This document shows, one piece after another, positions 1 to 64,000 of a DNA stretch of 64,000 nucleotides. The position numbers and the translations under genes were made by a program. Every line of letters starts with the position of its first letter. Positions within the stretch are counted from its first letter, which is position 1. The notes beneath the pieces were generated by a model. It was not told the DNA's origin and did not search any database. It worked only from the letters and a program-made list of their open reading frames with translations. Location of the stretch: assembly GCF_918378365.1 (NCBI RefSeq), contig NZ_OU912926.1, positions 2,604,001-2,668,000 on the forward strand, in the 5' to 3' direction. Source of the DNA: Candidatus Nitrotoga arctica (GTDB taxonomy: Bacteria; Pseudomonadota; Gammaproteobacteria; Burkholderiales; Gallionellaceae).

Positions 1-139
1 ATTAAACTACGTCTGGCCCGATTACTCAAGGGCACCACTATAAATCCAACAATATTGCAATACTGCGTTGATCTACAGATTTTACCGCTTACATGTTAAA
101 CATACTGCCTGTTAAACTTAACTCGCGTCTTGTCTCAAT

Positions 140-784
140 TTAGAAAGTTGAATTTTCAAATGTACTCTCAAATTTTGAAGTTCCCAAGAGATACAGTTCA
201 TTACTTCGATCACGCGAAGAGTCTGGCTTACGCGTCACCACTCGAGCAAAGTAACTACGCATCAACTTAATATAGTCCTCAAAACCTACGCCTTGAAACA
301 CTTTCACCAGAAATGTGCCGCTTGGTTGCAAATGGCGTAATGAAAAGTCCAGCGCCAGTTCCGCCAAATGCATAGCACGTGCCTGATCGCTTATGTTGAT
401 GCCACTAATATTGGGGGACATATCAGAAATTACAAGTCCAATTTTCTTGCCACCCAGCTTGCTCTCAATTTGTGCCATCACACTGTCGTCGCGGAAATCA
501 CCTTGAATAAACTCTACGCCATGTATCGGGTGCAATGGCAACAGGTCGACTGCAATTACCTTGCCCCCTTCAGCCACCTTGATGGCAGCGACTTGCGACC
601 AGCCGCCAGGGGCCGCACCCAAGTCAACCACCACCATACCACGTTTGAGTAGCCGGTCACGCTCATCAATTTCTAATAATTTATATGCCGCACGCGAACG
701 GTAACCTTCCTTCTGCGCACGCTGCACATATGAATCATTAACATGTTCATGCATCCATTGTTTACTACTTTTAGATCGCTTCAT
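140..784 (-). CDS. rlmE: 23S rRNA (uridine-2552-2'-O)-methyltransferase RlmE
   Basis: RlmE (FtsJ/RrmJ) methylates the 2'-OH of U2552 in the A-loop of 23S rRNA, using SAM, late in 50S assembly. The 214-residue protein has the family's usual length. The SAM-binding motif [12 protein letters not shown] lies near residues 53–64, and DMSPN near 121 and KVFQG near 161 fit the K-D-K-E catalytic set. It is divergent from yhbY, with only about 36 bases between the two starts. In relatives ftsH usually follows rlmE; the 139 bases left in the window show no ftsH start. The family call is secure. Confidence 0.96.
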
Positions 785-820
785 CGTTTAAAATGTCAGC
801 CTTATCAGGAGCCAATAAAA

Positions 821-1162
821 TTGCTAACACTAACTGTATTACAACGCCAAAACCTCAAAGCGCGCGCTCATCCGCTTAAACCCACCGTCATGATTGGATC
901 AGCAGGATTAACCCCCACCGTACTGGGAGAAATCTCCTGCGCCTTGAAAAGCCATGAATTAATCAAAATCAGGGTTATGAATGAGGATCGAGAAGCACGC
1001 TTAGTTATCTTGGAACAAATTTGCACACAATTGAACGCAGTAGCGGTGCAACATATTGGCAAAATCCTGGTGATATATCAACCACAAGAAGATGTACCCG
1101 AGAGGAAACCTGCACAACACAAAGGCAAGCGGCTCAGCAAAAAACAGTTGGGTAGCCGCTAA
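821..1162 (+). CDS. yhbY: YhbY/CRS1-YhbY (CRM) domain RNA-binding protein
   Basis: A small single-CRM-domain protein of about 113 residues. The family binds pre-50S ribosomal particles in bacteria. The frame is open upstream to an ATG at 743, but homology begins at LTLTVLQRQNLKARAHPLKP. A TTG at 821 preceded by AGGAG at 807–811 (9-base spacing) gives the expected length, so I chose it; the longer form would overlap rlmE. A GxxG-like loop (IGSAGLTP) lies near residues 25–32. A basic tail ends in KRLSKKQLGSR. Divergent from rlmE, another ribosome-assembly gene. Confidence 0.9.
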   Translation: MLTLTVLQRQNLKARAHPLKPTVMIGSAGLTPTVLGEISCALKSHELIKIRVMNEDREARLVILEQICTQLNAVAVQHIGKILVIYQPQEDVPERKPAQHKGKRLSKKQLGSR

Positions 1163-1311
1163 ATTTCCCGGCCTTATAATTACGTCCTGCCACCTCTTGT
1201 GTAGAGGTGAGCGAGCAGCCATACCGCTCTTCCCAGATGCTTGAAAGGTCACTAGCAGCGCAAAACACTTATCTGCGTTTTTCTTATCCCTACCAAAGGT
1301 GCTTGGAAGAC

Positions 1312-1788
1312 TTAAATATATTGCACATTCACGATCTCATATTCGCGAACACCGCCTGGAGCTTGAACTTCAGCTACATCTCCACTGTACTTACCGATCA
1401 GTGCCCGTGCAATTGGAGAGCTGATGGAAATCTTACCCTGCCTAATATCAGCTTCATCATCTCCGACAATCTGATAAGTCACCACATCGCCGCTTGCGAG
1501 ATCTTCCAGCCTCACGGTCGCGCCAAACACACAACGGCCGTCCGCATTGATGGTCTTTGGATCTATTACTTGAGCATTACCCAGCTTGCTTCCCAACTCT
1601 AGAATGCGCCCCTCAACAAAACTTTGACGCTCTTTAGCCGCTTCATATTCAGCATTTTCAGACAAATCCCCTTGCGCGCGCGCTTCGGAAATGGCATTTA
1701 TCACCCATGGGCGATCAACGGTTTTCAAATGATGCAGTTCGTTACGCAATAGTTCAGCACCTACCACGGTTAATGGAATCTTGCTCAT
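1312..1788 (-). CDS. greA: Transcription elongation factor GreA
   Basis: GreA enters the RNA polymerase secondary channel and stimulates cleavage of backtracked transcripts. At 158 residues it has the standard length: an N-terminal coiled coil with the acidic tip DLSENAEYEAAKE (about residues 41–53), then a C-terminal FKBP-like domain containing GDDEADIRQGKISISSPIARALIG. It sits 23 bases downstream of carB on the same strand, the usual dapB–carAB–greA order, so it is probably the last gene of the car transcript. Confidence 0.97.
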   Translation of the reverse strand: MSKIPLTVVGAELLRNELHHLKTVDRPWVINAISEARAQGDLSENAEYEAAKERQSFVEGRILELGSKLGNAQVIDPKTINADGRCVFGATVRLEDLASGDVVTYQIVGDDEADIRQGKISISSPIARALIGKYSGDVAEVQAPGGVREYEIVNVQYI

Positions 1789-1811
1789 ACTGATTCTTCC
1801 TTCTTATGTTC

Positions 1812-4800
1812 TTAATGGATCAGACGCTGATGCTGCGTCTGCAAGTCATACACATGTAATTCAGCGATGTGCTGCATGCCCAAACAAGCTGCGCGCGCAC
1901 CTGCCAGAGTTGTGTAATAAGTCACCCGTTTTTGCAATGCGGCATGACGGATAGAATAAGAATCTTGCATCGCGCTACGCTTACTATCCACGGTGTTAAT
2001 AATCAGGCTGATTTCGCCGTTCTTGATCATATCCACGATGTGCGGACGACCTTCTGCCACCTTGTTCGCCACAGCTACAGCAACACCCGCGGCCGCTAAT
2101 ACCGTAGCGGTACCACGCGTGGCCAACACAGCAAAGCCCATATCGCGCAGGCTCTTGGCAATTTCCACGGCACCCAATTTATCCGCACCACGCACACTGA
2201 TAAACACCTTGCCGGTGGAGGGTAATTTCACTCCCGCCGCCAATTGCGATTTAACAAAAGCTTCCGCAAAGGTGTCGCCCACACCCATTACCTCCCCCGT
2301 GGATTTCATTTCCGGGCCAAGAATGATATCCACACCGGGGAATTTAATAAATGGAAACACCGCCTCCTTGACCGAATAATATGATGGAATAACTTCTTTA
2401 GTCACGCCCTGCTGCGCCAAAGTTTTACCAACCATACAACGTGCAGCCACCTTGGCCAGCGGAATTCCAGTAGCTTTGGACACGAAGGGCACGGTACGTG
2501 AGGCGCGCGGATTTACTTCAAGTACAAATACAGATTCACCCTGAATGGCATACTGTACATTCATCAGGCCGACTACATTCAGCGCTCTGGCCATCGCCTT
2601 GGTCTGGCGGCGCAACTCATCCTGGAGCTGTGGCGACAAACTAAAAGGTGGTAAGGAACAGGCCGAGTCACCAGAATGTACCCCCGCCTCTTCAATGTGC
2701 TCCATAATGCCGCCGACCAGCACATCTGTACCGTCACTTACCGCATCCACATCTACCTCAATCGCATCATTAAGAAAGCGGTCGAGCAAAATCGGCATGC
2801 GTTCTGGAAAAATATTGGCGCTCTCCACTGCCTCGCGCATATAACGTTCCAAATCAGGCTGAGAATGAACAATCTCCATGGCACGCCCACCCAATACATT
2901 GCTGGGCCGCATCACCAGCGGGTAGCCAATCTCTTGCGCTGCCAGCACCGCCTGTTCCGACGTGCTGACCGTCCGATTAGGCGGTTGTTTTAAGTCCAAT
3001 TGCTGCAACATCACACGGAAACGCGCACGGTCTTCCGCACAGTCGATCATGTCTGGCGTGGTGCCTATAATGGGCACACCGTTTTTCTCTAAGCCACGCG
3101 CCAGCTTCAACGGCGTCTGGCCCCCAAACTGCACGATCACACCAGCCGGCTTTTCCACAGCCACAATTTCCAGCACATCTTCCAACGTCAGCGGTTCGAA
3201 ATACAGACGATCGGACGTATCATAATCAGTAGACACAGTCTCTGGATTACAATTAACCATGATGGTCTCATAGCCATCCTCACGCAACGCCAGCGCGGCA
3301 TGCACACAGCAATAATCGAACTCGATTCCTTGACCAATACGATTAGGCCCACCACCCAGCACCATAATTTTTTTTCTGGTTGTAGGCTGTGCTTCACATT
3401 CCTCTTCATAGGTAGAATACATATAGGCAGTATCGGTAGCGAATTCAGCAGCACAAGTGTCCACCCGCTTGAACACCGGACGGATGCCCAGCGCACGGCG
3501 GCAAGCACGCACAGCAGCTGCATCACTTCCCAGCAACTTGGCCAAACGTTTATCCGAAAACCCCTTGCGTTTTAATCCACGCAATTCCCCCATATCCAGA
3601 CTACCCAGCGTACGGCCCACCAGCGCAATTTCGCGCTTGATCAGGTCTTCGATCTGCACCAGGAACCAAGGGTCAATTTTGCTTAAGCCGAACACCTCTT
3701 CCAGTGTCATGCCCATGCGGAAAGCATCTCCCACATACCAGATGCGGTCCGGCCCTGGTGCGCCCAATTCAGCGGCAATCAACTCATGATCGGTTGTTTT
3801 TCCGTCTAGTCCATCCACCCCCACTTCCAGCCCACGTAGCGCCTTCTGAAACGATTCCTGAAAAGTGCGACCAATTGCCATCACTTCGCCCACTGATTTC
3901 ATCTGTGTCGTTAAACGGTCATTGGCCTGCGTGAATTTCTCAAAAGCGAAACGTGGAATCTTGGTCACAACGTAATCTATTGTCGGCTCAAATGAAGCTG
4001 GAGTTGCCCCGCCCGTAATTTCATTCTTCAACTCATCCAGCGTGTATCCTACCGCCAGCTTCGCCGCCACTTTGGCAATTGGAAATCCAGTGGCCTTGGA
4101 TGCCAGCGCCGAAGAACGCGATACGCGCGGATTCATCTCAATGACCACCATATGCCCATTTTCAGGATTAATGGCAAACTGTACGTTAGAGCCGCCCGTA
4201 TCCACGCCAATTTCACGTAACACCGCAATGCTCGCATTGCGCATGATCTGGTATTCCTTGTCGGTCAGCGTCTGCGCTGGTGCCACAGTGATGGAGTCGC
4301 CAGTGTGCACACCCATCGGATCTAAATTTTCAATCGAGCAGACAATTATGCAGTTATCGGCGCGGTCACGCACCACTTCCATTTCGAACTCTTTCCAACC
4401 AAGCAGTGACTCTTCAATCAATAATTCCTTAGTGGGGCTAGCCTCCAGACCGCGCTCACAAATCTCTACGAACTCTTCACGATTATAAGCAATACCGCCG
4501 CCCGAGCCACCCATGGTAAAGGATGGACGGATAACTGTAGGAAAGCCCATCACCTGCTGCACCTGCAACGCCTCTTCCATACTATGCGCAATCGCCGAGC
4601 GCGCCGAGGCCAAGCCAATACGCGTCATCGCCTGCTTAAATTTTTCGCGGTCTTCCGCCATGTCGATGGCCTCGCGCGATGCGCCTATCATTTCCACACC
4701 GTACTTTTCCAGCACACCGTATTTAGCCAAATCTAGCGCGCAATTCAACGCGGTCTGTCCACCCATAGTAGGCAAGATCGCTTCCGGCCTTTCCTTGGCA

Positions 4801-5033
4801 ATGATTTTTTCCACTATCCGCCAAGTGATCGGCTCAATATAGGTAGCATCCGCCATGTTTGGATCGGTCATGATGGTGGCCGGATTCGAATTCACCAAAA
4901 TCACGCGATAACCTTCTTCACGTAACGCCTTACACGCCTGTACACCGGAATAATCAAATTCACACGCCTGTCCGATGATGATGGGACCCGCTCCGATGAT
5001 CAGGATAGATTTTATGTCAGTACGTTTAGGCAT
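1812..5033 (-). CDS. carB: Carbamoyl-phosphate synthase large subunit
   Basis: The synthetase subunit makes carbamoyl phosphate from bicarbonate, ATP and the ammonia channelled from CarA, feeding pyrimidine and arginine synthesis. The 1,073-residue protein is full length. Two homologous ATP-grasp halves are visible; each starts with a conserved nucleotide-binding segment ([19 protein letters not shown] near residue 12, and [19 protein letters not shown] near 561). The C-terminal MGS-like allosteric domain starts near residue 940. Translation starts one base after the carA stop, so the two are tightly coupled. Confidence 0.98.
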
Positions 5034-5034
5034 A

Positions 5035-6162
5035 TCAGGAACTCTTGCGCATCAGCGCCACGAAGCGATCAAACAAATAATCCACATCATGTGGGCCGGG
5101 GCTGGCTTCAGGATGACCTTGGAAACAGAACGCAGGCTTATCGGTCAACTCGAAGCCCTGTAACGTGCCATCGAACAGCGACACATGTGTCACACGTGCA
5201 TTCGCCGGCAAGGTCGTCGCATCCACTGCAAAACCGTGGTTCTGACTGGTAATCATCACATGTTTACTCTGCAGGTCCTGAACCGGATGGTTTGCGCCTC
5301 GATGACCGAGTTTCATTTTCACCGTCTTAGCTCCCACTGCCAAGCTAAGAATCTGATGTCCCAGACAAATGCCGAACAACGGCACACCCACACGTAAAAA
5401 TTGCTGCGTTGCCGCAATAGCATAATTGCACGGCTCAGGATCCCCCGGGCCATTTGGCAGTAACACTCCGTCCGGTTTGAGCGCCAATACATCTTCGGCA
5501 CTGGTCTTAGCGGGCACAACTGTGATCTTGCAGCCGCGTTCGGCCAGCTTGCGCAGAATATTGTGCTTAGTGCCAAAGTCATATGCCACCACATGGAACT
5601 CGGAGCGCTCATTATTGCGGTAACCGTCCTTCAAATCCCACTCTCGTTGCGTCCAATCGTAATACTTTTCACAAGAGGCATGCTGCGCCAGATCCATTCC
5701 ACCTAGCCCCACAAAGTCGCGCGCCGCATGTAGCGCCGCCCCCTCATCTATACCGGTGGCAATGCAGCCGTTCTGAGCACCCTTTTCGCGCAGAATGCGC
5801 GTTAACTTACGGGTGTCAATATCGGAAATTGCCACTATTTTATTGGCTTTAAGGTAATCAGACAGCGATTGGGTGCTGCGCCAGTTGCTCACCGTCAAGG
5901 ACAAATCACGGATCACCAGTCCGCTGGCAAACACTTGGCGCGATTCTTCGTCCTCAACATTCATGCCCACATTGCCGATGTGAGGATAAGTCAGAGTGAC
6001 AATTTGTTTAAAGTAAGATGGGTCAGTAAGAATTTCCTGGTAGCCGGTCATCGAGGTATTAAACACCACCTCGCCCACGCACATGCCAGAAACGCCAATG
6101 GCAGTACCACGAAACACCGTCCCATCGGCAAGCACAAGAATGGCAGGGTTCGTTTGCGACAC
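5035..6162 (-). CDS. carA: Carbamoyl-phosphate synthase small (glutaminase) subunit
   Basis: CarA hydrolyses glutamine and passes ammonia to CarB. The 375-residue protein has the CarA-specific N-terminal domain ([16 protein letters not shown] start, then [15 protein letters not shown]). A class I glutamine amidotransferase domain follows, with the nucleophile elbow GICLGHQIL near residue 268 and the His/Glu pair in [11 protein letters not shown] near 352. It is the first gene of carAB; the 367 bases upstream would hold the promoter and any attenuator. I saw no clear pyrimidine leader. Confidence 0.97.
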
Positions 6163-6529
6163 CAGATCTCTCCAAGGTAGCTATTAGTCTTAACATTTCA
6201 TAAATTCGCGTGATGATCGCGCAAGATTTTACGAGTTGGGAAATTTCCCCATCCCAGCGAACCTTACTTACTTGATTAGCCAGCTTTGTGAACGAACCAG
6301 GCTAAACACCCGATAGAACAACACCTTGCATGGCAACCAAAAAACCAAAGCGAGTACACGCCAATTTATGAAACATTCGGGCTAACAGCTCAGATGACAT
6401 AAAGAAGCGGGACGAACCGATCGTTCATCCCGCCATTATTTTTTTGAATTATACCTCATAGCGAGGGGGGTATCAAATGCGAAACCTAATCTATCGGCTT
6501 AACTGAATTCACAGTCACCTGGTAAATAA
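6163..6529. other. Intergenic region between the DUF4202 gene and carA
   Basis: No coding frame stands out. The region must contain the carA promoter on the minus strand. The only clear structure is the hairpin at 6407–6433 described separately. Confidence 0.5.
6407..6446 (+). terminator. Hairpin with T-rich tail
   Basis: Arms GCGGGACGAAC (6407–6417) and GTTCATCCCGC (6423–6433) pair over 11 positions with one mismatch around a 5-base loop, and a T-rich run follows on the plus strand. The adjoining genes read on the minus strand, where the tail (CTTCTTT) is weaker. It may still end transcription of the DUF4202 gene before carA. The fold is seen in sequence; its function is inferred. Confidence 0.5.
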
Positions 6530-7135
6530 TCAGGCCACAGCCAGGGCTTTATTAATCACTACCCGCAGTTCTGAAGTAAAGTTGCATTTCAATGCCGTTA
6601 TGTGACCTTTCTCGGACATTTTTTTCCAAGTTTTGCGGAGAATATTGAGCAGTTTTTCTTCTTCAAAATAACTATATTTATTAACAAACTCTACCAGATA
6701 ATACTGAAGGAACACTAAGCCAACGACGTCTTCCAATATCTGGCTTTCCGGGTTGGTTTTAAGCTTTTCTTTGCGCAACAGCGCTTGTACATTAGCAATC
6801 ATTTCCTCGTTGTAACCTACCTCGCGCATAATTCCACCAGTAATTTCACCGTGAAATTTAAACAATTCCATGCGCCAACATTTATAGCCTACCTTATCCA
6901 TCGGATAATTGTCGCGTGCGATTTTCCAGCGGCAGATATGCTGACAACGCGCTGCCAGTTGTAATATTTCAGATGCATCAGGCTCAAAATGCTTAAGCAT
7001 GGCAGTCATGCGTTTAGAATAGAGTAGTTCTTTGGGATAAATCAAACCCTCAAAAACATCTTGATTAGGATCAGCAGCGTTAGCGGCATCAAATTTGACA
7101 AACGCTTGTTCAAAGCGGGGGAAATTAGCGATCAT
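6530..7135 (-). CDS. DUF4202 family protein
   Basis: A 201-residue protein with the look of the DUF4202 family: conserved DPN near residue 23, YPKELLYSKRMTAML, AARCQHICRW and FKFHGEI, all rich in His/Cys/Arg. No catalytic activity is established to my knowledge. The spaced H-x-C and H-G-E residues could bind a metal, which is inference. There is no signal peptide or membrane segment. It separates dapB from carA, which are adjacent in many relatives, and has its own flanking spaces (93 and 367 bases), so it may be transcribed independently. Confidence 0.75.
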   Translation of the reverse strand: MIANFPRFEQAFVKFDAANAADPNQDVFEGLIYPKELLYSKRMTAMLKHFEPDASEILQLAARCQHICRWKIARDNYPMDKVGYKCWRMELFKFHGEITGGIMREVGYNEEMIANVQALLRKEKLKTNPESQILEDVVGLVFLQYYLVEFVNKYSYFEEEKLLNILRKTWKKMSEKGHITALKCNFTSELRVVINKALAVA

Positions 7136-7228
7136 GTTGCTATCTTTAGCATCTCAACACAATATTAAGCAAAATGATTGTGCTAAATATTAATTATTCT
7201 CTGTTGAAGAAGCGCACTACCTAAGCAC

Positions 7229-8035
7229 TTACTTCAACCCAAGCACATCCTGCATGTCATACATCCCAGCCGCATTGACTTGCAAAAAACGTGCGGCGCG
7301 TAGCGCACCAAGAGCAAAAGTAGCGCGACTACTAGCCTTGTGAGTAATCTCGATACGTTCGCCGATGCCTGCAAATAGTACAGTATGGTCTCCCACAATG
7401 TCGCCACCGCGCACGGTGGCGAAGCCAATGGTGGACGGATCGCGTTCACCTGTAACACCTTCACGACCATATACAGCGCATTTAGCAAGATCGCGCCCCA
7501 GCGTTTTTGCAATTACTTCTCCCATGCCCAGCGCGGTTCCGGAGGGTGCATCTACTTTGTGACGGTGATGTGCTTCGATGATTTCAATATCATAGCCATG
7601 GCTTAACACTTTGGACGCCATTTCCAGCAACTTGAAGGTAAGATTTACGCCTACGCTCATGTTGGGAGCAAACACGATACCGATATGCTGCGCTGCCGCA
7701 CCCAACTGCGCCTTTTGCTGCGCAGAAAGACCGGTGGTGCCGATAACCATCGGCACGCCGAGCTTTATACATACTCCAAGGTGATGCATCGTCCCTTCCG
7801 GGCGAGTAAAATCAATCAGCACATTCGCGCCTTGCAGAGCATCCTCCACATCATCGGTAATCCTCACGCCGCATGCGCTACCAGCCAACTCGCCTGCATT
7901 CTTCCCCAACTGCGGACTGGAAGTATGTTCCAAAGCCGCATGTAATGTCAGATCATCCGACTGTAGTATGCCTTCTAGCAAAGCCTTGCCCATTCGCCCG
8001 CTACAACCGGCAATTGCGATTTTTATTTTATTCAT
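7229..8035 (-). CDS. dapB: 4-hydroxy-tetrahydrodipicolinate reductase
   Basis: DapB reduces 4-hydroxy-tetrahydrodipicolinate with NAD(P)H in the lysine/meso-diaminopimelate pathway. The 268-residue protein shows the Rossmann motif [13 protein letters not shown] near residue 7, the loop [12 protein letters not shown] near 75, the catalytic segment [16 protein letters not shown] near 155–170, and [13 protein letters not shown] near 236. The length is normal. It starts 26 bases after bamE on the same strand and may share its transcript. Confidence 0.97.
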
Positions 8036-8061
8036 CGCTACTCCTTGAATATTTTCCAGGG

Positions 8062-8457
8062 CTAATTCTCGCCGGCCGGTTCAGCCGATACAGGCACGAC
8101 CATCGCCGGTAGCGCGGGCATATTGCCATCGTCAATACGAGTTAGGGAGTCCCCCTCAAAATATAGCGTCATACGTTGCTTTTCAAGCAACTTACCCTTT
8201 TTTTCGAGCCGATAGACATAATCCCAACGGCTAGCATGAAAGGCATCATTGACCAATGGCGTGCCCAGGATAGCCTGCACCTGCAATCGCGTCATACCCA
8301 ACTTGAGCTTATGACGCATCTCAGGAGTAACCATATTGCCTTGATTAATTTCCATCTTGTGAGCAGTGAACGAGGGTAGCTTAGGCATAGTTATTCCACT
8401 GCACGAAACGAGCAACGCAGAAACAACAATCAACTTAATGCGCATAGTAAAAGCCAT
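8062..8457 (-). CDS. bamE: Outer membrane assembly lipoprotein BamE (SmpA/OmlA)
   Basis: BamE is a small lipoprotein of the BAM complex that inserts outer-membrane proteins. From the Met at 8457 the product is about 131 residues and begins with a lipoprotein signal ([16 protein letters not shown]; lipobox LVSC). The SmpA/OmlA fold follows: [30 protein letters not shown], then WDYVY. The frame is open further upstream into recN, but only this start (or the Met four codons later) places the signal peptide at the N-terminus. It follows recN closely. Confidence 0.92.
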
Positions 8458-8494
8458 GGATAATGGAACTTCAACATGATACATCAAAGCTGCA

Positions 8495-10168
8495 TCAGAA
8501 CGACAGATCGAGTCCTGCCTCAAGCATTTCAGCCGCATGTTTGCGCGTGGTATCAGTAATTCTTACTCCGCCCAACATACGCGCAATTTCCTCGATACGT
8601 TCCGCCCGATTGAGGATAGATATAGTACTCACAGTAGCACCGTTTCGGCTGGACTTGCTCACTTGCCATTGGGCATCCGCCATCGCTGCCACCTGCGGCA
8701 AATGCGTTACGCACATTACTTGATGTCGCTGTCCTACGCGCTTAAGCAAAGCACCAACGATCTCCGCCACACGCCCTCCTATGCCACTATCCACTTCGTC
8801 AAAGATCAACGTGGGCACGGTGGCTGCCTGACTGGCGGCCACCTGTATTGCCAGACTAATCCGCGATAATTCGCCACCAGAGGCAACTTTTGCCAAGCTG
8901 CGCAACGGCGAACCGGGATTGATCGCCACCTGAAATTCGAGTGCTTCCAGCCCCTGTGCATTTCCTTCGGCAAGTGGTTTCAGTGCCACAGCGAAGTTGC
9001 CGCCCTGCATGGCCAAAGTCTGCATTGCAGAAGTAATTTCACGCGATAATTTTTCAGCTGCTTTCTTGCGCACCGCACCCACTTTTTTCGCAGCAAACAG
9101 ATACTGCTCACGCGCGGCAGCCTCTTGCTGCGCCAATGCGGCAAGGTCAGCATCGCTGCCCAGATCATCTAACCGCGCGACAATACACTGCAAGGCTCCG
9201 GGCAATTGCTCCGGCAATACCCGGTATTTGCGCGACGCATCCACCACCGCAGCCATGCGCTGTTCCTGCTCGCGTAATTTTTGCGGGTCAACGTCCACTT
9301 GCTGTGGATAATGACGTAACGCATACACGGCTTCCTGCAAATCGTTTTGGGCACTTTCCACAATATTAAGCGTGTCCTGCAAAGATCCGTCGAATTCAAT
9401 GCCGACGCGTAAACGGACAGTAAGCGCATTCAATTGCGCAAGACAGGCAGTATCGGCCTCACTTAATATTTCCACGCCAAACTGTGCGGTTTCCAACAAG
9501 TCAGCGGCGTGCGACAGGCGCGCATATTCGCTCTGTAATTCCATCCACGCCTGTACTGTGAAGTTCAGCATTTCCAGCTCGTGCCGCTGGAACAACAGTA
9601 ATTCACGCTCGCTAGCCACTTCTTCAGCTGTTTGCTCCAGTTTTGTATGGTGGCGAAGCAACGTTTGCCACGCACGGAATAATCCCGCCAACTCTCCCAC
9701 CTCGCTTATCAAACCGGCATAGCCATCCAACAGGTCGCGCTGAGCATCGGGACGCAACAAGGATTGATGTGCATGCTGACCGTGGATATCGAGCAGATAC
9801 TCACCCGCATCGCGCATCTGTTGCAACGTGGCGCTACGCCCATTAATGAAACCACGCGACCGTCCGTTGACATCCAGCACCCTACGCAGCAAGCATACAT
9901 TCGCATCACCTACCAACTCTTGCTCGCGCAACCAGGATTGCAAATCGGGCAAGTCGGCTATATCGAATTCCGTACTGATCTCGGCGCGCTCACAACCGCT
10001 ACGCACCATGCCCGCATCGCCACGCTCGCCCAACGCCAGCGACAATGCGTCAATCAAAATGGATTTACCCGCACCCGTCTCGCCAGTGAGCGCGGTGAAG
10101 CCGGAGGAAAAATCGAGCTCAAGGAAATCAACGATGACAAAATCGCGGATACTAAGAAACTTCAACAT
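8495..10168 (-). CDS. recN: DNA repair protein RecN
   Basis: RecN is an SMC-like ATPase acting at double-strand breaks. The 557-residue protein has an N-terminal Walker A (LTGETGAGKSILIDAL, near residue 28), a central coiled-coil region, the ABC-type signature KVASGGELSRISLAIQ near 430, and a Walker B segment LIFDEVDSGIGG near 456. The start overlaps the nadK stop by one base (TAATG), so nadK and recN are translationally coupled, as in many betaproteobacteria. Confidence 0.96.
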   Translation of the reverse strand: MLKFLSIRDFVIVDFLELDFSSGFTALTGETGAGKSILIDALSLALGERGDAGMVRSGCERAEISTEFDIADLPDLQSWLREQELVGDANVCLLRRVLDVNGRSRGFINGRSATLQQMRDAGEYLLDIHGQHAHQSLLRPDAQRDLLDGYAGLISEVGELAGLFRAWQTLLRHHTKLEQTAEEVASERELLLFQRHELEMLNFTVQAWMELQSEYARLSHAADLLETAQFGVEILSEADTACLAQLNALTVRLRVGIEFDGSLQDTLNIVESAQNDLQEAVYALRHYPQQVDVDPQKLREQEQRMAAVVDASRKYRVLPEQLPGALQCIVARLDDLGSDADLAALAQQEAAAREQYLFAAKKVGAVRKKAAEKLSREITSAMQTLAMQGGNFAVALKPLAEGNAQGLEALEFQVAINPGSPLRSLAKVASGGELSRISLAIQVAASQAATVPTLIFDEVDSGIGGRVAEIVGALLKRVGQRHQVMCVTHLPQVAAMADAQWQVSKSSRNGATVSTISILNRAERIEEIARMLGGVRITDTTRKHAAEMLEAGLDLSF

Positions 10169-11040
10169 TACAATGTTTTATTCCAAAGCAATTTTTCACG
10201 CAATGTACGGTAATAGCTATGTCCTACTGGATGCAATAGACAAGCCGGCTTTGGATGACGTCTCACCAGCACTTTGTCATTTTCCTGCAAGTCAAAATAG
10301 GCGTGGCTATCAAAATGCACGCGCGCATCAGAAATACGGTGCGGCAGAATTTCCAGCAGCGATTCGCTTTTAACAACGATGGGACGATTGCTCAAGGTAT
10401 GCGGACAGACAGGAACCAGAGCGATAAGGTCGAGTGAAGGATGCAAGATAGGGCCGCCAGCGGATAACGCATATGCTGTAGAGCCAGTAGGGGTCGCCAC
10501 AATCAAACCATCTGCACGTTGAAGATATAGATACTCATCATCGATGCGCACTTCGAATTCAATCATGCTGCTGATATTGCCGCGGTGTAACACCACTTCG
10601 TTGAACGCTAGCGAACTAAATACCTCAATACCATCGCGCAAAATACAGGTAGCCAACAACATACGCTGCTCAGTGACGAAATTACCGCCCAGCATAGCGG
10701 CTATGGTTTGCTGCATGGTATCAAGCGAAATGTCAGTAAGAAAACCTAATCGCCCCTGATTCACTCCCACTAACGGAATACCGAGGGGGGCCAAGGTACG
10801 CGCAATGTTCAACATGGTTCCATCGCCGCCCAGCACGATAGCCAGATCTACCTCATCCCCCATCGTGTCCAGAGCCATAACTCTATAGTCGTGCTGTTTT
10901 AGGTGCTCGGCCGTGAGACTATCCACCACTACAGAAACATCTTGCTCGGAAAGAAATGCAGCCAACCGCAGCAACGGCCCGGTAATTTCCGGCGTCTTGT
11001 ATTTTCCGATCAGAGCAACAGTTTTAAAAGGGAGTTTCAT
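10168..11040 (-). CDS. nadK: NAD kinase
   Basis: NadK phosphorylates NAD to NADP using ATP or polyphosphate. The 290-residue protein has the family's GGDGT motif (VLGGDGTMLNIAR, near residue 70), NQGRLGFLTD near 94, and the C-terminal segment TPTGSTAYALSAGGPILHP near 180–198. It is the first gene of a nadK–recN–bamE(–dapB) run. In relatives hrcA lies next to it on the opposite strand; here about 2.5 kb with a PEGA/SUMF1 gene separates them. Confidence 0.97.
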   Translation of the reverse strand: MKLPFKTVALIGKYKTPEITGPLLRLAAFLSEQDVSVVVDSLTAEHLKQHDYRVMALDTMGDEVDLAIVLGGDGTMLNIARTLAPLGIPLVGVNQGRLGFLTDISLDTMQQTIAAMLGGNFVTEQRMLLATCILRDGIEVFSSLAFNEVVLHRGNISSMIEFEVRIDDEYLYLQRADGLIVATPTGSTAYALSAGGPILHPSLDLIALVPVCPHTLSNRPIVVKSESLLEILPHRISDARVHFDSHAYFDLQENDKVLVRRHPKPACLLHPVGHSYYRTLREKLLWNKTL

Positions 11041-11379
11041 AGCATAAATTGTGGCTCTCTAAATTTTTTTTGCAATATCCCCTTCGGCATCCTCTTCGAA
11101 TTTGGAATTGATAAAGTTCAATTCTCATTTAGAGCATAAATTTATCAAATAGAAACCATGGATGAAATTAAACCATAACAATAAATTAATTTCAAAGCAC
11201 AAGCTCAAACATCACGGCCGAATTAGAGAAACACGGCATTACTAATCTGAATATTATTCAAGGTACTCGGTAACTAACCAGACGCTGGCTTGAGATAAAT
11301 AATTCAACTACCCCCTTTATATAAGCAAACAAAAAAATGAGACTAGATAAAATTTAATAAATATAAATTACCCCCCACT
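11041..11379. other. AT-rich spacer, no gene seen
   Basis: This 339-base stretch lies between the nadK start and the end of the PEGA/SUMF1 gene. It is AT-rich, with only short frames on both strands and no strong hairpin. It should contain the nadK promoter. Confidence 0.5.
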
Positions 11380-12864
11380 TTATGGAAGCGTTCTGGCAAG
11401 ACGAAACCCAACCTTGTATTCATAACGTTTTATCTCCTCGTTCCCCATACGATATGCGGAGCGCATAAACTTCGAACTGAATTTCCAAGAGCCGCCACGA
11501 ATAACACGTCCTACAGACCTATCATTTCCAGATGTTTTTTGCACCCAAGCACTTCCATTCGTTGGCGCCCCTTTATAATTATTATGATAAGTATCCTCCG
11601 TCCATTCCCACACATTGCCTAACATGTCGTATAGACCAAAAGCATTGGGCTGGAAGCTGCCTACGGGGGCAGACTGTGCCCCTTCCCATGGCGTGGCAGA
11701 TCCATCCCACTTGTTGCCGCAATCACTACAGTTAGCATTGTTACGCCCGACATCATTGCCCCAGTAAAAAGCGGTTGTCGTGCCAGCGCGAGCGGCATAT
11801 TCCCATTCCGCTTCAGTCGGCAGACGGTAGTTCTTTCCAGTTTTCTTTGATAACCATTGGGCGTAGAGTTGAGCATCAAACCAATTGACACAGGAAACCG
11901 GTCGGTTATCAAACTCGCTGTCGCCCATAAGGTCTTTACGAAAGCCAAAGTCACCCGAATTACGGCCAACACGTTCTTCAACCCAACCGCTTTCGTTGAC
12001 TGCCCAACATGTTCCCGCATCATGTTTTGTCTCGCCCACAAATGCTGCATATTGACCTCGAGTAACTTCAGTTTTACCCAAGGCAAAAGACGATAGGGTG
12101 ACCCGATGAACAGGACCTTCATCAACGCCATGCCCGACCTCATCATCCGGCGAACCCATGTCAAAACTTCCTGCAGAGATGACTATCATTTCTGGGCAGC
12201 CTGGACAATCTTTGAACGTTCCCTTTTTAACCTCAACCGGCTCAGACTCGCGCTTTTTACCTGCAGCGTTGAGTTGCGCCGCGCCCAATTGAACCTCGAC
12301 CTTTTTAATCGCACCGTCTCCCACACGGAGTTCTTGTTCAAATGTGCGATCATTAAAAGCATCAACTTTCTTTTGCACCCGCAACTTCAACGTGCCTTCA
12401 GGCACCTGCACGTCCAGAGGACATACGCCCTTGAGCTTATCGTCAACGAACACTTCAGCGTCCATATCATCAATTTTACAGGTGACACTTAACAACGATC
12501 CCTTCTTCGCCTCAACCTGCTCCAGGCTCAACGGTGCTGACGCCTGACGCTTGTCTTCGATGTTATTCTGCGGCGCACCCAATAACACTTCAATCGTTTT
12601 AATCACGTTATCGCCCACGCGAATTTCTTGCTCGAATATACGTGCATTGGAAGCATCAACTTTCTTTTGCACCTTCAACTTTAATGTGCCTTCTGGTACC
12701 AGCACATCCACAGGGCATTCACCCTTGAATTTGCCATTAACCAATACATCAGCGCCCACGTCATCACCTTTACAGGCTACACTCAGCGTAGAGTCAGCCG
12801 CATAGACGTTAGCGAATGCCGCTAGGGTTACGATTAGTAGGGTTGAAATATAAACTGATTTCAT
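11380..12864 (-). CDS. Exported protein with two PEGA repeats and a SUMF1/FGE-fold domain
   Basis: The start at 12864 is preceded by GGAGA and gives a 494-residue protein with a signal peptide (MKSVYISTLLIVTLAAFANVYA), so it is probably periplasmic or surface-exposed. Two PEGA-like repeats of about 73 residues (27–99 and 125–197) share CPxDVxVPEGTLKLxVQKKVDA and FEQExRVGD. A formylglycine-generating-enzyme fold follows (about 218–494), with EMIVISAGSFDMGS, YRLPTEAEWEYAARAG, GNVWEWTED and VIRGGSW. The two active-site cysteines that follow GGS in true FGE are absent (KFSSKF instead), so sulfatase-modifying activity is unlikely. It sits between nadK and hrcA, an unusual place. Confidence 0.85.
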   Translation of the reverse strand: MKSVYISTLLIVTLAAFANVYAADSTLSVACKGDDVGADVLVNGKFKGECPVDVLVPEGTLKLKVQKKVDASNARIFEQEIRVGDNVIKTIEVLLGAPQNNIEDKRQASAPLSLEQVEAKKGSLLSVTCKIDDMDAEVFVDDKLKGVCPLDVQVPEGTLKLRVQKKVDAFNDRTFEQELRVGDGAIKKVEVQLGAAQLNAAGKKRESEPVEVKKGTFKDCPGCPEMIVISAGSFDMGSPDDEVGHGVDEGPVHRVTLSSFALGKTEVTRGQYAAFVGETKHDAGTCWAVNESGWVEERVGRNSGDFGFRKDLMGDSEFDNRPVSCVNWFDAQLYAQWLSKKTGKNYRLPTEAEWEYAARAGTTTAFYWGNDVGRNNANCSDCGNKWDGSATPWEGAQSAPVGSFQPNAFGLYDMLGNVWEWTEDTYHNNYKGAPTNGSAWVQKTSGNDRSVGRVIRGGSWKFSSKFMRSAYRMGNEEIKRYEYKVGFRLARTLP

Positions 12865-12932
12865 GGTTTCTCCGTTTAAAAAAATGATTGAGGTGGAAAT
12901 TTTATTCATCTTAAAATCTTTACCGCCATTAT

Positions 12933-13103
12933 TTATGGGCAGCATAATGCGTTAAACTCGTCGTCGCTGAGACTGGCTTGATGCAGAATGGCGCGTAATG
13001 TACCACGGGCAAGTTCATTATTGTCAGAACCACCCATTGAAAAATAGTTAATAACCTGCGGGATAATTTTGGGGGGGTATTGGATTTTTTTGAAAACAAC
13101 CGC
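12933..13103 (-). pseudogene. Short open frame, possible C-terminal remnant or micro-gene
   Basis: A frame of 56 codons opens after a TAG and ends before the PEGA/SUMF1 gene. Its C-terminal 34 residues begin at a Met at 13037 (MGGSDNNELARGTLRAIL, then SDDEFNALCCP). The composition looks protein-like, and the frame is open upstream of the Met (YPPKIIPQVINYFS), which suggests the tail of a lost longer gene. There is no convincing start or ribosome-binding site, and I do not recognise a family. Confidence 0.3.
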
Positions 13104-13555
13104 CTATAGCAATCTATATCCATAACCAGACTCTCGAACAATAAGTTCGGCTTGTGGTTTCGTTTGTAGTTCCTCTGTTAAACAAATAAATTTTCCTAAT
13201 GACTTGACTTTCAAGACTTGGGACTACAGACCATTGAAGCGTAAAACATTTGATTATGAATATTAAAATTAAATTATATGGAGATATATGGAGATATCAA
13301 GTACAGAACAACATTACAATAACTTCCAGCTTACCAATTCGATATAATCGATATTTAACGATAACTTGTGAACCCTCAGTCTGACGCATTCATGTTTTTA
13401 TGAAATAGTAGAAATATTTGTGCACGGCATATGACGAAGCTTGAATCCGCCAATGTTAAACTGCTGATATTCGAAACCGACCTCAATTATCGACCAACTC
13501 CGAACACAGCAAACCCTTATCGAAAAACGACGCCACTACTTCCAGATCAACTTTA
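13104..13555. other. hrcA upstream region, no gene seen
   Basis: AT-rich at its left side, with a tandem 10-base repeat ATATGGAGAT at 13276–13295. I looked for a CIRCE element (TTAGCACTC/GAGTGCTAA) ahead of hrcA and found none. CTTGAA near 13440 resembles a sigma-32 -35 box, but no matching -10 is evident. Confidence 0.45.
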
Positions 13556-14584
13556 ATGTCAACAATTCTTAACAACCGCGCACAAATTTTGCTTAAGACA
13601 TTGGTGGATCGCTATATTAACAATGGTCAGCCGGTAGGTTCGCGCGCGCTGCTGCAGTTTTCCGGTTTGGAAGTCAGCTCAGCTACTATTCGTAATGTAA
13701 TGGCTGACCTCGAAGAAATGGGGCTGGTGAGCAGTCCGCACACTTCCGCTGGGCGCGTGCCGACAGCACGGGGCTATCGTTTGTTTATCGACACATTGAT
13801 GGTGGTGCAACCGCTAGACAGCGCACGTGTGCAACAACTCGAACATCAATTGCAACCGGACAATCCTTCGCGCTTGCTAATGCAGGCGTCCAATTTGTTG
13901 TCTGAGCTCACCCATTTTGCGGGCGTGGTCGCCACGCCAAGACGCACCGCCATCACTGTGAGTCATGTCGAATTTTTACGCCTATCCAAAAAGAGAGTTC
14001 TGCTAATTATCGTAATGCCAAATGATGAGGTGGAGAACCGCGTATTACTGACACACAAGGACTATACTCAATCGCAGCTCACTGAAGCCGGCAATTTTTT
14101 AAGCCAGCACTATGCTGACTGCCCGTTCCAGGATATCCACCAACGCGTGCAGTCCGAGTTACATCAATTGCAACACGACCTGACCGCACTGATGAGCGCG
14201 GCGATGGTGGCAGGTGATGCGGTCATTGCACGAAAAAATGAAGATTACGTTATCAGTGGCGAGCGCAACCTTTTATATATAAACGATCTTTCTTCAAACA
14301 TGCAACAGCTGCGCGGGCTGTTCAACGTATTCGAACAGAAAACCGAGCTGCTGCAGTTACTTGATGTAAGCCGCCATGCTCCCGGTGTGCATATTTTTGT
14401 AGGTAACGAATCCGGATTGCCCGGATTGGATGAATGCAGTGTAGTTAGTGCACCTTACACCTCTGACGGTCAGATAATTGGTACGCTGGCGGTGGTCGGT
14501 CCCAAGCGCATGAATTACGAAAAAGTCGTCCCGATTGTAGACATCACCTCCAAGCTGCTCAGCAATGCGCTGTCGCACCATTAG
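13556..14584 (+). CDS. hrcA: Heat-inducible transcription repressor HrcA
   Basis: HrcA represses chaperone operons by binding CIRCE elements, with GroEL modulating its activity. The 342-residue protein carries an N-terminal winged helix (ALLQFSGLEVSSATIRNVMADLEEMGLV, residues about 28–55, followed by SSPHTSAGRVPTARGYR). The HrcA dimerisation/GAF-like body ends in GTLAVVGPKRMNYEKVVPIV. No CIRCE was seen upstream, so autoregulation is not supported here. It is followed by hemH, as in other betaproteobacteria. Confidence 0.95.
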   Translation: MSTILNNRAQILLKTLVDRYINNGQPVGSRALLQFSGLEVSSATIRNVMADLEEMGLVSSPHTSAGRVPTARGYRLFIDTLMVVQPLDSARVQQLEHQLQPDNPSRLLMQASNLLSELTHFAGVVATPRRTAITVSHVEFLRLSKKRVLLIIVMPNDEVENRVLLTHKDYTQSQLTEAGNFLSQHYADCPFQDIHQRVQSELHQLQHDLTALMSAAMVAGDAVIARKNEDYVISGERNLLYINDLSSNMQQLRGLFNVFEQKTELLQLLDVSRHAPGVHIFVGNESGLPGLDECSVVSAPYTSDGQIIGTLAVVGPKRMNYEKVVPIVDITSKLLSNALSHH

Positions 14585-14689
14585 CAAAAACAAATATCAA
14601 CATTAAAGGCACAGGAAAGACCAGTCCAAACTTTTTAATCGGTATTCTGTTTAGCTTTTCTCAGTAGAAAATTTCTTGGATACAACTTT

Positions 14690-15781
14690 ATGCCTTACTC
14701 AACCGAACCCACCTATACCCACGGCACACCTGAAAAATGTGCCGTGTTATTGCTTAACCTTGGCACGCCGGATGCTCCCACTGCCCAAGCAGTCAAACCT
14801 TACTTGCGTGAATTCCTGGGCGACCCGCGCGTAGTGGAAATTCCAAAACTAGTTTGGTGGTTTATTTTGAACGGTATTATTCTTAACACTAGACCCAAGA
14901 AATCTGCCGCCAAATATGCCAGCATTTGGATGGCCGAAGGCTCACCCCTGAAAGTACATACTGAACGTCAAACCAGTCTGCTACAAGGCTATCTGGGGGA
15001 ACGCACCCATGGCATGCCACTGGTGGTGGACTACGCCATGCGCTATGGCAATCCCTCCATTCCCAGCGTGCTAGCTAAACTCAAGGCGCAAAACTGTCAG
15101 CGCATCCTGCTTGTTCCGATGTATCCACAATATGCCGCCAGTGCAACCGGCACCGCATGGGATGTCATTTTTAACGAACTCACCAAACAGCGCAATATGC
15201 CCGCGCTACGCACTATTAAGCACTTCTACGACAACCCTGGCTACATTGCAGCCACTGTGCAAAACATTCGCGATTATTGGACACTGCATGGTCGTCCGGA
15301 TCAGCTGGTGATGAGCTTTCACGGTTTACCGCGCTACACGCTGGAGAAGGGAGATCCTTATCACTGTGAATGCCAAACGAGCGGACGTCTGATAGCTGAG
15401 GCACTGCAACTGAATGCAGAACAATACACTGTTTGCTTCCAGTCGCGCTTCGGCCGCTCCGAATGGCTTCAACCTTATACCACTACCATACTTAAAAAAT
15501 TAGGTATGAAAAAAACTAAACGCGTTGATGTAATCTGCCCTGGCTTCGTAGCAGACTGTTTGGAAACGCTGGAAGAGATTGCAATGGAAGGTAAAGAAGA
15601 CTTTAGGCATGCAGGCGGTGGCGAATATCACTACATTCCTTGCCTCAATGAACGGCCAGGCTGGATACACGCCTTAGCAGATTTGGTCTTGGATAACCTA
15701 CACGGCTGGCTGGATAAGCCGCAAGCGGCACAACTGGAACAGAGCCGCTTAAGGGCTCTGTCCATGGGCGCTAAGAGTTAA
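14690..15781 (+). CDS. hemH: Ferrochelatase
   Basis: HemH inserts Fe(II) into protoporphyrin IX, the last step of heme b synthesis. The 363-residue protein shows the class signature [23 protein letters not shown] near residues 20–42, the catalytic-His segment [21 protein letters not shown] near 205, and [16 protein letters not shown] near 245 with [15 protein letters not shown] near 280. Length and motifs are complete. It stands about 100 bases after hrcA on the same strand, so co-transcription is possible. Confidence 0.97.
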
Positions 15782-15837
15782 CTTGTAAAACTAATGTGCA
15801 TTGCTATATGAGTACCATCCAGCGGCACGAAATGCCT

Positions 15838-16383
15838 TTATATCCGGATAAAATTATCGCGGTAATACTTCATCTCATTGATAGATTCGTAAATATCGGC
15901 CAGCGCTTCATGCTTACCGTGTTTCTTTATTCCCTGAGCCACTTCTGGCTTCCAACGTTTAGCAAGTTCCTTAAGAGTACTTACATCCAAGTTACGATAG
16001 TGGAAATAGCTTTCCAATTGCGGCATCCAGCGTGCAAGAAAGCGACGGTCTTGGCAGATAGAATTGCCGCACATCGGTGATGTGCGGGCGGGCACATGTT
16101 CCTTGAGGAACTCCAGCATCTGAGCTTCCACTACTGCGTCGTCCAGCGTAGATGCTTTCACCTTGTCGATAAGACCAGATTTGCCATGGGTGGCTTTATT
16201 CCAGCTATCCATACCGTCCAATACGATATCTGCTTGGTGCACTACCAAAACCGGTGCTTCAACAATAGTATTCAGATCGCCATCAGTAATAACCAGCGCA
16301 ACTTCAATAATGCGATCAGTTTCCGGAACTAGACCGGTCATCTCCATATCTATCCAAATGAGGTAGTTTTGATTTTGTGCCAT
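15838..16383 (-). CDS. orn: Oligoribonuclease
   Basis: Orn is the DEDDh 3'-5' exonuclease that clears 2–5-mer RNAs, including pGpG. The start at 16383 ([18 protein letters not shown]) gives 181 residues, the family norm; the open frame continues 23 codons upstream without homology. Visible motifs are D-x-E in [25 protein letters not shown] near 110, and the C-terminal [18 protein letters not shown] with the catalytic His/Asp. It converges with hemH and is divergent from the M48 protease gene. Confidence 0.96.
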
Positions 16384-16553
16384 AATTGACTGCGTATGTT
16401 TATTGAGATTACTGTCGAATAGGTATTGTGCCATATCAACACAACACGCCAATTATTTTTAATTAGTAAATAATAGCCAAGGCTCTGCTATAAAAAAACA
16501 ACCAAATAACATCAATTACTTACAGTATATATTTTATATAAATATCAGAACAC

Positions 16554-17807
16554 ATGAATTCATTCCAATTTTCCGCGTTATTTATTGGCGCACTGTTATT
16601 AACTACGATCGCCCAAATGTGGCTGGCACGACGTCATCTTACCCACATCCAAACGCATCGCGCCGAAGTGCCATCGAATTTTCGCGAGCAGATAGACCTC
16701 TCAGCACACCAAAAAGCGGCAGACTACACAAGCGACAAAACGCGATTGACTATGCTGAGTACTCCATTCAATGCTCTGCTGCTATTCGTATTCACCCTCG
16801 GTGGTGGGGTGCAGTGGATCGCCGACTTATGGTTGACCACCGTTACCAATTCACTCATACAAGGCCTGGCGGTCATCCTAACGGTGCTGATACTTTCATC
16901 CCTGTTGGAAATGCCGTTCAGCTTGTACCGCACATTTGTCATTGAGGCGCGCTACGGCTTCAATAAAATGACGCTGGCAATGTATCTGGCCGATGCCGCG
17001 AAAAGCTTGTTGCTCGGCGCCCTATTCGGCTTACCATTATTATTCGGAGTATTGTGGCTGATGGAACGCATGGGCGCAAGCTGGTGGCTGTATGTTTGGG
17101 GGGTGTGGGTAACGTTCAATCTGCTACTACTATTCATCTATCCCTCTTTCATCGCACCGCTGTTCAACAAGTTCACCCCGCTGCAAGATGAGACGCTCAA
17201 AACACGTATTAAGGCACTATTACAAAAATGCGGATTCACCGCACAGGGGCTGTTCGTAATGGATGGCTCCAAGCGTACCTCACATGGAAACGCCTATTTC
17301 ACGGGCTTCGGCAAAACCAAACGAATTGTGTTTTTCGACACCCTGCTGGAACGCCTCGTGCCAACAGAAATTGAGGCGGTACTAGCGCATGAGCTGGGAC
17401 ATTTTAAACGTCACCATGTGCTGAAACGTATCGTTTTCACCTTTGCTTTAAGCTTGGGATTCTTATGGCTGCTCGCACAATTGATGGAAGCAAACTGGTT
17501 CTACGTCGGACTCGGTGTTACTACCCCATCCACCGCGCTGGCGCTATTACTGTTCTTCATGATATTGCCAGTCTTCAGCTTTTTACTGCATCCGCTTATG
17601 AGCTACTACTCGCGCAAACATGAATTCGAGGCAGATGCCTATGCCGCGCAACAAACCAATGCACATAACCTCGCCAGCGCGCTGGTAAAGATGTACCAAG
17701 ACAATGCTGCAACCCTTACGCCAGATCCGCTGTACTCCACGTTTTACGACTCGCATCCACCCGCTTTAATGCGTATTGCTCGATTACAAACTTTACAAAG
17801 AGCCTAA
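16554..17807 (+). CDS. M48 family membrane metallopeptidase (Ste24/CAAX protease-like)
   Basis: A 417-residue integral-membrane zinc protease of the Ste24-like M48 branch. Several hydrophobic segments flank the catalytic motif HELGH (His279, Glu280, His283), and a third zinc ligand is likely in the SRKHEFEADAYAAQ segment near residue 357. NPPFSLYRTF-like and YPSFIAPLFNKFTPL segments match the family. It probably acts in membrane-protein quality control; the substrate is unknown. The next gene, a cytochrome c, starts two bases after its stop, so the two form an operon. Confidence 0.92.
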   Translation: MNSFQFSALFIGALLLTTIAQMWLARRHLTHIQTHRAEVPSNFREQIDLSAHQKAADYTSDKTRLTMLSTPFNALLLFVFTLGGGVQWIADLWLTTVTNSLIQGLAVILTVLILSSLLEMPFSLYRTFVIEARYGFNKMTLAMYLADAAKSLLLGALFGLPLLFGVLWLMERMGASWWLYVWGVWVTFNLLLLFIYPSFIAPLFNKFTPLQDETLKTRIKALLQKCGFTAQGLFVMDGSKRTSHGNAYFTGFGKTKRIVFFDTLLERLVPTEIEAVLAHELGHFKRHHVLKRIVFTFALSLGFLWLLAQLMEANWFYVGLGVTTPSTALALLLFFMILPVFSFLLHPLMSYYSRKHEFEADAYAAQQTNAHNLASALVKMYQDNAATLTPDPLYSTFYDSHPPALMRIARLQTLQRA

Positions 17808-17809
17808 TT

Positions 17810-18115
17810 ATGAATAAATTTTTTATTATATTTTTGTTACTGTGCAGTACAACACAAGCCGACCCCTTTGCCGATGGCCAACCAGAAACCGGTAAAAAAT
17901 TGTTCGACAAATACAAATGTAATAGCTGCCACAACGGCAAGATGGGCGGTGACGGTAATGCCATCTTCACGCGTCCCAACCGCAAAGTGACGGACCCGCA
18001 GCAGTTAACGGCTCAAATTAATGTATGCGCCAGTAATGTGGGTGCTAATTTTTCCACACAGGAAAAACTAGACCTCGCCGCCTATCTCAACAAGCATTTC
18101 TATAAATTCAAGTGA
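17810..18115 (+). CDS. Small class I cytochrome c
   Basis: A 101-residue exported protein with a short signal peptide (MNKFFIIFLLLCSTTQA) and one heme c attachment site, CNSCH at residues 37–41. The region GKMGGDGNAIFTRPNRKV fits the cytochrome c5/cbb3-type loop; Met46 could be the distal ligand, but this is uncertain. The C-terminal helix SAQEKLDLAAYLNKHFYKF-like closes the fold. The electron partner is unknown. It lies between the M48 protease and phhB with almost no spacing, an arrangement I associate with betaproteobacteria. Confidence 0.88.
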   Translation: MNKFFIIFLLLCSTTQADPFADGQPETGKKLFDKYKCNSCHNGKMGGDGNAIFTRPNRKVTDPQQLTAQINVCASNVGANFSTQEKLDLAAYLNKHFYKFK

Positions 18116-18120
18116 ACGCT

Positions 18121-18459
18121 ATGACAACCCTCTGTGATTTGGCAAACAAACAATGTAAACCTTGCGAAGGCGGTGTACAGCCGTTATCTCAAGATGAAAT
18201 TAACGTTCTGATAAAGCAGCTGGATGGCTGGGTGCAGCGCGATCACACTATCGGTAAAATTTTCGAGTTCAAAAACTATTATCAGACCATGGCCTTCGTA
18301 AATGCAGTGGCATGGCTTTCGCACCGCGAAGATCATCATCCCGATCTGAGCGTAAGCTACAACAAGTGCCATGTAGAATATTCTACGCATGCCATTAAGG
18401 GCCTGTCGGAGAATGACTTCATCTGCGCCGCCAAGGTGGACGCCTTGCTTAAGGTTTGA
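18121..18459 (+). CDS. phhB: 4a-hydroxytetrahydrobiopterin dehydratase (PCD/DCoH)
   Basis: Pterin-4a-carbinolamine dehydratase recycles the oxidised pterin cofactor of aromatic amino acid hydroxylases. From ATG 18121 it has 112 residues; a GTG at 18112, overlapping the cytochrome stop, is an alternative. The active-site histidines are in SHREDHHPDLSVSYNKCHVEYSTHAIKGLSENDF (about residues 69–102). No phenylalanine hydroxylase gene is in the window, so its physiological partner is not shown here. The stop overlaps the rsgA start. Confidence 0.94.
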   Translation: MTTLCDLANKQCKPCEGGVQPLSQDEINVLIKQLDGWVQRDHTIGKIFEFKNYYQTMAFVNAVAWLSHREDHHPDLSVSYNKCHVEYSTHAIKGLSENDFICAAKVDALLKV

Positions 18460-19328
18460 ACCTACCTATCCAAGGGCAAGTAATCGCCGCCTTCAGCCGC
18501 CAATATATGGTTGAACTGTCTGATGGAGAATTGCTACCCTGTCTAACACACGGCAAAAAAAGCGAAGTGGCATGTGGTGATATTGTAGAAATTCAGCGCA
18601 TAAATGATGCGCAAGGGGTGATCAAACATATCCTGCCGCGCCAGACTTTACTGTACCGTTCTGATGCCTACCGCCAGAAACTCATTGCCGCCAACATTAC
18701 ACAAATTATTGTGGTCGTGGCAAGCGAACCTTCGTTCAGCGACGAACTTCTGGCGCGCTGCCTCATCGCCGCACACGACCAGCAACTTGCCACCCTCATT
18801 GTGCTGAATAAATGCGACTTGCTGGAAGCAGCAACGACTGCGCGTGCCCAACTAAAAGCCTACCGCGCCATCGGCTACCGTGTGCTGGAACTGTCTGCCA
18901 AAGAGAACGCGGCCCCTCTATGTCCCCTTTTACAAGGCCACACCAGTATACTGGTAGGGCAATCCGGCATGGGTAAATCCACCCTCATCAATAAATTACT
19001 ACCGGATGCACAAGCAGCCACACGTGAAATTTCCACCGCACTGAATTCAGGAAAACACACCACCACCCACGCACGTCTCTATCACTTAAATACGGAAAGC
19101 CATTTGATAGACTGCCCTGGTGTGCAAGCATTCGGGCTACACCACCTGGATTTTGGTGCCATCGAAGCGGGCTTTGTGGAATTCGCAGCCTACCGTGGTC
19201 AGTGTCGCTTCCATAACTGTCGTCATACACATGAACCGGACTGCGCACTGAAAAAAACAGAACAAGAAGGAAAGATCGATACACGAAGACTAAAGCTGTT
19301 CCAGGAGATTAGCCAGAGCAAGTGCTGA
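18456..19328 (+). CDS. rsgA: Ribosome small subunit-dependent GTPase A
   Basis: RsgA is a circularly permuted GTPase that checks late 30S assembly. The 290-residue protein has an N-terminal OB fold, then the permuted order G4 (LNKCDLLE, near 112), G1 (GQSGMGKSTLINKLL, near 168) and G3 (DCPGVQAFGL, near 218). A C-terminal zinc knuckle follows (CRFHNCRHTHEPDC, near 249–262). A TTG start at 18456 overlaps the phhB stop, giving tight coupling. The IS630-type element begins only 38 bases after its stop. Confidence 0.96.
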   Translation: MNLPIQGQVIAAFSRQYMVELSDGELLPCLTHGKKSEVACGDIVEIQRINDAQGVIKHILPRQTLLYRSDAYRQKLIAANITQIIVVVASEPSFSDELLARCLIAAHDQQLATLIVLNKCDLLEAATTARAQLKAYRAIGYRVLELSAKENAAPLCPLLQGHTSILVGQSGMGKSTLINKLLPDAQAATREISTALNSGKHTTTHARLYHLNTESHLIDCPGVQAFGLHHLDFGAIEAGFVEFAAYRGQCRFHNCRHTHEPDCALKKTEQEGKIDTRRLKLFQEISQSKC

Positions 19329-19366
19329 CCTGCATCCTTGAAAAGGCAGTGATTGATGACTTACTA

Positions 19367-20481
19367 TTGATCCGGCACGAATTATTCATGAAGCCGCGTA
19401 GGCGACTTTTGGGTCGCCGAAATAACGGCGCACGCGTTCGGGGTTTTGCTCAAGCATGGTCATGTGATCAGTCGCAGCAGCTCTGAGTTTTGCCTTGGTG
19501 CGCACTGGCACCTTTGAAGTGATGACGTGCTTGAGATCTGCATTCAGTCTTTCTTCGGGGTTGAGTTCAGGGCTGTAGCTGGGCAAGTAGAACAACTCGA
19601 TTTTCTGTGCGTTCTCGGCAGCCCAAGCCTTTACAGGTTTGCTGTGATGAACTCTCAAGTTGTCCAGTATCAGAAACACCTTGCGGTCTGTATCCTTGAT
19701 GAGCGCCTCCAGAAATTCAATGAGCTTGTCGGAGTTAAATGCCTCATCAATAATCATCCAGCGCGTTTTACCCTGATTGGTTACCGTCGCAATCATCGAT
19801 AGCTTGTGGCGCGTGCCGCCTACTGCGAACGTCACAGGTGTCTTGCCCACCGGCGCATAGCTCCTGCCTCTGACATCCGTGTTGACTAGCGCCGTCTCGT
19901 CGCCCCAGTGAATTTCCGCACCTTCTGTTTTTGCTCTGGCTTCAATGGCCGGATATTGTTCATCAAGCCAAGCCTGGACGGCTTCAGGCCGCTGCTCGTA
20001 TGCTTTTTTAATGGGTTTTTGTGGTGTAAAACCCCAACGTGCCAAGTAGTTGCCTACTGCCCGAATAGACAGCTTGATACTGTGCGCCAGCTCAATGTGC
20101 TGGCGCACAGCGGGCCTGCTCCATAGCGCAAAATCCATCTTGAGTTGTTCGGGGCGTCTGTCGCAGATGGTTTGTTGAATCGCCAGCTCTTGGCTAATCG
20201 TCAAGCGACGTCCACTGCCAGGTTTTTTACCCCGAACGCCGGGCTTGAGTGCCCCCGAACCTTCAGCCTTATACAACCGCAGCGCCGTATTGACTGCCGT
20301 CCAGCTCAGTCCCGTTTGCACCACGATCTCCATCACCGCCATGCCTTTGCGGTGCATACGTATGACTTGCTTGCGTCGTTCATGCAGTACTTCTCGCGAC
20401 TGCTTGCGGGCATCTTCTTTTTCCATACTCCATAGACATCGAAAACCAATAAAAATTCATTTATAAATCGTGCCGGGTCTA
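19367..20481 (-). mobile_element. IS630-family insertion sequence, apparently complete
   Basis: The element is about 1,115 bases. Imperfect terminal inverted repeats lie outside the transposase: GATCCGGCACGA then ATTATTCATGAA on the left, matched on the complementary strand on the right by GACCCGGCACGA then TTTATAAATGAA. TA dinucleotides at 19365–19366 and 20482–20483 fit the TA target duplication typical of IS630/Tc1. It inserted between rsgA and the CobD/AmpE-like gene without breaking either. Confidence 0.85.
19386..20426 (-). CDS. IS630 family transposase
   Basis: A 346-residue single-frame DDE transposase. The N-terminal half has helix-turn-helix/winged-helix modules (KGMAVMEIVVQTGLSWTAVNTALRLY near 30–55, then LSIRAVGNYLARWGFTPQKP near 118–137). 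The catalytic core contains EIHWGDETALVNTDVRG near 170, VFLILDNLRVHHSK near 255, and YLPSYSPELNPEERLNADLK near 280–300, supplying the D, D and E. No frameshift or stop is present, so it may still be active. Confidence 0.93.
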   Translation of the reverse strand: MEKEDARKQSREVLHERRKQVIRMHRKGMAVMEIVVQTGLSWTAVNTALRLYKAEGSGALKPGVRGKKPGSGRRLTISQELAIQQTICDRRPEQLKMDFALWSRPAVRQHIELAHSIKLSIRAVGNYLARWGFTPQKPIKKAYEQRPEAVQAWLDEQYPAIEARAKTEGAEIHWGDETALVNTDVRGRSYAPVGKTPVTFAVGGTRHKLSMIATVTNQGKTRWMIIDEAFNSDKLIEFLEALIKDTDRKVFLILDNLRVHHSKPVKAWAAENAQKIELFYLPSYSPELNPEERLNADLKHVITSKVPVRTKAKLRAAATDHMTMLEQNPERVRRYFGDPKVAYAAS

Positions 20482-20521
20482 TAATAGCCTCATTAAATAA
20501 GGAGCTAATATTACGGATACG

Positions 20522-21460
20522 TCAGATCCTCACTAACGTTGCCAACCCTAGCAGTAACAACAACACAATCCAGAATACCAGCGCGCGCCACACCAGACCT
20601 ACAGTGCTTTGCATGAAGTCCACGTCAGCCTCATCTCCAATTCCCAATTCGGGACGATCCAGCGGCAAACCGCCCTGTGAAATGGGCAATCCAAGCCGTA
20701 CACCAATCGCTCCCGCACCACTTGCCAGCACAATGCCAGCTTCAGGATCAGGCCAGTTTTGCGCCTGTGTACGCCAGCAATACACCGTGTCTTCAAAATC
20801 GCCAACAATAGCAAAGATCGTGGTGGTAAGGCGCAGCGGTAGCCATTCTATCCAATGATAGGCTTGTCGTGCGAACACGCCGAATTCGCTGAGTTCGGCA
20901 TCACTCTGATTATCCCAACGCGTATAAATGAATTGCGACATACGATACAGGATTGCGCCAACTGGCCCCAGCCCCAGCAGCATTGTAATCACAAACCACA
21001 CTATTATACCGAACACACGACGGTGCGAGGCCAGCAGCCCTTCTTCGATTGTGACACGCGCAACTTCCTCGTAATTCAATTCATGACATGATATTCCACG
21101 CCATGTGGAAAGGATGTTGCGCGCTTTGTCCAAATCGTTGTCACGGAGCGCTTGATGAATTTCAGTGTAGTAATGACTGAACTGACGGAAGCCCATGGTG
21201 AGATACAGTACCAGCACACTGAATGCCCAAGCGAACACCGGATGGATAAGGTACGATAACCAATACAGCGCAGCTGTCCCGCATAAGGGTAGTAGCACCG
21301 CAAGTAGCCAAGCAATCTTGCCATGCTTATGCTCACCCGTATTTAAGTGATGCTGAAAAAAATTGACATAGCGTGTCAGCCAAACAAACAAGTATTTGCG
21401 CGAAGCAAGCGGATGTAATTGTTCCAGCAACAGGGCGGCGATTAGTGAAAACAGGCTCAT
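20522..21460 (-). CDS. CobD/CbiB-like (AmpE family) membrane protein
   Basis: A 312-residue membrane protein with about four hydrophobic segments, including one near the N-terminus (FSLIAALLLEQLHPL) and one at the C-terminus (LVFWIVLLLLLGLATLVRI). The CobD/CbiB-type core shows GPVGAILYRM near 170 and RLTTTIFAIVGDFEDTVYCWRTQA near 205–230. No other cobalamin genes are nearby, so a true cobinamide synthase role is doubtful. Homologues beside rsgA are often described as AmpE-like regulators of unknown function. Confidence 0.8.
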   Translation of the reverse strand: MSLFSLIAALLLEQLHPLASRKYLFVWLTRYVNFFQHHLNTGEHKHGKIAWLLAVLLPLCGTAALYWLSYLIHPVFAWAFSVLVLYLTMGFRQFSHYYTEIHQALRDNDLDKARNILSTWRGISCHELNYEEVARVTIEEGLLASHRRVFGIIVWFVITMLLGLGPVGAILYRMSQFIYTRWDNQSDAELSEFGVFARQAYHWIEWLPLRLTTTIFAIVGDFEDTVYCWRTQAQNWPDPEAGIVLASGAGAIGVRLGLPISQGGLPLDRPELGIGDEADVDFMQSTVGLVWRALVFWIVLLLLLGLATLVRI

Positions 21461-21750
21461 GGCATCTTAAGGTGCATAGGCTAAGTTAGCCCGCAAGATA
21501 CCACACACATGATTATGCGACACACCATTAACCCAACCGCTTCATTATATGACACACACATTTGCTGTCATTTATTTGCCATGAAACATTTTGTTCAGTC
21601 GGATGTATGCATCTACACTGCTATTTCTATTATTGCAGATCAAACAAGTGAGCTTCGCCGGAATGGCCAGTTTTTGCGAGTTATTGCTACGCAATATTTT
21701 CCTACTACTGCCACAGCACCAACTCGCACGCGAATTTTAAAATTTGCAGG

Positions 21751-23004
21751 TTAAATAATCATTCCCGCCGCAACAGTATTATTCGTCGCCTCATCAATGA
21801 CGATAAAGCTGCCCGTAAAGCGGTTTTTAATATAGCTGTCGAATACCAGCGGCTGTTGCACCTTCATCGCCACGCGAGCAATATCATTCATATTGAGCGT
21901 GGCGCTGCTGTGATGTTCCAGTGTATTAACATCCACACGATATTCAAGGCGCACGAACACACACTTCACCACACGCGTGGTGTGCTTGATAATGTATTTG
22001 CGATTCAGATCAAGCGGCGATTCAGACAGCCAGCACAGCATGGCCTCAAATTCCTTGGCAATTTGCGGCATAGTGACTGACTTCACAAACATATCGCCGC
22101 GCGAGATATCGATCTCATCCGTCAGGGTTAGCGTGACCGACTGTGGCGCGCAAGCACGTTGCAAGTTGCCGTCGTAGGTGACGATCTCCTTTACCTTGGT
22201 GGTGCGGCCGGAAGGCAGGATAGTAATTTCATCGCCCGCCGCGATAACACCTGACTCAATACGTCCCATGTAACCGCGGAAATCGTGATATTCCTGCGTC
22301 TGCGGACGGCACACCCATTGCACTGGGTAGCGGAAATCGGTAGTGTTGATGTCATGGTCAATCACCACATTTTCCAGCAATTCCAGCAATGGGCTGCCTT
22401 GATACCAATTTAAATTTTCGCCGCGCTCCACCACCATGTCGCCATTCAATGCCGACATTGGAATGCAGGTCATCTCATGCACGCCCAATTGCGCGGCAAA
22501 TGCACGATACTCTGCGCAAATCGCGTCGAACGTTTCTTCCGAATAATTTACCATATCCATTTTGTTGACGGCCAGCACAATATGCGGCACACCCACCAGG
22601 CTGGCGATAAAAGTATGGCGGCGTGTTTGTGTCAGTACGCCCTTGCGTGCATCAATCAATATGACCGTAAGGTTCGCTGTGCTGGCTGCAGTAACCATGT
22701 TGCGCGTGTACTGCTCATGCCCAGGCGTATCGCCGATGATAAATTTGCGCTTGGGCGTAGCAAAATAACGATAAGCTACGTCAATGGTAATTCCCTGCTC
22801 GCGCTCCGCCTGCAAGCCATCGGTGAGTAGTGATAAATCCACTGCACCCATGCCGCCCCGCCGCTCACTGGTTTTAGTAATGGCAGAAAGTTGGTCTTCA
22901 AAAATAGACTTGGAATCATGTAACAAGCGGCCAATTAACGTACTCTTGCCGTCGTCAACGCTGCCGGCAGTGATAAAACGAAGTAGTTGTGTGGTATTGC
23001 TCAT
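21751..23004 (-). CDS. cysN: Sulfate adenylyltransferase subunit 1 (GTPase)
   Basis: CysN is the EF-Tu-like GTPase that drives APS formation by CysD. The 417-residue protein has G1 GSVDDGKSTLIGRLLHDSK near residue 15, G3 DTPGHEQYTRNM near 92 and G4 NKMDMV near 147, followed by two beta-barrel domains. There is no C-terminal APS-kinase (CysC) domain, which agrees with the adjacent APS-type CysH. Two bases separate it from cysD; both are in the minus-strand cys operon. Confidence 0.96.
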   Translation of the reverse strand: MSNTTQLLRFITAGSVDDGKSTLIGRLLHDSKSIFEDQLSAITKTSERRGGMGAVDLSLLTDGLQAEREQGITIDVAYRYFATPKRKFIIGDTPGHEQYTRNMVTAASTANLTVILIDARKGVLTQTRRHTFIASLVGVPHIVLAVNKMDMVNYSEETFDAICAEYRAFAAQLGVHEMTCIPMSALNGDMVVERGENLNWYQGSPLLELLENVVIDHDINTTDFRYPVQWVCRPQTQEYHDFRGYMGRIESGVIAAGDEITILPSGRTTKVKEIVTYDGNLQRACAPQSVTLTLTDEIDISRGDMFVKSVTMPQIAKEFEAMLCWLSESPLDLNRKYIIKHTTRVVKCVFVRLEYRVDVNTLEHHSSATLNMNDIARVAMKVQQPLVFDSYIKNRFTGSFIVIDEATNNTVAAGMII

Positions 23005-23006
23005 AA

Positions 23007-23912
<906 letters not shown>

Positions 23913-24030
23913 TTTTTCTCAACTTCAAAAAATATAAATTCAAGATAACTGAATCTATGGTTCAACAAATAATGCGCCGCAGGTGAATTAAGGTACGCCT
24001 TTTCAGATATCTACCGAAAGCCAGAACAGA

Positions 24031-24735
24031 CTATACCTGCTTAATCGGAGTAATTTTGTTCACATGCAAACCGCACTCCTTATTTTGCGTATCCTCCCAC
24101 CACCAGCGCCCGGAGCGGATATCCTCACCTGGTGTGATTGCACGCGTACAGGGTGCGCAACCAATGCTGGGATAAAAACGATCATGCAGTTTGTTATATG
24201 GCACCTCATACTGCTTGAGATATTCCCACACTTCAGCGTTACTCCAGTCGAGCAGCGGATTGAATTTCTGTAAGCCGTTATCGACATCGAACGCCGATAC
24301 CTGCAAAACACCCCGCGTGAGCGCCTGCTCATGACGCATACCTGTGATCCAGGCGCGTTTGCCCGATAAAGCACGACGCAGGGGCTCCACCTTGCGGATA
24401 TGGCAGCAGCTCTTACGCAGCTCTACGCTGTCATAAAAGCCGTTCACCCCATTTTGGGCGACGTACTCTTCGATCCGCCGAGCATCTGGGAAAAAAATTT
24501 GCAGCGGCACGCTGTAATACGCACGAACCTCCTGCATCAGGTCATATGTTTCTTGCGGCAGACGCCCGGTGTCCAAGCTAAACATTTCGATGTCGGGCTG
24601 ATATTTATTGATCAAATCGGTCAGCACCATGTCTTCCGCTCCCAGACTATTAGCAAAAATAACTGGCGCGTAGTCACGCGCAGCATTGGCCAATATAGTG
24701 CGTACTTGATCAATTTTTGGTTGCAACTCACTCAT
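24031..24735 (-). CDS. cysH: APS reductase (thioredoxin-dependent, 4Fe-4S type)
   Basis: This 234-residue member of the CysH family reduces APS to sulfite. The paired cysteines Cys110–Cys111 and the CxxC at Cys193/Cys196 (IGCAPCTR) are the four cluster ligands that mark APS reductases and are absent from PAPS reductases. The PP-loop-derived SLGAEDMVLTD (30–40) and LDTGRLPQETYDL (54–66) are present. The lack of a cysC gene or domain in the cluster supports APS as substrate. Its start overlaps the end of the DUF934 gene by 8 bases. Confidence 0.95.
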   Translation of the reverse strand: MSELQPKIDQVRTILANAARDYAPVIFANSLGAEDMVLTDLINKYQPDIEMFSLDTGRLPQETYDLMQEVRAYYSVPLQIFFPDARRIEEYVAQNGVNGFYDSVELRKSCCHIRKVEPLRRALSGKRAWITGMRHEQALTRGVLQVSAFDVDNGLQKFNPLLDWSNAEVWEYLKQYEVPYNKLHDRFYPSIGCAPCTRAITPGEDIRSGRWWWEDTQNKECGLHVNKITPIKQV

Positions 24736-25261
24736 TTATTGAACCTGCTGTTGCAATTGCATCACGTTTTACACGACGGAACAGTGGTAATTTTTGATCC
24801 AGCGAAGTTTGATAGGTTTCTGAAAAATCCGTTAAACCCTTTAGCGCATCATGAATGTTCTTGTCCGGGCGCGGCGCAAAAGCATTAAAGCCGACGCGTT
24901 GCATGTAGAACATCTGGTCACGCAACACATCACCAATAGCGCGCAATTCGCCAACGTAGCCGAGACGGGCGCGTAGATTGTAAGCAATCGAATAACCACG
25001 GCCATCCGCAAATTTAGGAAAATCAACAGCGATGACGTCAAACTTTTCCACCTCGCCTTTCAATTCTTCCGGCCTCTCATTACTGGCCAGCCAAACACCC
25101 AGTTCAGCGCGATTTTGCAGCGTGGCCCGTTGCGCCTGCCACACTTTAAGTGGAACAATGATTTTTCCGGCAGGAACGGTGACTAATTCTGGCGTTTCAT
25201 TTTCACTCAGGCGGAGGATGGTCCAATCATCGCTGACAACGGCTTTGTTTTTAATAATCAT
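24728..25261 (-). CDS. DUF934 family protein of the sulfite reductase cluster
   Basis: A 177-residue soluble protein of the DUF934 family. Members sit almost always between cysI and cysH in proteobacteria that lack a cysJ flavoprotein. Conserved features include VPLKVWQAQRATL near 34–47, LASNERPEEL, DFPKFADGRGYSIAYNLR near 80–98 and LRAIGDVLRDQMFYMQRVGFNAFA near 105–128. The function is unproven; a role in electron delivery or assembly for CysI is inferred from context. It overlaps cysH and is 5 bases from cysI, so it is an operon member. Confidence 0.88.
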   Translation of the reverse strand: MIIKNKAVVSDDWTILRLSENETPELVTVPAGKIIVPLKVWQAQRATLQNRAELGVWLASNERPEELKGEVEKFDVIAVDFPKFADGRGYSIAYNLRARLGYVGELRAIGDVLRDQMFYMQRVGFNAFAPRPDKNIHDALKGLTDFSETYQTSLDQKLPLFRRVKRDAIATAGSINE

Positions 25262-25266
25262 GATCG

Positions 25267-27012
25267 TTAAAACCTCGATTTACGTTGAACGGTATAATTA
25301 TCAGGCTTCTGTATAAACCCATAAGCATTCTTATCAACAGCATCTTCTGCATCAATCGGTGTTGCGTACACATATTCTTTAAAGGGTGTCATGCCTATCC
25401 TGCGTACTGTGTCAATGAAAAGTTCTTCTTCAAAGCGCTCACGCACATAAACTTGCAGCAGCCTATCAATCACCTCAGGCATTTGTTGAAAGTTAAAAGA
25501 TGGGCCAATTATTTTACCGATTGCAGCATCGTTACCCTGTGCACCACCAACCGACACTTGGTACCACTCACCCCCATCCTTCTTGTCGACGCCGATAACG
25601 CCAATATGTCCAACATGATTATGCCCGCACGCATTGACACAACCTGACATATTGAGCTCGATCTCACCAATATCATGTAGGAAATCAAGGTTATCGAAGC
25701 GCTCTGCAATCATTTTTGCAAGCGGGATCGATCTGGCAAATGCCAGGGTGCAGAAATCTGCACCAGGGCAGCAGATGATATCAGTCAGTAAACCAATGTT
25801 CGGCGATGCCATGCCATGCTCTGCTGCTTCTTTCCAAAGGCTGACAAGGTCAGATTGTTTAACGTCGGCCAGCACCAAATTCTGCTTATGCGTAACTCGC
25901 AGTTCGCCGAAGCTAAAACGATCTGCCATATCTGCCACGACATCCATTTGCTCCGCACTCGCATCTCCCGGTGCTATGCCCGTTTTCTTAAGTGACAGCA
26001 CCACAACTGCATAGCCCGCAATTTTGTGGGGCTTCACGTTGCGCTGCAACCAGTTCGCAAAAGCTTTGTTCTCGGTCTTGTATGACGCCACACCCGGATC
26101 ATTTGCCGGTAATGTTTCATAAGCGGGCTCTGTAAAGTAGGCCGCGACACGGTTCAGTTCTTCAACAGTTAACGTACCCGGGCCGTTTTTGATATCAGCC
26201 CAATCCGCTTCGACCTGGCGTCTAAACTCTTCAATCCCGAGGGCTTTAACCAGTATCTTGATGCGAGACTTGTACATATTGTCGCGGCGGCCATATTGGT
26301 TGTAGACACGCATGATGGATTCAATGTACGTCAACACATGCTGCCACGGCAAAAAGTCGCATATTTCGCTACCGATAATAGGGGTGCGTGCCGTACCGCC
26401 ACCTACCAGCACGCGGAAACCAATTTCCCCTTGCTCATTCTTGAGCACAGACAGCCCAATGTCATGCACTGCGATCGCGGCGCGGTCTTCGGTTGCACCA
26501 TTTATCGCAATCTTGAATTTGCGCGGCAAGTAGGCGAATTCTGGATGGAAAGTGCTCCACTGGCGCAGAATTTCGGCGTATGGACGCGGATCAATAATCT
26601 CATCCGCTGCAACGCCCGCATATTCATCGGACGTGATGTTGCGAATGCAGTTGCCGGAGGTTTGTATCCCGTGCATTTCAACTGTGGCAAGATCAGCCAA
26701 TAAATCCGGTGTCTCTTCCAGCTTGATCCAATTGAACTGGAGATTTTGACGGGTCGTAAAGTGACCATAGCCACGGTCGTATTTACGCGCGATGTGCGCA
26801 AACATGCGCATCTGCGCAGAGGACACCAAACCATATGGTACAGCGATACGCAGCATATAAGCATGAATTTGCATATAAAGTCCGTTCTGCAATCGCAGCG
26901 GACGAAACTCATCTTCTGTCAGTTCATCTGACAAACGGCGGCGCACCTGGTCGCGATACTGAGCAACGCGCTCATCAACAATTTGATGGTCATAAACATC
27001 ATATTTATACAT
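25267..27012 (-). CDS. cysI: Sulfite reductase hemoprotein (CysI/nitrite-sulfite reductase family)
   Basis: This enzyme carries out the six-electron reduction of sulfite to sulfide with siroheme and a 4Fe-4S cluster. In the 581-residue protein the cluster ligands are Cys415, Cys421, Cys458 and Cys462 (CCPGADFC and MSGCVNACGHNHVGH). Two ferredoxin-like half-domains and TRQNLQFNWIKL near 87–98 fit the family. No flavoprotein CysJ gene is nearby, so a ferredoxin or the DUF934 protein may link it to its donor (inference). First gene of the minus-strand cys run. Confidence 0.93.
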   Translation of the reverse strand: MYKYDVYDHQIVDERVAQYRDQVRRRLSDELTEDEFRPLRLQNGLYMQIHAYMLRIAVPYGLVSSAQMRMFAHIARKYDRGYGHFTTRQNLQFNWIKLEETPDLLADLATVEMHGIQTSGNCIRNITSDEYAGVAADEIIDPRPYAEILRQWSTFHPEFAYLPRKFKIAINGATEDRAAIAVHDIGLSVLKNEQGEIGFRVLVGGGTARTPIIGSEICDFLPWQHVLTYIESIMRVYNQYGRRDNMYKSRIKILVKALGIEEFRRQVEADWADIKNGPGTLTVEELNRVAAYFTEPAYETLPANDPGVASYKTENKAFANWLQRNVKPHKIAGYAVVVLSLKKTGIAPGDASAEQMDVVADMADRFSFGELRVTHKQNLVLADVKQSDLVSLWKEAAEHGMASPNIGLLTDIICCPGADFCTLAFARSIPLAKMIAERFDNLDFLHDIGEIELNMSGCVNACGHNHVGHIGVIGVDKKDGGEWYQVSVGGAQGNDAAIGKIIGPSFNFQQMPEVIDRLLQVYVRERFEEELFIDTVRRIGMTPFKEYVYATPIDAEDAVDKNAYGFIQKPDNYTVQRKSRF

Positions 27013-27115
27013 TTTTTAATTTCCTTACATTAACGGCGCATTATAAAGCCAAGTTAAGTTAACCTTGCCTCCGCGGCCAATTTTTTAAACGCACTTTATC
27101 GATCAAACAACACTT

Positions 27116-27898
27116 TCAGTACAACATCAGCTTGATACCTATAATAGTCAACATGGTCGCCAGAATCGGGCGCAACACCTGGTCTGGAATCTTTATACCA
27201 AGATGGCTGCCCAGATAAATCCCGGGCAGCGAACCTAGCAACAAACTACCCAGCAGCCCGTAATTTACCGTACCCAGCGCGGCATGACCCAATCCGGCAA
27301 TCAGGGTGAGCGGTACCGCGTGTGCAATGTCAGTACCGACGATCTTGGCCATAGGCGCGCGCGGATACAGGAACAGCAACACCACCACGCCCAACGCACC
27401 CGCACCAACCGATGAAATAGTTACCAGCACACCCAGAACCGCACCGGTTAAAATAGTCGCGCCGTTTAAATGATGTGCATGCAGTTCGAACATCGCACCA
27501 TCCGGACGTTCCCCAAGCTTTTTCAAATACGGCTTAAGCAACAATGCTGCAGCAGTCAACAACAATGCAATGCTTAAAACGCTGGTAATAAGCGACTTCA
27601 GATGTTTCTCGTCCAGCGCCAAATAATGGAGCAGCGCCATACTGAGGAGAGCTGCGGGCAGGCTGCCCATCGCCAGCAGCTTGACCACCTTCCAATCCAC
27701 CGTGCCGCGTCGTCCATGCACCCAACTACCGCCCATCTTTGTCAGCGACGCATACAGCAAGTCTGTGCCGACTGCCGTGGCCGGGGCAATGCCGAACACC
27801 AGCACCAGTACCGGTGTCATTAAGGAGCCGCCGCCAACGCCGGTCACACCGACCACAAAGCCGACTATAAAACCAGAAAATGTATAAAGCCAGTCCAT
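27116..27898 (-). CDS. TauE/SafE family sulfite/anion exporter
   Basis: A 260-residue inner-membrane protein with about eight hydrophobic helices and the repeated glycine-rich TauE/SafE motifs (GFVVGVTGVGGGSLMTPVLVLVFG near 12–35 and VTISSVGAGALGVVVLLFLYPR near 160–181). In a sulfate-assimilation cluster it most plausibly exports sulfite or a related sulfonate, or imports sulfate. Substrate direction cannot be read from sequence. It is divergent from cysB across 101 bases. Confidence 0.88.
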   Translation of the reverse strand: MDWLYTFSGFIVGFVVGVTGVGGGSLMTPVLVLVFGIAPATAVGTDLLYASLTKMGGSWVHGRRGTVDWKVVKLLAMGSLPAALLSMALLHYLALDEKHLKSLITSVLSIALLLTAAALLLKPYLKKLGERPDGAMFELHAHHLNGATILTGAVLGVLVTISSVGAGALGVVVLLFLYPRAPMAKIVGTDIAHAVPLTLIAGLGHAALGTVNYGLLGSLLLGSLPGIYLGSHLGIKIPDQVLRPILATMLTIIGIKLMLY

Positions 27899-27942
27899 CT
27901 AAACTCCCTAAAACGGCGCGCATGGTAGCGCACCTCCATATT

Positions 27943-27955
27943 GTTATCAAATAAC
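27943..27955. promoter_or_regulatory. Inverted repeat in the tauE–cysB divergent promoter region
   Basis: GTTAT-CAA-ATAAC is a perfect 5-base dyad in the AT-rich spacer between the exporter and cysB. CysB sites are degenerate and contain similar TTAT/ATAA half-sites, so this is a candidate operator for self- or cross-regulation. The dyad is observed; its assignment to CysB is inference. Confidence 0.3.
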
Positions 27956-27999
27956 ATTATGTTAGTATTTTATAATCTATCGTTATAAGAAAAATTGCT

Positions 28000-28947
28000 A
28001 TGAATTTACAACAATTGCGCTACCTGCATGAGATTGTTCAACATGAACTAAACATTTCCAATGCAGCGAAAGCTCTTTATACCTCACAACCCGGGTTGAG
28101 CAAGCAGATAAAACTTTTGGAAGAAGAGCTAGGGATCGAGATATTTGTGCGCAATAGCAAACGCCTCATCGCAATCACCGAACCAGGCAAGGCCGTGCTC
28201 GAAATTGCCCAGCGCATGCTTCATGATGTAGACAATTTAAAACAAGTGAGTCAGGAATTCCGCAGCCAGGATAGTGGTTCACTTACCATCGCCACCACCC
28301 ATACTCAAGCACGCTATGCCTTGCCGCCAGTGGTCAAACAATTCATTAAACGTTATCCCAAAGTCAAACTCAACCTACATCAAGGCAGCCCCACCCAAAT
28401 TGCACAACAAGTACTTAATGGAGAAGCAGACATCGCCATCGCTACTGAAAGCCTTATTATGTACGACGAACTGACAACCTTGCCATGCTATGAATGGCAC
28501 CACTGCATCGTGGTGCCTACAGAGCACCCGCTATTGGCAGAAAAAAAGCTGACGCTGAAAAAAATTGCTCAATATCCCATCATTACTTACGACTTCGCAT
28601 TTAGCGGGCGCGGCAAGATAAACGCCGCTTTCAATGCACACAACATTACTCCTAACATCGTACTCACGGCTATTGATGCGGATGTCATTAAAACCTATGT
28701 AGAATTAGGCTTGGGTATCGGCATTGTTGCCCAAATGGCATTCATTCCAGAGCGCGACCAGCTCTTACGCATGATAGATACCGGCAATCTATTTCAATCC
28801 AGCACCACGCGCATTGCCATCCGCCGCAACGAATTTCTGCGCGGCTATACTTATCACTTCATCGAGCTATTTGCCCCTCACCTTACCCGCGATGCAGTGA
28901 CTAAAGCTTTGCGCGTTAAAAACACCTCTATAAATTCAAAATCCTGA
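28000..28947 (+). CDS. cysB: LysR-type regulator CysB
   Basis: CysB activates cysteine-biosynthesis genes in response to N-acetylserine. The 315-residue protein begins with the CysB-specific MNLQQLRYLHEIVQHELNISNAAKALYTSQPGLSKQIKLLEEELG winged-helix segment; I judge it by the ISNAAKALYTSQ block near residues 19–30. The periplasmic-binding-like effector domain follows, with TTHTQARYALPPVVK near 92 and YDFAFSGRGKI near 200. It is located beside the cys operon it presumably controls. Confidence 0.94.
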   Translation: MNLQQLRYLHEIVQHELNISNAAKALYTSQPGLSKQIKLLEEELGIEIFVRNSKRLIAITEPGKAVLEIAQRMLHDVDNLKQVSQEFRSQDSGSLTIATTHTQARYALPPVVKQFIKRYPKVKLNLHQGSPTQIAQQVLNGEADIAIATESLIMYDELTTLPCYEWHHCIVVPTEHPLLAEKKLTLKKIAQYPIITYDFAFSGRGKINAAFNAHNITPNIVLTAIDADVIKTYVELGLGIGIVAQMAFIPERDQLLRMIDTGNLFQSSTTRIAIRRNEFLRGYTYHFIELFAPHLTRDAVTKALRVKNTSINSKS

Positions 28948-29213
28948 GCGAGATCAAATCTGAGTGGAGTTTTATCGCGTTGCATATCTCGCACGAAGCA
29001 TAGCCAGAACAATGCACCATTACTGAGTTAGCAGTGTGATGACATTAACTACGGGAAAACGAAGTGAGTAGGTTATCATAGGGTAAAAGATGCTTCGCTT
29101 TTCCGTCCTTTGCGGACAGACTACTTCAATGCAGCAGTCAGCGTAACCGAATTAAAATACAGCACCAAAACCACACAACATTCTGAATTTAGTAACATCA
29201 TTCAAGGAAAACC

Positions 29214-29759
29214 ATGCAACAAAAAAATATCAGCCCACGTTATAAACCTATGACGACTATCTTGTTTGGTAGCCGTTGGCTGCAACTGCCACTGTATCTT
29301 GGGCTAATCATTGCCCAATGCGTTTACGTATTCCACTTTATGGTAGAACTAACACACCTGGTCGCAAAAGTACCTAACCTTGGTGAAGCCGACATCATGC
29401 TGATCGTGCTCGGCTTGATCGATGTGGTGATGATTTCCAACTTGCTAATCATGGTGATTATAGGGGGCTACGAAACTTTCGTTTCGCGGTTAGATCTCGA
29501 AGGTCACCCGGATGAGCCGGACTGGCTATCGCATGTCAATGCAAATCTGCTTAAGATAAAGCTGGCTACAGCCATTATCGGCATCTCGTCCATCCACCTG
29601 CTAAAGACATTCATCAATGCCCCCAATCTGACTGAAAAAACCATGATGTGGCAAACTCTGATCCACATGGCATTCGTGGCTTCAGCGGTTTCAATGGCTT
29701 ACATTGATCGCCTCATGGCACCCCCTCACGTTGCAACGAGGAACGTCAATGAGCACTGA
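29214..29759 (+). CDS. YqhA/UPF0114 family membrane protein
   Basis: A 181-residue inner-membrane protein with three to four transmembrane helices (about residues 24–44, 58–84, 116–136 and 151–168). The family motif GLIDVVMISNLLIMVIIGGYETFVSRL lies near 66–92. AAGGAA precedes the ATG. The molecular function of UPF0114 is not settled. It is the last core gene before the accessory island. Confidence 0.88.
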   Translation: MQQKNISPRYKPMTTILFGSRWLQLPLYLGLIIAQCVYVFHFMVELTHLVAKVPNLGEADIMLIVLGLIDVVMISNLLIMVIIGGYETFVSRLDLEGHPDEPDWLSHVNANLLKIKLATAIIGISSIHLLKTFINAPNLTEKTMMWQTLIHMAFVASAVSMAYIDRLMAPPHVATRNVNEH

Positions 29760-29787
29760 CGAATAATTATTGTTGGAGTACATTAAT

Positions 29788-29811
29788 GTATGGCCGTGAA
29801 TGCGGCCATAC
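29788..29811. terminator. Hairpin after the UPF0114 gene
   Basis: GTATGGCCG and CGGCCATAC form a perfect 9-base-pair stem with a 6-base loop, 28 bases after the stop. There is no T-run on the plus strand, so factor-independent termination is uncertain. Confidence 0.45.
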
Positions 29812-29925
29812 TCACAAAACTCTGACAGTCCGCAAAAATTCAACCGCACGAATTTATGTGGATATAAAGCATTGTAGGGCATCACTGGCACCTACCTTAT
29901 GCAGCATTTCTTAAATTTTTTTCTG

Positions 29926-30084
29926 CTACCGCAGGGGCTTTCTCGGCAGCTTTCTGAAAACTTCTTCAATGACCGGTTCTGGCACATTGCTGCCGGTCGC
30001 GGTAGTCAGCTCACGGCCCAAAACAGTTGGTCGAACTCCTCCGAAGCGGGCTTTCAACGTTCGAGGTATGCCGCGTTCCCACAT
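29926..30084 (-). CDS. 52-residue hypothetical small protein
   Basis: The ATG at 30084 lies 6 bases after the stop of the type IIL enzyme on the same strand. The product begins MWERGIPRTLKARFGG and continues with LGRELTTATGSNVPEPVIEEVF and a basic tail. The composition is protein-like and the frame is intact, so it may be a co-transcribed small gene or the tail of a lost gene. I recognise no domain. No strong ribosome-binding site is visible beyond coupling to the upstream stop. Confidence 0.4.
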   Translation of the reverse strand: MWERGIPRTLKARFGGVRPTVLGRELTTATGSNVPEPVIEEVFRKLPRKPLR

Positions 30085-30090
30085 CTTTCT

Positions 30091-33000
30091 TCATTGCGCT
30101 CGCGCCAGATTCATTACCAGTAAGCGGCGCAGGATTTCTTCGTCTGCTATCTCCGGCGTGTAGTCGTTCCAACTGTAAGCCTTGGCGACAGCGGCATCCA
30201 GTACTTTGTGCGCATTATCCAACCATGCGGGGCGGGCATTATAGAGGTTGGTGAGAGTGCGTTTTTTCAGGTCGGCCTCGTGTCCGGGTTTGGCAACGGA
30301 GCGCGCTGGGTAGCCTGCTTTTTCTTCTTCCGGTGTGCGCACCCAATTCGCCCACTCTGGCGGGTTGAGCCAGGTCTCGCGTAGTTTGTTCAATTCTTGC
30401 GCGGATGCGGCAATCTCGGCGGCTGCGGGGTTGCTGTATTCGGCTGGTTCGAGGTTGGGTGTCAGTCCTTCGGGGAAAGGGAATGTTTCGAAACACGATT
30501 TGGCGTTATAGGTTGGCCTGCCTCCTTCGTCGCCATCTCCATGTTTGGACGAATTCGCTAATGACCAGATTTCGTGAATGCGCGTGGAAAGCACGCCAAA
30601 GGCCATGTCATCCTCACGCGCGATAGCGTAGAGGCGACTATCCGGCAGCACGCTAACATCCAGCCACGTGAACATCCTATGCTTGGCGACGCGCGGAGTA
30701 GCGATGTAGCGTTTGAGCGGGGCGAATGCGGCGCGTAAATCTGCCCCAGTTCTTCCGTGCAGCCACCATTTCGCCTTACGCCCCGAATCGTTCTGCGCAT
30801 CACGCTGCGGCTTCACCTCGCGCAATACGAGGGCAAATGGCATCTCGTAGAGAGATGCTTCTTGTTCTGTGCGGTTTGTTCCAAAGTCGACAATCCAAGT
30901 ATCAGAGGGGCGGCCTGTTAAATCCTGTCCGTTCGCCCACGGTCGTAACACATCGCTGTTCGGCTTACTGTTTGGATTGGGCTGTTTGAGCCATTGCCGC
31001 GCAAGCTCACCGGGAATGTCGAACGAACCAACTTTGACCGGACCTTGAAAGGCCACGCCCGTATTCTCATTCAGCGGCTTAGCCTGCGTGAGATTCAGCC
31101 CTTCGCCTGCAGTCAGGTCGGCGTGGATGTTCTCAACGGTCTTGCCATCCAGCACAGCACCCTCACCCTCCGCCCTCTCCCGAAGGGAGAGGGAACCAAA
31201 GCACACCAGCGACACGCGCACCGCAGCGCCTTCGTTGATCCATTCTTCATCCCTCCAAGCATTGAAGATGCGGGTGGTATCGCAGATTCGCGCCAGCACT
31301 TTTTGGTTCGAGCCTTTGCGCACGGATTGTGTGGCAACCAATCCGGAAAGCTGACAATTACCAGCTTCGATTTGTGCACGCGATTTCTCAAACCAGTATG
31401 TAACCAAGTCGGCACCGCCCGGCACGCGATCTACGTAGCACTTGCGCAAGGCTTCGGTGTATTCATCTCCCAACTCGCTGCGCATCTTCTTATCGCCTAA
31501 AAATGGCGGGTTGCCGATGATGACATTCACGGCAGGCCATTGGGCTTCGACAATATCCCCCTCGCCCTCTGGGAGAGGGGCTAGGGGTGAGGGTGATGCA
31601 GCTAGTTCATTCCAAAGATCTTGCAAAACCGATTCCGTTTCTTGCAACACTTGGTTATTCCAATAGCGAATGACGCGAATGCCCTGCTCTGCTATAAATT
31701 TTGTTCTAGCTTCGTCATATTCAATATTGTCCGCATGCTGACTGCCATCAAGTTCAACAGCGAGATTTGCCTCATGACAATAAAAGTCAATCACATAAGG
31801 CGGCACTGGATGTTGGCGACGAAATTTTTTACCTGCAAATCGCCGATCTCGAAGCAACATCCAAAGCAAATTTTCTGCGTCGGTCTGGTTTTGTCTTAAC
31901 TCTCTGGCGAATGCTCTTAATTCAGGCGGAATATTTGTATCACTACAAACGGCACCCTTACCCCTAGTTCCTTTCCCAGAGGGCGATGGGAAAGAAAGTA
32001 GCGCATCGCGATTTTCAATATGGTCGAGCGGTTGCAGGATAGGGTTCTTGCGTATGGGATAGCCGTGTTTGAGCATCCACTGGATTTCACCAATCCACAC
32101 GGTGACGCGTGCGAGTTCGGCGGCATAGGGATTAATTTCAATGCCCAGCACATTGGCGGGCGAACATTCGATGGTGATTTGCCGTTGTAGTCCCAAGGCT
32201 TCGGCTTCCAGATTTGCCCGATGTTCGAGGTCTTTCAGCGTGCGCAGGGCAAGGTATAGAAAGTTTCCGCTCCCGCACGCTGGGTCTAACACGCGAAAGG
32301 CTTTGAGCCGTTCGAGGTAGGTAATGAACACGGCTTGCGCGTCGCGTTCGGCCTTGTCGCCACTCTTCTTGCGCTTGGCAATGTATGTGGCAATCACGGC
32401 GTGCGCGACTTCCCATTCCGCTGCCAGCGGTTCAACGATAACGGGGTTGATGATGCGCAAGATGGATTTCTGGTCGGTGTAGTGCGCGCCGAGTTGGGAG
32501 CGTTTCTTGGGGTCCAGACCGCGTTCAAATAGCGTTCCGAATATCGAGGGTTCAATCCCGCTCCAATCGAGTTTGGATGCTTGGAACAATATCTTGATTT
32601 CGGCGGATTCAAGCGGCAGGACTTCGACCTTCTCGAACAGGCCGCCGTTGAACCATGCTATATCGTCTGCGCCGAAGTCGCCACCTTTACGCATGGAAGT
32701 AAACAAAGCTTCCAAGCGCGTGAACAGTTTAACCGGGTCGGTCTGGCTCTTGTCCAGCAAACGTTCAAACAGTTTGCCAGGAAGTAGTTCGGCATCTTCG
32801 GCGAACAGGCAAAACAGGCATTGGTTGAGGAAGTGCGCCACGGTCTGCGAGGCGTGTCCTCTGGCGTTCAATGATTGCGCGAGGGCGGCGAACTTGCCCG
32901 CTGCTTCTTCGGTGATTTGCGTGATAGTACGCTTCGGGTGGAACTTGTCCGGGTCGGTGAACAGCCAGCGCAGTTTGTCCAGATTTTCCGGTTCGCTGAT

Positions 33001-33384
33001 TTCTTCCAGCGCGATCGTGTGAACTTCGCTGGGCGCGTTAGTAAAGTGTGTGTGGATTTCAATGATGTTGGTATCGCACACCACGAGCAACGGCGGGTTG
33101 TCCAACGCCAGCGCGTAGGTCATCAACTGTTTCAGGGCTTCGCCGAGGTTGCGCCGGGTGGCTTTATATTCAAACGCGAAGTGGCCTTGCTTCCACACGT
33201 CCGCCCAGCCTTGCCCGGCTCCGGTGCGCGTTGCCCCGCGCTCGAAGCAATAGGTATCGTAACTGGATGGGGAAGGGTGAGGAACGCTAACTAGAGCACA
33301 CAGGTCAATAAAGTGGAGTTGGTAGCTAGCGCGCTCTTTAAGAGGGTTGTCTTTCCACTTCTGGATGAACTGTTGAGGAGTCAT
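30091..33384 (-). CDS. Type IIL (MmeI-like) restriction-modification enzyme with an inserted DUF559 nuclease domain
   Basis: A single-chain restriction and adenine methyltransferase enzyme of 1,097 residues. The N-terminal PD-(D/E)XK nuclease shows Asp62-x9-Glu72-Tyr-Lys74, the spacing known from MmeI. SAM motif I is LDPACGSGNF (366–375) and catalytic motif IV is GNPPF (624–628). Between them, residues about 463–611 are a DUF559 nuclease-like domain (VIDFYCHEAN, then VELDGSQH near 543–550) edged by SPSGKGTRGKG and SPLAPLPEGEG, which are translated REP-like repeats. A further REP translation is at 730–743. Without these inserts the length matches the family (about 930). The target-recognition region is C-terminal. 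The start overlaps the RAYT fragment stop (ATGA). Whether it still folds and methylates is unknown. Confidence 0.85.
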   Translation of the reverse strand: MTPQQFIQKWKDNPLKERASYQLHFIDLCALVSVPHPSPSSYDTYCFERGATRTGAGQGWADVWKQGHFAFEYKATRRNLGEALKQLMTYALALDNPPLLVVCDTNIIEIHTHFTNAPSEVHTIALEEISEPENLDKLRWLFTDPDKFHPKRTITQITEEAAGKFAALAQSLNARGHASQTVAHFLNQCLFCLFAEDAELLPGKLFERLLDKSQTDPVKLFTRLEALFTSMRKGGDFGADDIAWFNGGLFEKVEVLPLESAEIKILFQASKLDWSGIEPSIFGTLFERGLDPKKRSQLGAHYTDQKSILRIINPVIVEPLAAEWEVAHAVIATYIAKRKKSGDKAERDAQAVFITYLERLKAFRVLDPACGSGNFLYLALRTLKDLEHRANLEAEALGLQRQITIECSPANVLGIEINPYAAELARVTVWIGEIQWMLKHGYPIRKNPILQPLDHIENRDALLSFPSPSGKGTRGKGAVCSDTNIPPELRAFARELRQNQTDAENLLWMLLRDRRFAGKKFRRQHPVPPYVIDFYCHEANLAVELDGSQHADNIEYDEARTKFIAEQGIRVIRYWNNQVLQETESVLQDLWNELAASPSPLAPLPEGEGDIVEAQWPAVNVIIGNPPFLGDKKMRSELGDEYTEALRKCYVDRVPGGADLVTYWFEKSRAQIEAGNCQLSGLVATQSVRKGSNQKVLARICDTTRIFNAWRDEEWINEGAAVRVSLVCFGSLSLRERAEGEGAVLDGKTVENIHADLTAGEGLNLTQAKPLNENTGVAFQGPVKVGSFDIPGELARQWLKQPNPNSKPNSDVLRPWANGQDLTGRPSDTWIVDFGTNRTEQEASLYEMPFALVLREVKPQRDAQNDSGRKAKWWLHGRTGADLRAAFAPLKRYIATPRVAKHRMFTWLDVSVLPDSRLYAIAREDDMAFGVLSTRIHEIWSLANSSKHGDGDEGGRPTYNAKSCFETFPFPEGLTPNLEPAEYSNPAAAEIAASAQELNKLRETWLNPPEWANWVRTPEEEKAGYPARSVAKPGHEADLKKRTLTNLYNARPAWLDNAHKVLDAAVAKAYSWNDYTPEIADEEILRRLLVMNLARAQ
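31160..31193. repeat. REP-like hairpin inside the type IIL gene
   Basis: CCCTCTCCC (31173–31181), a GAA loop, and GGGAGAGGG (31185–31193) form a perfect 9-base-pair hairpin with a CCCTCACCCTCCG lead-in. It resembles the two repeats flanking the DUF559 cassette about 400 bases away. It is translated in frame as SLSLRERAEGEG. Confidence 0.75.
31557..31595 (+). repeat. Left REP-like repeat of the DUF559 cassette
   Basis: Contains CCCTCTGGGAGAGGGG followed by CTAGGGGTGAGGGTG. Its reverse complement matches the repeat at 31953–31990 with five differences, mostly C/T transitions. On the coding (minus) strand it is read as SPSPLAPLPEGEG. Confidence 0.75.
31953..31990 (-). repeat. Right REP-like repeat of the DUF559 cassette
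   Basis: On the plus strand it reads CACCCTTACCCCTAG, then TTCCTTTCCCAGAGGGCGATGGG. It is the inverted partner of 31557–31595. On the coding (minus) strand it is read as FPSPSGKGTRGKG. Confidence 0.75.
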
Positions 33385-33605
33385 TTGCTCGGCAACCTAT
33401 TTAACTCGCGTACCCCATCACGCACAAAGTGGTGAAATATCGAATGAGGCCAATCAACCGCACATTGTACATGCCCATTTTTAACCGGGTTGAAATGAAT
33501 GTAATCGACATGGCGAGCAAAATCATTTTCATCACGAATTTGGTGTTCCCGGAATCGCCGTTGCCAGATAGTCGATTCGCGATGTTTGAGTTTTAATGCA
33601 GTCAC
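33381..33605 (-). pseudogene. REP-associated tyrosine transposase (RAYT) C-terminal fragment
   Basis: The 74-residue frame matches the C-terminal half of RAYT/Y1 transposases: STIWQRRFREHQIRDENDF, HVDYIHFNPVKNGHV and DWPHSIFHHFVRDGV. The N-terminal part with the HUH motif and catalytic Tyr context is missing, so it should be inactive. Its stop overlaps the start of the type IIL gene (ATGA). RAYTs mobilise REP sequences, and REP-like repeats occur just downstream, which ties the two together. Confidence 0.8.
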
Positions 33606-33780
33606 CCAGTCGGCACAACGACAATCTTCTCTGCAGGATTGGCCGTGCCCCGCCGAAGCTTTGCTATCGTGGCTTTCGGCGCATCGTAAACATCTAAAAA
33701 ACGAAAGATAAACGTGTCGGCATCAAAAGGCGTTTCCACCAGGTCTTTTTGAGCGACGATTCAATTTCGGCAATGTTCAT
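33602..33780 (-). pseudogene. N-terminal fragment of a second type IIL-like enzyme, frameshifted
   Basis: An ATG at 33780 overlaps the stop of the HEPN gene and reads MNIAEIESSLK. At an A-tract (CTCAAAAAGAC) the frame breaks; resuming in another frame gives DLVETPFDADTFIFRFLDVYDAP then KATIAKLRRGTANPAEK, before a stop next to the RAYT fragment. This resembles the N-terminus of MmeI-like methyltransferases of another subfamily. The remainder of the gene has been lost. Confidence 0.5.
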
Positions 33781-34970
33781 GTGGAGCGTATCACCAGTTT
33801 CCGTTGTTCTAGCAAGTACGCTGGTTTATACCAAGGCTCATGCACAAGCCGATTCGGTGCTGCTGAAGTATCGGAGAGTGGAATTTTCAAGAGCGTAAGT
33901 AGTACTCTCTCAAGAAGGATGCTGAGATGCCAAGTCGCGACTGCCAAACCCTGGGGATGTAAGGCTTTCGGCCCACTATGCGCAAGTTTGTCCCTTACCT
34001 CTTTGAGTCCTGGTAATGGATCGGGTCCAGATAACGGCCAAAGATCGTCATTTTTTACGCTCCATGTCATCAATACCCACTCCAACCGTTGTAACAGGCT
34101 CAACCTCCCATTTTTTACCGTTTTAATGAAGCCTTCAATCCGCTCAACGACTTCAACAATAGCGCCCTGTTTCGCCGCCTCTAGTACTAACAAAAGTGCG
34201 TCGTCATCTTCTTTATGTTTGGCATTTCCAAATTTCGGTGCGAACGCTCTGCATGCTTCGAGTGCCTGAAACATCCGGAGAAAGCGTTCCGACACTTGCA
34301 TATTTATGGAGGGCGTCAATCCTATTGACATGTGTTTGAATATATTTTTCATTTGCGGATCAAGTGCTGCCAGCTCTTTAGTGGCTGAACTCGTCAATGA
34401 TGCAAAACTACGTTGATCGACCAGATAGTCATGCGGCTCGTAAGGAATATATTTGGTAGTTATTGGATCCAATGGGTATATCCAGATTTGCTCCTGCCGA
34501 TCATCGTATCTCACTTCCCATCCCGACACGGCAATTCGTTGCCTACAAAAAACAGAGACCACCATTAGAGCCTCTTCAATATGTGAGAGATATTCCTCTG
34601 TGGTTTGGGTAGCCTCATAACCCAACTCGACAGCGGCGCAGAAGCCAGACTTTACAACTGCATTGTCGGGATTTGCTGAACGTGCGAACACCCATTCCCT
34701 CAATAATCGGACTCGTCCCAATTGTGGAATGTCCACTACATGAAGCTCTGCAGTTTGGCAGTTCGGTGTTTTACTTAGCGCAGAAAGCCAATTGTGTTCT
34801 GCTAAAAAAGCATTGCTGGTCAGGTGGAACCTGATACTTTTTTTAAAGTTTTGAAGCTGATCATTTCCGCTCGGCTTATTGAATCGCCTAGTCATCCTCA
34901 ACTTGCCAATGTGTGTCAGTATAATCGGTGCCAAACCGGCGCGCCTTCGCGGCTGCCTATCCTGTGGCAT
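33777..34970 (-). CDS. HEPN-motif protein, possible ApeA-like defence protein
   Basis: A 397-residue protein of two parts. The N-terminal region (to about 200) is beta-rich and unrecognised. The C-terminal helical region contains RDKLAH, an Arg326-x4-His331 arrangement typical of HEPN ribonuclease sites (LKEVRDKLAHSG). This layout, an unknown sensor followed by a HEPN domain next to restriction genes, recalls ApeA-type abortive-infection proteins, but I cannot confirm that family. Start codons at residues 1 and 26 are both possible. The product has no signal peptide. It follows the 77-residue gene by 9 bases, and its stop overlaps the start of the frameshifted type IIL remnant. Confidence 0.6.
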   Translation of the reverse strand: MPQDRQPRRRAGLAPIILTHIGKLRMTRRFNKPSGNDQLQNFKKSIRFHLTSNAFLAEHNWLSALSKTPNCQTAELHVVDIPQLGRVRLLREWVFARSANPDNAVVKSGFCAAVELGYEATQTTEEYLSHIEEALMVVSVFCRQRIAVSGWEVRYDDRQEQIWIYPLDPITTKYIPYEPHDYLVDQRSFASLTSSATKELAALDPQMKNIFKHMSIGLTPSINMQVSERFLRMFQALEACRAFAPKFGNAKHKEDDDALLLVLEAAKQGAIVEVVERIEGFIKTVKNGRLSLLQRLEWVLMTWSVKNDDLWPLSGPDPLPGLKEVRDKLAHSGPKALHPQGLAVATWHLSILLERVLLTLLKIPLSDTSAAPNRLVHEPWYKPAYLLEQRKLVIRST

Positions 34971-34979
34971 ATGCCTATA

Positions 34980-35213
34980 TCACACGTCATCTAGCCAAAG
35001 CTCTATGCCACCAATTTGACCATTGATGTGACAAGGATTGAGAATTTCAGGGAGGGGCATCAATGCGACAGGGACACTGAGTTCGATTCGCGCGACATCG
35101 CCACCGACCAATGGAGGCCAGACGCGGCAGTCAATAATCACCGTTTGATCGTTCGCGCTTACCAGTTTACCGTCAAACTCGTAACACACTCCATCTACCA
35201 GTTCGATATCCAT
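34980..35213 (-). CDS. 77-residue hypothetical protein upstream of the HEPN gene
   Basis: A small acidic protein (MDIELVDGVCYEFDGKLVSAND, then VVGGDVARIELSVPVAL-like and a WLDDV end), probably all beta. Only 9 bases separate it from the HEPN-motif gene, so the pair is co-transcribed and it may act as a partner or regulator. I recognise no domain, and there is no evidence that it is an antitoxin beyond size and position. Confidence 0.55.
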   Translation of the reverse strand: MDIELVDGVCYEFDGKLVSANDQTVIIDCRVWPPLVGGDVARIELSVPVALMPLPEILNPCHINGQIGGIELWLDDV

Positions 35214-35320
35214 ACCTTAGAGTTCCTTTGCATAAGCATTTTTAGCCAAGGATGGCACAAAGACGTATCCACCCGCTGAAGATGCAATGCCATTGGAGTT
35301 ATCACCACCTGCGCACCAAG

Positions 35321-36184
35321 TCACGGCAAGTCAATACCAAACGCAAGAAAAGAGGTCTTCAGTATCTGATATGCAGCCGGAGCACTAGCGAGCGATTGAA
35401 TAGTTGTTCCGAAGACGTTAAACATATTGAGTAGCTTTGTATCGTTGGGCGACTCGCTGCTAATCTCGGACGTACATTCCTGCACGATCTCCAATAGTTT
35501 TTGTCTTTCTGGCTCAGAGAGAGACGGCTCAATCTCAATAGCCTCCTTGAACTGTTGTAGTGAAGTAGCCAGTGATGCGCGTTCATTCTTACCGAGGTTC
35601 TGAATGACGTTTGCAACAGCGTTAGTACCTGTTTGAACCGAGCCAACATTCCCATTAAAAATGTAATTGTTAGTCCTGGGAGATACACCTTGAGTTTGAG
35701 GAGTTGATGATGAACCCAATAGAGGCAAGAACGGCTCTGCCTCGAACGGTGTGAGGTAGCGCAAATACTGCTTGAGAGCACCTCTGATGTTATTCGACAA
35801 AGTAGGAATGCACTCATCTCGAAGTTGCGCTGCCACTAATCCGGCGTTTTCGTCCGAAACCCCCTTTGCTTCGGCATCCTTCGACAACTGTATCGCAGAA
35901 CCTTGGGCAGCTTCGGCACCCGCCAACATTCCAAGATTCATCAGCACTTCACTTGTCGAAACCTGCCTTGCCGACATGATTAAGGTGGACTTAAAGAACA
36001 ATTTTTGCCCAAGATCACCTGCCAAATATCCCCACCTAAACTCATGGGAGGAGTGGTCAGCGCCCGTTATTCTGTCATCAAGTTTGAATTTCTCAATTTC
36101 GCTTTCAAAATAGCCTTGGGGGACGAAGTCACGCAAGTCGGTCAAGATCATTGCTCGAAGTTGTTTCAATATCCACCAGTCCAT
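35321..36184 (-). CDS. Hypothetical protein with a beta-rich NGNVGSVQTG segment
   Basis: About 287 residues from ATG 36184, which has GGAG five bases upstream; a GTG at 36205 is an alternative and would overlap relE. The N-terminal half is helical (LGMLAGAEAAQGSAIQLSKDAEAKG). A segment reading YIFNGNVGSVQTGTNAVANV follows; I have seen similar stretches in uncharacterised proteins near predicted effectors. The C-terminus is helical. Function is not recognised. It is on the relE side of the island and probably in the same transcript. Confidence 0.55.
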   Translation of the reverse strand: MDWWILKQLRAMILTDLRDFVPQGYFESEIEKFKLDDRITGADHSSHEFRWGYLAGDLGQKLFFKSTLIMSARQVSTSEVLMNLGMLAGAEAAQGSAIQLSKDAEAKGVSDENAGLVAAQLRDECIPTLSNNIRGALKQYLRYLTPFEAEPFLPLLGSSSTPQTQGVSPRTNNYIFNGNVGSVQTGTNAVANVIQNLGKNERASLATSLQQFKEAIEIEPSLSEPERQKLLEIVQECTSEISSESPNDTKLLNMFNVFGTTIQSLASAPAAYQILKTSFLAFGIDLP

Positions 36185-36198
36185 AACATCTCCGTCCG

Positions 36199-36483
36199 TC
36201 AGCACCGCACTAGCGCGGCATTGTATGCCGCATTGCGCTCACGCTTGCCGACCGATAACACCAGCACTGTGATGACATGATCCTGCACCTGGTACACCAG
36301 CCGAAAGCCTGCCGCCCGCAGCTTGATCTTGTAGAGATGGCTGCCACCACTGATGTGAGACGATTCCACACGAGGATTCTCTAGGCGTTCGCCCAGCTTT
36401 TTCTTGAATTGTTCCCTAATGGGCTTGTCCAGCTTGCTCCACTCACTCATCGCGCTTGGGTGGAAATCCAGCTCATAAGTCAT
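36199..36483 (-). CDS. RelE/StbE family toxin
   Basis: A 94-residue protein of the RelE/ParE superfamily: LDFHPSAMSEWSKLDKPIREQFKKKLGERLENP, KIKLRAAGFRLVYQV and VLSVGKRERNAAY, the standard StbE/RelE core with the basic C-terminal residues. Such toxins cleave mRNA on the ribosome. Its start lies inside the end of the 420-residue gene (11-base overlap), the place normally taken by a StbD/YefM antitoxin. No separate antitoxin gene is present. Confidence 0.9.
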   Translation of the reverse strand: MTYELDFHPSAMSEWSKLDKPIREQFKKKLGERLENPRVESSHISGGSHLYKIKLRAAGFRLVYQVQDHVITVLVLSVGKRERNAAYNAALVRC

Positions 36484-37735
36484 TCAATTTGACCTTGATC
36501 GGCTGCTGACCATCGTTCAGGCGAACCTCGGCCAGCCGGCGTAGCTCCTCATCCTCCTGTTGGCCACTGTGCGCGTAGGTTGTTGGCACTCGTTTGAAAT
36601 ACTTCTTCAGTGCCCAACCACTGTGATATTGCTGACGTAGCCAGTCGTAGTACTCAATCTGAATCCACTTTCCTTGCTCTGCAAGAGGTTTCACAACTTC
36701 ACGTGGGAAAAGTTTACTCACGATTAATGATCTATTTTCAGGATCAGACCGCACGGTGGCCACTCGATCAAGAACTACAAAGCGATCATTTGCTCTTTTT
36801 GTTTCTTTCTCGATTGCAATCAAAACAAGGTTGGACAATGCTTCAAGTTGGTTCTGTTGTTTCTCAAGAGACTGCCGCTGGAGTGCAAGCTCAGAATCTG
36901 TCTTGCCTTGCCATTTTCCCGAGGATAGTTCTTGCAGGTAGGGAATCAAAAAAACCGCAATAAAGCTTATCAACGCCATGAGTTCCATAGCCTTTCGACT
37001 TAACCCTATTCCGTTTTCTTGCTCCGCGGTTTCTTCAGTTACTTCTAGAAGCGTCCCATCAGCCCGAATGCCCAAAGCCACAAGCTGTGCCTCTATACCC
37101 CTTTCACCTAGAAGCCCAGCAAGTGTTGCAGCGGAAGACCAATCGATCACAGGTATTGTGAGTCTGCCAACCGACTCTTGAAGAACTTTGATGGCACCAA
37201 CCGATTCCACAAGCCCTCTTGGCACCTCCCAGTGTTGGTGAGCGTCCTGGTATGACTTCATCAGCCGTGTAATCTGGCCAGATGCACTTGTCGCTGCAAG
37301 AACTTCTCGTGCATGACGTAGTGATGCCTGTATGCCTTCGTCCATGGCAGAAAAAGCACCAACCTGACCCGCAGCCTTAAATGTACGAGTAAGCTCATCA
37401 CTCAACCATGCAGGTTTTGTGGCAATGTCTATCATACGTTGCCAGTTCGGATCAAATGCGTACTGCTTGCGGATGTCAGCAATTGGATCAAGCATCCGCT
37501 TAAAATAATCTTGCTGATCCAGCAACTGCTTGGCGTCCTGCAATGCTGCTAATTGCCCGACATATAATGCAGAGTTTGTGGCTTTGTTGATCTTGTGAAC
37601 TTCCTCGGCAATACTGGAGTAGGGCTGAAGATGTTTAAGCCAATCAAGGCGAGCGTCTTCCATTCGGCGTAGCTCACTCGCTAACGTGCCACTAATTCCA
37701 AGCTGATCCCACTTAGAGCCCGCGCCAGCACTCAT
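36473..37735 (-). CDS. Membrane-anchored SH3-domain protein with an antitoxin-like C-terminal tail
   Basis: A 420-residue protein I do not recognise as a whole. Residues 1–240 are mainly helical, one transmembrane segment lies at about 250–269, a coiled coil at about 282–315, and a bacterial SH3-like domain at about 325–383 (VATVRSDPENRSLIV, then GWALKKYFKRV). The final residues EELRRLAEVRLNDGQQPIKVKLNDL (about 396–420, given here for recognition in parts: RRLAEVRLNDG and PIKVKLNDL) closely resemble the end of StbD/YefM antitoxins, and the RelE toxin starts within it. No DNA-binding domain of an antitoxin is present. Interpretation as a captured neutralising tail is inference. Confidence 0.65.
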   Translation of the reverse strand: MSAGAGSKWDQLGISGTLASELRRMEDARLDWLKHLQPYSSIAEEVHKINKATNSALYVGQLAALQDAKQLLDQQDYFKRMLDPIADIRKQYAFDPNWQRMIDIATKPAWLSDELTRTFKAAGQVGAFSAMDEGIQASLRHAREVLAATSASGQITRLMKSYQDAHQHWEVPRGLVESVGAIKVLQESVGRLTIPVIDWSSAATLAGLLGERGIEAQLVALGIRADGTLLEVTEETAEQENGIGLSRKAMELMALISFIAVFLIPYLQELSSGKWQGKTDSELALQRQSLEKQQNQLEALSNLVLIAIEKETKRANDRFVVLDRVATVRSDPENRSLIVSKLFPREVVKPLAEQGKWIQIEYYDWLRQQYHSGWALKKYFKRVPTTYAHSGQQEDEELRRLAEVRLNDGQQPIKVKLNDL

Positions 37736-37794
37736 ATAGCACCTTTACTATTGGCTTATCCAGACCCCAATGTACCGGAGTCAAATTGTTTTGA

Positions 37795-38120
37795 CTATCT
37801 CCGCGGAATGAACAACGTATTGCCTATATCACCTCTTTTAGGATCAATGTATCCTTGCTCACCTGACGCCCGTTGCTGAAATGCAGCACTTCCCACAACT
37901 CTACAACTGTAAATCTTTCGAAAAATGAAAGCGAACGCAAGGTATCGAATTTCTCCGTCTCATAAATTTCATTCTGCTCTTAAAAGAGTGAACTAAAGGC
38001 AAAGAAAGATGATAGATCTTGAGCAAATTCATTACAATTCTGGTACTGTTGAGACAAATCCTTTTTCATAGCTCGCTGAACGATGGCATTCAGTTCATCT
38101 GGGATGTTTTTAGAAAAATC
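37795..38120 (-). pseudogene. Decayed Ser/Thr kinase–cyclic-nucleotide-binding protein, C-terminal remnant
   Basis: The minus strand reads DFSKNIPDELNAIVQRAMKKD and QNCNEFAQDLSSFF, the end of a bacterial Ser/Thr kinase domain. After an in-frame TAA the same frame continues LRSLSFFERFTVVELWEVLHF and SKDTLILKE, the start of a cNMP-binding domain. A one-base shift then gives GDIGNTLFI before a stop. The kinase N-terminus and the cNMP core are missing. It lies between the island and queA and marks the island edge. Confidence 0.7.
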
Positions 38121-38146
38121 CTAAAAAGATTACTTGCTCAAACATG

Positions 38147-39163
38147 CTACCGCTTAATCAGCATGGCATCGCCATAACTGAAAAAACGGTATTGCCGTTC
38201 CACCGCATGGCTATAGGCGGCGAGCATTGCGTCCATGCCACCGAAAGCGCACACCAGCATCAGCAGGGTAGACTTGGGCAAATGGAAATTAGTTAGCAAA
38301 ATATCCACCACTTTGAAACGGTAACCCGGAACAATGAAAATACTTGTTTCACCTTCCCCGGCTAGTAACCTGCCTTGTTGCGCCGCGCTTTCCAGCGCAC
38401 GTAAACTGGTAGTGCCAACCGCGATGATCCGTCCACCTCGCGCCCGTGCCTGCAGAATAGCATCCACCGTTGCTTGTGGAATGACATAATGTTCGCTATG
38501 CATCACATGATCACGGACATTATCTACACGCACTGGCTGAAAAGTGCCAGCGCCGACATGTAAAGTTAGATAGGCGAGTTGCGTACCTTGAGCGCGTAAG
38601 GTGGCGAGCATTGCCTCATCAAAATGCAGCCCTGCCGTGGGCGCGGCTACCGAACCGGGCTGGCATGCGTATACCGTCTGATACCGCTCTTGGTCCTCGG
38701 CATTAGCTGCATGAGTAATATAGGGGGGTAGCGGCAACTGTCCGTATTGTTCCAGCAATGCCGACACATTCTCTGTGCTGTCAAAGCGCAAGCAGAAAAA
38801 TTCTCGCTCGCGTCCCAGCACCGTAACGGGAAGATGCCCTGCCAGCAACAATCGGCTGCCCGACTTGGGCACATGGCTGGCGCGCACTTGGGCCAGCGCA
38901 TGATGTTCGTCAAGAATACGCTCGATCAATACCTCAATTTTACCGCCGCTTTCCTTTACTCCGAACAGGCGCGCTTTCAGCACACGTGCATCATTCAACA
39001 CCAGCAAATCATGTTCACGCACCAGGGATGGTAAATTAGCAAACATGGAGTCTTCTCTAGCCTCCCCGCGTATACACAACAAGCGACTGGCATCACGCCG
39101 TTCGGGTGGGTGTTGCGCGATCAAGTGCTCGGGAAGTGCGAAGTTAAATTCGTCGGTGAACAT
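38147..39163 (-). CDS. queA: tRNA preQ1(34) S-adenosylmethionine ribosyltransferase-isomerase
   Basis: QueA transfers the ribosyl moiety of SAM to preQ1 in tRNA, giving epoxyqueuosine. From ATG 39163 the product has 338 residues (a TTG at 39178 is less likely). It shows [22 protein letters not shown] at the N-terminus, the domain signature [18 protein letters not shown] near 174–191 and [14 protein letters not shown] near 200. [19 protein letters not shown] is near the C-terminus. No tgt gene is in view. It is the first core gene on this side of the island. Confidence 0.96.
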
Positions 39164-39181
39164 CACAAAATTTTGCAACCA

Positions 39182-39913
39182 TTAAAACGCTTCGTCTTCG
39201 CGCAGGTAGCGCCATTGCCCGCTGGGCAAATCGCCCAATTTTATCTTGCCGATACGCACGCGCTTTAGCCCGGTAACTTTCAGTCCAACCAGTTCACACA
39301 TGCGACGAATCTGACGTTTTTTGCCTTCGCGCAAAATAAAGCGCAATTGATCGTCATTCAGCCAGCTCACTCTGGCAGGCTTAAGCACCTCGCCGTCCAG
39401 TTTAAGACCGTGGTTCAACATGGATAGACCGTTAGCTGAAATTTTGCCCTGCACGCGCACCAGATATTCCTTGTCGAGGTCGGAATCTTCGCCGACAAGT
39501 TGTTTGGCGATGCGGCCATCCTGAGTCAATACCAGCAAACCCTGCGAATCAATATCCAGCCGGCCCGCAGGCGCGATGCCTTTCAAATGCATGGGATGAA
39601 AAGACAGCGGTGATTGATCGCTGGCAAAGCGTGATGAAGCATTAATCAGGGTAACTGCGGGCTTGTGGTTGTCTTCTGCCTGCCCGGAAACAAAACCGAT
39701 CGGTTTATTCAGCAGGATCGTTACGCGCGTTTGCTGTTGTGCCTGGGCGGCGCGGTTCAACGTGATGCGCTGGGTGGGATCTATTTTCGTACCCAGTTCA
39801 GTTACTGGCTTGCCATCCACCAACACCCAACCACGTTCAATATAGCTGTCTGCCTCGCGGCGGGAGCACAAGCCCTGTTCGGACATCAGTTTTGAAAGGC
39901 GTATTTTTTCCAT
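39182..39913 (-). CDS. rluF: RsuA/RluF family 23S rRNA pseudouridine synthase
   Basis: About 243 residues from the Met at 39913 ([22 protein letters not shown]); the frame is open further upstream without homology. An S4 domain is followed by the synthase domain with the catalytic Asp in [17 protein letters not shown] and [28 protein letters not shown]. The NDDQLRFIL segment and overall form fit RluF (U2604) better than RluB/RluE, but the exact target site is an inference. 18 bases from queA. Confidence 0.85.
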
Positions 39914-40150
39914 ATTTTTTTGTAACCAAGTCCAATGCAGTAGTAGCAATACATACTGTGCGGCTATTCCAGAAACGATGCGGGACGCTATGCTACACGA
40001 TTGCAACTCGTATTATTCCTATGGTTATGCCATTTGTTGCGAGCGCGCTTTAGATAAATAAGTAGAAGCCATTAAATCCACGTTGGCTATTCAGCAAGGA
40101 GAGCACTCTCCCGATCAGGAGAGCGTATCAAAAATATTGATTACAAAATT

Positions 40151-40876
40151 TTAAACAGAAACCGTCTGTTTGGAGAAGTCCAGACCCGCAACCTGATAAA
40201 AACTTTCCAGATCGCTTAAATCATCCAGCACCGCTGACGCTCCAGAAAAATCCTGCTTGCTTGTGTAGTGATTTATTGTGATGAAAGTTTTCAATCCAGC
40301 GGCCAAGCTGGAACGCAGGCCATTCTCAGAGTCCTCCAGCGCTATGCAATCAGCAGCATCGAGGCCCAGCCTCTCCAACACCCAATAATAAATGTCAGGC
40401 GCGGGTTTCTTGTGCTGGACGATATCGCCATAACCAATGACGTCGAACAGAGCTTCGCTATCCGCGCCCAATCCCTGTTGTAAAAGCGTGACGACGTTAT
40501 CCAGCGATGTGGTGGTGGCAATGGCAAGCTTCAATCCTGCCTGTTTGGCTTCGGTAATCAGTCGTTTTATATTAGGGCGCAATGGAATGCCACCTTCGCG
40601 TAACATCGCGGTGTAATGCGCGGTCTTGACCAAATGGAGGTGTTTCACAAAACTTTCATAATCAGCTGGCTTCTGAAAACCAGGCACATAAGTAGTAATA
40701 AAATGATTGATTCGTTCTTTGCCGCCGGTCACTTTAAGCAACTTGTCATACAGGGCAACGTCCCAGTTCCAGTCAAGATGATTTTCCGCGAATGTTCTAT
40801 TAAACGAGAGGCGATGGGCCTCTTCGGTATCTGCTAACGTGCCGTCTACGTCAAAAATTATAGCTTTAGTTTTCAT
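40151..40876 (-). CDS. HAD-superfamily phosphatase (CbbY/phosphoglycolate phosphatase-like)
   Basis: A 241-residue haloacid-dehalogenase-type hydrolase with motif I DVDGTLADTEEAH (residues 10–22), motif II ATTTS near 120, the Lys in KKPAPDIYYWVLERLG near 156, and motif III EDSENGLRSSLAAGL near 181. This arrangement fits CbbY, a xylulose-1,5-bisphosphate phosphatase of Calvin-cycle organisms, and related sugar-phosphate phosphatases. No cbb genes are in the window, so the substrate is open. Flanked by intergenic spaces on both sides. Confidence 0.88.
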   Translation of the reverse strand: MKTKAIIFDVDGTLADTEEAHRLSFNRTFAENHLDWNWDVALYDKLLKVTGGKERINHFITTYVPGFQKPADYESFVKHLHLVKTAHYTAMLREGGIPLRPNIKRLITEAKQAGLKLAIATTTSLDNVVTLLQQGLGADSEALFDVIGYGDIVQHKKPAPDIYYWVLERLGLDAADCIALEDSENGLRSSLAAGLKTFITINHYTSKQDFSGASAVLDDLSDLESFYQVAGLDFSKQTVSV

Positions 40877-41019
40877 TCCGAACCTTCCATTAGCGATTTA
40901 GCAATACTCATAAAAATTGCACCTTGCATCTTAAGTCGAATTCCAAGTTTCCACGGGCAATTATAAATAATATTGGAGAAGCCATATAATTGGCAAGATC
41001 AATCCGGCGGTAATTTTCT

Positions 41020-42558
41020 GTGAAATTCATTTCTACGTATCGATTCATTATTGCTTTTTGTCTTGGCTTGCTTACCGTTCTAGGCTTTGCACCCTTTTCA
41101 CTATTCCCTCTTGTTATCTTTACACTAGCTGCACTGTTCTGGCTATGGCAACAGGCAAATGGGAAACGTGTGGCAGCATGGCTGGGATTTTTCTTTGGTT
41201 TTGGTTTATTCAGTGCCGGCATAGGCTGGCTATACATTGCGCAGCATGATTACGGCGACATGCCATTCTTACTGGCCCTCTCCACTACCGCTCTGTTTGC
41301 TGCATTCTTGGCGTTATTTCCCGCATTGATTGGTTATACACAGGCAAGGTTGCTAGCTCCTTCTTGGGCACGCTTGATACTGGTAATGCCTGCATTATGG
41401 GTACTTCTGGAATGGATACGCGGGTTGTTGTTCACTGGCTTTCCTTGGCTGACACTGGCTTATTCACAAGTATCTGCTAGCCCTTTGGTGGGATATGCAC
41501 CAATATTCGGCGTTTATGGTGTATCACTAGCGGTGACGATAAGTGCAGGATTGCTGGCGCTATTATGGCAAATGCGTTGGAATGCTCAAGGGAAAGCGGC
41601 ACTGGCGGCGCTGTTACTGCTATGGGCCAGCGCTACGGCACTTCGTACCATAGACTGGACACAGCCTGAAGGCGAACCGTTCAAGGTTGCATTGTTGCAA
41701 GGCAATATTCCGCAAGATCTCAAATTCCACGAAGAGAAGCTTATCGACACGCTGGAAACCTATCGCCGACTGGTGCTGCAAACCGATGCCCGTTTGATCA
41801 TTTTACCGGAAACCGCACTACCACTGCTACGCCACAATCTGCCGGAAAATTACATGGATATTTTGCGCAAGCACGCCAGGCAAAACGGCGGCGATATACT
41901 TATCGGTGCATTTGAAAGTGACAATGAACTGCACTACAACAGCGTATTTACGCTTGGCACAGCGAATAGCCAAAACTACCGTAAAAACCATCTGGTGCCA
42001 TTCGGCGAATTCATCCCATTGCGCCCAGCGTTGGGCTGGATCGTCAACGAAGTATTGAATATTCCCATGTCTGACTTAGCGCGTGGCGGGGAACGACAAC
42101 AAGTATTGCGCATAGCGGGCCAACGCGTTGCCGTGCAGATTTGCTACGAGGATGTATTCGGCGAAGAAATCATTCGTTACTTGCCGGAGGCAAGCTTGCT
42201 GGTAAATGTTAGCAACGATGCCTGGTATGGCAAATCACATGCAGCGATGCAGCACAACCAGATCGCACAAATGCGCGCACTGGAAACAGGACGCATGATG
42301 CTGCGCGCCACGAACACTGGCGTAACCTCTATCATCAGGCGCGATGGCAGCATACAGCAGATGTTGCCACAACATGAGGAAGGCATACTCGTTGGACAGG
42401 TGCAGGGCTATACCGGCAGTACACCGTATGTGCGCTGGGGCAATGCGGCGGTGCTGATTATTTTGATAATGATGCTCGTCTTAGCCAAACTGGTGCAGCG
42501 AAGGTCACCCTTTCACCCACCTTCAGCGCACTCTCCCAGAGTAAGAAAATCAAGGTGA
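41020..42558 (+). CDS. lnt: Apolipoprotein N-acyltransferase
   Basis: Lnt adds the third acyl chain to lipoproteins in the inner membrane. The 512-residue protein has about six N-terminal transmembrane helices, then a periplasmic nitrilase-like domain. The Glu in LPETALPLL, the Lys in [12 protein letters not shown] and the Cys in [12 protein letters not shown] form the catalytic triad. A final hydrophobic helix lies near residues 476–494. The BamE and adaptor lipoproteins in this window would be substrates. The adjacent GIY-YIG gene lies just after its stop. Confidence 0.96.
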
Positions 42559-42581
42559 CGAAACACATTGAGGAATTCACA

Positions 42582-42827
42582 ATGAACTGGGTTTGCTACC
42601 TCATTTGTTGTGCGGACGGCACGCTGTATTGCGGCATCACCAATAATCTGAAAAAACGTCTGGCCGCGCACAATGCTGGTGAGGCGGCGAAATATACTCG
42701 CGGCCGTCGCCCAGTACGACTAATGCACGTCGAGCCATGCGCCGACAAATCCGCTGCCTTGAAGCGCGAGCTACAGATCAAAGAGTTATCGCGTGGCGAA
42801 AAACAGGCATTGTGCGGAATGATATGA
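42582..42827 (+). CDS. GIY-YIG domain protein (UPF0213)
   Basis: From ATG 42582 the product has 81 residues: [27 protein letters not shown] at the start, in the form of a GIY-YIG nuclease core (Y-L then Y-C-G-I), and [26 protein letters not shown]. The ATG at 42555, overlapping the lnt stop, is an alternative. Single-domain UPF0213 proteins have no confirmed cellular role. Confidence 0.85.
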
Positions 42828-42957
42828 AAGTCATCTATGAGGATCACCTAGCGCTGACCTTATCGTCAGGCATTACTAAGTCCGTATAGAGCCGATACAA
42901 TTAATATCGACAGGCTTTTTTGACAAAAACAGGTGAAATATATATCATGCCCGCCTT

Positions 42958-43485
42958 ATGTTTGAACGGCAATTTATAGATAGCTTGGACTTTGCTAATA
43001 ACAACCGAGAGTTACGCGGTGAAATTGCAATGGCTCAAATGCCTCGGCTTCAAGATAAGCTGGTTGTTCTTGATGCTGGTTTTGAACACGATCACAAAGA
43101 AGACATTAGCTACATCCTGCGCGGTTTTCGTGACAGGAATGACAAACCAATGTTGGAAGTGAAACTGGACGGACTGTGCCAACTGCGGTGTCAGCGATGT
43201 TTACAGGGCTTAATTTATCCATTGAAGCTGGTTTCCCAGTTACTTTTGGTGAAAAACTGGGATGAATCTTCTGTTGAAGTAGAAGATGAGATAGATAGCA
43301 TTTTAGTTGATAGTCATTTGGACGTGTTTTCCTTGTTTGAGGAAGAGATTTTACTGAATCTGCCATTTGCACCGAGACATCCTGTAGGCGTTTGTCGACC
43401 TGTGAAAGAAGGATATGTAGTGGAAGAGATAGATCGGATAAATAAAAACCCATTTGCTGTGCTGTCCGAATTGAAATACAAGTAG
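42958..43485 (+). CDS. yceD: YceD (DUF177) family protein
   Basis: A 175-residue protein of the YceD/DUF177 family, involved in 23S rRNA processing. The conserved CQRCLQGLIYPL segment carries the CxxC pair near residues 77–80, and an acidic region EVEDEIDSILVD precedes LFEEEILLNLPFAPRHP near 122–138. The yceD–rpmF–plsX–fabH order is the usual one in proteobacteria. rpmF follows by about 30 bases. Confidence 0.92.
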   Translation: MFERQFIDSLDFANNNRELRGEIAMAQMPRLQDKLVVLDAGFEHDHKEDISYILRGFRDRNDKPMLEVKLDGLCQLRCQRCLQGLIYPLKLVSQLLLVKNWDESSVEVEDEIDSILVDSHLDVFSLFEEEILLNLPFAPRHPVGVCRPVKEGYVVEEIDRINKNPFAVLSELKYK

Positions 43486-43516
43486 TTTTTTATTATAGGT
43501 TTTGCAAGGAGTTAAT

Positions 43517-43696
43517 ATGGCTGTTCAACAGAATAAAAAATCCCCATCCAAGCGTGGCATGCACCGCTCGCACGATTTTCTGGTTAGTCCGGCGCTGGCG
43601 GTTGAACCCTCCACTGGTGAACAACATCTGCGTCACCACATCAGTCCAACTGGCTATTATCGCGGCAAAAGAGTTATCAAAATAAAAGGCGACTAA
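43517..43696 (+). CDS. rpmF: 50S ribosomal protein L32
   Basis: A 59-residue basic protein with the L32 signature [20 protein letters not shown] and [12 protein letters not shown]. The start at 43517 is preceded by AAGGAG at about 43506–43511; a start further upstream would add five residues unlike the family. No cysteine pair is present, so this is the non-zinc form. Confidence 0.97.
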
Positions 43697-43792
43697 TCAC
43701 ACTTGCGGTAGCGGATACGCACCCCATAAAAAGGTGCAGACGCATCCATGTATCCAAAATCCAAGTTGAACAAAGCGTAAGAGGATCGCCTG

Positions 43793-44830
43793 GTGGATGT
43801 CACAATAGCCATTGATGCCATGGGTGGCGACCACGGAACGCGCGTCACCATTCCCGCTGCGGTAAGATATCTGAAACAACATCCAACCGATACGATCGTA
43901 TTGGTTGGTTTGCCCGACGCCATCGAAGCTGAGTTGCGCACCATCAAAACGTCTATCGAGCCACGACTGCGTATCCAGGCAGCCAGTGAAGTGGTCGGCA
44001 TGGACGAATCCCCGCAATTGGTGTTACGTAGCAAAAAAGATTCTTCCATGCGTGTCGCCATTAATCTTGTAAAAAATGGCGAGGCGTCTGCTTGCGTAAG
44101 TGCCGGAAATACTGGTGCATTGATGGCAACAGCGCGTTATGTACTTAAAATGCTGCCTGGTATAGACCGCCCCGCGATTGCTTCATTTCTGCCCACTTAT
44201 AAGGGGCAAGTCTGTATGCTGGATCTTGGCGCGAATGTGGATTGTAACGCTGAGAATTTATTACAGTTCGCCCTGATGGGTACCGCTCTGGTTTATGCTA
44301 TTGAACATAAAAATAATCCTACGGTAGGCCTGCTCAATATTGGAAGTGAAGATATTAAGGGCAATGAAATCGTCAAGCAAGCAAGTGAACTGTTGCGGCA
44401 AAGCGATTTAAATTTTTACGGCAATATCGAAGGCAACGATATTTTCAAAGGAGTAACTGACGTAGTAGTTTGTGACGGCTTTGTCGGGAATGTTGCACTA
44501 AAAACAACAGAGGGACTGGCGCAGATGTTGGGTGGTTTCCTGCGTGAAGAATTTAACCGTAATATGTTTACCAAATTGGCCGGGCTACTTGCCACTCCGG
44601 TACTCAAGGCATTCAAACGCCGTGTTGATCCCCGCCGTTACAACGGTGCCAGCCTATTGGGACTGAAAGGTATCGTGCTGAAAAGTCATGGCTCTGCCGA
44701 TGCGTTCGCCTTCTTTTGCGCCATTGAACGTGCCGCCGAAGAAGCGCGCGGCGGCATGTTGCATCATATTAGCGAGCACATAGAGAAATGGCATGATGCA
44801 TGCCAACAAAAGACAAGGGAGGCTTCCTGA
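43793..44830 (+). CDS. plsX: Phosphate acyltransferase PlsX
   Basis: PlsX forms acyl phosphate from acyl-ACP for phospholipid synthesis. The 345-residue protein begins at a GTG ([15 protein letters not shown]) with GAGGA upstream. Conserved motifs are [22 protein letters not shown] near 103–124, [10 protein letters not shown] near 143 and [18 protein letters not shown] near 223–240. It is followed immediately by fabH. Confidence 0.96.
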
Positions 44831-45786
44831 TATATTCAAAAATAATCGGTACCGGCAGCTACCTGCCGACCAAGGTGTTGACTAACTTCGACCTCGAGAA
44901 GCTGGTCGAAACTTCGCATGACTGGATTGTCACTCGCAGCGGCATTGTCGAACGGCATTTTGCCGCTGAAGGTGAGCAGGCCAGTGATATGGCATGGCAT
45001 GCCAGCCAGCGTGCACTGGAGGCGGCTGGCATCGGCGTTGATGAAATTGACCTGGTCATTGTCGCTACAACCACGCCGGATCATATCCTACCCAGTACTG
45101 CGTGTATCCTGCAAGACAAGCTAGGCATTAAGAATGGCGCGGCCTTCGACGTGCAAGCTGTATGCAGCGGCTTTATTTATGCGTTAAATACCGCTGATCT
45201 GTTTATCCGAGGCGGGCAGGCACGCAATGCTTTAGTAGTAGGCGCCGAAGTGTTATCGCGCTTGCTTAACTGGGAAGATCGCACTACCTGTGTGTTGTTT
45301 GGTGATGGAGCGGGCGCGGTGATACTGCAGCGTAGCGATGTGCCGGGTATCTTGTCCGCCAAGTTACATGCCGACGGTAGCCATCGCAACAAGTTAAGTG
45401 CCGACGGCGGCATACGTGATGGCGCGATCTTCGGCAACCCTTACATTAAAATGGACGGTCAGGCGGTATTTAAGTTCGCTGTCAAGGTACTTAGTGAAGT
45501 AGTGGAAGAGGTGTTGGCCGAGAACAAGATGAAGTGTACCGACATCGATTGGCTCGTTCCTCACCAAGCCAATATTCGCATAATGGAAGCTACAGCCAAG
45601 AAACTTGGGCTGAGCATGGATAAAGTTGTGGTGACCGTTGCTCATCATGGGAATACGTCGGCGGCATCCATCCCACTAGCACTCGACACCGCAGTTCGGG
45701 ATGGGCGTATTCAGTCCGGTCAGCATGTGCTACTGGAGGCAGTCGGCGGTGGTTTCACCTGGGGTGCAGTTTTACTGCGCTGGTAA
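44827..45786 (+). CDS. fabH: 3-oxoacyl-ACP synthase III
   Basis: FabH starts fatty-acid synthesis by condensing acetyl-CoA with malonyl-ACP. The catalytic Cys is in [12 protein letters not shown], His in [11 protein letters not shown] and Asn in [16 protein letters not shown]. Family members begin M-(I/L)[11 protein letters not shown]. In this gene that position is CTG-ATA-TAT, with a perfect AAGGGAGG at 44815–44822 just before, so I place the start at the CTG (44827). The in-frame ATG at 44800 would add nine residues and lacks a ribosome-binding site. It overlaps the plsX stop. Confidence 0.88.
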
Positions 45787-45806
45787 CTTCTCGTAATATT
45801 CTTCAA

Positions 45807-46745
45807 GTGCTTATAACTAAATTCGCTTTCGTTTTTCCAGGGCAAGGCTCGCAATCACGCGGCATGATGAACAATTATGCCGACTTCCCCGTAGTGCGTG
45901 ACACCTTTGCCGAAGCTTCCGATATATTGCACCAAGACTTGTGGCAATTGGTTGCGGAAGGCAGTGATGCGGAACTCAACGCTACTGTAAATACGCAGCC
46001 GCTCATGCTGACTGCCGGAGTGGCGGTGTACCGCGCCTGGCAAAGCTTGAATGCTCCGACACCCGTATTGCTGGCTGGTCACAGCCTCGGCGAATATACC
46101 GCGCTGGTGATCGGGGGAGCGCTTCAATTTGCTGATGCTTTGCCATTGGTGCGTTATCGAGCTGAATGTATGCAGGACGCCGTACCGAACGGTGTAGGAG
46201 GCATCGCTGCAATTCTTGGGTTGGATGACGAAAGCGTGCTTAAGATGTGCATCGAAGCTGCTCAAGACGAAGTGTTGGAAGCCGTCAATTTCAACACACC
46301 CGGACAGGTAGTAATTGCCGGCCACCGTGCGGCGGTGGAACGCGGTATGGAGTTGGCCAAGGTTAGAGGTGCGAAACGTGCGTTAATGCTACCGATGAGC
46401 GTACCATCGCATTGCAGTCTATTACGTGGTGCGGCGGAATTGTTGCGAGTGAGATTAAATGACGTGACGATGCAAGCTCCCTCCATTCCTGTGCTGCACA
46501 ATGCCGATGTAAAAAGCTATATGGATGTAGCCTCTATTAAAGATGCTCTCGTACGCCAGTTATATTCGCCGGTACGTTGGGTAGAAATCGTGCAATGTTT
46601 CAGTCAAAAATTTATTACACATAACGTGGAATGTGCACCAGGCAAAGTGCTGATGGGTCTGAACAAACGCATTGATACCAACCAACAGGCATTGGCACTG
46701 AACGATAGCATAGCCTTGAAATCCGCATGGGCAGCATTGTCATAA
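45807..46745 (+). CDS. fabD: Malonyl-CoA:ACP transacylase
   Basis: FabD loads malonyl groups on ACP. The 312-residue protein starts at GTG 45807 and has FVFPGQGSQSRGM at the N-terminus. The nucleophile motif is GHSLGEYTALV (Ser near 92), and the catalytic His is in MSVPSHCSLL near 200. QLYSPVRWVEIVQ and CAPGKVLMGLNKRI near the end complete the family signature. It is placed between fabH and fabG, as usual. Confidence 0.96.
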   Translation: MLITKFAFVFPGQGSQSRGMMNNYADFPVVRDTFAEASDILHQDLWQLVAEGSDAELNATVNTQPLMLTAGVAVYRAWQSLNAPTPVLLAGHSLGEYTALVIGGALQFADALPLVRYRAECMQDAVPNGVGGIAAILGLDDESVLKMCIEAAQDEVLEAVNFNTPGQVVIAGHRAAVERGMELAKVRGAKRALMLPMSVPSHCSLLRGAAELLRVRLNDVTMQAPSIPVLHNADVKSYMDVASIKDALVRQLYSPVRWVEIVQCFSQKFITHNVECAPGKVLMGLNKRIDTNQQALALNDSIALKSAWAALS

Positions 46746-46761
46746 AACAACTGGAGGGTGA

Positions 46762-47505
46762 ATGAGTTTGCAAGGACAGATCGCATTAATAACCGGCGCC
46801 AGTCGTGGCATCGGGCAGGGAATTGTGTTGGAACTAGGTAAACAGGGTGCAACCGTGATCGGCACTGCAACTACCAAAGATGGAGCACTGGCAATTAGTG
46901 ACTATTTGGCAGCAGCTGGCCTCAAGGGCTGTGGCATGGCGCTGGACGTCAATGATGTCGTACAAATTGATCAGGTTATCAGCGAAACTCGAAAACAATA
47001 TGGTGAAATTTCTATTTTGGTAAATAACGCGGGCATTACTCGCGACAATTTGCTAGCGCGCATGACCGATGAGGAATGGGACGACATCATGTCGACCAAC
47101 CTGAAGTCTGTGTTTCGAATGAGTCGCGCCGTACTACGAGCCATGATGAAGGCACGCCATGGCCGCATTATCAATATTTCATCGGTGATAGGCAGTATGG
47201 GCAACGCGGGACAAGCTAATTACGCGGCCTCCAAGGCTGGCATCATCGGTTTCAGCAAATCGCTAGCTTGCGAAATTGGGAGTCGAAACATCACTGTTAA
47301 TTGCATCGCACCCGGTTTTATCGCTACCGACATGACCGAGGCATTGTCGCAGCCCCAGCGTGACAAACTGGTTGAACATGTGCCGTTAAAACGCTTGGGG
47401 CAAGTGGCCGATGTTGCTGCCACCGTAGCATTCCTTGCCGGTCCAGGAGCGGCTTACATAACTGGCGCGACCTTACATGTAAATGGTGGAATATACATGG
47501 AGTGA
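46762..47505 (+). CDS. fabG: 3-oxoacyl-ACP reductase
   Basis: An SDR-family reductase of 247 residues using NADPH on 3-oxoacyl-ACP. The cofactor motif is TGASRGIG (11–18), NNAG is near 87, the catalytic Ser is in NISSVIGSMGNAGQANYAASKAG with the Tyr/Lys pair, and the end is TLHVNGGIYME. GGAGG precedes the ATG. The gene normally next, acpP, is missing; a decayed IS6 transposase starts 15 bases beyond the stop on the other strand. Confidence 0.96.
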   Translation: MSLQGQIALITGASRGIGQGIVLELGKQGATVIGTATTKDGALAISDYLAAAGLKGCGMALDVNDVVQIDQVISETRKQYGEISILVNNAGITRDNLLARMTDEEWDDIMSTNLKSVFRMSRAVLRAMMKARHGRIINISSVIGSMGNAGQANYAASKAGIIGFSKSLACEIGSRNITVNCIAPGFIATDMTEALSQPQRDKLVEHVPLKRLGQVADVAATVAFLAGPGAAYITGATLHVNGGIYME

Positions 47506-47519
47506 GATAAATTTCAGTC

Positions 47520-47716
47520 GCGCTTTATCCTGCACAGACAAACGACTCTTTTCAAATTCCGGTGTCAAATGCTGTACCCAGTACATGTTCGTCTTGTGAG
47601 CAAACGTAAGGCTGCACTCTGCCCTTATCTCTACCAAATCGCAAACCGACAACTTATAGCGCAGATATTACCGAATGCAAAGTTCGGTCAATCTCTTGTT
47701 CGAAGTATCGTCCCAT
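47520..47716 (-). pseudogene. Decayed IS6-family transposase, N-terminal fragment
   Basis: The minus strand reads MGRYFEQEIDRTLHSVISAL from 47716. After a frameshift near 47664 it continues LRYKLSVCDLVEIRAECSLTF and AHKTNMYWVQHLTPEFEKS. This follows the IS6/IS26-type N-terminus (F-gR-F-eI, then LRY-LS-RDL-E, AH-T-RWVQ, PEFEK) before diverging. The DDE core is absent. It lies exactly where acpP–fabF would follow fabG. Confidence 0.65.
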
Positions 47717-48034
47717 GCGCAATACCTCCATACTTTTTTAAGTTTGCCATCACTATCGTTCGTCAGTCGAAAAGATGTCAGTCTAGCCCATAGCGAAACT
47801 TGCATCAAAACAGTCCGCTATTAGCTCAACAGCACCGCTGTTCATACCTTCAAACGAGCTTTCGTATAAATCGACTTCTCAAGTATTAACGCCATGAACA
47901 TCACTCTGTTTACTTCAAAACAAACGTTTGATACACTTGTTTAATTATTTGTTAAGAGAAGAAGAATATGATCGTCGTTATGCCCGATATGAATCTACCT
48001 GCTCTCAGCGTTTTATCGTTGAGCACCTCTCTGC
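47717..48034. other. Upstream region of the efflux regulator, no gene seen
   Basis: 318 bases without a credible coding frame. The right half contains the dyad at 47918–47942 and should hold the tetR promoter. Confidence 0.45.
47918..47942. promoter_or_regulatory. Candidate TetR-family operator
   Basis: A perfect palindrome CAAACGTTTG (47921–47930) lies within a wider dyad AAACAA (47918–47923) / TTGTTT (47937–47942), about 95 bases before the TetR-type gene. TetR regulators commonly bind such dyads near their own genes. Assignment is inferred from position only. Confidence 0.35.
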
Positions 48035-48676
48035 ATGATTACTGAGACAAAAATTAACTTGAGTGAGCAGACACGCGAACGCTTGCTTGCGGCCGCTCGT
48101 GTAGTTTTCGCGGAAAACGGTTTTCAAAACGCTACAGTACGTGAAATTTGCCGTCATGCAGAAGTCAATATTGCAGCGGTGAATTATTATTTTAGCAGTA
48201 AAGAAGCTTTGTTCGCTGCCACCTTGAATTTTGAGCCACTGCTAGCATTGTGCAAAAAAATCAATCAAGACTCCATCTGCGCCCAAGTGCGCTTACTAAA
48301 TTTCATCCACGATTTTTTGATGCAACTGCTGGATAAAAAAGAATTCTCCGTGCAATGCCAATTCATGGCACGCGAACTGGCGGAGCCAACTCCAGTACTA
48401 GGGAAGATCGTGCAGGAAGCCATTGCACCGATACATCAGTTTGTCGCTAATCTAGTGCGCGAAATCGTGGGTAAACAAATCAGTGAAGCAGAATTGCGCC
48501 GCTGTGTGTTCAGTATTTTCGGCCAGTGCGTGTACTACCGTCACGGACAATCAGTAATTCAGCGATTGCATCCAAATTTGAGCTATGACCATAAAGAAAT
48601 CGAAGCTATTGCGAAACATATCGGAGAATTTTCTCTTGCTGGTTTGAAGCAGATTACTCAAAACAAATGTCCGTGA
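48035..48676 (+). CDS. TetR/AcrR family transcriptional regulator (CerR/CecR-like)
   Basis: A 213-residue regulator. The N-terminal helix-turn-helix is clear (RERLLAAARVVFAENGFQNATVREICRHAEVN then NYYFSSKEALFAATL, residues about 13–60). The C-terminal domain resembles the CerR/CecR group (QFMARELAEPTPVLGKIVQEAI). It precedes the RND pump operon on the same strand by about 107 bases and is probably its local repressor. The ligand is unknown. Confidence 0.88.
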   Translation: MITETKINLSEQTRERLLAAARVVFAENGFQNATVREICRHAEVNIAAVNYYFSSKEALFAATLNFEPLLALCKKINQDSICAQVRLLNFIHDFLMQLLDKKEFSVQCQFMARELAEPTPVLGKIVQEAIAPIHQFVANLVREIVGKQISEAELRRCVFSIFGQCVYYRHGQSVIQRLHPNLSYDHKEIEAIAKHIGEFSLAGLKQITQNKCP

Positions 48677-48783
48677 TTACCTGCGTTTAGCCATTCAGCA
48701 ATTATTCTGAATATGTTTAGGAGGATTGTTATTTTTACGGATGACTTGGTTAAATTGAGAAAAATGATTTACTGGAGATATAC

Positions 48784-49941
48784 ATGAAACAAGACGCTTT
48801 CTTGTCAGTTTGCAAGGCAGCATGTGCAGCCATATTTTTTCCCATACTGCTTTCAGGTTGCGGTTCTGGTGACAGTCAACCAAAAACTGCAGCGGCTGCA
48901 ACCCCTCCGCCTCCCGAAGTCGATGTAATCACTGTTACTCGAAGCTCAGTAGTTCTCACTCAAGATTTGCCCGGCCGCCTGCAAGCATATCGTACAGCCC
49001 AAGTACGAGCGAGAGTGGAAGGAGTGGTTGAAAAACGAAAATTTATCGAAGGCAGCAATGTTAAAGAGGGAGATTCGCTGTATCAGATTTTTTCACGCAA
49101 CTATCAGACAACCCATGATGCGTCCAAAGCAGACGTAGCTGTTGCCCGTCAGACATTGGCGCGTTATAAATATCTTCTAGACGCAAAGGCAGTGAGCCGG
49201 CAAGAATATGAATTGGCAGAAGCCAAGCTCAAACAGGTCGAAGCAGCCTTTTCCAAGGCACGAGACGATTTGGACAACACCCGTGTACCTGCTCCTATTT
49301 CGGGTCGCATAGGGCGCTCCCAAATTACCGAAGGGGCACTCGTAGGCCGTAACGAAGCCACACTACTTGCAACTATCGAGCAAGTCCATCCTCTTTATGT
49401 CAACTTCACGCAATCGGGTGCGGATACTCTCCGCCTCCAGCAGGCAATTAAAGCTGGCAAGTTGACGCGAACCGCGTCAGCTGGAGTGGAGCTGGTTCTT
49501 GAAGATGGAAGTGTTTATCCCCAATCGGGCAAATTTCTGTTCTCAGATTTGGCCGTTGATCCCAGCACAAATAGCGTTTCACTCCGGGCAGAATTTCCAA
49601 ATCCTAAACAAGAGCTGCTACCCGGGATGTTTGTTCGCATTCGCTTCCCAGAGGCGAATGTCGACAACGCTATCAGGATACCTCAACGTGCACTGCTAGC
49701 GGATGCACAGGGACAATTTGTGATGATTGTAGATCCACAGAGTAAGGTGGCAGTCCAGCGGGTTAAGACGGGCAGCATGGCGAGTGGGGATTTCATCATC
49801 ACCGAGGGGTTAAAAGGCGGTGAACAGGTCATTGTTAACGGCTTGCAAAAAGTGCGGCCGGGCAGCGTTGTGAAGCCCGTACCCTTAAATCAAACTGCGA
49901 ATGCAAATGCTCCGGCGGCAATAGCTCCCGCGAAAAAATAG
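48784..49941 (+). CDS. RND efflux periplasmic adaptor (MexA/AcrA type)
   Basis: A 385-residue membrane-fusion protein with a lipoprotein signal (FPILLSGCGSG, Cys near 26). The proline-rich linker PPPPEVDVITV is followed by lipoyl, helical-hairpin and beta-barrel domains (RARVEGVVEKRKFIEGSNVKEGDSLYQI, PISGRIGRSQITEGALV). It joins the inner-membrane pump to the outer-membrane channel. GGAG precedes the ATG. Eight bases separate it from the pump gene. The substrate cannot be read from sequence. Confidence 0.93.
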   Translation: MKQDAFLSVCKAACAAIFFPILLSGCGSGDSQPKTAAAATPPPPEVDVITVTRSSVVLTQDLPGRLQAYRTAQVRARVEGVVEKRKFIEGSNVKEGDSLYQIFSRNYQTTHDASKADVAVARQTLARYKYLLDAKAVSRQEYELAEAKLKQVEAAFSKARDDLDNTRVPAPISGRIGRSQITEGALVGRNEATLLATIEQVHPLYVNFTQSGADTLRLQQAIKAGKLTRTASAGVELVLEDGSVYPQSGKFLFSDLAVDPSTNSVSLRAEFPNPKQELLPGMFVRIRFPEANVDNAIRIPQRALLADAQGQFVMIVDPQSKVAVQRVKTGSMASGDFIITEGLKGGEQVIVNGLQKVRPGSVVKPVPLNQTANANAPAAIAPAKK

Positions 49942-49949
49942 AGGTTAAC

Positions 49950-52900
49950 GTGTTAGCTAATTTCTTTATAGACCGTCCCATCTTTGCCTGGGTCATCACC
50001 TTAGCAATCCTCCTTGGCGGAGGACTCGCGCTACGTAGCTTGCCGGTTACCTCTTATCCGGCTGTGGCTCCTCCGGCTCTGGCTATTACGCTTAGCTATC
50101 CTGGTGCCTCCGCCCAAATAGTTGAGGAAACCTCCGTTGCCTTGATTGAGCAGGAATTGAACGGCATCGAACACTTGCTCTACATGGATTCGTCCTCCGA
50201 GCTTGGCCGCGGTACCATCACACTAACCTTCGAAGCTGGCTCTGATCTGGACATTGCCTCGGTCGAAACCCAAAACCGCATCAAGCGTGCCGAAGCGCGT
50301 TTGCCAGAGGATGTGCGCCGCTTGGGGGTAACTGTAGCGAAATCAGCCCGAAATTACTTGATGTTCGTCTCACTTGTTTCGCCAGACAAAAGCCACGATA
50401 ACGTTGCGCTTGGCAGTTATGCGGCGGCTAACCTACTGGAGAGTATCCGCCGTGTGCCCGGGGTAGGTGAAGGAATACTCTTTGGCACCGAATATTCAAT
50501 GCGAATATGGCTTCAGCCAGAACGACTTCATGCATTCAGCTTGACCCCAGGCGATGTTTCACGCGCGGTACGAGCGCAGAACATACAGCTTGCCATGGGC
50601 GAGCTTGGACAACTACCAGCAATGGCTGGACAACAATTGAACGCAGTCATCGTTACCCAAGGCAGATTGTCATCCCCTGAGGAATTCGGCAACATCATTG
50701 TGCGCGCCAACCCGGATGGCTCCACAGTGCGCATTAAAGACGTAGCGTCGGTGGAATTAGGGGCACAAGATTATTCCGTTGCCGCTCGTCTTGATGGTCA
50801 ACCGTCTTCAGCCATAGCCATTCGCTTATCACCAGGTGCCAATGCCTTGGATACAGCTAAAGCTGTCAAAGCCAAGATGACGGAGCTAGCCAAATTTTTT
50901 CCAAAAGGAATCAATTGGGTAGTGCCTTATGACACCTCTCAATTTGTTGAAATATCCATCCGGGAAGTTGTGAAGACTTTGGCAGAAGCGATGGTCCTCG
51001 TTTTTTTGGTTATGTATCTATTCCTGGGAAGTCTTCGTGCCACTGTCATTCCCGCTATCGTTGTACCGATTGCTCTCATCGGAGCCACCGTGGGACTATA
51101 CGTTGTAGGCTACTCAATCAACACTTTAACGCTATTTGCCATGGTGTTGGCCATCGGCATTGTGGTGGATGACGCCATTGTGGTAGTAGAAAATGTCGAA
51201 CGCATCATGACCGAAGAAGGGCTACAGCCACGCGAAGCCACACGCAAGGCGATGGGGCAAATTATAAATGCCATTATCGCCATCACTTTGGTGCTAATGG
51301 CAGTATTCATTCCAATGGCTTTCTTTAGTGGTTCTGTCGGCGCCATCTATCGTCAATTCTCGGTAACGCTGATACTGACTATAGCCTTTTCAATGTTGAT
51401 GGCGTTAACGTTAGCGCCAGCGCTGTGTGCCACATTGCTGAAACACACACCGGAAAATGAAAAAAAGCCTGGCAAGGGTTTCTTTGGCTGGTTTAATCGT
51501 TTTTTCAGCAGAACGACCCAACGCTATACATCTGGCGTGGGACACGTTTTGAAAAAAACTGGACTCTATCTGATTATCTATGCCGTCATTCTAATTGCAG
51601 TGGGGGGACTGTTTTCACGTTTGCCAACCAGCTTCCTGCCTGAGGAAGATCAAGGTTATTTTATTAGCGTGATCCAGTTGCCACCAGGTTCTACTAGTGA
51701 ACGTACGCTTGAGGTTCTTACTCAAGTAGAGCAGTTTTATCTTAAACAGTCTGAAGTTGAGCACGTTATCGGGGTGGCTGGTTTTTCATTCTTTGGTCGT
51801 GGCCAGAATGCTGCTATTGCTTTCGTTCGGCTTAAGGGCTGGGATGCACGTCCTGCGCCAGAAAACTCTGCTTCTTCTCTAGTCCAACGCGCCAACATGA
51901 CGTTGTTTCGCATCAAACAAGCCATGATTTTTTCCATTAACGTACCACCCATTCCAGAGTTAGCCGCTGTGGGCGGATTTGATTTTCGCTTGCAGGACCG
52001 CTCAGGCCAGGGACGTGAAAAACTACTTGAAGCGCGCAATATGGCATTGGGCATAGCCAGCCAAAATCCAGCATTAGTGGGCGTTCGGCCAGAAGGACAA
52101 GAAGCGGGGCCACAATTGCGGCTGGATATTGACCGATTAAAAGCGCGTGCCCTAGGCATCGATTTGGCTGATTTGAATGAAACCCTGCAATCGGCACTAG
52201 GCGTTGCCTATATCAACGACTTCGTGCGTGAAGGCCGCATTTTGCGGGTCCAAATGCAAGCAGAGTCCAGTGTAGGCACATCACCTGAGGAAATATTGCG
52301 CTTGCCTGTACGAAATGCTCAGGGCGCAATGGTACCCCTGTCCGAATTTGCTTCTCCGCGCTGGGATGTCGGGTCGCCGAAGCTGGATCGCTACAACGGC
52401 CTGCCATCAATGAAGATTTCCGGGGGTCCCGCTCCCGGTCGGAGCAGTGGCGATGCAATAGCAGCGATGGAGCAAGTGGCTAGCCAATTACCATCAGGTT
52501 TTGGTTTTGAATGGTCTGGAACCTCTTATGAGGAACGCCTGTCTGGCAGCCAGGCAATATTACTCTTTGGCCTTTCGTTAGTTGCCGTATTCCTGTGCTT
52601 GGCAGCGCTTTATGAGAGCTGGTCAATTCCAGTAGCAGTGCTGCTGGTAGTGCCCATCGGCATCCTTGGCGCATTGCTAGCCGTGACGTTGCGAGGCATG
52701 CCAAACGATGTTTATTTCAAGGTAGGGCTGATTGTTATCATCGGCCTTTCGTCCAAAAATGCGATCTTGATTATTGAATTTGCGCGTGATCTGCAGGAGC
52801 GTGGCTACAGTCTATTTGATGCTACGCTGGAAGCTTGCCGGTTAAGATTCCGTCCCATATTAATGACCTCAATCGCCTTCATTTTAGGCGTACTGCCCTT

Positions 52901-53075
52901 GGCTATTTCCACAGGTGCAGGGGCTAATGGTCGCCAAGCCATTGGCACTAGTGTCATTGGGGGGATGATAGCCGCGACGGTTCTGGCGGTATTCTTGGTG
53001 CCGGTATTTTTTGTTGTCATTCGTCGCATCTTCCCCGGTCATCCACGTCGGCATCAGGAAGACGATCATGCGTAA
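49950..53075 (+). CDS. RND multidrug efflux permease (HAE1; MexB/AcrB type)
   Basis: A 1,041-residue proton-driven pump of the hydrophobe/amphiphile family, starting at GTG. The N-terminus (MLANFFIDRPIFAWVITLAILLGG) is typical. The proton-relay Asp pair is in GIVVDDAIVVVENVERIM (near 406). Twelve hydrophobic helices in two halves flank the two large periplasmic loops, and the TM10–11 region shows KVGLIVIIGLSSKNAILIIEFARD. It lies between adaptor and channel genes as a complete tripartite operon. Confidence 0.96.
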   Translation: MLANFFIDRPIFAWVITLAILLGGGLALRSLPVTSYPAVAPPALAITLSYPGASAQIVEETSVALIEQELNGIEHLLYMDSSSELGRGTITLTFEAGSDLDIASVETQNRIKRAEARLPEDVRRLGVTVAKSARNYLMFVSLVSPDKSHDNVALGSYAAANLLESIRRVPGVGEGILFGTEYSMRIWLQPERLHAFSLTPGDVSRAVRAQNIQLAMGELGQLPAMAGQQLNAVIVTQGRLSSPEEFGNIIVRANPDGSTVRIKDVASVELGAQDYSVAARLDGQPSSAIAIRLSPGANALDTAKAVKAKMTELAKFFPKGINWVVPYDTSQFVEISIREVVKTLAEAMVLVFLVMYLFLGSLRATVIPAIVVPIALIGATVGLYVVGYSINTLTLFAMVLAIGIVVDDAIVVVENVERIMTEEGLQPREATRKAMGQIINAIIAITLVLMAVFIPMAFFSGSVGAIYRQFSVTLILTIAFSMLMALTLAPALCATLLKHTPENEKKPGKGFFGWFNRFFSRTTQRYTSGVGHVLKKTGLYLIIYAVILIAVGGLFSRLPTSFLPEEDQGYFISVIQLPPGSTSERTLEVLTQVEQFYLKQSEVEHVIGVAGFSFFGRGQNAAIAFVRLKGWDARPAPENSASSLVQRANMTLFRIKQAMIFSINVPPIPELAAVGGFDFRLQDRSGQGREKLLEARNMALGIASQNPALVGVRPEGQEAGPQLRLDIDRLKARALGIDLADLNETLQSALGVAYINDFVREGRILRVQMQAESSVGTSPEEILRLPVRNAQGAMVPLSEFASPRWDVGSPKLDRYNGLPSMKISGGPAPGRSSGDAIAAMEQVASQLPSGFGFEWSGTSYEERLSGSQAILLFGLSLVAVFLCLAALYESWSIPVAVLLVVPIGILGALLAVTLRGMPNDVYFKVGLIVIIGLSSKNAILIIEFARDLQERGYSLFDATLEACRLRFRPILMTSIAFILGVLPLAISTGAGANGRQAIGTSVIGGMIAATVLAVFLVPVFFVVIRRIFPGHPRRHQEDDHA

Positions 53076-53101
53076 CCCAAAAAATAGCGCAATCTATTGA
53101 T

Positions 53102-54580
53102 ATGAAACATTGCACAAATAACTATTTAACGAAGGCCAGAACATCGCTCGTGCTTATGTCTAGTGGTTTGTTACTAGCTGCATGCGCCGCTGGACCGAAC
53201 TACCAACGTCCGGAAATGGATTTGCCAGAACATTGGGTAACCCAGCCAAGCACTATCAGTCCTACTACACAGAGGCCGGCAAATGCTGCTGGAGAACGTT
53301 GGTGGAGTCTGTATGCCGATCCGGTCCTTGATAAGATCGAAGATGAAGCACTTGCTCATAATGTGGATGCCCAAGTTGCCACTGCACGAATATTAGAAGC
53401 GCGTGCCCAACTCGGAATAACCGAATCAGATCAGTATCCAAAACTTAACGCCAATGGAGCTCAATCACGCACCAAAAGAAGTATTAACCCCGGGCTTTTT
53501 ATACCTCCAGTACGTATCTTAGAGTTCTCGCGCGTCACCCTGGATGCCAGCTACGAGCTGGATTTATGGGGAAAATTTCGCCGCGCCAGCGAGGCTTCAC
53601 GTGCTGATCTATTTGCGGCACAGTTTAACAGAGACTCTGTACGCTTATCACTCACTGCACAAGTGGCGCAGCAATATTTTGCTTTGCTATCAACAGATGC
53701 CCAAGAATCTGCGATACGTAAAGTATTAACCGGTCGTCAGGATAGGCTCGCATTAGATAAAAAGCGTTACCAAGTGGGCGTCATAGCTGAATATGACCTG
53801 CACCAATCTGAGGCTGATGCTGACGCTGCACAAGCGCAACTCATTTCCATTATTAAAACGCGTGACCAACAAGAAACAAGTCTCGCGTTGTTGCTGGGTC
53901 GCTCGCCACGCCATGTGATGAATGGCAAGTTGGAGCGTGGCAGTCCCACTCTTACTAACGTTTGGGTTCCCGATGGGTTACCGGCTGAATTACTACTGCG
54001 CAGACCAGATTTACAAGAAGCAGAGCAAAAGTTAATGGCAATGAATGCACGTATCGGCGTAGCGCGCGCGCAGTTCTTCCCTTCAATTAGTTTGACCTCC
54101 TATCTCGGCAGTGAAAGTATCTCTCTTTCTAATCTTTTCACCGGACCGGCGGGCGTTTTTCAGTTTGCCGCTGGTATTGGTCAGCCAATCTTTAATGCTG
54201 GTCGCATTAAATTTGGGGTACAGGTAGCAGAATCTCGTCGTGATCAGGCGTTAACTCAATATAAGCAGGCAGTCGCCAGCGCTTTCGCCGATGTGCGCAA
54301 CGCTTTATTCGCACAAGAATCCGCGCGTCAGATACTAGCCGCCGAAAGCTCCCGTAGCAGGGCACTTTCGAAAGCTCATAAACAAGCGGAATTGCGATAT
54401 CAAATAGGTATTTCCAGCCGCTTGGAATTATTGGATGTGGAACGGAATTACTTGCAAGCAGAACTCACCCGCATAGATGCACAGCGTGCCCAGCGTACTG
54501 CAGTTGCTGACTTGTTTAAAGCATTGGCTGGAGGGTGGCAGCAACCCACTGTTAAACCGACACAACGACTACCATCTTGA
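53102..54580 (+). CDS. Outer-membrane efflux channel (NodT/OprM family)
   Basis: A 492-residue outer-membrane lipoprotein: signal with lipobox LLAACAAG (Cys near 28), then GPNYQRPEMDLPEHW. The TolC-fold repeats (ASYELDLWGKFRRASEASRADL near 155 and RRPDLQEAEQKLMAMNARIGVARAQFFPSISLT near 305) and the final coiled-coil segment complete the family pattern. It completes the TetR–adaptor–pump–channel operon, 26 bases after the pump. Confidence 0.93.
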   Translation: MKHCTNNYLTKARTSLVLMSSGLLLAACAAGPNYQRPEMDLPEHWVTQPSTISPTTQRPANAAGERWWSLYADPVLDKIEDEALAHNVDAQVATARILEARAQLGITESDQYPKLNANGAQSRTKRSINPGLFIPPVRILEFSRVTLDASYELDLWGKFRRASEASRADLFAAQFNRDSVRLSLTAQVAQQYFALLSTDAQESAIRKVLTGRQDRLALDKKRYQVGVIAEYDLHQSEADADAAQAQLISIIKTRDQQETSLALLLGRSPRHVMNGKLERGSPTLTNVWVPDGLPAELLLRRPDLQEAEQKLMAMNARIGVARAQFFPSISLTSYLGSESISLSNLFTGPAGVFQFAAGIGQPIFNAGRIKFGVQVAESRRDQALTQYKQAVASAFADVRNALFAQESARQILAAESSRSRALSKAHKQAELRYQIGISSRLELLDVERNYLQAELTRIDAQRAQRTAVADLFKALAGGWQQPTVKPTQRLPS

Positions 54581-55008
54581 AAATAAATAACGTATGGACG
54601 CATCTTAAAATTAATTATCTTTGCCCATTTTTAAACTGAGCATTCCATTACTCATTACACCGAAATGCAAAAACTTGCAATTTCTTTTCAAAGCGATGAT
54701 AATAAGCGCGAATTATTCGCATTTACATTTCTTGGATTTTTATAGTGTTTCTAACTAAAAAGAGATGAAAGCTTTTGGTGGCACTACATTTGCATTAGCT
54801 TCCGCTCTAATACAAGTTCTGTTATTGATATTTAAGAATTAGAATTTGTTTCATCAAAAGGGCGAAATAGTGATCAACACATATGGGCCGAATGAATAGG
54901 CTTTAAGCTACCCCTTGCAACAAGTTGAACTTTGTCGCGAAAATACTAAATATCAAATAAATCCGGGATGCCAACACCCATCGGCTTGCACACCTTAATG
55001 GAGAAGTC
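54581..55008. other. Intergenic region between efflux and iron clusters
   Basis: 428 AT-rich bases without a coding frame. It probably contains the FTR1 promoter. GATGATAATAAGCGCGAATTATTCGC around 54695–54720 is partly palindromic and has one good Fur half-site (TGATAAT), but the other half is poor. Confidence 0.4.
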
Positions 55009-55788
55009 ATGTTTCAAACACTGATGATTACCTTTCGAGAAGGCTTGGAAGCTTTTTTGATCATTGCAATTTCATTAATTTATTTAACACAAACTAACCG
55101 TCGCGAACTGATCCCTGCAGTGCATAGTGGCGTGGGCTTTGCGCTACTACTATCCGCATTGCTGGGGGTAGTACTGGCTCGCATCGGCGCTATTTCTCCA
55201 TTTTGGATGGGGATAATGGCACTTGTTGCCGCCATATCAGTCATTTATTGCACAGTGCATATGAGCAAGATGGGCAAGTTTATGAAGAAAGAAATTACCG
55301 ATGGCTTCAATAAAGCGTCGGAACAGTCTTCCAGCCGCGCCTGGATGGTCGCTTTCTTCTTTTCCGCATTTATGGTGGGACGTGAGGGAGTCGAAACAGC
55401 AACCATGATTGCTTCGCTCGCAGCGCAAGCAGAAACCTCGCATATGGCGATCGGAGCAGTGATTGGCGTGTTACTGGCAAGCTTACTCGCATGGGCTTGG
55501 GTCAAATTTGGGCGACGAATAAACTTACAGAAATTTTTTCAGTTTACCGCTGTCTTCATGACAATCTTTGCATTGCAATTAATATTCTATGCGTTCCATG
55601 AATTTACCGAAGCGGGTGCGCTACCTTTGGTCGATAACGCTTATTGGCATGTAGCCACCGAGCCTTGGTCACCAGAAGGTGAGTATAGTCAATGGTTTTC
55701 ATATAGCTTTGGCATTTTACCTTTAGGTTGGTTAATCTATGCCTATTTCTCCGATCGGAAAACGAATACTGCTAAACCAGCCTCTTAG
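55009..55788 (+). CDS. FTR1-family high-affinity iron permease
   Basis: A 259-residue inner-membrane protein with seven hydrophobic helices. The two REGxE motifs of the FTR1/EfeU family are at residues 10–14 (REGLE) and 125–129 (REGVE); their Glu residues bind iron in the family. EfeO and EfeB genes are not nearby, so it is an FTR1 without the usual partners. Followed by TonB–ExbBD and Fur, it opens the iron block. Confidence 0.9.
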   Translation: MFQTLMITFREGLEAFLIIAISLIYLTQTNRRELIPAVHSGVGFALLLSALLGVVLARIGAISPFWMGIMALVAAISVIYCTVHMSKMGKFMKKEITDGFNKASEQSSSRAWMVAFFFSAFMVGREGVETATMIASLAAQAETSHMAIGAVIGVLLASLLAWAWVKFGRRINLQKFFQFTAVFMTIFALQLIFYAFHEFTEAGALPLVDNAYWHVATEPWSPEGEYSQWFSYSFGILPLGWLIYAYFSDRKTNTAKPAS

Positions 55789-55880
55789 CTTGTCAACTTT
55801 CGTTTAATATGCCTTAATATTCAGTACAAGCAATGGCTTGCTAACCTCGCGCAATGGCAATTGCAATATAAAAACGGCAC

Positions 55881-56627
55881 ATGAGCGCAATATCATTATT
55901 TTCAGCACCACATCTCCCTATAATGACTTGGCCACAGGTCAAGCGCCTAGTACCATTGCTGTTGATCATCTTGCTTCACATGGGTTTTATCTATGCATTG
56001 CTAAACGGCTGGTTTTACCAAACCGAGCAAACATTACCAAAAGCCGAACAAGGACTACCAAAAGAAATATTTGTCAGCTTAATCACCGTTGACAATACAC
56101 CAGAGCCCATGCCACCAGAACCTCAGCCAACACCACCAAAACCAGTGCCGGTTGTCAAGCAAACTGTCACTCCCCCACCGGTAATTCCGGTTATTAACAA
56201 AACACCGTCAGAACAAGCCATCACGGCACCGCCCGTTCCTCCACAACCACCTGTTCCACCTCAACCGGCGGTAGTGGCTCCGCCCTCTGAACCGGTGCCG
56301 CCCGCTCCACCTACGTCTGCGCCTCCGCCTCCCCCCTCTCAACCCAAGACTGTTTCAACCGGCGTGGAGTATCAACAAGCACCTGCACCGGAATATCCAC
56401 CCCTCGCCAGACGCATGGGTGAAGAAGGACGGGTTACCCTTCGCGTATTGGTGAATGAAGCTGGCCGCCCGACCCGGGTCGATGTACAAAAAACATCAGG
56501 GTCGTCTCGGCTCGACGAAGCAGCGCGGCAAGCAGTCCTGCGCGCAATGTTCAAGCCGCATATCGAAGATGGCAGAGCGATCTCTGTTTATGCCATCGTG
56601 CCTATTACCTTTCATTTGGATAACTAA
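55881..56627 (+). CDS. tonB: TonB energy-transducing protein
   Basis: A 248-residue protein with one N-terminal transmembrane helix (about residues 23–44, LVPLLLIILLHMGFIYALL). A long Pro-rich periplasmic spacer follows (about 75–155). The C-terminal TonB domain contains PEYPPLARRMGEEGRVTLRVLV and SSRLDEAARQAVLRAMFKPH. It transfers proton-motive force from ExbBD to outer-membrane receptors, none of which is in the window. exbB starts 13 bases downstream. Confidence 0.94.
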   Translation: MSAISLFSAPHLPIMTWPQVKRLVPLLLIILLHMGFIYALLNGWFYQTEQTLPKAEQGLPKEIFVSLITVDNTPEPMPPEPQPTPPKPVPVVKQTVTPPPVIPVINKTPSEQAITAPPVPPQPPVPPQPAVVAPPSEPVPPAPPTSAPPPPPSQPKTVSTGVEYQQAPAPEYPPLARRMGEEGRVTLRVLVNEAGRPTRVDVQKTSGSSRLDEAARQAVLRAMFKPHIEDGRAISVYAIVPITFHLDN

Positions 56628-56640
56628 AGAAGGAATCATC

Positions 56641-57369
56641 ATGCAAGCAAATCCTTACGGATTAGAAAGTTTATGGATCCAAGGCGATTTAATCACCAAG
56701 GGCGTCACTACAATACTTGTCGTTATGTCGATCGCATCCTGGTATGTGATTGTCACTAAAGCGCTGCAACTCTTGAGTTATCGTCGTGCATCACATGCTG
56801 CCGGTCACGCATTCTGGGATACCACCAACCTGACTGAAGGTGTTGCCACACTTGGCACCAACAATCCATTTTCCGATATCGCCCACGCAGGCATAACCGC
56901 CATGCGCCATCATGCTGCGCACAAAGGTCATTTGCACGACCAGCTATTAGTCAGCGATTGGGTTACGATGTCATTGCGGCAAGCGATAGATGAAACTTCC
57001 GGCAAACTTCAAGCCGGTATGGCGGTATTGGCATCGGTCGGTTCGACCGCGCCATTTGTCGGCCTGCTCGGTACGGTATGGGGTATTTATCACGCTCTTG
57101 TATCGATCGGCACTTCAGGACAAGCTAGTATCGACAAGGTTGCTGGACCAGTAGGCGAAGCATTGATTATGACCGCGCTAGGCTTAGCGGTAGCGATTCC
57201 CGCCACCTTTGGCTATAACGCTTTAGTCCGAAGCAATAAATCCACTATTGCAAAACTAAATAAATTCGGATTCGATTTGCACGCGCTGTTCATCACCGGC
57301 GCCCGTTCCTGCAGTACCGAGATTGTCGGCGATAATGGCGCTAAAATTGTCGCCGTCAGGAGTACATAA
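56641..57369 (+). CDS. exbB: ExbB (MotA/TolQ/ExbB proton channel)
   Basis: A 242-residue membrane protein from ATG 56641 (MQANPYGLESLW), with GAAGGA upstream. It has three hydrophobic helices (about 20–40, 125–150 and 170–195). The conserved MAVLASVGSTAPFVGLLGTVWGIYHAL segment and GEALIMTALGLAVAIPA match the family core. The frame is open far upstream, over tonB, without homology. ExbB's stop overlaps the ExbD start (TAATG). Confidence 0.95.
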   Translation: MQANPYGLESLWIQGDLITKGVTTILVVMSIASWYVIVTKALQLLSYRRASHAAGHAFWDTTNLTEGVATLGTNNPFSDIAHAGITAMRHHAAHKGHLHDQLLVSDWVTMSLRQAIDETSGKLQAGMAVLASVGSTAPFVGLLGTVWGIYHALVSIGTSGQASIDKVAGPVGEALIMTALGLAVAIPATFGYNALVRSNKSTIAKLNKFGFDLHALFITGARSCSTEIVGDNGAKIVAVRST

Positions 57370-57785
57370 TGGGAATGGGCTCCCTGTCCGATACGGACGA
57401 CGACTTTAACCCGGAGATTAACACCACACCGTTAGTCGATGTCATGCTGGTATTGTTAATCATATTTATAATCACAATTCCGGTGATAAACCACAGCGTA
57501 AAAATTGATTTACCACGTGCGACCAACCAGCGCGATGAAATCAAACCGGAGAACATCAACCTGTCGATTGATGCGCAAGGCCTGATGTATTGGAATAACG
57601 AAACCATTGATGCGGCTCAAATGAATGCCCGTATCGCTGAAGCTTCGAAAAAGACACCACAGCCTGAACTGCATATACGTGCAGAACGTACTACTCAATA
57701 CGAAAAAATTGTAGAGATCATGGCTGCTGCACAGTCGGGTGGTCTAAGTAAAATCGGATTCATAACTGACCCGCAAGATAAATAA
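57369..57785 (+). CDS. exbD: ExbD (TolR family)
   Basis: A 138-residue protein with a short cytoplasmic N-terminus, one transmembrane helix and a periplasmic domain. The conserved Asp is in NTTPLVDVMLVLLIIFIITIPV (Asp near 24). The C-terminal half contains HIRAERTTQYEKIVEIMAAAQSGG. It starts within the exbB stop. ExbB, ExbD and TonB form the energising complex. Confidence 0.95.
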   Translation: MGMGSLSDTDDDFNPEINTTPLVDVMLVLLIIFIITIPVINHSVKIDLPRATNQRDEIKPENINLSIDAQGLMYWNNETIDAAQMNARIAEASKKTPQPELHIRAERTTQYEKIVEIMAAAQSGGLSKIGFITDPQDK

Positions 57786-58241
57786 CGAGGCGATCATAGT
57801 TCATATGGGAGTACGTACTACGGCAAATTCCCTCAGAATATATTGAGCGCTTAACATGCACTCTTCTCCGCCCCATTATCGACTTCGGTATTTGACTTAA
57901 CATCGCTCACTCTATTGATCAGTTTTGCCATACAGAAGTTGGTGTAAATCCAATAGGTACATTCGAAAGTATTAAAGACGTTGGTCTGGTAAAGTAATAG
58001 TTGCGCCGAACCTGTAGGCGGTACCGCTCTAAAAATTCAAAAATTGCTGTGAATGGAAACCAAATCCATCCCTGTAGCTTCATGCAAAAACATCAGGCCG
58101 AAAAAAATTATTTAAGTTAAGCATCATGAAAGGCCAGTAGGCAGCCATTTCTGGCATGATGCGGCTATCAATGGCAAAATATTCATACCATGTATTTTAA
58201 AGAGTGAATTTTAATTTAATAGTTTTTTAAAGGATAACCTA
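57786..58241. other. Intergenic region between exbD and fur
   Basis: 456 bases with no recognisable gene. A short plus-strand frame around 57930–57995 (TEVGVNPIGTFESIKDVG) looks protein-like but has no start and stops at once. The region must contain the fur promoter. No Fur box of good quality was seen. Confidence 0.4.
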
Positions 58242-58667
58242 ATGACTACGCCAAACGACCTCAAGACTGTCGGCCTCAAGACTACGCTGCCGCGCCTAAA
58301 AATCCTCAATCTGTTCGAAAATGCCGAGGTACGGCACTTAAGCGCCGAAGATGTTTATAAAATGCTTATCGGAGAGGGGCTCGATGTCGGTCTGGCAACG
58401 GTCTATCGTGTACTCACACAATTCGAGCAAGCAGGACTGCTTGTCCGTCACCACTTTGAAACTGGCAAAGCGGTATTCGAACTTAATAAAGGTGGACACC
58501 ATGACCATTTAATATGTTTGCAATGTGGTCGGGTGGAAGAATTCCACGACCCAGCAATCGAAAAACGCCAAATAAAAATAGCCGATGAGCTTGGTTTCAC
58601 GATCCGTGACCATGCGCTTTATCTTTATGCTGACTGTAGTAAGGTCAATTGCCCACACAAAACATAA
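58242..58667 (+). CDS. fur: Ferric uptake regulator Fur
   Basis: A 141-residue metal-dependent repressor. The winged helix ([15 protein letters not shown] and [17 protein letters not shown]) is followed by the dimerisation domain with metal-site residues in [17 protein letters not shown] (near 86–102) and CSKVNCPH near the C-terminus. AAAGGA precedes the ATG. It probably controls the neighbouring FTR1, TonB and Fbp genes; this is inference from proximity. Confidence 0.96.
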
Positions 58668-58770
58668 ATCAAACTCAAGGGCGAAGAGTATATTTTTAGC
58701 TCTTTAAAATAAGTATTGAATTAAGAGAGTGGCTTAAATCTGGTGTCCTAAACGGAAGAACAAGCCTGCT

Positions 58771-59856
58771 TCATGACGCCGCACTTTTAATAAGGGGAAA
58801 AGCCACCACATGATCCACCTCCAAACGGATCCCAATCCACTCACCGATGGCATGGTTATGGTGGCTCGACACCAGGGAAAGCACGCGGTTACCACCAGGC
58901 AGGCGCAAGGTATAAAGAATATCCGCACCACGAAACGCCTTGTGCTCGACTTGAGCTAAGAGGGAGCTTGCATCGTCATGGATAATATCGTCCGGGCGTA
59001 ACAACACCTCCACCTCACACCCCTTTTTATTGCTACCATCATTACAGTCTACGGTAGAGTAAGCACTAGGAGTTTTGCTATACAGTGTACCCAGCTCGAT
59101 TTCAACCTGGTTAGCGTTAAGTAACTTCCCCGGCAGTAAAACGCCTTTACCAACGAAATCCGCAACGAAGCGGTTCTCGGGCAGATGGTACAAATTGTAG
59201 GCTTTGTCCCACTGCTGGATCTCACCATCATGCATTACCCCTATCATGTCGCCCATGGCGAATGCTTCATGCTGATCGTGAGTAACAATAATAGCGGTAG
59301 CGCCCTGCTGCTTGAGTATATCGCGCACCTCCAGCGAAAGTCGTTCACGCAGCTCAACATCCAGATTAGAAAACGGCTCGTCCATTAACAATAAGTTCGG
59401 GCAGGGTGCTAGCGCGCGAGCTAATGCCACGCGCTGCTGCTGACCACCGGAAAGTTCATGCGGATAAGCATGGCCACTCCCTGCCAGACCTACTGTTTGC
59501 AACAACTCTTCCACACGCTTATTACGTTCGATGCGCGATTGCCCATGCAAGCCAAAGCCCACATTGGCGGCTACATTCAAATGCGGAAATAGAGCATAGT
59601 CCTGAAATACCATGCCGATACGACGCTTCTCGGCAGGAACAATAAAACCGGGTGCGCTCACTCGCTCACCATTAAGCACAATTTCACCACCAGAAATGGG
59701 CTCGAATCCGGCGATAGCGCGGAGTACGGTGGTCTTGCCGCACCCTGATGGGCCAAGCAGGCAGCCGATATCGCCAGTATTCAGTGCAAAGGAGAGATCG
59801 CGCAATACTCTACGTGCCGCGTAGGACTGACTGACGTGTTTAAGTTCAAGCAACAT
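58771..59856 (-). CDS. fbpC: Ferric iron ABC transporter ATP-binding protein
   Basis: A 361-residue ABC ATPase with Walker A GPSGCGKTT (35–43), signature LSGGQQQRVALARAL near 135–149, Walker B LLLMDEPFSNLD near 156–167 and a C-terminal regulatory TOBE-like domain (VLLRPDDIIHD). It powers the FbpB permease. It is separated from fbpB by about 160 bases, unusually far for this operon, but on the same strand. Confidence 0.9.
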   Translation of the reverse strand: MLLELKHVSQSYAARRVLRDLSFALNTGDIGCLLGPSGCGKTTVLRAIAGFEPISGGEIVLNGERVSAPGFIVPAEKRRIGMVFQDYALFPHLNVAANVGFGLHGQSRIERNKRVEELLQTVGLAGSGHAYPHELSGGQQQRVALARALAPCPNLLLMDEPFSNLDVELRERLSLEVRDILKQQGATAIIVTHDQHEAFAMGDMIGVMHDGEIQQWDKAYNLYHLPENRFVADFVGKGVLLPGKLLNANQVEIELGTLYSKTPSAYSTVDCNDGSNKKGCEVEVLLRPDDIIHDDASSLLAQVEHKAFRGADILYTLRLPGGNRVLSLVSSHHNHAIGEWIGIRLEVDHVVAFPLIKSAAS

Positions 59857-60019
59857 GATGAGTAGTCTTCAATTTTCTTTTTTATTTATTCAACCACATA
59901 GGCGTAACTCAGAAATCTCCCCCAAGGATCCAGAATGTCAGAAACTTCCTCTAACCTTTTTTATGGAATAGGGTGCCCTGCCTTGCCTTTGTTCAAACCT
60001 GATCCCCAACACACCAGCG

Positions 60020-61666
60020 CTACTTTGAGCGATATCTGATCAGGACAATCACTGGTGCTAGCCCGGCCAGTACCAGTGCCACGGCGGGTAATGCAGCGCG
60101 GTTCCACTCGCCTCCCGAGGTCATCTCGAACACCCGCACTGCCAGAGTATCCCAGCCAAACGGTCGCGTCATCAGAGTAATCGGCATTTCCTTCATCACG
60201 TCCACAAATACCAACGCCGCCGCTGTTAAAAGGCCGCCACGCAAGATTGGTAAATGCACCCGGGCGATTAAGCTGACACCAGACACACCCAAACTGCGCG
60301 CAGCCTCATCCACGCTACGGGTAATGCGATGCATTTGACTTTCTATCGGACTGTGGGCCACCGCCAGAAAGCGTACCAGATATGCCAGAAGCATTACCAT
60401 CAAGGAACCTTGCAACAGCGGCGATTGCACCCAGCCCGCAGCCACAAATCGATTATCCAGCCATGCCACCGGAATGAATACCCCGACCGCCAGCACCGCC
60501 CCCGGTAGCGCGTAACCAATAGTGGCGATACGTGCCGTCATACGTAACAGCAAACCAGGATGCTGGCGGGCGCTATAGCTCAATAATAAGGCAACTGCCC
60601 CTGACAATAGCGCGGCCAAAGCAGCCAACGCCAACGAATGCCAGAAAAAATCCAAATATCGTACATCTAAATCTTGCTCCACTACTTCCGACGCCCAAAG
60701 CAACAACTGGGTGATAGGTATGATAAATCCCAGTGCCAGCACTACCAAACAAAAACCGGTAGCCAACCAAGCCTGAGCACCCGTAAGAAGAATGCGAGCC
60801 TGAACGCTGTGTTTGCCAGTCTGAGTATAGTGCATGCGTGTGCGGGTCTGCTGCTCTGCCAACAACACCACCAATACGAACACAATCAACAGTGAAGCTA
60901 GTTGCGAAGCAGCTTGAAGCGAAAACAGCGAGAACCACGCCTTATAGATAGCAGTAGTGAACGTATCGTAGTTGAATACCGCCACGGTGCCAAAATCCGC
61001 CAAGGTTTCCATCAGGGCCAACATCACGCCACCCACGATCCAAGGCCGCGCCATCGGCAGGGCCACCCGAAAAAACCCGACGGCGGGCGACAATCCGAGG
61101 GACTGCGCCACTTCCAGCGCATGCTTACCTTGGGTGAGAAAAGCATTTCGAGCAATCAGATAAACATAGGGATAAAGCGCAAATGTCATCACCGCAATAA
61201 CACCGCCCCTCGAGCGTATCGAGGGGAACTCAATCGGCCCCCACCATTCTCGCACCAAGGTTTGTACCGGTCCGGTGAAATCAAGCAGGCCGATAGCGAC
61301 AAATGCCGTCACATAGGCGGGAATTGCCAACGGCAATAATAGTGCCCAGGAAAACTGCTTGCGCCCTGGAAACTCACATACAGCCGTAAGCCACGCTAGG
61401 GAGACCCCCAATATTGCTACACCTAATCCCACCCCTAATACTAGCCAGAAAGTGTTGGTCAGCAATTGTGGCAGTTGATATTCCACCAGATGCGTCCAGA
61501 TTTCTCGTTCCGGCGTCAGTAATGAGCTAAGCACTACAGCAACGGGAACCAAGGTGAGCATAGCAGTCAGCAATGCCGCTAAAACCCAACCGCTGGGCAA
61601 ACGAAATTTAAAAATAAAAGCGCCCACAATGGGCGCTTTTGCAGTAGATGTAGGCAATTGCTGCAT
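60020..61666 (-). CDS. fbpB: Ferric iron ABC transporter permease (double BPD domain)
   Basis: A 548-residue permease with about 12 hydrophobic helices in two homologous halves. Each half carries an EAA-type loop (EVAQSLGLSPAVGFFRVALPMARPWI near 185–210 and EAARSLGVSGVSLIARVHLPILRGGLL near 455–481). The first codons, MQQLPTSTAKAPIVGAFIFKF, encode a terminator-like hairpin (61616–61640), so the true start may lie further downstream. It follows fbpA by 8 bases. Confidence 0.92.
   Translation of the reverse strand: MQQLPTSTAKAPIVGAFIFKFRLPSGWVLAALLTAMLTLVPVAVVLSSLLTPEREIWTHLVEYQLPQLLTNTFWLVLGVGLGVAILGVSLAWLTAVCEFPGRKQFSWALLLPLAIPAYVTAFVAIGLLDFTGPVQTLVREWWGPIEFPSIRSRGGVIAVMTFALYPYVYLIARNAFLTQGKHALEVAQSLGLSPAVGFFRVALPMARPWIVGGVMLALMETLADFGTVAVFNYDTFTTAIYKAWFSLFSLQAASQLASLLIVFVLVVLLAEQQTRTRMHYTQTGKHSVQARILLTGAQAWLATGFCLVVLALGFIIPITQLLLWASEVVEQDLDVRYLDFFWHSLALAALAALLSGAVALLLSYSARQHPGLLLRMTARIATIGYALPGAVLAVGVFIPVAWLDNRFVAAGWVQSPLLQGSLMVMLLAYLVRFLAVAHSPIESQMHRITRSVDEAARSLGVSGVSLIARVHLPILRGGLLTAAALVFVDVMKEMPITLMTRPFGWDTLAVRVFEMTSGGEWNRAALPAVALVLAGLAPVIVLIRYRSK
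61616..61640 (-). terminator. Terminator-like hairpin at the fbpA–fbpB junction
   Basis: AAAAGCGCCCA and TGGGCGCTTTT form a perfect 11-base-pair stem with a 3-base loop. On the minus strand it is followed by ATTTTTAAA, giving a T-rich tail. It lies about 35 bases after the fbpA stop, within the first codons of the fbpB frame. It could reduce transcription into fbpB and fbpC so that the binding protein is made in excess. Confidence 0.7.
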
Positions 61667-61674
61667 TTAGCTAT

Positions 61675-62703
61675 TTATTTATATCTGGCACGATCCATTA
61701 ATTTAACTGCAGCGGTTTGCAATTCACCCGCTTTAACCACGTTAAGGGGGTTTTGCTTGAATTCTCCCCAAGCCGCAACCGCAGCATCAGGCTTCACCTT
61801 AGGATTGACCGGATATTCCATGTTTACATCAGCAAACAGATTCTGCGCTTTTTCTGAAGATAGCCACTCAAGAAACTTAACGGCCTCTGCTTGATGTTTA
61901 GCATGACGAGTGATGCCTGCCCCAGAAATATTCACATGCACACCGCTGTCTTTCGTATCCTGATTTGGCCAGAAAATCGCCAGCGGAAGATTGGGTTTTT
62001 TCTTCATCAGACCACCAAAATAATAAGTGTTAACCACCGTTATATCACACTGGCCAGCGGCCACTGCGGCCATCGCTCGGGCATCGTCGGATATAGGAGA
62101 AGTGGCCAGATTAGCCACCCAGGATTTCATTATCTGTTCAGTTTTAGGCTCACCGTATTCCTGAATCATCATCGCCACCAGCGATTGGTTATACACCGAC
62201 TTCGAAGTGCGTAAACATAGACGCCCTTTCCACTTTGGATTACCCAAATCTTCGTAGGTAGAAAGAGCAGCTGGTTTCACTTTGTCTTTGTTGTAAATGA
62301 TGGTGCGGGCACGCACCGACAAACCGAACCACTGGTTAGCCGGGTCACGCAAATGGGCAGGAATATTATCTAACAGCGTCTGGGATTGCACTGGTTGCAA
62401 TAGCCCCAGCTTGGTTGCTTGCCACAGGTTACCGGCGTCTACAGTAATCAGCATATCGGCGGGAGTATTGGCTCCCTCTGCTTTGAGCTTTTGTAGTAAC
62501 GCCCCTTCCTTGTCAGTGAGGAACTTGATGCTGGTGCCGGTTTCCTTGGTGTAGGCGTCGAATAGTGGCTTGATGAGCTGTTCGTTACGAGCCGTATAAA
62601 CCACAATTTCATTAGCCGCGTAAGTAGTCATTGCCACCGTTAGCATGGCAGTAGCAGCAAGAATGCCAGAAAAACGATGTAAAAACGACAGGCATTTGTC
62701 CAT
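61675..62703 (-). CDS. fbpA: Periplasmic Fe(3+)-binding protein
   Basis: From the Met at 62703 the protein has 342 residues and a signal peptide (LSFLHRFSGILAATAMLTVAMTTYAA). It begins NEIVVYTARNEQLIKPLFDAYTKETG and carries the tandem-Tyr iron ligand motif NTYYFGG near residue 220, with KFLEWLSSEKAQNLFADVN near 290. It captures ferric iron for FbpBC. A Fur-box-like sequence lies 75 bases before the start. Confidence 0.93.
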   Translation of the reverse strand: MDKCLSFLHRFSGILAATAMLTVAMTTYAANEIVVYTARNEQLIKPLFDAYTKETGTSIKFLTDKEGALLQKLKAEGANTPADMLITVDAGNLWQATKLGLLQPVQSQTLLDNIPAHLRDPANQWFGLSVRARTIIYNKDKVKPAALSTYEDLGNPKWKGRLCLRTSKSVYNQSLVAMMIQEYGEPKTEQIMKSWVANLATSPISDDARAMAAVAAGQCDITVVNTYYFGGLMKKKPNLPLAIFWPNQDTKDSGVHVNISGAGITRHAKHQAEAVKFLEWLSSEKAQNLFADVNMEYPVNPKVKPDAAVAAWGEFKQNPLNVVKAGELQTAAVKLMDRARYK

Positions 62704-62777
62704 TTCTATAAACTCCAAAGTGTCAGTTAGATGAATTAAATGAAAAGAAAACCAAGCATGCACCAGTTAACCATAAG

Positions 62778-62792
62778 TGATCATTATTTTCC
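62778..62792. promoter_or_regulatory. Candidate Fur box upstream of fbpA
   Basis: TGATCATTATTTTCC matches 11 of 14 defined positions of the 7-1-7 Fur consensus TGATAATNATTATCA. It lies 75 bases ahead of the fbpA start, where an iron-regulated promoter is expected. Fur itself is encoded nearby. Assignment is by consensus matching only. Confidence 0.5.
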
Positions 62793-62862
62793 AATCCGAT
62801 GAAAACATGCTCTCTATATATTTGTTCTTCTTGAAAAGCCTCGACTTTCATCCTGAACTAGA

Positions 62863-63351
62863 CTAAAGGATGCGCCGCGCGCCATTAAAGCGTTTCACCC
62901 AATATCGCTCTCCCATGTCAGAGACCATCACACTATCGGATTTGCTGCTGGATGCGTGGACAAATCGATTGTCTCCCAGATAGATGCCAACGTGGGAAAA
63001 TGTGCGCCTCATCGTATTAAAAAAAACCAGATCACCCAGCTGAAGTTCAGCCCGATGAATTTTCATACCAGCTCGACTAATGGCTCGTGCATTATGGGGT
63101 AGCAATATTCCAGTCGCTATGCTGTAAACGTGGCGCACGAAGCCACTGCAATCCATGCCAGTATCAAAAGACTGTCCGCCTAATTTATAACTCGTACCAA
63201 TCAAACTCATGGCGTAGAGAAGTAACTCAGCATGCAAGCCCTCGTCGGCCTTGGAAAACATAGACGCATCGTTCTTAACAACGTCATCCGCCCAAGCGGA
63301 TGGGAACGTGACAAGCAGCAAATTGACCAATAGAAGTATTATTAAACGCAT
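62863..63351 (-). CDS. NlpC/P60 family peptidoglycan peptidase
   Basis: From the Met at 63351 the product has 162 residues with a signal peptide (IILLLVNLLLVTFPSAWA). The NlpC/P60 catalytic Cys is in FDTGMDCSGFVRHVY, the His in TFSHVGIYLGDNRFVHAS, with ARAISRAGMKI between. Such enzymes cleave D-Glu–diamino-acid cross-links in the cell wall. It is on the same strand as fbpA, upstream, separated by about 160 bases. Its link to iron uptake, if any, is not shown. Confidence 0.92.
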   Translation of the reverse strand: MRLIILLLVNLLLVTFPSAWADDVVKNDASMFSKADEGLHAELLLYAMSLIGTSYKLGGQSFDTGMDCSGFVRHVYSIATGILLPHNARAISRAGMKIHRAELQLGDLVFFNTMRRTFSHVGIYLGDNRFVHASSSKSDSVMVSDMGERYWVKRFNGARRIL

Positions 63352-63405
63352 GCAAACAATATAGTAATGTAGGTAAGAATTCGAAATTGACTTAGTGCAG
63401 CACAT

Positions 63406-63919
63406 TTTAATTTGAAGAAGAATACCTCAAATGTGGCCTAAGAGGTATAAGAGCATTTTCCTGTCCCAAACGGCATCAGGCAAACGTTAAATCGATTATT
63501 ACTTCTTCATGAAAAAGCGAAGTCTATAATTCAAGTGATCACTTTTTGTAGCTAAAATACCAGCATGTATCCAGTTTTTAAATCTTGCCAAGAATAATTG
63601 TAGTTTAACAGAATCAAACGACATGTTTTTCGTTCAACCTCTTTAGAGTCTCCGCTTTAAGGTTCATAACTTTGGCTGTTCAGGCTTAAACTTGATTGAG
63701 ATGATTTAATTGGTTTTCAGCACGCAGTCTCTGAGTACTTAGTCAATAAAACCAAATATTTAGAGCTAATGATGGCGATAACCAAGATTCTTAACGTAGC
63801 AAGGCAATACGGTTAACTGATGTCGTCGTATAATAAGTTACAATTTTATCAAATCTGGGTTTGCAGATGTATGAGTACGGTATCATCACAACTTAACAAT
63901 ACTTTTTAAAGGAATCTTC
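63406..63919. other. Long AT-rich intergenic region
   Basis: 514 bases without a credible gene. A short minus-strand frame near 63620–63672 (MNLKAETLKRLNEKHVV) may be a gene fragment but is too short to support. It should contain the promoters of the NlpC/P60 gene and of the gene starting at 63920. Confidence 0.4.
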
Positions 63920-64000
63920 ATGTTAACAACAAAATACTGCGTAACTGGACGATGGCTACCGGCGTTAATCGCCAGCTTTGGTTTAACATGGGGAGTTAAC
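63920..64000 (+). CDS. Partial CDS, N-terminus of a probable exported protein
   Basis: An ATG with AAAGGAA upstream opens a frame that runs off the window. The 27 visible residues (MLTTKYCVTGRWLPALIASFG...) have a basic start and a hydrophobic core like a signal peptide. The family cannot be told. Confidence 0.5.
   Translation, partial: MLTTKYCVTGRWLPALIASFGLTWGVN

Follow-up and report, generated by a model that had tools for sequence, protein, structure and literature searches.

A DUF559 nuclease cassette with REP-like ends, in frame inside a type IIL restriction enzyme, as a probable copy of a mobile palindromic element

Introduction

REP/RAYT systems (REPtrons, REPINs) consist of short palindromes with an unpaired tail, present in many single and inverted-pair copies, and of a small DNA-processing enzyme gene flanked by its own repeats. 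In the available part of one account, REPs inside genes are on record and one REP superfamily (CGTC, different from the repeats described here) is presented as lacking a dedicated transposase (Di Nocera et al., PMC3733652). The DUF559 unit studied here shares both traits of the REP/RAYT systems, with the difference that its enzyme is of the PD-(D/E)XK/Vsr type and not an HUH Y1 transposase, and that many copies lie in frame inside conserved genes. Rickettsia palindromic elements (RPEs) are palindromic repeats of about 150 bp found in frame in unrelated genes, and the part of the source available mentions no nuclease gene (PMC10969869); the present insert differs from them by encoding a nuclease domain. 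Inteins, like the DUF559 cassette, are in-frame nuclease inserts in conserved genes.

On the side of the enzyme, I-Bth0305I (PDB 3r3p) is an EDxHD homing endonuclease which, by its PDB name, belongs to a mobile intron, and which is described in the accessible text as having long DNA-binding regions (PMC3943268). Vsr (1cw0, 1vsr), a mismatch-repair nickase according to the portion available of PMC1189080, and E. coli YcjD are among the closest known systems to the DUF559 cassette, while the DUF559 protein NGO0050 (PDB 3hrl) is a short chain of 104 residues. A Caulobacter study, in the section available, proposes a part in mismatch repair for the DUF559 protein VsrA, to which the SOS response of cells lacking a methyltransferase is due (PMC12907096); this speaks for nuclease activity inside cells and for a repair function as well. 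In a Deinococcus methyltransferase mutant, a DUF559 gene is likewise among those upregulated, as given in the excerpt available (PMC6712171). Two unrelated bacteria induce DUF559 genes in their cytosine-methyltransferase mutants. Methyltransferase genes being also frequent hosts of the cassette, a link between methylation and the nuclease is possible. No report linking DUF559 with palindromic repeats was found in the open-access literature, as far as its texts were accessible.

The Cassette and Its Host Enzyme

The window is a stretch of 64,000 nts from Candidatus Nitrotoga arctica (contig NZ_OU912926.1, positions 2,604,001 to 2,668,000). The features that matter here, all on the minus strand, are listed in reading direction.

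30091..33384 (-), host open reading frame, MmeI-like type IIL restriction-modification enzyme of 1097 aa (ORF and Pfam matches)
33163..33201 (-), N-terminal nuclease motif of the host, D62-x9-E72-x-K74 (motif reading)
32260..32286 (-), methyltransferase motif I of the host, DPACGSGNF, aa 367-375 (motif reading)
31953..31990 (-), left REP-like arm, upstream in reading direction, in-frame peptide PSPSGKGTRGKG (inverted-repeat search)
31603..31920 (-), DUF559 nuclease domain, aa 489-594 (PF04480, E 2.6e-37)
31747..31788 (-), predicted active-site stretch of the nuclease, D533-F ... E544-L-D546 (from invariance and fold match, the catalytic role being putative)
31558..31595 (-), right REP-like arm, in-frame peptide PSPLAPLPEGEG (inverted-repeat search), with a palindrome at 31560-31578
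31501..31512 (-), methyltransferase motif IV of the host, NPPF, aa 625-628 (motif reading)
31160..31193 (-), lone REP-like repeat without nuclease, in frame in the host gene, SLSLRERAEGEG, also present in cassette-free homologues such as P0002

A single chain holds an N-terminal nuclease, a helical spacer and a methyltransferase, as expected of an MmeI-like type IIL enzyme, with MmeI_N, MmeI_hel and MmeI_Mtase each above cut-off in the Pfam profile search. MmeI_C scores 17.9 against a cut-off of 27, and the MmeI target-recognition model is absent from the matches of the window protein at E 0.01. In a 36-row alignment, E72 and K74 are invariant and D62 nearly so; the polypeptide does carry, as originally predicted, this N-terminal D-x9-E-x-K nuclease motif besides DUF559. 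The predicted complete DUF559 domain was also found (score 127.5 bits, cut-off 20.6, covering positions 3-108 of the 109 in the profile). The insert (about aa 464-611) was correctly placed between motif I and NPPF, and begins about 90 residues beyond motif I. The AlphaFold prediction of the full-length window protein is poor, with a mean pLDDT of 59.

The inverted arms described at the edges of the cassette span 38 nts, of which 33 are identical (87%), and local alignment of the two window flanks gives a score of 28, where the best of 30 shuffles reached 16. The left arm is eroded and forms no stable hairpin alone; hairpin energies of the window arms are no better than those of shuffles (z -1.5 and +1.1), the single repeat having a z of -2.65. 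Neither GTAG nor CGTC is present in the window arms. The GC content of the cassette core is 0.43, against 0.55-0.56 in the host parts. In contrast to a TIR transposon with target duplication, a description that applies to copies in the relative G295, the window copy displayed by eye neither terminal inverted repeats outside the palindromes nor a target duplication.

As no in-frame ATG, GTG or TTG occurs between aa 441 and 505 of the window ORF, just ahead of the core, the nuclease is presumably made only as a part of the enzyme. Unlike an intein, the cassette is flanked by repeat peptides, and a Pfam scan of the window protein at E 0.01 shows no splicing (Hint) domain, hence the insert presumably stays in the protein.

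The residues D48, E59, D61 and H65 of the segment are invariant across 13 copies. The predicted nuclease fold matches I-Bth0305I and Vsr and is of the EDxHD catalytic type; weak rows for toxin subunits (E 0.026 and above) were taken as chance. Vsr is not known to have mobile repeat flanks. The window cassette differs from I-Bth0305I in that no intron or intein was found and its flanks are palindromic repeats. The cassette is like a REP system with another enzyme and like an unspliced intein, and lacks what defines either; there is a fair chance that it forms a class of its own.

The genome of the window contains few copies of the repeat. Its second DUF559 match is weak (E 4.2e-7, in a 723-aa frame, G000:C1:157644-157883), and no repeats of types A-D (defined below) occur in the 3240-nt locus around it.

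Comparison with Homologues of the Enzyme

PF04480 is present in 5 of the 120 listed whole-protein homologues, the window protein included, and absent from 115 (8000 proteins scored). The outcome named in advance as fatal to a mobile module, namely a segment common to most close homologues and lacking flanking repeats there, is therefore not what is seen, and that reading is supported. In an alignment of 65 proteins (64 from the whole-protein list and P0121 from the segment search), the insertion site is flanked by DHIENRD and EAQWP..NPPF and is empty in many homologues, including P0002, which is 87% identical in its best segment. In P0010 and P0030 a lone repeat occupies the site, at an equal position and in an equal frame; P0024 has an inverted repeat pair without nuclease there, and P0001, P0121, P0045 and P0114 have a pair with DUF559. 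At the DNA level, the site in relatives is empty (L228), holds an inverted pair (L229) or holds a repeat of another family (L231). The cassette insertion of the window gene is shared with a genome of the same genus, G282, at 92% identity.

At a second site of the enzyme, the window gene has its lone repeat whereas P0116 and P0119 have a DUF559 cassette. Several other repeat families are found in frame at both MmeI-family sites, so that both are permissive linkers. Across homologues, these two linkers are hot spots for in-frame copies of unrelated short repeat families. In P0121, a 724-aa protein of a close relative (on a contig of 3,293,957 bases), the cassette is kept, its right repeat is joined directly to sequence beyond the second repeat site and the NPPF stretch is lost, which looks like a deletion between repeats.

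Palindromic Repeats and DUF559 across Genomes

PF04480 was detected by profile search in 107 of 250 genomes of the host's order. A first sample of loci comprised the 80 best-scoring DUF559 places of the order and the window, with no selection for frame. Of these 81 loci, 57 have an inverted repeat across the domain, the requirement being a score more than 3 above that of the best among 30 shuffles. Four repeat types, A to D, were defined as patterns written from the flanks of this sample; a repeat of these types is found in the adjacent 270-nt bin upstream at 46 of 79 loci and downstream at 55 of 80, against 0-8% in other bins. A second sample was a named set from several phyla, the best 80 of at least 579 relatives. 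Here 62 of the 78 testable loci have an inverted repeat, and the adjacent bins contain a type A-D repeat at 45/75 and 47/76 loci (0-7% elsewhere). In a later batch of 15 mostly lower-scoring DUF559 loci, 10 have neither repeat nor inverted repeat and a clear inverted repeat is seen only in L293 and L296. Because lower-scoring copies mostly show no repeat, DUF559 seems to have mobile and immobile lineages.

By comparison of these loci, the unit is composed of a palindrome and tail, DUF559, and a tail and palindrome in inverse order. The same comparisons place the palindromes in many genomes as singles and as inverted pairs without nuclease; in relatives they have the one-sided tail and the many single and inverted-pair copies of REP-type repeats. 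In most close A-type pairs the tails point inward, which is also their arrangement in the cassette (17 of 26 pairs, at the listed places), and some B-type pairs in G118 have the opposite orientation.

Repeat type clusters by nuclease lineage. On the nuclease tree, it changes 17 times against a mean of 36.8 after shuffling, with none of 200 shuffles as low, in a test to which near-copies contribute and in which few forks are well supported. The window nuclease falls in a supported set of 19 (SH-aLRT 98), 16 of which lie in frames of at least 350 aa. The A-type pattern has 1526 copies in 74 of the 250 genomes (3 copies for a reversed control). It is present in 50 of 71 genomes with a strong DUF559 match (E 1e-20 or better) compared with 24 of 179 others, and reaches at least 20 copies in 18 of the 71 and in 1 of the 179. 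At least 5 B-type copies are found in 14 of 17 genomes with a B-type DUF559, 6 of 45 with other types and 5 of 188 with none fetched. Among carriers, A-type abundance separates weakly (22/33 with A-type against 12/29 with another type, p 0.07), and C-type counts are small (2/8 of the same type); p-values from these abundance tests overstate the evidence, as the genomes share ancestry.

It was predicted that the repeat-rich members G157 and G193 of genus g32 would hold a repeat-flanked DUF559, and this prediction failed: among the places fetched, G157 (400 B copies) and G193 (42 A copies) have only unflanked DUF559. Similarly, G100 has 74 A copies and only a weak DUF559 match. In these three genomes the cassette may have been lost or missed in the assembly, or the repeats may have been moved by something else.

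In-Frame Cassettes in Unrelated Genes

A search with the segment alone, run among proteins of about 600-1900 aa, gave 734 matches. With a flank-peptide pattern composed after inspecting flanks, repeat-type peptides were found on both sides in 106 of 120 listed segment matches and at none of 550 random positions, cassette-free homologues serving as control. The original prediction of a mobile nuclease module that has REP-like ends and can insert into coding sequence is supported, the repeat-DUF559-repeat unit recurring in frame in many unrelated genes and being dispersed within single genomes.

A Pfam scan of 38 long-frame proteins from the fetched loci recognised a host domain in 34; the two samples contain other long-frame candidates as well (30/81 and 42/80). 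DUF559 stands alone in the remaining four of the 38 (L145, L190, L051 and L059), thus some long frames may be chance. The hosts are given below, under enzyme names drawn in part from their Pfam domain sets.

MetRS, at least 22 among the listed matches, by motif; also L096
ValRS, L165
Another class I aminoacyl-tRNA synthetase, L182
MnmG, L101, insert between two C-terminal domains
RecG, P0147, P0150 and P0176, insert between the DEQH and SAT motifs
PriA, L193
HrpA, at two places, L167 and L171
DnaG C-terminus, L078
AsnB, L057 and L067, insert splitting the Pfam domain
MetH, L149 and L161
YgiQ, L048 and L074, insert splitting the Pfam domain
Lipoyl ligase, L077
Mur ligase, L187 and L201
Class III aminotransferase, L164
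Aconitase-type protein, P0223
RimM and TatD, as end fusions, L179 and L075
DNA methyltransferases and type I restriction subunits, many

In MetRS, host and nuclease identities are correlated (r 0.82), therefore most MetRS copies look inherited rather than recently moved. The domain is rare in phages (3 of 50,697 records) and plasmids (44 of 72,556).

Multiplication within Genomes

In G217, a unit of 592 nts occurs in three copies with unrelated flanks, L052 and L063 being 99.7% identical and L054 about 95%, and a fourth copy is truncated. Among 49 scored matches, counted by hand, 34 further places share only the palindrome and tail, and L121 and L131 are elements with the outer ends of the unit around one palindrome. 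No target duplication was seen at the G217 units.

G295, of the same family as the window genome, has six dispersed type-B copies, 85-94% identical, which end in inverted repeats GGTTCTATGTGA.../...TCACATAGAGCC. Beside these cassettes are six elements of 78-145 bp with the shared ends and no nuclease. Duplications of 8 bp flank the elements that have these ends: for the 14 examined, own flanks match at 5.57 of 8 positions against 2.63 of 8 for other pairs (0 of 20000 permutations), with 11 of 14 matching at 5 or more of the 8 and no duplication (2-3 of 8) at L334, L325 and L306. TIRs with 8-bp duplications were found in this one genome only. At L333, L341, L342 and L306 of G295, another palindromic element (ends CATAGGTATCTACACAACTTT or near) is nested at the palindrome centre of the first. 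The outer ends thus differ between genomes, with TIRs outside the palindromes in G295 (L301-L309), other ends in G217 (L052, L054, L063) and none at the window copy.

Judged by these copies, the unit multiplies within genomes and enters genes, where it is kept in frame.

Explanations

The reading that we favour, at a probability of about 0.6, is that the segment is a copy of a mobile element, palindromic (REP-like) and coding for a nuclease of the Vsr/EDxHD type, whose recognition and cutting of its own ends we infer. Mobility emerges from the comparison of genomes, and the DUF559 nuclease probably acts in the spread of its own element. The nuclease would recognise its palindromic ends, folded or double-stranded, and would cut these ends or a target, after which repair or replication by the cell would put a copy of the unit elsewhere, or would do this in trans for nuclease-free repeats. 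Of the insertions into coding sequence, those would survive that keep the frame and are tolerated as a loop; the host protein would then include the nuclease as an additional, unspliced domain that is hard to lose by frameshift. Tolerance of in-frame insertion without splicing is the best reading of the copies inside genes. In the window, the host is the type IIL enzyme, whose linker between motifs I and IV is permissive and holds the insert. Weighing against this reading are the repeat-rich genomes in which no repeat-flanked DUF559 was found, the mostly lower-scoring places without repeats, the limitation of TIRs and 8-bp duplications to one genome, the weak separation of carriers by A-type abundance and the inherited look of most MetRS copies.

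An alternative that we consider unlikely is homing, in which the nuclease would cut a pre-existing lone palindrome and repair would copy the unit from a filled copy. The unit would then reach only sites with a palindrome in place, the palindromes spreading by another process. The nearest folds include a homing endonuclease, and elements that could be unfilled sites exist, namely L121 and L131 of G217 with their one palindrome and the TIR-palindrome-TIR elements of 78-104 bp in G295; the two palindromes also being direct repeats, however, an equal empty element would be left if they recombined with each other. Synonymous divergence in the window-sister pair, the only one relied on because most of the others have dS values close to 1 or higher, is lower in DUF559 (0.16) than in the host halves (0.44 and 0.28), as homing would have it. 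Homing alone fails to explain that nuclease-free repeats track the presence of DUF559, and that they are in excess, the scored matches of G217 comprising 34 single places and 4 cassettes.

Somewhat less probable still is that DUF559 is a repair-type (Vsr-like) or defence nuclease riding along on repeats which some transposase moves in trans. TIRs and 8-bp duplications are the marks that a DDE transposase would leave, and are traits of the ISL3 family. They fit such a mover in G295, yet no ISL3 transposase domain was matched in that genome, and the candidate was rejected. RAYTs were also searched for, with PF01797 in 27 genomes, 25 of them having at least 12 A-type repeats; 30 loci were fetched from 71 matches. 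A repeat was found at 1 of these 30 Y1 transposase loci, scanned whole, against 66 of 81 DUF559 loci within 1500 nts, and RAYT is disfavoured as the mover. The mismatch-repair role proposed for Caulobacter VsrA in the part available of PMC12907096 and the repeat-rich genomes without a repeat-flanked DUF559 are in keeping with a passenger, whereas the clustering of repeat types by DUF559 lineage and the association of B-type abundance with B-type DUF559 argue against it.

It is improbable that the nuclease now serves the type IIL enzyme as a second cutting domain or in a repair function. In the window-sister pair the nuclease and both host halves are under purifying selection, and DNA methyltransferases and restriction proteins are frequent hosts, as such a function would predict; but the module also lies in MetRS, MnmG, RecG, AsnB and MetH, where this role is implausible, most listed type IIL homologues do without it, and the related P0121 keeps the nuclease and has lost the NPPF stretch. 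Finally, an ancestral domain of the enzyme family, or an artefact of assembly or chance, can be dismissed given the 115 of 120 listed homologues without DUF559, the same insertion in the independent genome G282, and the flank inverted repeats that passed shuffle controls in both samples, the window included.

Meaning for the Repeat Families and Their Hosts

Beyond the self-spreading element favoured for the window, a wider proposal, to which we would give a little under even odds, is that G/C-rich palindromic repeats (types CCCTCACCCC, CCCATCCC and AAATCCCCCC) belong to one superfamily spread across bacteria and owe their mobility to DUF559 nucleases. These would form a class of mobile elements distinct from RAYT systems, inteins and homing introns, lying in frame and unspliced in conserved and essential genes, with the host gene shielding the nuclease from loss.

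Short palindromic repeats of types A-D occur in many of the genomes searched, and a nuclease lineage that goes with the repeat type provides a testable candidate mover for such repeat families. In-frame unspliced cassettes would account for odd "DUF559 fusion" annotations, and an unspliced nuclease in frame within MetRS, ValRS, MnmG, RecG and MetH would let selfish DNA hide in indispensable genes.
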